From an uncultured bacterium (GTDB taxonomy: Bacteria > Pseudomonadota > Gammaproteobacteria > Burkholderiales > Burkholderiaceae_E), in contig CAIZPE010000303.1 in assembly GCA_903934795.1 (NCBI GenBank), forward strand, positions 1-33,407: a stretch of 33,407 bases of DNA, written 5' to 3'. The notes beneath the pieces were generated by a model, which worked only from the letters and a program-made list of their open reading frames with translations, did no database searches and was not told the origin of the DNA. Of this stretch, positions 1 through 33,407 are shown one piece after another (the first letter of the stretch is position 1; every line of letters starts with the position of its first letter). The translations under genes and the position numbers were made by a program.

Positions 1-120
1 GCGGGCGGGGCAGCAGCCGCTGCGCCGCGCGGCGCAGCGTTCCGCTTCGGCACCGGCCCCCGGTCCCGCGGCGGCATTCGTCGGTAGCTTCGACGCTCAC
101 CGCACCTTCAGGAGAACCCC

Positions 121-981
121 ATGAGCTATCGTCGAATCCAGGTCAGGCAGATGTGCGGCGCCGGCGGTGGCGAGATCACCGGCGTCAACCTTGCCGCTGG
201 CGTCGATGACGAGACCATGGCGGAGATCCGTCGCGCGATGCTCGAGAACCTGGTGGTCACCATCCCCGACCAGCCGCTCGACGACTCGGCGCTGGCTGCG
301 TTCAGCGCCCGCCTCGGGCCCTTCGGCATCGAGCCCTTCGTCGAGGGCTCCGAGACGCACCCGAACGTGATCGCGGTGGTCAAGGAGGCCGACGAGACCA
401 CCCGCTTCAACTTCGGCGGCAACTGGCACAGCGACTGGAGCTTCCAGGACACCCCGCCGAGCTTCACGCTGCTGCATGCGCGCGAACTGCCGCCGGTGGG
501 CGGCGACACGCTGTTCGCCAACCAGTACCTGGCCTGGGAGTCGCTCTCGGCCGGCATGCAGCGCATGCTCTCGGGTCTGCGCGGCATGCACAGCGCGCGT
601 CGCCCCTACGGCCCGCAGAGCGTGTTCCGCCAGGGCATCCTGCGATCGATGAAGATCCGCACCGGCGAGGAGGCGCTCGCCGAGCGTGCCCATCCCATCG
701 CCCGGCGCCACGGCGAGACCGGCCGCACCGCGCTGTTCGCCAACCGGGGCTACACCATCCGCCTCGAGGACATGACCGAGGCCGAGAGCGCCGGGCTGCT
801 CGATTACCTGCACGAGCACTCGATCCGCCCGGAGTTCATCATCCGGGTGGTCTGGCGTCCCGGCATGCTCACCATCTGGGACAACCGCGCGGTGCAGCAC
901 ATGGCGGTCAACGACTACCACGGCCACCGCCGCGAGATGCACCGCACCACCATCAAGGGCGAGGAGCCGCTCGCTGCCTGA
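121..981 (+). CDS. TauD/TfdA-family Fe(II)/2-oxoglutarate-dependent dioxygenase
   Basis: 286 aa ORF; NWHSDWSF (HxD iron motif) and distal VQHMAVNDYHGHRREMHRTTI with His/Arg as in TauD family; AGGAG-like RBS just upstream. Confidence 0.9.
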   Translation: MSYRRIQVRQMCGAGGGEITGVNLAAGVDDETMAEIRRAMLENLVVTIPDQPLDDSALAAFSARLGPFGIEPFVEGSETHPNVIAVVKEADETTRFNFGGNWHSDWSFQDTPPSFTLLHARELPPVGGDTLFANQYLAWESLSAGMQRMLSGLRGMHSARRPYGPQSVFRQGILRSMKIRTGEEALAERAHPIARRHGETGRTALFANRGYTIRLEDMTEAESAGLLDYLHEHSIRPEFIIRVVWRPGMLTIWDNRAVQHMAVNDYHGHRREMHRTTIKGEEPLAA

Positions 982-1000
982 GCCGGCGCGGCGGCCGGCC

Positions 1001-1020
1001 CCGCTGACGACGCTCAGCGG
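1001..1020. terminator. Candidate hairpin between convergent genes
   Basis: CCGCTGA-cgacgc-TCAGCGG, perfect 7-bp stem overlapping the stop codon of the minus-strand gene; no U-tract. Confidence 0.4.
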
Positions 1021-2672
1021 CCGTGCCGCAGCACGCGGCCGGCACGCGCGCCGGTGTGCTCGTCGTTCAGCACATTGACCTCGCCGTTGACGATCGTGGC
1101 CCGGTAGCCCACCGCGCGCTGGTTGAAGCGGCGCGCCCCGCCGGGCAGATCGTTGACGATCTCGGGATGGCGCTCGGCCACCCGCGCCGCGTCGAACACG
1201 TTGATGTCGGCGCGCTTGCCGACCGCGAGCACGCCGCGGTCGCTCAGGCCGAGCACCCGTGCGGGCCGCGAGGTCATGCGCTCGACCGCCTCGCCCATGC
1301 TGAAGAAGCCGCGCTCGCGCACCCAGTACGACAGCATGAAGGTGGCCCAGCCGGCGTCCATCACCTGCGAGACATGCGCGCCGGCATCGCCCAGGCTGGG
1401 GAAGCAGTGGCGGCTGCGGAACATGTGCTCCAGGCCGGTGAGGTTGGGGTTGAACATGCGCAGGGTGAACAGCGCCTTGCCGTGGCTGTCGCGGGACAGG
1501 CGCAGGAAGGTCTCGGTCCAGTGCTCGCCGCGCTCGCGCGCCATGTTGACCACGCTCATCGAGGCGTCGGCCGCGTAGGCGGGCGTGTCGGCGTCGCCCA
1601 TGTAGTACATGTCTTCCACCGGCGTGCCGAGGTTGGCCTTGAAGCCACCGGCCTTGCCCTCCTCGACCATGGCCGCGAAGGTCTCGGGATCGCGCAGCGC
1701 CGCCACCCGCTCGGCCAGCGTGGGCAGCTTCTGCACCCGGCCCCAGGTGGGGCCGCGCACCGGCAGCGCCGCCTGAAGGCCGTAGATCATCCCGGAGCTG
1801 CGCACCTGGGTGATGGCGGTGATGTCGCGGCCCTCGCAGATCGCCTCGAGGGCGTTGCGCCGCTCGGTGGCGCCGGCGAGGTCGCCGCGGCCGGCGCCGT
1901 AGCTGCACAGCACGCGCGCGCGGGCGGCGTCGGAGATGTTCTGCAGCAGGCTGAGCTCGGCGCCCACCGCCTGCACCAGGCCGTTGCGGCGCGCCACCTC
2001 GCGCGAGATGGCGATGATCTCGCTCTCGTCGGCGAAGGTGCCCGGGATCGCGCGGCCATCGGGCAGGGTGTGCATCGCGAAGCGGTTGATCGAGAAGCCG
2101 GCCGCGCCGGCGTCGATCGAGCGGCCCACCACCTCGGCCATGCGCTGCAGCTCTTCCGGCGTGGCCTTCTCCTCGACCGCGCGCTCGCCCATGACATAGA
2201 AGCGCACGGCGCTGTGCCCGACCAGGCCGGCGATGTTGATGCCGGGGCGGATCTTCTCGACCGCGTCGAGGTAGCCGCCGTAGTCTTCCCAGCTCCAGGG
2301 CAGGCCGGTGAGGATGGCGTTGCGCGGAATGTCCTCGACGGTCTCCATCATGCCGGCGAGCAGCTCACGGTCGGTGGGCTTGCAGGGCGCGAAGGTCACG
2401 CCGCAGTTGCCCAGCAGCGCGGTGGTCACGCCATGCCAGCTCACCGGCGTGCAGTCGGGGTCCCAGCCGATCTGGGCGTCAAGGTGGGTGTGGATGTCGA
2501 TGAAGCCGGGCGTGACGGTCATGCCATCGGCATCGATTTCGCGACGGCCCTTGCCGTCGACCTTGCCGATCGCGGTGATGACGCCGTTGTCGATGCCGAT
2601 GTCGCCGGGCACGGCTTCGCTGCCGGTGCCGTCGACCAGACTGCCGCCTCGGATGACGAGATCATGGGCCAT
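1014..2672 (-). CDS. N-acyl-D-amino-acid deacylase-type amidohydrolase
   Basis: 552 aa; TPGFIDIHTHLDAQ metal motif, LGNCGVTFAPC, C-terminal GKRADINVFD; amidohydrolase-3 like. Confidence 0.85.
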   Translation of the reverse strand: MAHDLVIRGGSLVDGTGSEAVPGDIGIDNGVITAIGKVDGKGRREIDADGMTVTPGFIDIHTHLDAQIGWDPDCTPVSWHGVTTALLGNCGVTFAPCKPTDRELLAGMMETVEDIPRNAILTGLPWSWEDYGGYLDAVEKIRPGINIAGLVGHSAVRFYVMGERAVEEKATPEELQRMAEVVGRSIDAGAAGFSINRFAMHTLPDGRAIPGTFADESEIIAISREVARRNGLVQAVGAELSLLQNISDAARARVLCSYGAGRGDLAGATERRNALEAICEGRDITAITQVRSSGMIYGLQAALPVRGPTWGRVQKLPTLAERVAALRDPETFAAMVEEGKAGGFKANLGTPVEDMYYMGDADTPAYAADASMSVVNMARERGEHWTETFLRLSRDSHGKALFTLRMFNPNLTGLEHMFRSRHCFPSLGDAGAHVSQVMDAGWATFMLSYWVRERGFFSMGEAVERMTSRPARVLGLSDRGVLAVGKRADINVFDAARVAERHPEIVNDLPGGARRFNQRAVGYRATIVNGEVNVLNDEHTGARAGRVLRHGR

Positions 2673-2729
2673 GGTGCTTGCTCCTGAAGGGTTCGGTGGT
2701 GGTGCGGACTCGGGGAACGGTGACGGGAC

Positions 2730-4286
2730 TCAGGGCCGCATGGCATTGCCGTTGCGGCCGGGCACGCGTGCCGGCTCGGCCAGCCGCGCGAACTCGCACA
2801 GCAGCGACCGGGTCTTGCGCGGGTCGATGATCTCCTCGACCCAGAACTTCTCGGCCGAGCGGAAGGGCGAGCGCAGCGCGTTCAGCCGCTCCTCGATCTC
2901 GGCGAGCTTGGCCTTGGGGTCGGGCGCGGCCTCGATGTCGGCACGGTAGGCCGCCTCGATGCCGCCTTCCAGGGGCAGCGAGCCCCAGTAGGCCGAGAGC
3001 CAGCCGTAGCGCAGCGACAGGCGCGCGCCGGGCTGGTGGGCAGCGCCGGCCACCCCGAAGGCGTTGCGCACGATCATCGTGCACCAGGGCACGGTGGTCT
3101 GGTTCATGGCAGCCATGGCGCGCACGCCGTGGCGAATGGTGGCGGTCTTCTCGGCATCGAGGCCGATCAGGAAGCCCGGGCAGTCCATGAGGTAGACCAC
3201 CGGCAGGTGGAAGGTCTCGGCGAGGTCGACGAAGCGCACCACCTTCTGGCAGGTCTCGGCATTCCAGCTCCCGCCGTAGTGGTAGGGGTCGCTGGCCAGC
3301 AGCATCACCGGGTGGCCGCCCAGCCGCGCCAGGCCGGCGATGATCGAGCGGCCGAACTGCCGGCCCATCTCGAAGAACGAGCCCTTGTCGACCACCGACT
3401 CGATGATCGGCCGCATCTTGTAGATCTGCCGCCGGTTGCGCGGAATGGCCGAGAGCAGCCAGTCGTCGGCACGCTCGGGGTCGTCGCTGCAGTCGGTGAT
3501 CGGCGGCAGGCCGTGCACCGACGAGGGCAGGTAGGACAGGAAGCGGCGGGCCTGCTCGAAGGCCTCCTGCTCGGTCTCGGCGATGTTGTCGATGCCGCCG
3601 GCGCGCGCCTGCAGCTCGGCGCCGCCGAGCTCCTGCTTGCTGAGCGGCTGGCCCAGACGGGCCACCAGCGGCGGGCCGGCCACGAACATGGCCGAATCGC
3701 GGGTCATGATCGAGAAGTGGCTGGAGGCGAGCCGCGCCGCGCCCAGCCCGGCCACCGAGCCCAGGCCCAGACCCACCACCGGCACCTGCGCGAGGTTGGC
3801 GGTCATGTGGTAGAAGCCGCGCGTGCCGCCGACCCCGCCGGGCAGGTTGGAGGCGCCCTTGGTCTCGATGGTCTTCACCGAGCCGCCGCCGCCCGAGCCC
3901 TCGATGATGCGGATGATGGGCATGCGGAACTCGGCGGCCATCTCCTCGGCCATCAGCGGCTTGGCGCTGATCGAGGCGTCGGCCGAGCCGCCGCGCACCG
4001 TGAAGTCGTCGCCCACGATCACCACCGGTCGGCCGTCGACCTTGCCGCGGCCGAACACGCAGTTGGCCGGCGTGAGGTGTCGCAGCGCGCCCTTCTCGTC
4101 GTACTCGCCGATGCCGGAGATGGAGCCGACCTCGATGAAGCTGCCGGTGTCGAGCATGCCGTCGATGCGTTCGCGAACCGTGAGCCGGCCGCCATCGTGC
4201 TGCCGCTTGACCTTGTCGGCGCCGCCCATCTCGCGGGCGAACGCCTTGCGGCGCTCGAGTTCGTCCAGCTCCGGCTGCCAGCTCAT
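2730..4286 (-). CDS. Acyl-CoA carboxylase, carboxyltransferase (beta) subunit
   Basis: 518 aa; GGSADASISAKPLMAEEMAAEFRMPIIRIIEGSGGGGSVKT, GPPLVARLGQPLSKQELGGAELQ, DCPGFLIG; propionyl-/methylcrotonyl-CoA carboxylase beta-like. Confidence 0.88.
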   Translation of the reverse strand: MSWQPELDELERRKAFAREMGGADKVKRQHDGGRLTVRERIDGMLDTGSFIEVGSISGIGEYDEKGALRHLTPANCVFGRGKVDGRPVVIVGDDFTVRGGSADASISAKPLMAEEMAAEFRMPIIRIIEGSGGGGSVKTIETKGASNLPGGVGGTRGFYHMTANLAQVPVVGLGLGSVAGLGAARLASSHFSIMTRDSAMFVAGPPLVARLGQPLSKQELGGAELQARAGGIDNIAETEQEAFEQARRFLSYLPSSVHGLPPITDCSDDPERADDWLLSAIPRNRRQIYKMRPIIESVVDKGSFFEMGRQFGRSIIAGLARLGGHPVMLLASDPYHYGGSWNAETCQKVVRFVDLAETFHLPVVYLMDCPGFLIGLDAEKTATIRHGVRAMAAMNQTTVPWCTMIVRNAFGVAGAAHQPGARLSLRYGWLSAYWGSLPLEGGIEAAYRADIEAAPDPKAKLAEIEERLNALRSPFRSAEKFWVEEIIDPRKTRSLLCEFARLAEPARVPGRNGNAMRP

Positions 4287-4419
4287 GCCCTGTCTCCTAG
4301 GATGAAATTCCGGGTTGTGATCAGGGTCAGTCTGCCATAGGGGCGCGCCGGGGCCGCAAAGAGTGCGAAGGGTGAAACCGGCGGCGTTCCGAGGGACGCG
4401 TCGATGGCGCCTGAGCCGC

Positions 4420-5172
4420 TCAGTCGCTCAGTCGCGGCAGCGGCACGAACCACCAGAGCAGCACCGAGAGCGCGATCGCGCCCAGGCCGATCGGCATGAG
4501 CAGGCGCCAGCCGCGGTTGGCCGTGCGCAGCACCTGGGCCTCGGTGACCCAGATGGTCTCGCAGGCGCCATCGCCGCGGTCGGTGCGCACCGTGGAGGTG
4601 CCGCGCCGGAAGGAACGGCCGTGCTGATGCGAGTACTCGGCCAGGTAGCCCTCCACCCGGACCTGATCGCCCGGACGCACCGAGCGCAGCAAGCGCACCA
4701 GCCGCGGGTCGCTCGCCAGCAGATGGTTGTTCGAGAGCGCGTTCGGGTCGAAGCGTTCCCAGGCCTCGCCCGAGTCGGTGGCGGCGTTGCAGGTGAAGAT
4801 CTCGCTCCAGAAGCGCAGGCCCTGATAGGCGCCGGTGCGGGCATTGGGGCCCCAGATCACGCACAGGTCGACCACATTGAGGTGGTCACGCCAGTCCTTG
4901 CGATGGACGATGTCCCACCACACGCCGGCATCGTGGCGGCTGACCACCAGGCCGCTGAGCCGGTAGCGGAACAGGGGCTTCACGGTGTACTCGATCTCGC
5001 CCACCCGGTGGCGGAAGGGCTGGCGCTGCTCGGCCTCCTGGAGGGGCTCGGCGTGGATCTCGGGCAGCAGCCTGGCGGGTTCGGGCAGACGGTCGCGCAT
5101 GTGCAGCGAGCCGCCAACCGCCAGCAGCCCGGCGAGCATCAGCAGCCCGGGCAGCCGGTGCAGGATCGACAC
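4420..5172 (-). CDS. Hypothetical membrane protein, one TM at each end flanking a soluble domain
   Basis: 250 aa; LPGLLMLAGLLAVGGSL near the N-terminus and GWRLLMPIGLGAIALSVLLWWFVPL at the C-terminus; no family recognised. Confidence 0.7.
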   Translation of the reverse strand: MSILHRLPGLLMLAGLLAVGGSLHMRDRLPEPARLLPEIHAEPLQEAEQRQPFRHRVGEIEYTVKPLFRYRLSGLVVSRHDAGVWWDIVHRKDWRDHLNVVDLCVIWGPNARTGAYQGLRFWSEIFTCNAATDSGEAWERFDPNALSNNHLLASDPRLVRLLRSVRPGDQVRVEGYLAEYSHQHGRSFRRGTSTVRTDRGDGACETIWVTEAQVLRTANRGWRLLMPIGLGAIALSVLLWWFVPLPRLSD

Positions 5173-5221
5173 GGGCGCGGCGGCCGGTTCAGGCCTGGTT
5201 CGTCAGCGCCGTCACGCCGAC

Positions 5222-5395
5222 TCAGGGATCGAGGGCGGCGGCGCAGGCGTCGGTGGGCAGCGCGGCTGCATGGCCGACCACCGGGACGATCTTGATCACC
5301 GCCGAGGCGACCCGGCAGGGCGCGGCCAGCAGGCCGCAGCCTGACAGGCTGGTGACGAGCAGCGCGGCAAGGAGAATCCGTGAGAGGCGACGCAT
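5222..5395 (-). CDS. Small predicted lipoprotein
   Basis: 57 aa MRRLSRILLAALLVTSLSGCGLLAAPCRVASAVIKIVPVVGHAAALPTDACAAALDP; lipobox LSGC; contained in the longer ORF 5222..6730. Resembles small uncharacterised proteobacterial lipoproteins. Confidence 0.65.
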   Translation of the reverse strand: MRRLSRILLAALLVTSLSGCGLLAAPCRVASAVIKIVPVVGHAAALPTDACAAALDP

Positions 5396-5463
5396 GGCGA
5401 GGCTTTCCTGGGGGCGGGTTGAGGGGCCGGGAAGGGCATGCAGGGGGCGTGCCCGCCGCTCAC

Positions 5464-5469
5464 TATAAT
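5464..5469 (+). promoter_or_regulatory. Candidate sigma70 -10 element TATAAT
   Basis: Exact TATAAT 10 nt before the ATG at 5480; no good -35 at 17 bp spacing. Confidence 0.4.
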
Positions 5470-5479
5470 CGGCCCGGCC

Positions 5480-6502
5480 ATGCGAATCGAGTCGATCCGT
5501 GACCGCCTGCGCGCCTGTGGCGCGAATGCAGCCCACCAGCGCTGGGCGCTGCAGGGCTGGTCGCAGGCCCTGCCGCCCGATCATGGTCCGCGCCGTCCGG
5601 CGCAGTGGCTGCCGCTGGCCATGCGCGAGGCCCTGCCGGCACTGCGCGAAGACCTGGCCGCGCTGGCGCGGCTGGTGTCGCGTCATCCGGCCGAGGATGG
5701 TTCCGAGCGCCTGCTGGTGGCGCTGGCCGACGGCCAGACCGTCGAGAGCGTGCTGCTGCCGCGTGGTGGCCTGTGCGTGTCCACCCAGGTGGGCTGCGCG
5801 GTGGGCTGCGTGTTCTGCCAGACCGGCCGCGAAGGCCTGCTGCGCCAGCTCGGCAGCGCCGAGATCGTGGCCCAGGTGGCCCTGGCGCGCGCGCTGCGGC
5901 CGGTGCGCAAGGTGGTGTTCATGGGCATGGGCGAGCCGGCCCACAACCTCGACGCGGTGCTCGAGGCGATCGCCCTGCTCGGCACCGACGGCGGCATCGG
6001 CCACAAGAACCTGGTCTTCTCCACGGTGGGCGATCGCCGGGCCTTCGAGCGCCTGCCCCAGGGGCCGGTGCGGCCGGCGCTGGCGCTCTCGCTGCACACC
6101 ACCCGGGCCGAGCTGCGTGCCCGGCTGCTGCCCCGTGCGCCAGTGATTGATCCGGCCGAGCTGGTCTCGCTCGCCCAGGCCTACGGCCGGCTCACCGGCT
6201 ACCCGGTGCAGTACCAGTGGACGCTGCTCGCCGGCGTGAACGACGGCGACGACGAGGTCGAGGCGATCGCCGCGCTGCTCGCCGGCGAGTACGCGGTGAT
6301 GAACCTCATTCCCTGGAACGCGGTCGAAGGCCTGCCCTGGCAGCGGCCCGACCCCGCCCGTGCCCAGGCCATGGCCCTCGCCCTGCACCGGCGCGGCGTG
6401 CTGACCAAGCTGCGCCAGTCGGCCGGCCAGAGCGTGGACGGCGGCTGCGGCCAGCTGCGCGCCCGTACCCTGCCGGCAGAGCAGCCGGTGCGCTTCATCT
6501 GA
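5480..6502 (+). CDS. RlmN/Cfr-family radical SAM RNA methyltransferase-like protein
   Basis: LCVSTQVGCAVGCVFCQTGREG (CxxxCxxC), VVFMGMGEPAHNLDAV, LALSLHTT, NLIPWN, GGCGQL C-terminal Cys; ATG at 5480 in frame with ORF 5438..6502. Confidence 0.85.
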   Translation: MRIESIRDRLRACGANAAHQRWALQGWSQALPPDHGPRRPAQWLPLAMREALPALREDLAALARLVSRHPAEDGSERLLVALADGQTVESVLLPRGGLCVSTQVGCAVGCVFCQTGREGLLRQLGSAEIVAQVALARALRPVRKVVFMGMGEPAHNLDAVLEAIALLGTDGGIGHKNLVFSTVGDRRAFERLPQGPVRPALALSLHTTRAELRARLLPRAPVIDPAELVSLAQAYGRLTGYPVQYQWTLLAGVNDGDDEVEAIAALLAGEYAVMNLIPWNAVEGLPWQRPDPARAQAMALALHRRGVLTKLRQSAGQSVDGGCGQLRARTLPAEQPVRFI

Positions 6503-6515
6503 GCCGACGGTCGCC

Positions 6516-7475
6516 ATGCGCCTGATCGCCAACGGCATCCCGATCGAGGTCGACGACCAGGGCCCGCCCGGCGGTGCGCCAGTGCTGCTGCTGATGGGGC
6601 TGGGCATGCAGCTGGTGGCCTGGCCCGAGCCCTTCGTGGCGATGCTGGTGCGCCAGGGCCTGCGGGTGATCCGCATCGACAACCGCGATGCCGGCCTGTC
6701 GGCCGACTTCGCGGCCCATGGCCTGCCCAACCTCGCCTGGCTGGGCCTGCGCCACTCGCTGCGCCTGCCGGTGCGTTCGCCCTACACCCTGCAGGACATG
6801 GCCGATGATGCGGTCGGCGTGCTCGATGCGCTGGGCCTGCCCGCGGCGCACCTGGTGGGTGCCTCGATGGGCGGCATGATCGCCCAGGTGGCCGCGCTGC
6901 GTGTGCCGCAGCGCGTGCGCGGCCTCACGCTGGTGATGTCCACGCCGGGTGCGCGCGGCCTGCCCGGGCCGAGCGGAAGGGTGCGTGCCGCGATGCTTGC
7001 CCGCCCGCCCGCCGTGCGTCGCCTGCCGGCCGATGCCGCCGGCGCGCACCGGCCCGACCCCCGCGATCTGCCGGCGCTGGTCGCGCATCTGGCCGGTCTG
7101 CTCACCCTGCTGGGCAGTGCCGAGACCGCGCGCGATGCCGAAGGCCTGCGTCAGCGTATCGGGGCGGCCGCCGGTCGCGCCTGGCGACCCGAGGGCACGG
7201 CCCGGCAGCTCGCCGCGATCATGGCCGGTGGCGACCGCACGCCGGCGCTCTCAGGGCTGCGCCTGCCGGTCACGGTGGTGCATGGTCTGGCCGATCCGCT
7301 GCTGCCGCCCGCCCACGGCCGCGCGCTGGCCTCGGCCATCCCCGGGGCGCGGCTGCAGGAGATCGAGGGCATGGGTCACGACCTGCCGCCCTCGGTCTGG
7401 CAGCCGCTGGCCGATCGCGTGGCGGAGCGGGCGCTGGCTGCGGGCCCGGCATCGCCCACCGGCTTGAAGCGGTAG
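6516..7475 (+). CDS. Alpha/beta hydrolase
   Basis: 319 aa; GASMGGMIAQ nucleophile elbow, HGLADPLLP, GMGHDLP catalytic His. Confidence 0.85.
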   Translation: MRLIANGIPIEVDDQGPPGGAPVLLLMGLGMQLVAWPEPFVAMLVRQGLRVIRIDNRDAGLSADFAAHGLPNLAWLGLRHSLRLPVRSPYTLQDMADDAVGVLDALGLPAAHLVGASMGGMIAQVAALRVPQRVRGLTLVMSTPGARGLPGPSGRVRAAMLARPPAVRRLPADAAGAHRPDPRDLPALVAHLAGLLTLLGSAETARDAEGLRQRIGAAAGRAWRPEGTARQLAAIMAGGDRTPALSGLRLPVTVVHGLADPLLPPAHGRALASAIPGARLQEIEGMGHDLPPSVWQPLADRVAERALAAGPASPTGLKR

Positions 7476-7759
7476 AAGCGCTGGTTCAGGTAGCCGGCCA
7501 CGGCGGCGATGTCGGCCGGCGTCCAGTCCAGCCGCTGCGTCTCCTGCCAGCGGCGCACCTGCGCGTTCAGGCTCGGCCAGTCGGTGACCAGCCGGCGATC
7601 CCGCCAGTGCGCCTGCGTGCCGTGACAGCCGATGCAGTGGGTGTCGTAGAGCAGCGCGCCGCGATCGGCGGCCGGCTGCGCCGGCGCGGCCATCGGCGCG
7701 CCGGCCAACAGCAGCAGCGCGGCGGCCAGCGCCGCCCGCCGCGGGGCTTTCGGGATCAT
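7376..7759 (-). CDS. Small c-type cytochrome (monoheme)
   Basis: 127 aa from MIPKAPRR; signal peptide; CIGCH heme motif; 3' end overlaps the preceding convergent gene by 100 bp. Confidence 0.75.
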   Translation of the reverse strand: MIPKAPRRAALAAALLLLAGAPMAAPAQPAADRGALLYDTHCIGCHGTQAHWRDRRLVTDWPSLNAQVRRWQETQRLDWTPADIAAVAGYLNQRFYRFKPVGDAGPAASARSATRSASGCQTEGGRS

Positions 7760-7884
7760 GGACTCACCTCGCAGGCAACAGGCCGTGCGATCATCGCCGT
7801 GGCCCTGGCCGGCCGCCCTGTGTTTTCTCAATCCGGTCCCGATCAGCCCGCGCACCGGTGCTGACCCGCTCCCAGGATCCCCGC

Positions 7885-9084
7885 ATGACCCTGCACCTGA
7901 ATGAACGCATCGACCAGTTCGAGTCGCCGTTCCGCCGCCTCGATGCGCTGATCGCCGATCTGCAGCCCGCGCCAGGGCTCGCGCCCATCCTCATGCACGT
8001 GGGCGAGCCGCAGGACGAGCCGCCGGCGCTGCTCGCGCAGACCGTGGCCGCCAATGCCCACGACTGGAACCGCTATCCGCCCTCGCTGGGCACGCCGGCC
8101 TTCCTGGCGGCGGTGGCCGGCTACCTCGATCGCCGCTACCCCGGCGCGCGCGGCCGCGTGCGGCCCGACCGGGAGCTGTCCTCGGTGGCCAGCACCCGCG
8201 AGGCGCTCTTCCTGGCGGCCTCGGTGGCGATCGGTCAGGCGCGCGCGCAGCCGGTGGCGCTGATGCCCAATCCCTTTTATCAGACCTACCGCGCGGCCGC
8301 GATCATGGCGGGCGCCACCCCGGTCTACCTGCCGCAGAGCGGATTTCCGCGCTTCGAGATCGACCTCGACGCGATCGACGAGGCCACCCTGGCCCGCACC
8401 GGCATCCTCTACCTCTGCTCGCCCTCCAACCCCGAGGGCCAGGTTCTGGCGCCCGAGCGCATGCGCCAGGCGGTCGCGCTGGCGCGCCGCCACGGCTTCC
8501 TGGTGGTGTTCGACGAGTGCTATGCCGAACTGCACGACGGGCATCCGCCGGTGGGGGCCCTTGAGGTGCTGGCCCAGGCCGATGGCTCGGCCGGCTGGCT
8601 CGACAACGTGCTGGTGCTGCATTCCCTGTCCAAGCGTTCGAGCGCGGCGGGCATGCGCTCGGGTTTCGTCGCCGGTGATGCCCGCGTGGTGGCCGCGCTG
8701 AACAAGGTCCGCCTCAACGGCACGGCCTGCACGCCGGCGCCGCTGCAGGCCGCGGCCGCCGCGCTCTGGTCCGACGACGCCCATGTGGTGCAGATGCGCG
8801 AGCGCCTGGCCGCGCGCTTTGACCTGGCCGATCGCCATTTCGCCGGCTACGCCGGTTACCGGCGTCCGCCCTGTGGCTTCTTCGTGTGGCTGCGGGTGCC
8901 TGACGGCGCCGCGCTCACCCGGCGGCTGTGGGCCGAGCGGGCCCTGAAGGTGCTGCCCGGCGAGTACCTCACGCAGCCCGCGCCCGATGGCAGCAACAGC
9001 GGCCGCGAATTCATCCGGCTGGCGCTGGTGCAGCCCCTGCCAGTGGCCGACGAGGGGCTGGCGCGGGTGGCTTCGCTGCTCTGA
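7885..9084 (+). CDS. PLP-dependent class I/II aminotransferase (succinyldiaminopimelate transaminase DapC-like)
   Basis: LHSLSKRSSAAGMRSGFVAGD PLP-lysine region, YLCSPSNPEGQV, FDECYAELH; ATG at 7885. Confidence 0.82.
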   Translation: MTLHLNERIDQFESPFRRLDALIADLQPAPGLAPILMHVGEPQDEPPALLAQTVAANAHDWNRYPPSLGTPAFLAAVAGYLDRRYPGARGRVRPDRELSSVASTREALFLAASVAIGQARAQPVALMPNPFYQTYRAAAIMAGATPVYLPQSGFPRFEIDLDAIDEATLARTGILYLCSPSNPEGQVLAPERMRQAVALARRHGFLVVFDECYAELHDGHPPVGALEVLAQADGSAGWLDNVLVLHSLSKRSSAAGMRSGFVAGDARVVAALNKVRLNGTACTPAPLQAAAAALWSDDAHVVQMRERLAARFDLADRHFAGYAGYRRPPCGFFVWLRVPDGAALTRRLWAERALKVLPGEYLTQPAPDGSNSGREFIRLALVQPLPVADEGLARVASLL

Positions 9085-9094
9085 GCCCCGGCGC

Positions 9095-9991
9095 TCAGCC
9101 GCGCGCCGATTCCCGGCGCGCGATCCAGAAGGTGGCGGCCACGATCACCGCACCGCCGAGCAGCGCGGTGGGCGAAGGCGTGTCGCCGAACAGCGCGAGG
9201 CCGAGCAACGCCGCCCAGATCAGGTCGAGGAAGCGGATCGGCTGCAGCGCCGAGATGTCGCCCAGGCTGAAGGCCCGGGTCATGCACAGGTGCGCCACGG
9301 TGCCCAGCAGCCCGCACAGCAGGAACAGCGCCCACTGCAGGCCGGTGGGATCGCGCCAGCCGGGCAGGGCGAAGGGCAGCGTGAGCAGCATCACCGCCAC
9401 GTTCTGCCAGAACACGATCACGCTCGGCGAGTCGTGCCGGGTGAGCGCCTTGTTGATGAGGAACGAGGCGGCAAAGAGCGGCGAGGCCGCCAGCATCACC
9501 AGGCTCCACCAGCCCGAACCGGCTCCGGTGAGGTGCGGGCCGAGCACGATCAGCACGCCGGCCAGCCCCACGCCGGCGGCCAGCCAGCGTGCGGCGCTCA
9601 CCTTCTCGCGCAGCACCAGGGCCGCGCCGACCAGCACGAAGATCGGGCTGGTGAACTGCATCGCCGTGACATCGGCGAGCGGCAGATGCGGCAGGGCCAG
9701 GAAGAACAGGCCCAGGCCTGCGGTGTGGACTGCGCCGCGCCACCACAGGCCGCGCGGGTTGTTGGGCCGGTAGGCGGCGATCCCGTCGCGCAGGACCATG
9801 GGCAGCATCACCGCCAGCCCGAACACATAGCGCAGGAACTGCGACTGCAGCGGGTCGAGCTGCTGGGTGAGGATGCGCATCACCCCGTTCATGGTGCACA
9901 GGGTGAGGCCGCCGACGGCCATCCAGGCCATGCCGCGCAGCACCGGCGCGAACTGGCGCGCGGCGGGTTGGCCCGGATCGGTTGCGTTCAT
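9095..9991 (-). CDS. EamA/RhaT (DMT superfamily) transporter
   Basis: 298 aa from MNATDPGQ; multiple TM segments, two EamA-like halves. Confidence 0.85.
   Translation of the reverse strand: MNATDPGQPAARQFAPVLRGMAWMAVGGLTLCTMNGVMRILTQQLDPLQSQFLRYVFGLAVMLPMVLRDGIAAYRPNNPRGLWWRGAVHTAGLGLFFLALPHLPLADVTAMQFTSPIFVLVGAALVLREKVSAARWLAAGVGLAGVLIVLGPHLTGAGSGWWSLVMLAASPLFAASFLINKALTRHDSPSVIVFWQNVAVMLLTLPFALPGWRDPTGLQWALFLLCGLLGTVAHLCMTRAFSLGDISALQPIRFLDLIWAALLGLALFGDTPSPTALLGGAVIVAATFWIARRESARG
9100..9122 (+). terminator. Candidate hairpin terminator inside the 3' end of the convergent gene
   Basis: CGCGCGCCG-attcc-CGGCGCGCG, perfect 9-bp stem, 15 nt after the aminotransferase stop; no U-tract. Confidence 0.4.
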
Positions 9992-10118
9992 CGGTCGAGT
10001 ATAGGCAGGGCCCGCCTGGCGTGGATCCGCCATCGGCCGGGGCCGTACCGGTTCTGGTCTATCCTCCGCAGGCCGGCCGCGTCGTGTGCCGGCGCCTTCT
10101 CCCGAGGACCTCCCGATC

Positions 10119-12413
10119 ATGCAGCCTGCCGACCAGCCCATCCTGCGCGACATCGTGCTGGTGGGCGGGGGTCACAGCCATGTCGGCGTGCTTCGCCGGT
10201 TCGCCATGCGGCCCATGCCCGGCGTGCGGCTCACCCTCGTCTGCCAGGACAGCTTCACGCCCTACTCCGGCATGCTGCCGGGCCATGTCGCCGGCTGGTA
10301 CCGGCGAGACGAGGTCCACATCGACCTCCCCCGACTGGCCCGCTTCGCCGGCGCGCGCTTCCTGCGCGACGAGGTGGTGGGGCTGGATCGCGCCAACCAT
10401 CGGGTGCTGTGCCGCGACCGGCCGCCGCTGGCCTACGACCGGGTCTCGATCAACATCGGCTCCACGCCGCAGACCGACCCGGTGCCCGGCGCCACCGAGC
10501 ACACCGTGCCGGTCAAGCCGATCGGCCGCTTCGATGCCCGCTGGCAGGCGCTGCTCGAGCGCGTTCGCACCCGCGAAGGCCACTGGCGCGTGGCGGTGGT
10601 GGGCGGCGGCGCGGGCGGGGTCGAGCTGCTGCTCGCCATGCAGCACCGGCTCGGCGCCGAACTGCGCGGGCTCGGGCGCGATCCTGGCGCGTTGACCTTC
10701 CATCTGGTCACCGGCCGCGGCGGGCTCATGCCCACCCACAACCGCTGGGTGCGCGAGTGCTTTGCGCGCCTGCTGCGCGAGCGCGGTGTGGTGGTGCACG
10801 AGCGTGCCGAAGTGCGCGCCGTGCGCGCCGGCGTGCTCTGCCTGGCCGACGGCAGCGAGCTGCCCGCCGACGAGATCATGTGGGTCACCCGGGCCGGCGG
10901 CGCGCCCTGGCTGCGCGGCACCGGCCTCGCCCTGGACGAGGACGGCTGCCTGCGGGTCGGGCCTACCCTGCAGTCGATCACCGACCCCGAGGTGTTTGCC
11001 GCGGGCGACATCGCGGCGATCGAGGGCCGCCCGCTCGAGAAGGCCGGGGTCTTCGCGGTGCGCCAGGGCAAGCCTCTGGCGGCCAATCTGCGCCGCTCGC
11101 TTGCCGGCGAGCCGCTGCGGCCCTATCGCCCGCAGCGCCGCTGGCTGGCGCTGATCGGCACCGGTGAGCGCCATGCCATCGCCTCGCGCGGCGCGATCGG
11201 CTTCCGCGGCGACTGGGTGTGGCGCTGGAAGGACTGGATCGACCGCCGCTTCATGGCCCGCTTCAGCGAGTTCCCGCCGATGAGCGCCGCGCCTGGCGGG
11301 GCCGCGGCCGCCGTGGCGCCGGGGGCGGGCCTGGCGCTGCGCGAGGACGAGGCCGCGCAGGCGCTGTCGGCGATCGCCATGCGTTGCGGCGGCTGCGGCG
11401 CCAAGGTGGGCGCCACCGTGCTGTCGCGGGCGCTCGCCGATCTGCGCCCGCTCGACCGGGCCGATGTGCTCATCGGCCTGAACGCGCCCGACGATGCCGC
11501 GGTGGTGGCGGTGCCACCCGGCATGGCCATGGTGCACACCGTGGACTTCTTCCGCGCCTTCATCGATGACCCCTGGCTCTTCGGCAAGGTGGCGGCCAAC
11601 CATGCGCTGGGCGACATCTGGGCGATGGGTGGTCAGCCGCAGAGCGCCACCGCGATCGTCACCGTGCCGCCCGGCCTCGAGAGCAAGACCGAGGATCTGC
11701 TGCGCCAGATGATGACCGGCGCGGTCGATGTGCTCAACGAGGCCGGTTGCGCGCTGGTGGGCGGGCATACCGGCGAGGGGCGTGAGCTGGCGCTGGGCTT
11801 CGCCGTGAACGGTCTGGTGGCCGCCGATCTCTCCACGGTGCTGCGCAAGGGCGGCATGCAGCCGGGCGATGTCCTGGTGCTGACCAAGCCGATCGGTACC
11901 GGCACGCTGTTCGCCGCGCACGACCGGCTCCAGGCCCGCGGCGACTGGATCGACGCGGCCCTGGCCTCGATGTGCGTGTCCAACCGCGAGGCGGCGCGCT
12001 GCCTGCGCGAGCACGGCGCCACCGCCTGCACCGATCTCACCGGCTTCGGTCTGCTCGGCCACCTGGTGGAGATGACCCGACCCTCGGGCGTGGATGCCGA
12101 GATCGATCTCGAGGCCCTGCCGGTGCTGCCCGGTGCCGAGCAGACCGCCGCGGCCGGCATCCTGAGCTCGCTGCAGCCGGCCAACCTGCGGCTGCGCCGC
12201 GCGGTACGCAACCCCGAGGCCGCGATCGCGCATCCCCGTTACCGGCTGCTCTTCGATCCCCAGACCGCAGGCGGCCTGCTCGCGAGCGTGCCGGCCGCGC
12301 GGGCCGAGGACTGCCTGCGCGCGCTGCGCGCCGGCGGTGCCCCGCAGGCCGCGCTGATCGGCCGCATCCTGCCGCAGGGCGATGCGCTCGCCCCGGTGCT
12401 GCTGCGGCTCTGA
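10119..12413 (+). CDS. selD: Fusion protein: NDH-like FAD/NAD(P) oxidoreductase domain + selenide, water dikinase (SelD)
   Basis: N-term DIVLVGGGHSHVGVLRRF and VAVVGGGAGGVELLLAM (two Rossmann motifs), TDPEVFAAGDIAAI; C-term MRCGGCGAKVGATVL...NHALGDIWAMGG...GGHTGEGRELALGFAVNG...CTDLTGFGLLGHLVEM...DPQTAGGLLASV. Confidence 0.93.
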   Translation: MQPADQPILRDIVLVGGGHSHVGVLRRFAMRPMPGVRLTLVCQDSFTPYSGMLPGHVAGWYRRDEVHIDLPRLARFAGARFLRDEVVGLDRANHRVLCRDRPPLAYDRVSINIGSTPQTDPVPGATEHTVPVKPIGRFDARWQALLERVRTREGHWRVAVVGGGAGGVELLLAMQHRLGAELRGLGRDPGALTFHLVTGRGGLMPTHNRWVRECFARLLRERGVVVHERAEVRAVRAGVLCLADGSELPADEIMWVTRAGGAPWLRGTGLALDEDGCLRVGPTLQSITDPEVFAAGDIAAIEGRPLEKAGVFAVRQGKPLAANLRRSLAGEPLRPYRPQRRWLALIGTGERHAIASRGAIGFRGDWVWRWKDWIDRRFMARFSEFPPMSAAPGGAAAAVAPGAGLALREDEAAQALSAIAMRCGGCGAKVGATVLSRALADLRPLDRADVLIGLNAPDDAAVVAVPPGMAMVHTVDFFRAFIDDPWLFGKVAANHALGDIWAMGGQPQSATAIVTVPPGLESKTEDLLRQMMTGAVDVLNEAGCALVGGHTGEGRELALGFAVNGLVAADLSTVLRKGGMQPGDVLVLTKPIGTGTLFAAHDRLQARGDWIDAALASMCVSNREAARCLREHGATACTDLTGFGLLGHLVEMTRPSGVDAEIDLEALPVLPGAEQTAAAGILSSLQPANLRLRRAVRNPEAAIAHPRYRLLFDPQTAGGLLASVPAARAEDCLRALRAGGAPQAALIGRILPQGDALAPVLLRL

Positions 12414-12414
12414 C

Positions 12415-14001
12415 TCAGGCTCCGGGCCGCTTCTTGATGCCCCGGCAATCGATCGCCGAGGCGCGCGGGTCTTCGTCCTTGCCGAAGATGCGGTGCTTCT
12501 GCAGCTTGTTGGTCGAGGTCACCGGCAGCTCGTCGCGGAACACCACCCAGGCCGGAGCCTTGTAGTAGGCAAGCTCCGCCAGGCAGTGCCGGGTGAGCGT
12601 CTGTGCGCAGGCCGCGTCGCCGTTCACGCCAGGCGCGGGCACCACCACCGCCAGCACCTCCTCGTCGCGCATCTCGTCGGGCACCGCCATCACCGCCACG
12701 CGGTGGACCAGGGGATGGGCGGCCAGCACGGCCTCCACCTCGCCCGCCGAGATGTTCTCGCCCGAGCGCCGGATCATGTCCTTGCGGCGGTCGATGAAGT
12801 AGTGCATGCCGCTGTCGTCGACGCTGACGATGTCGCCGGTGTGGAACCAGCCGCCGCGCCAGGCGCGCTCGGTGGCCTCGGGGTCGTCGAGATAGCCGCT
12901 GAAGAAACCGCGGCGCGGGTCGTCGCCGGCGCAGCGCACCAGCAGCTCGCCGGGCTGGCCGGCGGGCACCGGTCGGTCCTGGTCGTCGACCACGCGGGTC
13001 TCGATCGGCGCGCGCATCCGGCCGAACGCGCGGGTGTCGACCTGACGCGGCTCCTCGTGGTTGACGAGGAATCGGCCGGTCTCGGTCATGCCCCAGACCT
13101 CGATCAGCGGCAGTCCGAAGCGCGCCTCGAATTCGGCGTGCAGGGTGGGATCGCAGCCCGCGCCCAGGCCCCAGCGCACCGCATGCGCGCGATCGTGCGG
13201 GGAGGGCGGATGCTTGATCAGGGCCGGCGGCATGACCCCGAGGTAATGGATACCGGTGGCGCCCGAGCCGCCGACATCGGCCCACCAGGTGCTGGCGTGG
13301 AATCGGTCGGGGATGATCAGGCAGTTGCGGGTGAGGATCATCGCCCCGAGGGTGTTGATGCCGCAGTTCATGTGGAACACCGGCAGCGGGTTGAAGACCC
13401 GGTCCTGCCCTTCGCGCAGCGCGAGCAGCCCGCCGCTGTCGCGGTACCAGGCGCTCGCGGTGAGCACATACTCGTTGGTCAGGATGCAGCCCTTGGGCAG
13501 ACCCGAGGTGCCCGAGGTGTACAGGATGGCGGTCTCGGCGCGCCAGGGCTCGCCCGCCGCGCGGCGCGCTGGCGGCGCCGTGGGCAGGTCATCGGCCAGC
13601 CGATCGCCGGCCACGATGGGCGGGCCGGCCGTGCCGGCCAGGGCCTCGCGGGTGGCCGCACCGCGTTCGGCATTGGCCACCACCAGCTCGGCGCCGGAAT
13701 GGCCGAGCTGATAGCGGATCTCGCCGCCGCGGTGATCCGGGTTCATCGGCACGATCGAGGCGCCGAGGCGGTTGAGCGCGAGGAAGTGGAAGAAGTGCTC
13801 GGGCACATTGCCCACGCCCAGCGCGATGCGGTGGCCCGCGCCCCAGCCGCGGCGGGCATAGAGCGCGCTCAGCCGGTCGACCTCGGCGGCAACCTCCGCG
13901 TAGCGCCAGACGCGTCCGCCCATGGACGGTGGCTGTGCGAGGAAAGGCGCGTTCGGCGCGTCGGTGACGGCCTGCGCGAAGGCCTGGTACAGGGTCTGCA
14001 T
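12415..14001 (-). CDS. AMP-dependent synthetase / acyl-CoA ligase
   Basis: 528 aa from MQTLYQAF; ILYTSGTSGLPKG, EVWGMTETG, WFHTGDI, DRRKDMIRRSGENIS, TSTNKLQKHRI. Confidence 0.92.
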   Translation of the reverse strand: MQTLYQAFAQAVTDAPNAPFLAQPPSMGGRVWRYAEVAAEVDRLSALYARRGWGAGHRIALGVGNVPEHFFHFLALNRLGASIVPMNPDHRGGEIRYQLGHSGAELVVANAERGAATREALAGTAGPPIVAGDRLADDLPTAPPARRAAGEPWRAETAILYTSGTSGLPKGCILTNEYVLTASAWYRDSGGLLALREGQDRVFNPLPVFHMNCGINTLGAMILTRNCLIIPDRFHASTWWADVGGSGATGIHYLGVMPPALIKHPPSPHDRAHAVRWGLGAGCDPTLHAEFEARFGLPLIEVWGMTETGRFLVNHEEPRQVDTRAFGRMRAPIETRVVDDQDRPVPAGQPGELLVRCAGDDPRRGFFSGYLDDPEATERAWRGGWFHTGDIVSVDDSGMHYFIDRRKDMIRRSGENISAGEVEAVLAAHPLVHRVAVMAVPDEMRDEEVLAVVVPAPGVNGDAACAQTLTRHCLAELAYYKAPAWVVFRDELPVTSTNKLQKHRIFGKDEDPRASAIDCRGIKKRPGA

Positions 14002-14127
14002 GCCGGTCTCCGGAGGGGGCCGCGGCGGCCGCGGTTCGAAGCATGCGCCGCGCCGCCGCGGTGGCTGGCGGGAGTTGCTATTCTGGCCCATCCCCCTGCC
14101 CATGGCCCGTGTCCGGGCCCGTCCGCC

Positions 14128-14997
14128 TTGAAACCCAGCCAGTCCGAATTCATCGAGATCCGCGGCGTGCGCCTGCACTGCCGTGTGTGGGGCCCGGCCG
14201 GCGCGCCGCGGCTGTTCCTGCTGCATGGCAACCAGGATGTCTCCGCCTCGTGGCAGTTCACGGTCGATGCCCTGCAGCGCGACTGGCGCGTGATCGCCCC
14301 CGACTGGCGCGGCTACGGGCTGTCGGGCTGGAGCGGCGCCCACACCTACTGGTACCCCGACTACCTCGGTGATCTTCACGGCCTGCTCGAGCACCACAGC
14401 CCCGAGGAGCCGGTGCGCCTGGTGGGTCACAGCATGGGTGCGAACATCGGCGCGCTCTACAGCGGCGTGGCGCCGCACCGCGTGGCCCGCTTCGTCAATG
14501 TCGACGGCTTCGGCCCCCCGGCCAGCCGCCAGGATCCCGCGCCGCGGCGCATCGCCAAGTGGCTGATGCAGCTCGGCGAGGACACCGCGCAGCGGCCCTA
14601 CGACAGCTTCGAGGAGTTCGCCCTGCGCATGGGCTCCGAGAACCCGCGTCTTACCGAGGCGCGCGCCCGCTTCCTGGTCGAGCACTGGGGCCGCGAGGCG
14701 CCCGAGGGCGGGGTGGTCCGCCGCGCCGACCCTGCCCACAAGCGCATCAATCCGCTGCCGGTGCCCTATGCCGAGCAGCTCGAGTGCTGGCGCCAGACCA
14801 CCGCCTCGGTGCTGTGGATCGATGGCGAGCAGTCGGGCCTGTGGGCGCGCCTGCAGGCGCGGCCCCAGGAGTTCGACGAGCGCATGGGTGCCTATGCCGA
14901 TCTGCGCATCGCGCATGTGCCCGAGGCCGGCCACAACATCCACCACGACCAGCCCGAGCGGCTGGCTGCGCTCATCGAGGACTTCCTCGCCGGCTGA
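14128..14997 (+). CDS. Alpha/beta hydrolase
   Basis: LFLLHGNQDVSASW, VGHSMGANIGALYSG, AGHNIHH; TTG start proposed at 14128, in frame with ORF 12382..14997. Confidence 0.8.
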   Translation: MKPSQSEFIEIRGVRLHCRVWGPAGAPRLFLLHGNQDVSASWQFTVDALQRDWRVIAPDWRGYGLSGWSGAHTYWYPDYLGDLHGLLEHHSPEEPVRLVGHSMGANIGALYSGVAPHRVARFVNVDGFGPPASRQDPAPRRIAKWLMQLGEDTAQRPYDSFEEFALRMGSENPRLTEARARFLVEHWGREAPEGGVVRRADPAHKRINPLPVPYAEQLECWRQTTASVLWIDGEQSGLWARLQARPQEFDERMGAYADLRIAHVPEAGHNIHHDQPERLAALIEDFLAG

Positions 14998-15007
14998 GCG
15001 CCCGCCC

Positions 15008-15023
15008 GGCGCGATTGCGCGCC
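15008..15023 (+). terminator. Candidate short hairpin
   Basis: GGCGCG-attg-CGCGCC, 6-bp stem just after the hydrolase stop; no U-tract. Confidence 0.3.
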
Positions 15024-15092
15024 CTCAATGCCGCGTGGGGCGTGCGCGGTCAGCATGACGGTCCCCGTCAATGCCGGCCGCAGGAGAGTCGC

Positions 15093-16496
15093 TTGGCCGA
15101 CCCCGATCCGCTCGCCTTCGTTGCCCGCAGCCGCGTCGCGCCGGCCGAGGTCCATCACCGCCACCCGCCCGAGCCCTCGGCTGCCGGCCGCCGCGGGGGC
15201 TACCGTGCCCGTGAAGGTCTGCCGGTGGCGGGCGCCTTCAGCCACCTGATGCAGCGCACCTATGCGGTGGTGCTGGCCGGCGGTCGAGGCTCGCGTCTGC
15301 ATCAGCTCACCGACTGGCGCGCCAAGCCGGCCGTGCCCTTCGCCGGCAAGTTCACGATCATCGACTTTCCGCTGTCGAACTGCGTGAACTCCGGCATCCG
15401 CCGCATCGGCGTGCTCACGCAATACAAGGCCCAGAGCCTGATCCGCCATGTCGAGCGCGGCTGGGGCTTCCTGGAGGCCAACCTCGGCGAGTTCGTCGAT
15501 GTGGTGCCGGCCCAGCAGCGGCTCGATGACCAGTGGTACAGCGGCACCGCCAACGCGGTCTATCAGAACCTCGACATCGTGCGCGAGGCCGAGCCGAAGC
15601 ATGTGCTGGTGCTCGCCGGCGATCATGTGTACAAGATGGACTACTACACCCTGCTCGCCGACCATGTGGCGAGCGGCGCGAAGGCCACCGTGGCCTGCCT
15701 GCGGGTGCCGATCGAGCGGGCCAACGGCTTCGGTGTGATGCGGGTGGATGCCGACAGCCGGGTGTGCGCCTTCGCCGAGAAACCCGAGCGGCCCGAGCCG
15801 ATTCCCGGCGAGCCCGGTCAGGCGCTGGCCAGCATGGGCATCTATGTCTTCGATGCGGCCTTCCTGTACCGCGAGCTTGCCCGCGACGCGGCCGATCCGT
15901 GTTCCAGCCACGACTTCGGCCGCGACCTGCTGCCCTGGATCGTGCCGCGCCATCATGTGCACGCCCATCGCTTCGAGCGCAGCTGCGTGAACATGGTGGG
16001 CGATCGCCCCTACTGGCGCGATGTCGGCACCGTGGATGCCTACTGGGAGGCCAACCTCGACCTCACCCAGGTGGTGCCCGAACTCAACCTGTACGATGAC
16101 CAGTGGCCGATCCTGAGCCTGCAGCGCCAGCTGCCGCCGGCCAAGTTCGTGTTCGACGAGGCCAGCCGGCGCGGCATGTCTCTGGACTCGCTGGTCTCCA
16201 GCGGCTGCATCGTGAGCGGCGCCACGGTGCGCCGCTCGATCCTGTTCTCGAAGGTTCGGGTGGCCGAGGGCAGTCTGGTGGAGGACTCGGTGGTGCTGCC
16301 CAATGTCAGCATCGGTCGCGGCGTGACGCTGCGCCGGGCGATCGTCGACAAGCACTGCGTGCTACCCGACGGCTTCACCGCCGGGCTCGATCCCCGGGCC
16401 GATGCCGCTCGCTTCCATGTCACCGAGCGCGGCGTGACCCTGATCACCGCGGCCATGCTCGGTCAGGACCGGCTCGCCGGCGGCAGCCTGATCTGA
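15093..16496 (+). CDS. glgC: Glucose-1-phosphate adenylyltransferase paralog 1 with N-terminal extension
   Basis: [72 protein letters not shown] at 15093 preceded by AGGAGA. Confidence 0.88.
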   Translation: MADPDPLAFVARSRVAPAEVHHRHPPEPSAAGRRGGYRAREGLPVAGAFSHLMQRTYAVVLAGGRGSRLHQLTDWRAKPAVPFAGKFTIIDFPLSNCVNSGIRRIGVLTQYKAQSLIRHVERGWGFLEANLGEFVDVVPAQQRLDDQWYSGTANAVYQNLDIVREAEPKHVLVLAGDHVYKMDYYTLLADHVASGAKATVACLRVPIERANGFGVMRVDADSRVCAFAEKPERPEPIPGEPGQALASMGIYVFDAAFLYRELARDAADPCSSHDFGRDLLPWIVPRHHVHAHRFERSCVNMVGDRPYWRDVGTVDAYWEANLDLTQVVPELNLYDDQWPILSLQRQLPPAKFVFDEASRRGMSLDSLVSSGCIVSGATVRRSILFSKVRVAEGSLVEDSVVLPNVSIGRGVTLRRAIVDKHCVLPDGFTAGLDPRADAARFHVTERGVTLITAAMLGQDRLAGGSLI

Positions 16497-16509
16497 TGGC
16501 TGCGAGGTG

Positions 16510-16538
16510 TCCCGGCCCGATCGTTGCCCGGGCCGGGA
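16510..16538. terminator. Bidirectional hairpin terminator candidate
   Basis: TCCCGGCCCG-atcgttgcc-CGGGCCGGGA, perfect 10-bp stem between convergent glgC and glgA. Confidence 0.55.
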
Positions 16539-16543
16539 GCCGC

Positions 16544-18001
16544 TCAGTGCGGCTCGCCGGTCATCACCCGGTAGAGCTCGAGGTAGCGCGCGGCCGAGCC
16601 GGCCCAGCTGAAGTCCTGGGCCATGGCCTGCTGCATGACGGCACGCCAGCGCGGCGGCTCGCGGTACAGCGCGAGCGCGCGCGCGATCGCCGATTCGAGC
16701 GCGGCCGGTGTGGCCTCGCCGAACAGGAAGCCGGTGGCGCTGCCCCGGCGCAGCGCCTCGTCGCTCGCGTCGGTGACGGTGTCGGCCAGCCCGCCCACCC
16801 GCCGTACCAGCGGCAGCGTGCCGTAGCGCAGGCCGTAGAGCTGGGTGAGGCCGCAGGGCTCGAAGCGCGAGGGCACCATGATCAGATCGGCGCCGGCGAT
16901 CAGCCGGTGCGCAAAGGTCTCGTCGTAGCCGATGCGCACCGCCACCCGGCCGGGATGGGCGTCGGCCGCGGCCTGGAAGGCGGCCTCGAGCACCGGGTCG
17001 CCCGCACCCTGCAGCGCGAGCTGGGCGCCACCGGCGAGCAGCGCCGGCAGCGCCGCCAGGACCAGGTCGAGCCCCTTCTGCGACGTCAGCCGGCTGACCA
17101 CGCCGAACAGCGGCGCGTCGGGCTGGGCGGCCAGCCCCATCTGGGCCTGGAGCGCGGCCTTGCAGCGCGCCTTGCCCTCGAGCGCCTGCGCATCGTAGGG
17201 CGCCACCAGGCTGGCATCGGTGGCCGGATTCCAGACCGCGGTGTCGACCCCGTTCAGGATGCCCGAGACATCGCTGCGGCGGCCGCGGATCACGCCGTCC
17301 AGACCGCAGCCGAATTCATGGGTGGCGATCTCGGCCGAGTAGGTGGGACTCACGGTGGTGATGCGTCGCGCGTACTTCAGCCCGGCCTTCATGAACGAGA
17401 GCTGGCCGTGGTACTCGATGCCGTGGGAGTGCAGGAAGGCCGAGGGCAGGCCGAGCTGGCCGAAATCGCCCTGGCTGAACAGGCCCTGGTAGGCGAGGTT
17501 GTGCACCGTGAACACCGAGCGTGCCGTGGCTGCCGGGTTGGCGGCGAGATAGGCGCAGGTCATGGCCGCGTGCCAGTCGTGGGTGTGCACCACCGTCGGC
17601 ATCCAGGCCGGGTCGAGCTCGCCGCCGGCGAGATGGGCGCCCGCCCAGCCGAGCAGGGCGAATCGCTGCAGGTTGTCGGCCCACTCCACGCCCTGTGGCG
17701 ACTGATACGGGCTGCCCGGCCGGCGATAGAACCAGGGCGCATCGACGATGTAGACCGGCAGCTTGCTGTAGGGCATGCGGCCCAGGCGGATCGCCACGCG
17801 CGCCGCGCCGAACAGCGGACCGCCCTGCCAGACCAGCCGCGGATGCAGCACCGACTCGGTGATGGCGGGCAGGCCCGGCAGCAGCAGGCGGACATCGGCG
17901 CCGAGCGCGGCGAGCGCCGGCGGCAGCGCGCCGACCACATCGGCCAGGCCGCCGGTCTTGACCAGCGGAAAGATCTCCGCCGCCACATGGAGGACCCGCA
18001 T
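16544..18001 (-). CDS. glgA: Glycogen synthase (ADP-glucose type)
   Basis: 485 aa from [27 protein letters not shown] (KTGGL motif), [42 protein letters not shown]. Confidence 0.95.
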
Positions 18002-18003
18002 GC

Positions 18004-19272
18004 TCAGGCCTTGATGCGGGCCAGCATGTCGCGCGTGACCAGCGTCACCCCGGTGGGGGTGCGGTAGAAGCGGACCGCGTCGAGGTTCGGGTCCTCGCCG
18101 ATCACCAGGCCCTCGGGAATGCTGACGCGGCTGTCGATGATCGCCCGCGAGATCCGTGCGCCGCGGCCGACCGAGACATCGGGCAGCAGCACCGACCAGT
18201 TCACCCGCGAGTAGGAGTGCACCCGGACATTGGAGTAGAGCACCGAGCGCTCGACATGACCCGACACGATGCACCCGCCTGACACCAGGGACTCGATCGC
18301 GGTGCCGCGGCGGTCATCCTGGTTGTGCACGAACTTGGCCGGCGGCAGCTGCGGCTGGTAGGTCCAGATCGGCCAGCGCGCGTCGTACATGTCGAGCATC
18401 GGCGAGGTGGCGGTGAGGTCGATGTTCGCGTCCCAGTAGGCATCCACCGTGCCGACATCGCGCCAGTAGGGCTTGTCACCCGGCTCGCCGCCGACCGCGC
18501 TCAGCTCGAAGGGGTGGGCATTGGCATCGCCCTGGCGCACCGCGTGCGGGATGATGTCCTTGCCGAAGTCGTGGCTGGAGGCCGGGTCGCGGATGTCGCG
18601 TTCGAGCTCGCGGTAGAGGTAGTCGGCGTTGAAGATGTAGATGCCCATGCTCGCCAGCGCACTGTCGGGCTTGCCCGGCATCGGCGGCGGGTCGGCGGGC
18701 TTCTCGATGAAGTCGGTGATCCGTCGGTTCTCGTCGACGGCCATCACGCCGAAGCCGCGCGCCTCCTGGCGCGGCACCTCGATGCAGGCCACCGTGCACG
18801 GCCTGCCCTTGGCGACATGGTCGGCCAGCATCACCGCGTAATTCATCTTGTAGATGTGATCGCCGGCCAGCACCACGATGTAGTCGGCGCCGTAACTGCG
18901 CAGGATGTCGTGGTTCTGGTAGACCGCGTCGGCCGTGCCGCGGTACCAGCTCGCCTCGTCGATGCGCTGCTGCGCCGGCATGAGGTCGACGAACTCGTTC
19001 ATCTCGCTCTTGAGGAAGGCCCAGCCGCGCTGGATGTGGCGGATCAGGCTGTGGCTCTTGTACTGGGTGAGCACCCCGATGCGCCGCACCCCCGAGTTCA
19101 GGCAGTTGGACAGCGCGAAGTCGATGATGCGGAACTTGCCGCCGAAGTGCACCGCGGGCTTGGCGCGCAGGTCGGTCAGGCTCATCAGCCGGCTGCCGCG
19201 GCCGCCGGCCAGCACCAGGGCCACGGCCCGCTTGGGCAGCTCCAGGCTCAGGGCCAGTTCATTGGGTGTCAC
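18004..19272 (-). CDS. glgC: Glucose-1-phosphate adenylyltransferase paralog 2
   Basis: 422 aa; [67 protein letters not shown]; closely resembles E. coli GlgC. Confidence 0.95.
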
Positions 19273-19493
19273 GGGACGCTCTCCAGGAAGGCCGAAAGGC
19301 GACGCATCGGCGCATGCTGCACTGCCGCGTCAGGGTGGCGGCGAAGCACCGATCGGCCGCCATTACCCGAGTGGCGCGCTCAGCGAATCAGCGCCGGATT
19401 GAGGGAGAAAAACCACCCCCCAGACGCAGGGTCGCATGGAAATTGCATTCGATGTGGCGTTGCCGCATTGTGGCGATCCGCCGCGCTGCCGGC

Positions 19494-19508
19494 GGTGCGT
19501 GACGCACC
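19494..19508. promoter_or_regulatory. Perfect inverted repeat GGTGCGT-g-ACGCACC upstream of glgP
   Basis: 7-bp arms with 1-nt centre, in the glgC/glgP divergent region, 17 nt before the proposed glgP GTG. Confidence 0.4.
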
Positions 19509-19525
19509 ATCCGTGGGAGAAACCT

Positions 19526-21946
19526 GTGACTGAGCGGCAGCAGCCCGGCCTGGCCGAGGCCATCGACGATCACCTCATCAAGACGGTCGGGGTTTCACCC
19601 GGCCGGGCGGGCCCCATCGACCTCATGCTGGCCACCGCGCAGGTGGCCCGCGAGCAGCTCTCGCGCCGCTGGGTGAACACCCGTGCCCGCGAGCGCGACA
19701 GCCGCGCACGGCGGGTGTACTACCTGTCGATGGAGTTCCTGATCGGCCGCACCCTGTCCAATGCCCTGGGCGCGCTCGACCTGCAGGGGCCGGCGGCCGA
19801 GGGTCTGGTGCAGCATGCCGCGCGGCTCGAGGAGGTGGCCAGCCATGAGCCCGATGCCGGGCTGGGCAATGGCGGCCTGGGCCGGCTGGCGGCGTGCTTC
19901 CTCGACTCGATGGCCACGCTGGGCCTGCCGTCCTTCGGCTACGGCATCCGCTACGAGTACGGCATGTTCGCCCAGGAGATCCAGAACGGCTGCCAGGTGG
20001 AATACCCCGACCCCTGGCTGGCCAGCGGCACGCCCTGGGAGTTCCCGCGCGCCGGGCTGAGCTACCCGGTGCGCTTTGGCGGCTGGGTCGAGCATCAGGG
20101 CGGCCGGCCGGTGTGGCGCGCGGCCGGCGAGGTCGCCGCCAAGGCCTACGACATGGTGGTGCCGGGCCACGGCACCGAGCATGTCAGCACGCTGCGGCTG
20201 TGGCGCGCCGTGGCGCCCGAGCACATCGACCTGCATGCCTTCAATACCGGCGACTATGCCCGCGCCGCCGGGGTCAAGAACGAGTACGAGAACATCTCCT
20301 GGGTGCTGTACCCCAATGACAGCACCCCGGCCGGCCGCGAGCTGCGGCTGCGCCAGGAGTACTTCTTCGTGGCCGCCTCGGTGCAGGACATCATCGCCCG
20401 CCACCTGGAGGAGCACGGCACGCTCGCCAACCTGCATCGCCATGTCGCCATCCACCTGAACGACACCCATCCCGCGGTGGCGGTGCCCGAACTGATGCGG
20501 CTGCTCTGCGACGAGCACGGCATGGACTGGGACGCGGCCTGGGCGATCGCCGGCGAGGTCTTCTCCTACACCAACCACACCCTGATGCCCGAGGCGCTGG
20601 AGACCTGGCCGGTATCCCTGGTGCAGCATGTGCTGCCGCGCCACCTCGAGATCATCTTCCGCATCAACCAGGCCTTCCTCGACATGGCCGCCCGCGTGCG
20701 GCCGGGCGATGTCGGCTTCCTGGCCCGGCTGTCACTGATCGACGAGACCGGCGAGCGCCGGGTGCGCATGGCCCACCTGTGCATCGTCGGCAGCCATCAG
20801 GTCAATGGCGTGTCGGCCCTGCACTCCGATCTGCTGGTGCGCACCATCTTCGCCGACTTCGCCGCGCTCTGGCCGCAGCGCTTCACCAATGTCACCAACG
20901 GCGTCACGCCGCGGCGCTGGCTGGCCCAGGCCAACCCTGGCCTGGGCGGGCTGCTCGACCGCGTCCTGAGCCCCGCCTGGCGGCTCGACCTCGATCGCCT
21001 CGCGCAGCTGCGCGAGCTGGCGGGTGACGCCGCGTTCCGCGAGGACTTCGCCGCGGTCAAGCGCGCCTGCAAGCTGCGTCTCGCGCAGCGGGTGGCCCGC
21101 GTGGCCGGCGTGGTGATCGACCCGGACAGCCTCTTCGATGTGCAGGTCAAGCGGATCCACGAGTACAAGCGCCAGCTGCTCAACCTGCTGCATGTGGTCC
21201 ACCGCTACCAGGCCATCCTCGCCAACCCGGCGGCCGACTGGGTGCCGCGCACGGTGATCTTCGCCGGCAAGGCTGCGTCCTCGTACGCGATGGCCAAGAA
21301 CATCATCCGCCTGATCCACGATGCGGCCTCGGTGATCAATGCCGATCCGCGGGTGGCCGGACGGCTGCGGGTAGCCTTCCTGCCCAACTATGGCGTGTCG
21401 CTGGCCGAGGTGATCATGCCCGGGGCCGAGCTCTCGCAGCAGATCAGCACCGCGGGCACCGAGGCCTCGGGCACCGGCAACATGAAGCTCGCGCTCAACG
21501 GCGCGCTCACCATCGGCACCGACGACGGCGCTAACATCGAGATCCGCGAACGGGTGGGCGACGAGAACATCTTCATCTTCGGTCTGCGCACGCCCGAGGT
21601 CCAGGCGCTGCGCGCCCAGGGCTACCAGCCGATGCGGCTCTACGAGGGCAATCCGGCGCTGCGCCAGGTGCTCGATGCGATCGCGGGCGGCGCCTTCTCA
21701 CCCGAGGAGCCGGGCCGTCACCGCGGCGTGGTCGATTCCCTGCTCTGGGGGGGCGACCACTATCTGCTGCTGGCCGATTTCGCCGACTACCTCCAGGCGC
21801 AGGCCCGCGTCGACCAGCTCTACCGTCGGCCTGCCGACTGGACCGCACGAGCCATCGCCAATGTCGCCGGCATGGGCGCGTTCTCCTCGGACCGCAGCAT
21901 CCGCGAATACGCCAGCCGCATCTGGCGGGTCGAGCCGCTGCGGTGA
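19526..21946 (+). CDS. glgP: Glycogen/starch phosphorylase
   Basis: [88 protein letters not shown] start proposed at 19526 after GGGAGA. Confidence 0.94.
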
Positions 21947-24120
21947 GCCCCGAAGACCTCGCTGCCCTCCTCGAGGCCCGGCATGCCGATCCCTTCGGCG
22001 TGCTCGGGCCGCATCCGGATGGCGCGGGGGCCTGGTGCCTGCGGGCCTTCCTTCCCGGCGCACAGGCGGTATGGGCCGTCGCTGCGGCGGGCGCGCCGGC
22101 GCTGGCCGATCTGCTCTGCGTGCATCCCGACGGCGTCTTCGAGGGCCGCCTGCCCGCGCTGCCGCCTGGCGGCTATCGGCTGCGGGTGAACTGGCCGGGC
22201 GCGCCCGCGGCGCTGATCGACGATCCCTACCGCTTCGGCCCGGTGCTCGGCGAGCTCGATGCCTGGCTGCTTGCCGAGGGCACGCATCTGCGGCCGGCCG
22301 AGGCGCTCGGCGCGGCGCCCTGCGAACACGGCGGCCGGCCGGGCACGCGCTTCGCGGTCTGGGCACCCAACGCCGCGCGGGTGAGCGTGGTCGGCGACTT
22401 CAACCACTGGGACGGCCGGCGCCACCCGATGCGGCTGCGTCGCGAGTGCGGCGTGTGGGAGATCTTCCTGCCCGATGTCGGCGAGGGCGCGCGCTACAAG
22501 TACGAGATCCGCGCCGCCGATGGCCGGGTGCTGCCGCACAAGGCCGACCCGGTCGCGCTGCGCGCCGAGCTGCGCCCGGCCACCGCCAGCGTGGTCTCGG
22601 TGCTGCCGCCGCGGCTGCCGCCCGACGAGGCGCGAGGCCGGGCCAATGCCCGCGGCGCGCCGATGAGCATCTACGAGGTGCATGTCGGCTCGTGGCGGCG
22701 GCCGGCCGACCAGCCCGCGGGCTTCCTGGACTGGGACGCGCTCGCCGACACGCTGGTGCCCTATGCCGCCGACCTGGGCTTCACCCACCTGGAGCTGCTG
22801 CCGGTCAACGAACATCCCTTCGACGGCTCCTGGGGCTATCAGCCCACCGGCCTGTTCGCGCCGAGCGCCCGCTTCGGCGATCCCGACGGCCTGCGCCGCT
22901 TCATCGCCCGCAGCCATGCCGCCGGCCTGGGCGTGCTGCTCGACTGGGTGCCCGGGCACTTTCCGGCCGATGCCCACGGCCTGGCCGAGTTCGACGGCAC
23001 CCGGCTCTACGAGCATGCCGATCCGCGCGAGGGCGTGCACCGCGACTGGCACACCCTGATCTACAACTTTGGCCGCACCGAGGTGCGCAACTTCCTGATC
23101 GGCAACGCCCTGCACTGGCTCGAGCGCTTCGGCGCCGACGGCCTGCGGGTGGATGCGGTGGCCTCGATGCTCTATCGCGACTACAGCCGGCCGCCGGGCG
23201 AGTGGCTGCCCAATGCCCAGGGCGGCCGCGAGAACCTCGAGGCGATCGACTTCCTCAAGCGCCTGAATGCCGTGCTCGGCGCCGAGCGTCCGCAGGCGGT
23301 GACCATCGCCGAGGAGTCCACCGCCTTCCCGGGGGTCTCGCGGCCGGTGCATCTCGGTGGACTGGGCTTCCACTACAAGTGGAACATGGGCTGGATGAAC
23401 GACACGCTGTCCTACATCGGGCGCAACCCCGTGCACCGCGTGCACCACCACCACCAGCTCACCTTCGGACTGATGTACGCGTTCAGCGAGAACTTCGTGC
23501 TGCCCATCTCGCATGACGAGGTGGTGCACGGCAAGGGCTCGCTGCTCGGCCGCATGCCGGGTGATCGCTGGCAGCGCCTGGCCAATCTTCGCGCCTACCT
23601 CGCCTTCCTGTTCGGCCACCCCGGCAAGAAGCTGCTGTTCATGGGCTGCGAGTTCGGCCAGGAGCGCGAGTGGAACCACGACGCCGAGCTCGACTGGGGC
23701 CTGCTTGCCGACCCGGCGCATGCCGGGGTGCAGCAGCTGGTGCGCGACCTGAACCGGTTGCACCGGACGCTGCCCGCGCTGCATGAGCTCGACTGCGAGC
23801 CGGCCGGCTTCGAGTGGATCGACCACACCGACGCGCAGGCCTCGGTGATCGCCTTCCTGCGCCGCGCCCGCGAGGGCCCGCCGGTGCTGGTGGTGTGCAA
23901 CTTCACGCCGGTGGTGCGGCACGGCTACCGGCTCGGCGTGCCGGCGCCCGGTGTCTGGCGCGAGCGGCTGAACACCGATTCCCGCCACTACGGCGGCAGC
24001 GATGTCGGCGCGGCCTGGGGCGTACTCACCGCGCAGGCTGCGCCTGCGCACGGCCGGCCCTGGTCGCTGGCCATGGATCTGCCGCCGCTGGCCGTGGTGT
24101 TCCTGGAGCACGCGCCGTGA
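21943..24120 (+). CDS. glgB: 1,4-alpha-glucan branching enzyme
   Basis: 725 aa; [67 protein letters not shown] start overlaps glgP stop (GTGA). Confidence 0.96.
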
Positions 24121-26129
24121 GCCTGCTGCCGGGCCGGCCCTGGCCGCTGGGCGCGCACTGGGACGGCGGCGGCGTGAACGTCGCGGTGTTCTCGGCCCAC
24201 GCCCAGCGCATCGAGCTGTGCCTGTTCGACGACAGCGGCGAGCATGAGCTCAGCCGGCAGCGGTTGCCCGCGCACAGCCGCGATGTCTTTCACGGCTATC
24301 TGCCGGACGCGGGCCCGGGGCTGGTCTACGGCCTGCGTGCCCACGGCCCGCAGCGTCCTGATGACGGCCACTGCTTCGATCCCGACCAGCTGCTGCTCGA
24401 CCCCTGGGCGCGCGAGCTGGTCGGGCAGCCCGATGGCCTGCGCGCACCGCGGGCCCGCGTGGTGGCCGACGAGGCCGAGCCCGGCGGCTATCTGAGGCCC
24501 TGGCACGACAGCGCCGATCTCCTGCTCTACGAGCTGCATGTCAAGGGCTTCACCCGCCTGCACCCCGAGGTGCCCGAGCCGCTGCGCGGCACCTTCGCCG
24601 GCCTGGCCCATCCGGCGGCGATCGCCCACCTGCAGCGCCTGGGGGTCACCGCCGTGAGCCTGCTGCCGGTGCAGCAGCACCTGAGCGAAGCCCGGCTCAC
24701 CCGCCTGGGCCTGGTCAACTACTGGGGCTACAACACCCTGGGCTTCTTCTGCCCTGATCCGCGCCTGGCCGCCAGCGCCGCGCAGGGCGGGCGCGCGGTG
24801 CGCGACGAGTTCCGCGCGATGGTGCGCGCGCTGCACGGCGCCGGCATCGAGGTGATCCTCGATGTGGTCTTCAACCACACCGCGGAGGGCGACGAGACCG
24901 GTCCCACGCTGAGCTGGCGCGGGCTCGACAACCGCTCCTGGTACCGCGTGCCGCACGATCAGCCCGGCCGCTACATCAACGACACCGGCTGCGGCAACAC
25001 GCTCGACCTGCGCCAGCCGCGGGTGCTGCAGTTCGTCATGGATTGCCTGCGCCACTGGGTGCGCGAGATGCAGGTCGATGGTTTCCGCTTCGACCTCGCC
25101 ACCGTGCTCGCCCGTGGCGATCACGGCTTCGATGCGCAGGCGCCGTTCTTTCGCGCCATCGCTCAGGACCCGGTGCTCGCCGGTGTGCGCCTGATCGCCG
25201 AGCCCTGGGATGTCGGCCCGGGCGGCTACCAGCTCGGCGGCTTTCCGCATGGCTGGCTGGAGTGGAACGACCGCTTTCGCGACACCATGCGCCGCTGGTG
25301 GCTGCGCGGTCATGTGGCCCGAGGTGAGTTCGCGCAGCGGCTGTGCGCCTCGTCGGACCTGTTCCACCGCCGTCATCGGCTGCCCGCCGATTCCGTCAAC
25401 TATGTGGTGTCACACGACGGCTTCACGCTGCGCGACCTCGTCACCTGGCAGCACCGGCGCAATCAGGCCAATGGCGAGGACAACCGCGACGGCCATGTCG
25501 ACAACCTGGGCTGCAACTTCGGCCTCGAGGGCGAGCCGGCCCCGCCCGAGGTGACGGCGGTGCGCGATCGCGCCCGCCGTGCGCTGCTGGCCACGGTGCT
25601 GCTGTCACAGGGCACACCCATGCTGGCCGCCGGCGACGAGCTCGGCCATACCCAGGGCGGCAACAACAATCCCTACTGCCAGGACAACGCCACCACCTGG
25701 ATCGACTGGTCGCAGGCCGACCAGACCCTCATCGCCTTCGTCGCCCGCGTGGCCGCGCTGCGTCGCGCGCATCTGCCGCTGGCCAACCACTGGTACACCG
25801 GCACGGCCGGCCATGGCGGCCGCGCCGATCTCGCCTGGCTCACCGCCGAGGGCGAGCCGCTGCACGGCGATGCCTGGCACCTGCCCGATGGCCGCTGCCT
25901 GGCGGCGCTGATCGGCGCGCCCGGCCGCTGCCCCGACGGCCATCAGGCCGCGCTGCTGCTGCTGGTCAACGGTGATGCCGAGCTCGCGCCATTCCGCCTG
26001 CCGGCTGGCCGCTGGCAGTGCCTGCTCGACAGCAGCCAGGCCGATGGCGCGCCAGCCGATGAGTCACCGGCGCGGGCGATGCTGACGGTGCCCGGTCATG
26101 CGCTGCTGCTGCTGCGGGAGCTGCCATGA
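24117..26129 (+). CDS. glgX: Glycogen debranching enzyme
   Basis: [76 protein letters not shown] start overlaps glgB stop. Confidence 0.95.
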
Positions 26130-27634
26130 GGCTGCCGCGCGCCAGCGGCGTGCTGCTGCACCCCACCTCGCTGCCCGGACCGCACGGCAGCGGCGATCTG
26201 GGGCCGGCCGCCTATCACTTCGTCGACTGGCTGGTGAGCGCCGGCCAGCGGCTGTGGCAGGTGCTGCCGCTGGGCTGCATCGGGCCGGGGCACTCGCCCT
26301 ACATGAGCGCCTCGGCCTTTGCCGGCAACCCGCTGCTGATCGACCTGGAGGAGTTGCGCCGCCATGGCTGGCTCTCCGAGGACGCACTTGCGGCGCAGTC
26401 TGGATTTCGCGATGACCGGATCGACCACACCGTGGTCGGGCCCTGGCGCATGGCGCAGCTCGCCCGGGCCCATGCCGGATTCGAGGCTCGGGCCAGCGCC
26501 CATGATCGCGAGGCCTTCGCGGCCTGGCGCCGGCAGCAGGCCGACTGGCTGGATGACTTCGCCCTGTTCATGGCGCTGGTCGATGCCCGGCCGATGCTCG
26601 CCTGGGCCGACTGGCCCGCACCGCTCGTCCGGCGCGAGCCGTCGGCGCTGCGCGAGGCCGCCCGCGAGCATCACCATCGGGTGGCCTTCTGGGCCTTCAC
26701 GCAATGGTGCTTCGACCGGCAGTGGGCGGCGCTGCGCGCCTACGCGGCGCAGCGCGGTGTGCGCCTGGTGGGCGACATGCCGATCTTCGTCGCCTGGCAC
26801 AGCGCCGATGTCTGGGCCCACCAGTCCCTGTTCGATCTCGATGCGCGGGGCTGGCCACGGGTGGTGGCCGGTGTGCCGCCCGACTTCTTCAGCGAGACCG
26901 GTCAGCGCTGGGGCAACCCGCTCTATCGCTGGCCGGCGCATGCCGCCCAGGGCCATGCCTGGTGGATCGCCCGGGTGCGCCGCTGCTTCGCGCAGGCCGA
27001 CATCGTGCGCATCGACCACTTCCGCGGCTTTGCCGCGCACTGGGAGATCCCGGCCGATGCGCCCACCGCGGTGGCCGGCCGCTGGATGCCGGGCCCGGGC
27101 GCGGCGCTCTTCGATGCGATCCGTGCAGCGCTCGGTCCGCTGCCGGTGATCGCCGAGGACCTGGGGGTGATCACCGACGACGTGGTAGCCCTGCGTCACC
27201 GATTCGCGCTCCCCGGCATGCGCATCCTGCAGTTCGCCTTCGGCGGCGACGCCGGCAACGCCTACCTGCCGCACAACCACGAACCCGACAGCGTGGTCTA
27301 CACCGGCACCCACGACAACGACACCACCCTGGGCTGGTGGGCTGGCGCGGCCGAGCCGGTTCGCCGACATGTCCGCCGGTACCCCGGGCGAGCCGCCGAC
27401 GATGCCGCCGGCGATGTCCATGTGCACCTGGAGCTGATCCGGCTGGCGCTGGCCAGCGTGGCCGACACCGCCATCGTGCCGATGCAGGATGTGCTCGGCC
27501 TGGGCGTCGGGCATCGCATGAACACCCCGGGCGAGGCGCAGGGCTGCTGGGCATGGCGCTTCAGCTGGGCTCAGGTCCATGAAGGCCATGCCGGGCGGCT
27601 GCGCGAGATGGTGTCGCTCTACGGGCGTGGCTGA
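26126..27634 (+). CDS. malQ: 4-alpha-glucanotransferase (amylomaltase)
   Basis: 502 aa; RASGVLLHPTSLPGPHGSGDLG, SPYMSASAFAGNPLLIDL, RIDHFRGFAAHWEIPA, IAEDLGVITDDV, YTGTHDNDTTLGWW; ATG overlaps glgX stop. Confidence 0.95.
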   Translation: MRLPRASGVLLHPTSLPGPHGSGDLGPAAYHFVDWLVSAGQRLWQVLPLGCIGPGHSPYMSASAFAGNPLLIDLEELRRHGWLSEDALAAQSGFRDDRIDHTVVGPWRMAQLARAHAGFEARASAHDREAFAAWRRQQADWLDDFALFMALVDARPMLAWADWPAPLVRREPSALREAAREHHHRVAFWAFTQWCFDRQWAALRAYAAQRGVRLVGDMPIFVAWHSADVWAHQSLFDLDARGWPRVVAGVPPDFFSETGQRWGNPLYRWPAHAAQGHAWWIARVRRCFAQADIVRIDHFRGFAAHWEIPADAPTAVAGRWMPGPGAALFDAIRAALGPLPVIAEDLGVITDDVVALRHRFALPGMRILQFAFGGDAGNAYLPHNHEPDSVVYTGTHDNDTTLGWWAGAAEPVRRHVRRYPGRAADDAAGDVHVHLELIRLALASVADTAIVPMQDVLGLGVGHRMNTPGEAQGCWAWRFSWAQVHEGHAGRLREMVSLYGRG

Positions 27635-27706
27635 GCCAGCCTGTGCGGAAAGTCACGACGCGATGAGGGATTTGCCCGCATCCTCGGTGGGTCTGGACAT
27701 TCCTGA

Positions 27707-27802
27707 CCAGACGACTTCCTGGGCAAACCCGTCGAAAGGCGGGGACGCAAATCCACCGGCCTGACCCGCAGATGCGGCATGGCAGCGGGGCTGCCGGTGG
27801 CG
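27707..27802 (+). ncRNA. Cyclic-di-GMP-I (GEMM-I) riboswitch aptamer
   Basis: GGGCAAACCCGTCGAAAGGCGGGGACGCAAATCCACCGGCCTGACCC...GGCAGCGGGGCTGCCGGTGG closely follows the GEMM-I signature (GGGCAAACC-stem-GAAA-stem-GGGACGCAAAGCC-CCGGCCU...GGUAGCGGGGUUACCGAUGG); perfect CCCGUC/GGCGGG stem capped by the GAAA tetraloop. Confidence 0.9.
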
Positions 27803-27860
27803 AGCCGCGCGATCCTCCCTCTCGGGCGGGCCGCAGCGCCCACTGCGAATGCGTGGCCCG

Positions 27861-27879
27861 GGTCCTCATCGGAGCGACC
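27861..27879 (+). promoter_or_regulatory. Shine-Dalgarno-sequestering hairpin (candidate riboswitch expression platform)
   Basis: GGTCCTC-ATCG-GAG(C)GACC, 7 bp with a single bulged C; 3' arm/loop covers GGAG at 27871-27874, upstream of ATG 27885. Confidence 0.5.
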
Positions 27880-27884
27880 AGGCC

Positions 27885-30287
27885 ATGCCCACCGTGAACA
27901 TCCCGCCCCTGTCCTCACCGTGGCCGCACCGTGCCCGCCGGGCTGCGCTCGCGTTCGCCGCGGTGCTCGCCGCCTGCGGCGGCGGCGGGGGCGGCAGCCC
28001 GTCCACCGGCGGCACCAGCGTCGTTCCCGATCCGGATCAGACACCGGCGGCGATCGCCACCGCCGACACCACGCTGCTGGTCAGCGGGGCCGACCTGCCC
28101 GAGGCCGTGGCGCTGGAGTCCGCCATCCCGCTCTTTCATGCCGCGCCGACCCTGCTCGAGCCGCCGGATGACAGCGATGTCGAGAATGCCGAGGCCTCGG
28201 CCACGAGGCCGCCCAACACCTATCGGCTGCCGGCACTGAAGAGCGCTGCCGACACCGCCCGGCTCACCGTGCAGGACATCGAGGAACTGCGCAAGGGCGC
28301 CGACAGCGGGCCCGCGGTGGCCACCAAGGATGTCACGCCGATGGCGGGCGGCGGTGTGATCGCCACCTACACCCCGGCGCAGATCCGCGCGGCATACGGC
28401 ATGCCGGCCCTGCCTGCGTCGCTGGCCACGATGAGCGCCACCCAGGCTGCACAGCTGGGCGCAGGCCAGACCATCTACATCGTCAACGCGTACCACAACC
28501 CGAATGTGGCCGCCGAGCTGGCTGCCTTCAACCAGAAGTTCGGGCTGCCTGCCTGTACCACGCGCGCGATCGCGGTCAACGCCAGTCTGCCCCTGCCCGG
28601 CCCCTCGGCCAGAGCCTGTGATCTGTCGGTGGTCTACAGCACCCCGGCCGGGGCGATGACCACCGTGGCGCCGGCCTACGACGCCGGCTGGGCCACCGAG
28701 ATCGCGCTGGATGTGCAGTGGGCGCATGCCACCGCGCCGCTGGCGCGCATCGTGGTGATCGAGGCACCGAACGCCTCGGTGAGCAGCCTGGTCGGCGCGA
28801 TCCGGCTGGCCAACGCCATGGGCCCCGGCGTGGTCTCGATGAGCTTCGGTGCGATCGAGGGCAGCTGGACCGCCTCGGTCGATTCGGTGTTCACCGCGCC
28901 GCGCATGACCTACCTGGCGGCCACCGGCGACTCCGGGGCCGCCGTGGCCTGGCCCTCGGTGTCGCCCAATGTGGTGGCGGTGGGCGGCACTTCGCTCACC
29001 GCGGTGGGCGTGGGCAGCCGCACCGAGTCCGCCTGGTCGGGCGCGGGCGGCGGCATCAGCGCGTACACCGCGGTGCCGAGCTACCAGAGCGCGCCGGTGC
29101 CGGGACTGAATGTGGCCACGCGCCGCGTGGTCGCCGATGTGGCCTTCAATGCCGACCCGGCCACCGGTCAGTACCTGGCGGTGATCAAGCCCGGCAGCAC
29201 CACCGTCAACTGGATGAGCTCTGGCGGCACCAGCATCGCGGCGCCGCAGTGGGCTGGGCTGATGGCCATCGCCAATGCGGTGCGGGCGCAGGCCGGCAGG
29301 CTGCCCATCGGCTCGCCGCACAGTGTGCTCTACGGGCAGATCGGTGCCGTGCCGGGTGCGTATGCCAGCGCCTTTGCCGACATCACTGCCGGCAGCAACG
29401 GAACCTGCGCACCCTGCATCGCCAAGGCCGGCTACGATGTGCCCACCGGCCTGGGCACGCCCAGAGCCACCGGGCTGCTCAGCGCTCTGGCCGGCTCCTC
29501 CTTGCCGCCACAGGCGCCGGTGGTCACCCCGGCGGGCATCAGCGGCACCGCCGGCACCGCCCTGTCGTTCACCGTCTCGGTCTCGGCGGCCAACCCGGTC
29601 AGCTACACCCTCTCGGGCGCACCCTCGGGCATGAGCATCAGTGCGGCGGGCGTGGTCACCTGGGCCACGCCGGTGGCGGGCAGCTATCCGGTGACGGTCA
29701 CGGCCCGCGATACCGTCACCCAGCTCACCGGTCAGGGTCTGTACACCGTGACTGTCGCCGCGGCGGTGCCGCCCACCGTGAACCCGGCCAGCATCAACGG
29801 CCGACCGGGCGTGCCCCTGAGCTTCGCGGCCAGCGTGACCGGCAGCAATCCGGTCACCTACACGCTGAGCGGGGCGCCTGGCGGCATGAGCATCAGCGCC
29901 GCGGGCGTGGTGAGCTGGGCCTCGCCGATGCTGGGCACCTACACCGTGACCGTCACCGCCCGTGACACCAGAACCAACCTGAGAGGCCAGGGCGTCTACA
30001 CGGTGAAGATCGTGCAGGCCGGCCCGGTGATCACCGCCGCGCCGATCAGCGGTGTGTCAGGGCGTACGCTCACCGGCACGATCACCATCACCGACGCCAC
30101 GGCCACGGCGATCTATGTCTCGATCGGCGGCGTGCCGCTGGGCATGCGATTCTCGGTCAATGGCAGCAGCATCCTGGTGAACTGGCCCAATCCGGTGGTC
30201 GGCAGCTACCGGCTCACCGTGACCGCCGTTGACTCGGCCGGTCTGCGCGCGCAGGCCACGGTGCCGGTGACGGTGAGCGCGAAGTAG
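27885..30287 (+). CDS. S53 (sedolisin)-like serine-carboxyl peptidase lipoprotein with C-terminal Ig-like repeats
   Basis: Lipobox LAAC followed by GGGGGG; WATEIALDVQWAHATAP (Glu/Asp), YLAATGDSGA (oxyanion Asp), SSGGTSIAAPQWAGLMA (catalytic Ser); three C-terminal Ig-like modules. Confidence 0.87.
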   Translation: MPTVNIPPLSSPWPHRARRAALAFAAVLAACGGGGGGSPSTGGTSVVPDPDQTPAAIATADTTLLVSGADLPEAVALESAIPLFHAAPTLLEPPDDSDVENAEASATRPPNTYRLPALKSAADTARLTVQDIEELRKGADSGPAVATKDVTPMAGGGVIATYTPAQIRAAYGMPALPASLATMSATQAAQLGAGQTIYIVNAYHNPNVAAELAAFNQKFGLPACTTRAIAVNASLPLPGPSARACDLSVVYSTPAGAMTTVAPAYDAGWATEIALDVQWAHATAPLARIVVIEAPNASVSSLVGAIRLANAMGPGVVSMSFGAIEGSWTASVDSVFTAPRMTYLAATGDSGAAVAWPSVSPNVVAVGGTSLTAVGVGSRTESAWSGAGGGISAYTAVPSYQSAPVPGLNVATRRVVADVAFNADPATGQYLAVIKPGSTTVNWMSSGGTSIAAPQWAGLMAIANAVRAQAGRLPIGSPHSVLYGQIGAVPGAYASAFADITAGSNGTCAPCIAKAGYDVPTGLGTPRATGLLSALAGSSLPPQAPVVTPAGISGTAGTALSFTVSVSAANPVSYTLSGAPSGMSISAAGVVTWATPVAGSYPVTVTARDTVTQLTGQGLYTVTVAAAVPPTVNPASINGRPGVPLSFAASVTGSNPVTYTLSGAPGGMSISAAGVVSWASPMLGTYTVTVTARDTRTNLRGQGVYTVKIVQAGPVITAAPISGVSGRTLTGTITITDATATAIYVSIGGVPLGMRFSVNGSSILVNWPNPVVGSYRLTVTAVDSAGLRAQATVPVTVSAK
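29517..30287 (+). repeat. Three tandem putative Ig-like modules in the peptidase C-terminus
   Basis: NPVSYTLSGAPSGMSISAAGVVTWATPVAGSYPVTVTARD and NPVTYTLSGAPGGMSISAAGVVSWASPMLGTYTVTVTARD, plus a diverged third copy; modules start at about 29517, 29769 and 30021. Confidence 0.8.
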
Positions 30288-30347
30288 CGCCGCGCCGCGT
30301 TGCGCACGGCGGATGCGATCATCGGTGCTCCGTTCCCGGAGCCGACC

Positions 30348-31331
30348 ATGATCCCTTCCGACACTCGTGGGCCCCGTCGGGCCTTCCTGGCGCTGTGCGC
30401 TGGCGCGCTGGCCGCGCCCGCCGCGCTGCGTGCGCAGGCGTGGCCGGAGCGTGCGGTGAAACTGGTGGTGCCGTTTGCGCCGGGGGGCGCCAACGACCTG
30501 CTGGCCCGTGCGGCCGCCGAGGGCGCGGCGCGGGTGCTGCGTCAGCCGGTGATCATCGAGAACCGGCCGGGCGCGGGCGGCAATGTCGGCGCGGCCGCGG
30601 TGGCGCGCAGCACTCCCGATGGCTACACCTTCCTGGTGAGCGCGGCCGGGGTGATCACCAACCCGCTCATCCGGCGCAGCAATCCCTATCGCGACACCGA
30701 TCTGGTGCCGGTGGCGATGATCGGCTTTGCGCCCTCGGTGCTGGTGGTTGCGCGGGGCGCGCCCTGGCGCAGCCTCGCCGAACTGGTCGAGGCAAGCCGC
30801 CAGGGCCCCGGCCTGCCGTTTGCCACCGCCGGGACCGGCAGCACCCCGCACTTTGTCGCCGAGATGCTCAACACCCATCACGGTGCCCGGCTGATGCCGG
30901 TGCCCTTCAAGAGCGGGGCCGAAGGCGCCAATGCGGTGATCGGCGGCCATGTGGCCGCCACCTCGGAGGCAAGCATCGTGGCCCTGCCGCATCTGAAGGA
31001 GGGCGGCAAGTTCCGCGCCCTGGCCACCACCTGGTCCCGGCGAATGGCGGTGGCGCCCGAACTGCCGACCGCCATCGAGCAGGGCTTTTCACAACTGCGC
31101 ATTGCCCACTGGGCCGGTGTGCACGCCCCGGCCGGCGTGCCCGCGCCCATCCTCGACCGGATGGCCGCCGCGATCGACGCCGCCATGACCAGCCGCGAGG
31201 TCACCGATCGGCTGTTGCCCCTGGGCATCGAGCCGGTGGGTGGCACGCGCGCGACCTTTGCGGAGTTCGTGAGCGGCGAGCGCGCACGGTTGGCGGCGGT
31301 CATCCGCGCCGCGGGGATGAGCGAGGACTGA
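30348..31331 (+). CDS. Bug/TctC-family tripartite tricarboxylate transporter substrate-binding protein
   Basis: WPERAVKLVVPFAPGGANDLLAR, VIIENRPGAGGNVGAAAVARSTPDGYT; signal peptide RRAFLALCAGALAAP; start approximate to 1-2 nt. Confidence 0.92.
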   Translation: MIPSDTRGPRRAFLALCAGALAAPAALRAQAWPERAVKLVVPFAPGGANDLLARAAAEGAARVLRQPVIIENRPGAGGNVGAAAVARSTPDGYTFLVSAAGVITNPLIRRSNPYRDTDLVPVAMIGFAPSVLVVARGAPWRSLAELVEASRQGPGLPFATAGTGSTPHFVAEMLNTHHGARLMPVPFKSGAEGANAVIGGHVAATSEASIVALPHLKEGGKFRALATTWSRRMAVAPELPTAIEQGFSQLRIAHWAGVHAPAGVPAPILDRMAAAIDAAMTSREVTDRLLPLGIEPVGGTRATFAEFVSGERARLAAVIRAAGMSED

Positions 31332-31378
31332 GCAGGCGCGCCCGCGGTCCTGGCGCCCCGACCGCCCGGTGTGGTGGC

Positions 31379-32587
31379 TCAGTGCAGCCGCAGCGGCAGC
31401 GCCAGCAGCGAGCGATCCACCAGGGTGGGGCTCCAGCGATGGGGCTGGTCGTCGGCGAAGCGCAGGCGCGCAAAGCGCTCCAGCAGCCCACCGAAGGCGG
31501 CGCGGGCCTCGGCGCGGGCGAGCGCCGAGCCCAGGCAGAAGTGGATGCCCGCGCCGAACGCGAGATGCGGATTGGGGTCGCGCGCGATGTCCAGCCGCTC
31601 GGGTGCCTCGAACACCGCCGGATCCTGGTTGGCCCCCAGGATGCTCAGCCAGAGATGCTGGCCTTCCGCGACCGTGTGGCCGCCGATCTGCATCGGCGCG
31701 GCAGGCACCCGGATGAAGGTCTTGGACGGACCGTCGTGGCGAAGGAGCTCCTCGACCGCGGCTGGCAGGCGTGCGGCATCGGTGCGCAAGGCGGCCAGCG
31801 AATCAGGGTGCCGCAGCAGCGCGCGCGTGCCCGAGGCGAGCAGCGCCGAGGTGGTGTCATGGCCGGCGAACAGCAGCATGGAGCAGGCGCCCAGGATCTC
31901 GGCCTGGGTCCACTGCTCGGCCTGCGACACGCCAAGCAGGTGGCTGAGCACGCTGTCATCGGGCTCGGCGCGCTTGCGCGCCAGGCAGGCGCTGAAGCGG
32001 GCGTGGAAGCGGTCGCCGGCGCTGGCCACCGCATCGAGATAGCTCGCGTCACGCGAGGAGGCACCGTAGATCAGCCGGCCGAAATCGCGCGCCCATTGGC
32101 GAAGGAACTCGCGCTCCGACAGCGGGACGCCGAGCAGGTCACAGATCACCATCGCGGTGAGCGGCTGGGCGAAGTCGGCCACCAGGTCACAGGGGTCGGG
32201 CAGTTCGTCGAGCAGGGTGTCCACATGGCGCTCGATGCGCGGCACCAGGCGTTCGACCATGGCCGGCGTGAAGGCGCGGCGCACCGGATCGCGCAGTCGG
32301 GTGTGTTCGGGTGGGTCGCGAAACAGCATCCAGCCATCGAGCAGGCTCATGGCGTGATGCAGCAGACCGGCATGCTGCGCGCCCAGGCGCTGGCGAAAGC
32401 TGCCGATGCCCTGCGCGGTGGACAGGCTGCGGTCGAGCAGCAGGCGCCCGACATCGGCGTGCGCGGTGAGGATCCAGACCTTGTGGCGCGGGCTCCAGAA
32501 CACCGGGTCGTGCTCGCGCAGCCGGCGCAGGAAGCCGTGGGGGTCGGTCACCGCCTCGGGGCTGAGCAGGTTGTCGGGCGGCTGCAT
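31379..32587 (-). CDS. Cytochrome P450
   Basis: 402 aa; FAGHDTTSALL I-helix, EELLR (ExxR), FGAGIHFCLGSALARAE heme-binding loop. Confidence 0.95.
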   Translation of the reverse strand: MQPPDNLLSPEAVTDPHGFLRRLREHDPVFWSPRHKVWILTAHADVGRLLLDRSLSTAQGIGSFRQRLGAQHAGLLHHAMSLLDGWMLFRDPPEHTRLRDPVRRAFTPAMVERLVPRIERHVDTLLDELPDPCDLVADFAQPLTAMVICDLLGVPLSEREFLRQWARDFGRLIYGASSRDASYLDAVASAGDRFHARFSACLARKRAEPDDSVLSHLLGVSQAEQWTQAEILGACSMLLFAGHDTTSALLASGTRALLRHPDSLAALRTDAARLPAAVEELLRHDGPSKTFIRVPAAPMQIGGHTVAEGQHLWLSILGANQDPAVFEAPERLDIARDPNPHLAFGAGIHFCLGSALARAEARAAFGGLLERFARLRFADDQPHRWSPTLVDRSLLALPLRLH

Positions 32588-32603
32588 GGCGCGCGCCGTG
32601 CGC

Positions 32604-33407
32604 TCAGGGCACCAGCGTGAGGAACAGGAAGGCCGCGAAGATCACCAGGTGGATCGCGCCCTGCAGCATGTTGGTCCGGCCGGTGGCCAGCGTGATGGAG
32701 CCCACCACGAAGGTGAGCGTGAGCAGCGCGATGTCCTTGTTCTCGATGCCCAGGGTGAGCGGCAGGCCCAGCCACACCGAGGCCGCGGCCACCACCGGCA
32801 CGGTGAGCCCGATGCTGGCCATGGCCGAGCCGATGGCGAGGTTCAGGCTGGTCTGCAGGCGGTCGGCCCGCGCGGCCCGCAGCGCGGCCCAGGTCTCGGG
32901 CAGCAGCACGATCATCGCGATGAGGATGCCGACCACCGCCTGCGGCGCCTCCCAGCGGGCCACCATCCGCTCGAGCGTGGGCGAGAGCAGCTTGGCCAGG
33001 CCCACCACGGCGACCAGCGCCAGCAGCAGCAGGCCGGCACTGGCCCAGGTGGCGCCCAGGGTGGGCGGCGGCGCATGCACGGATTCGTCGTCGGGGCTGG
33101 TGGTGGGCAGGAAGTAGTCGCGGTGGCGCACGGTCTGGATGAACACGAAGATCGCCCACAGCGCCAGTGACGACAGGGCGACGAAGACCAGCTGGGAATT
33201 GGTGTAGGTGGCCCCGGGAGAGCTGGTGGTGAAGGTGGGGATGATCAGCACCAGCGCCGAGAGCGCCGCCAGCGCGGCCAGGCCCGAGCCGGTGCCCTCG
33301 ATGCGGAAGCTCTGTTCGCGATGGCGGATGCCGCCTACCAGGATGCACACCCCCACGACCCCGTTGCAGATGATCATCACCGCCGAGTAGACCGTGTCGC
33401 GCGGCAC
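32604..33407 (-). CDS. Calcium/proton (cation) antiporter, ChaA-like, truncated by the window edge
   Basis: TM-rich; VVGILIAMIVLLPETWAALRAARADRLQTSLNLAIGSAMASIGLTVPVVA resembles the Na/Ca exchanger family; ORF runs off the window end. Confidence 0.8.
   Translation of the reverse strand: MPRDTVYSAVMIICNGVVGVCILVGGIRHREQSFRIEGTGSGLAALAALSALVLIIPTFTTSSPGATYTNSQLVFVALSSLALWAIFVFIQTVRHRDYFLPTTSPDDESVHAPPPTLGATWASAGLLLLALVAVVGLAKLLSPTLERMVARWEAPQAVVGILIAMIVLLPETWAALRAARADRLQTSLNLAIGSAMASIGLTVPVVAAASVWLGLPLTLGIENKDIALLTLTFVVGSITLATGRTNMLQGAIHLVIFAAFLFLTLVP

Follow-up and report, generated by a model that had tools for sequence, protein, structure and literature searches.

The leader of an S53 (sedolisin-like) peptidase gene in the window (the whole stretch of 33,407 nucleotides that was analysed) carries a c-di-GMP-I riboswitch, which we take, with a probability of about three in four, to be a co-transcriptional strand-exchange OFF switch acting at translation initiation. 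The aptamer, two competing helices and their overlap, their conservation with some covariation, and the homology of the gene product to S53 peptidases could be established from the sequence. The features are as follows.

27712-27798, + strand: c-di-GMP-I (GEMM-I) riboswitch aptamer (cmscan, RF01051, 76.5 bits, E = 1.5e-13, full length)
27718-27724, + strand: antisequestor 5' arm, the aptamer 5' leg CCUGGGC, complementary to 27856-27862 (covariation, folding); includes the equivalent of a ligand-contact G
27795-27800, + strand: linker stem 5' arm CGGUGG, beginning where the aptamer core ends
27840-27845, + strand: linker stem 3' arm CCACUG (CCACCG in the relative L052), pairing with 27795-27800
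27851-27858, + strand: sequestor 5' arm GCGUGGCC (outer stem), conserved in homologues
27856-27862, + strand: antisequestor 3' arm GCCCGGG, which overlaps both the 5' arm of the sequestor and the inner hairpin (first two bases of the latter)
27861-27879, + strand: inner hairpin GGUCCUC-AUCG-GAG(C)GACC, which holds the Shine-Dalgarno (SD) sequence; similar hairpins in L052 and L054
27871-27874, + strand: SD sequence GGAG, placed relative to ATG 27885; GGAG is kept in most homologous leaders
27881-27888, + strand: sequestor 3' arm GGCCAUGC with the start codon inside, pairing with 27851-27858
27885-30287, + strand: S53 (sedolisin-like) peptidase of 800 amino acids with a lipoprotein signal (LAAC) and He_PIG domains (sedolisin 1ga1, E = 4e-11)

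The aptamer, its target gene and its relatives

The match to RF01051 spanned the full length of the model, with 76.5 bits against a gathering score of 35, and 27712-27798 was the only copy of a c-di-GMP-I aptamer in the genome. When the window was aligned by eye to Vc2, the ligand-contact residues of the class were present, G27722, A27749 and C27794 being what we take to be the counterparts of G20, A47 and C92. The latter three are the ligand-contact residues of Vc2 (PMC11218506). Sequence and structure thus support a genuine c-di-GMP-I aptamer. The window has U at 27752 (AAAUCC instead of AAAGCC), in contrast to G or A in the relatives seen, and cmscan flagged a non-standard pair at about this position; given this pair, the affinity for c-di-GMP may be reduced. 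Directly after the aptamer core, a linker helix of at least 6 bp was found in 46 of 56 leaders, usually anchored at the last C of the aptamer GCC; the longest helix in this region averaged 6.5 bp, compared with 4.8 bp after shuffling. This stem is probably a spacer between the platform and the aptamer.

The downstream gene encodes a protein that is related to solved sedolisins (1ga1, E = 4e-11 over 350-526) and has the GTSxxxP serine motif (GGTSIAAP versus GGTSLASP), which places it in the S53 family; its lipoprotein-type signal ends in LAAC. The riboswitch is immediately preceded, on its own strand, by glycogen genes (21943-27634) that encode a branching enzyme, a 4-alpha-glucanotransferase and a CBM48/alpha-amylase protein that is probably a debranching enzyme. 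The ATG at 27885, from which the preliminary description had counted, is favoured as the start codon and is kept in the nearest relative, L052, which is of the same genus as the window (as is L054) and shares 92% protein identity. An in-frame ATG at 27849 was rejected because L052 has ACG at that position.

A protein search gave a sample of 80 homologous loci, whose platforms and start codons were assigned by script and, in about a dozen leaders, by hand. Besides the window, 55 relatives had the aptamer upstream of the S53 gene together with a shared element immediately 5' of the gene, GCGUGGCCCUCGCCC - spacer - GGAG - spacer - GGCCAUG. In the 21 examined homologues in which no aptamer was recognised (the Duganella group and others), the element was absent too: the best ungapped match to it had a median of 8/15, compared with 13/15 where the aptamer was present, both classes excluding L071, L078 and L089 (decayed aptamer); L075 starts within the gene. 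In L089, the leg GAGGGC and the platform GCGGCCCUCGG persist but the aptamer core GACGCAAAG is degraded; the platform may here have outlived a riboswitch that is now dead. No recognised aptamer and no platform were seen in a 16-member S53 clade, mostly from Duganella and Rugamonas (L066, L082, L094, L095, L099, L105, L118, L119, L121-L124, L127-L129 and L131); the switch was either lost there as a unit or never present. A genome-wide search with a loose platform pattern returned mostly chance hits and was discarded; the 4 loci checked had no recognisable aptamer. Cultured genera with the switch are Janthinobacterium, Undibacterium, Rugamonas and Rhodoferax.

A hairpin over the Shine-Dalgarno sequence and the start codon

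In the preliminary description, a 7-bp hairpin with one bulge was proposed to bury the SD sequence. Indeed, the letters were found exactly as described, with GGTCCTC at 27861-27867, the loop ATCG at 27868-27871, GAG at 27872-27874, a bulged C at 27875 and GACC at 27876-27879, and the stem was confirmed with -7.7 kcal/mol, although 6 of 200 dinucleotide shuffles folded as well. GGAG occupies 27871-27874, and 10 nt separate it from the ATG at 27885, also as proposed. The hairpin holds as a structure that sequesters the SD sequence, but it is only the apical part of a larger one: the AUG lies inside an outer 8-bp stem that had been overlooked, so that the SD sequence and the start codon are both inside a helix. 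The full hairpin of 38 nt (27851-27888) had a folding energy of -24.9 kcal/mol (z = -3.87; 1 of 200 shuffles was as good), and its counterpart in L052 had -21.7 kcal/mol (z = -4.0); in L054, the SD sequence is held in CUCCG/CGGAG inside a 7-bp outer stem (z = -1.7). In the complete leader of the window, the predicted probability of the sequestor at equilibrium was 1.0. Owing to the very high GC content of the region, the z-scores of whole-leader folds were close to zero, and the local hairpin alone stood out.

Across 41 distinct leaders, the eight pairs of the outer stem were standard in 76% of cells, compared with 24 to 47% when the arms were slid. Changes on both sides were found in five of the eight pairs (12 cells), a level reached in 2 of 500 shuffles, a raw count without correction for relatedness. 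Such compensations include GUAGCC/GGCUAU in L061 and GUGACC with UCAU in L093, L107 and L110. L069 and L092 start with GTG and have a re-matched 5' arm (AUCAC x GUGAU), but GCCCUC, which faces the aptamer leg, is still kept; these two leaders appear to separate the two roles of the element, as sequestor and as partner of the leg. Since the outer stem follows the start codon, GTG starts included, control at translation initiation is argued for. L125 has another possible sequestor, CUCGCUC x GAGCGAG, directly over the SD sequence and replacing the outer stem.

A translational-type platform, with a sequestered SD sequence and no visible terminator, had been favoured from the start, and the homologues and their compensatory changes strengthen that view. 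Neither a terminator-like nor an intrinsic site was found in the leader of the window, and the interval from aptamer to gene is free of intrinsic terminators. Intrinsic or Rho-dependent termination within the leader, with the hairpin incidental, is very improbable in our view: some c-di-GMP-I switches such as Bc1 do act on termination (PMC11218506) and a long ribosome-free leader could allow Rho to act, but the conserved helix has the start codon at its centre and tracks GTG starts, and in Pseudomonadota translational platforms predominate, terminators being found in only 10% of riboswitches (PMC12452182). Runs of 6 to 7 U occur in the sequestor loop just 5' of GGAG in L055, L063, L068, L084 and L098; they were rejected as terminators by eye, no stem ending immediately before them.

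Pairing of the aptamer 5' leg with the platform

A competing helix that overlaps both the sequestor and the aptamer was found in the pairing of 27718-27724 with 27856-27862. Because the latter segment shares 27856-27858 with the sequestor 5' arm, the leg-pairing fold and the sequestor fold are mutually exclusive. The leg also carries the equivalent of the ligand-contact residue G20 of Vc2, and therefore leg pairing and c-di-GMP binding should exclude each other. The pair reads CCUGGGC x GCCCGGG in the window, GAGGGC x GCCCUC in most relatives and GAAGGC x GCCUUC in Rugamonas. Its six pairs were standard in 93.5% of cells, compared with 32 to 62% when slid, and of 500 shuffles, again counted raw and without correction for relatedness, none was as high on cells paired and one was as high on the covariation score. 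On the protein tree, the compensations of window/L052 and of Rugamonas belong to separate clades. Because three of the six pairs are already dictated by the aptamer, the case for leg pairing rests on few compensations; in L060, L062, L065, L076 and L097 only a core of about four pairs is present. Of the other c-di-GMP-I aptamers of the order, 22 had a readable leader; none of these has the leg GAGGGC, and most of their legs are A-rich.

The preliminary description had suggested a different link between aptamer and hairpin, GGGCC (27828-27832) with GGCCC (27855-27859). The letters are present, but the link was rejected as unsupported because L052, the closest relative, lacks a counterpart of 27828-27832. 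In its place, the comparison supports the 5' leg (27718-27724) and 27856-27862 as the conserved connection.

We considered whether CCCUC is kept solely to pair with the GAG of the SD sequence, the hairpin then being a constitutive brake on which the aptamer has weak or no influence. The CUC at p9-p11 can indeed pair with this GAG in most leaders, leg and SD sequence change together in Rugamonas, and the sequestor of this GC-rich RNA is highly stable. In the window, however, p9-p12 (CGGG) are complementary to the leg (CCUG) but not to the SD sequence, which pairs with a separate CUC; moreover, the legs of the S53 group differ from those of other aptamers exactly at the paired bases, and aptamer and platform are jointly absent in 21 homologues. 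A constitutive brake is thus quite unlikely.

Folding predictions bore on the order in which the two helices may form. In transcripts truncated 5' of the start codon, the median probability of leg pairing was 0.94 (0.93 in the window); it fell to 0.08 when four bases of the leg were swapped for those of other aptamers and to 0.00 when the platform arm was shuffled. In complete leaders at equilibrium, the median was near zero and most did not form the leg pairing, which in the full-length RNA of the window loses by 9 kcal/mol. Thus, the ON state would need kinetic trapping or early loading of ribosomes. Sealing the aptamer hardly altered the predicted exposure of SD sequence and AUG at equilibrium, and the hairpin of the window formed either way; with so small an effect, equilibrium folding of whole leaders was uninformative as a test of switching, whereas the transcripts ending before the start codon were informative. 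The most economical reading of these models is a decision made during transcription.

Proposed mechanism and relation to known riboswitches

From the exclusive folds we infer the order of events, the effect of the ligand and the OFF direction. In the absence of c-di-GMP, the leg (27718-27724) would pair with 27856-27862 once the latter leaves the RNA polymerase; the sequestor would then be blocked, and GGAG and AUG would be accessible (ON). Binding of c-di-GMP would keep the leg in the ligand site by way of G27722 and leave 27851-27858 free to pair with GGCCAUGC at 27881-27888, so that the outer stem and the inner hairpin would close over AUG and SD sequence (OFF). Provided that the ON fold is the one with leg pairing and that the ligand removes it, c-di-GMP turns the protease off.

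The hairpin could also be a sequestor that c-di-GMP opens, through another antisequestor and with the leg complementarity incidental. ON switches of this class exist, as shown by Vc1, which enhances gbpA expression when c-di-GMP is high (PMC4744006; PMC11218506), and the predicted hairpin of the window is present at equilibrium whether the aptamer is sealed or not. But among the alternative pairings that of leg and platform has the best support, and since it involves the ligand-contact G, binding can only remove it; no other conserved partner for the sequestor 5' arm was seen. We therefore regard an ON switch as unlikely and retain the strand-exchange OFF switch.

Aptamer fold, ligand-contact residues and position in the leader are like those of c-di-GMP-I (GEMM-I) riboswitches in general (RF01051). 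The leg differs (GAGGGC or CCUGGGC here, mostly A-rich in other aptamers of the order); further differences are a dedicated platform for translational control, constructed around the start codon, and the target, an S53 peptidase. Bc1 of Bacillus thuringiensis, also of class I, likewise has its ribosome-binding site and AUG trapped when c-di-GMP is present, but it has two intrinsic terminators in a dual transcription-translation scheme, whereas none was found here (PMC11218506). Vc1 (gbpA) of Vibrio cholerae resembles the present leader as a proteobacterial c-di-GMP-I switch with a long 5' untranslated region lacking a terminator; however, Vc1 increases expression in response to c-di-GMP, and no anti-SD sequence was seen by its authors (PMC4744006). 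In 2016, the same authors described the mechanism downstream of the aptamer as unclear for the proteobacterial Vc1 and Vc2 (PMC4744006). Sequester/anti-sequester folds are recognised in general for c-di-GMP-I switches (PMC11218506). With the strand-exchange translational riboswitches of group 3, the present leader shares a switching sequence common to aptamer and platform and mutually exclusive folds, but the exchanged strand is here the 5' leg with the ligand-contact base, which pairs about 130 nt downstream (PMC10907184). In the literature searched, subscription papers being mostly outside our reach, we found no c-di-GMP riboswitch linked to an S53 or sedolisin peptidase. The type of switch is known; the present variant and its S53 target appear to be undescribed.

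We lean slightly toward a beta-proteobacterial design in which the ligand-contacting leg is the antisequestor, the start codon is what is mainly sequestered, and a surface S53 lipoprotein protease is repressed by c-di-GMP. Proteases that release biofilms are likewise active at low c-di-GMP only. On logical grounds, the OFF direction would fit a protease that is useful in motile cells with low c-di-GMP. The comparative evidence yields a concrete switching pair, with the exchanging bases, the direction and the start codon specified, and would connect c-di-GMP with a family of S53 proteases found in Burkholderiales and further beta-proteobacteria. Since the switch is present in several cultured genera, it is open to immediate testing.
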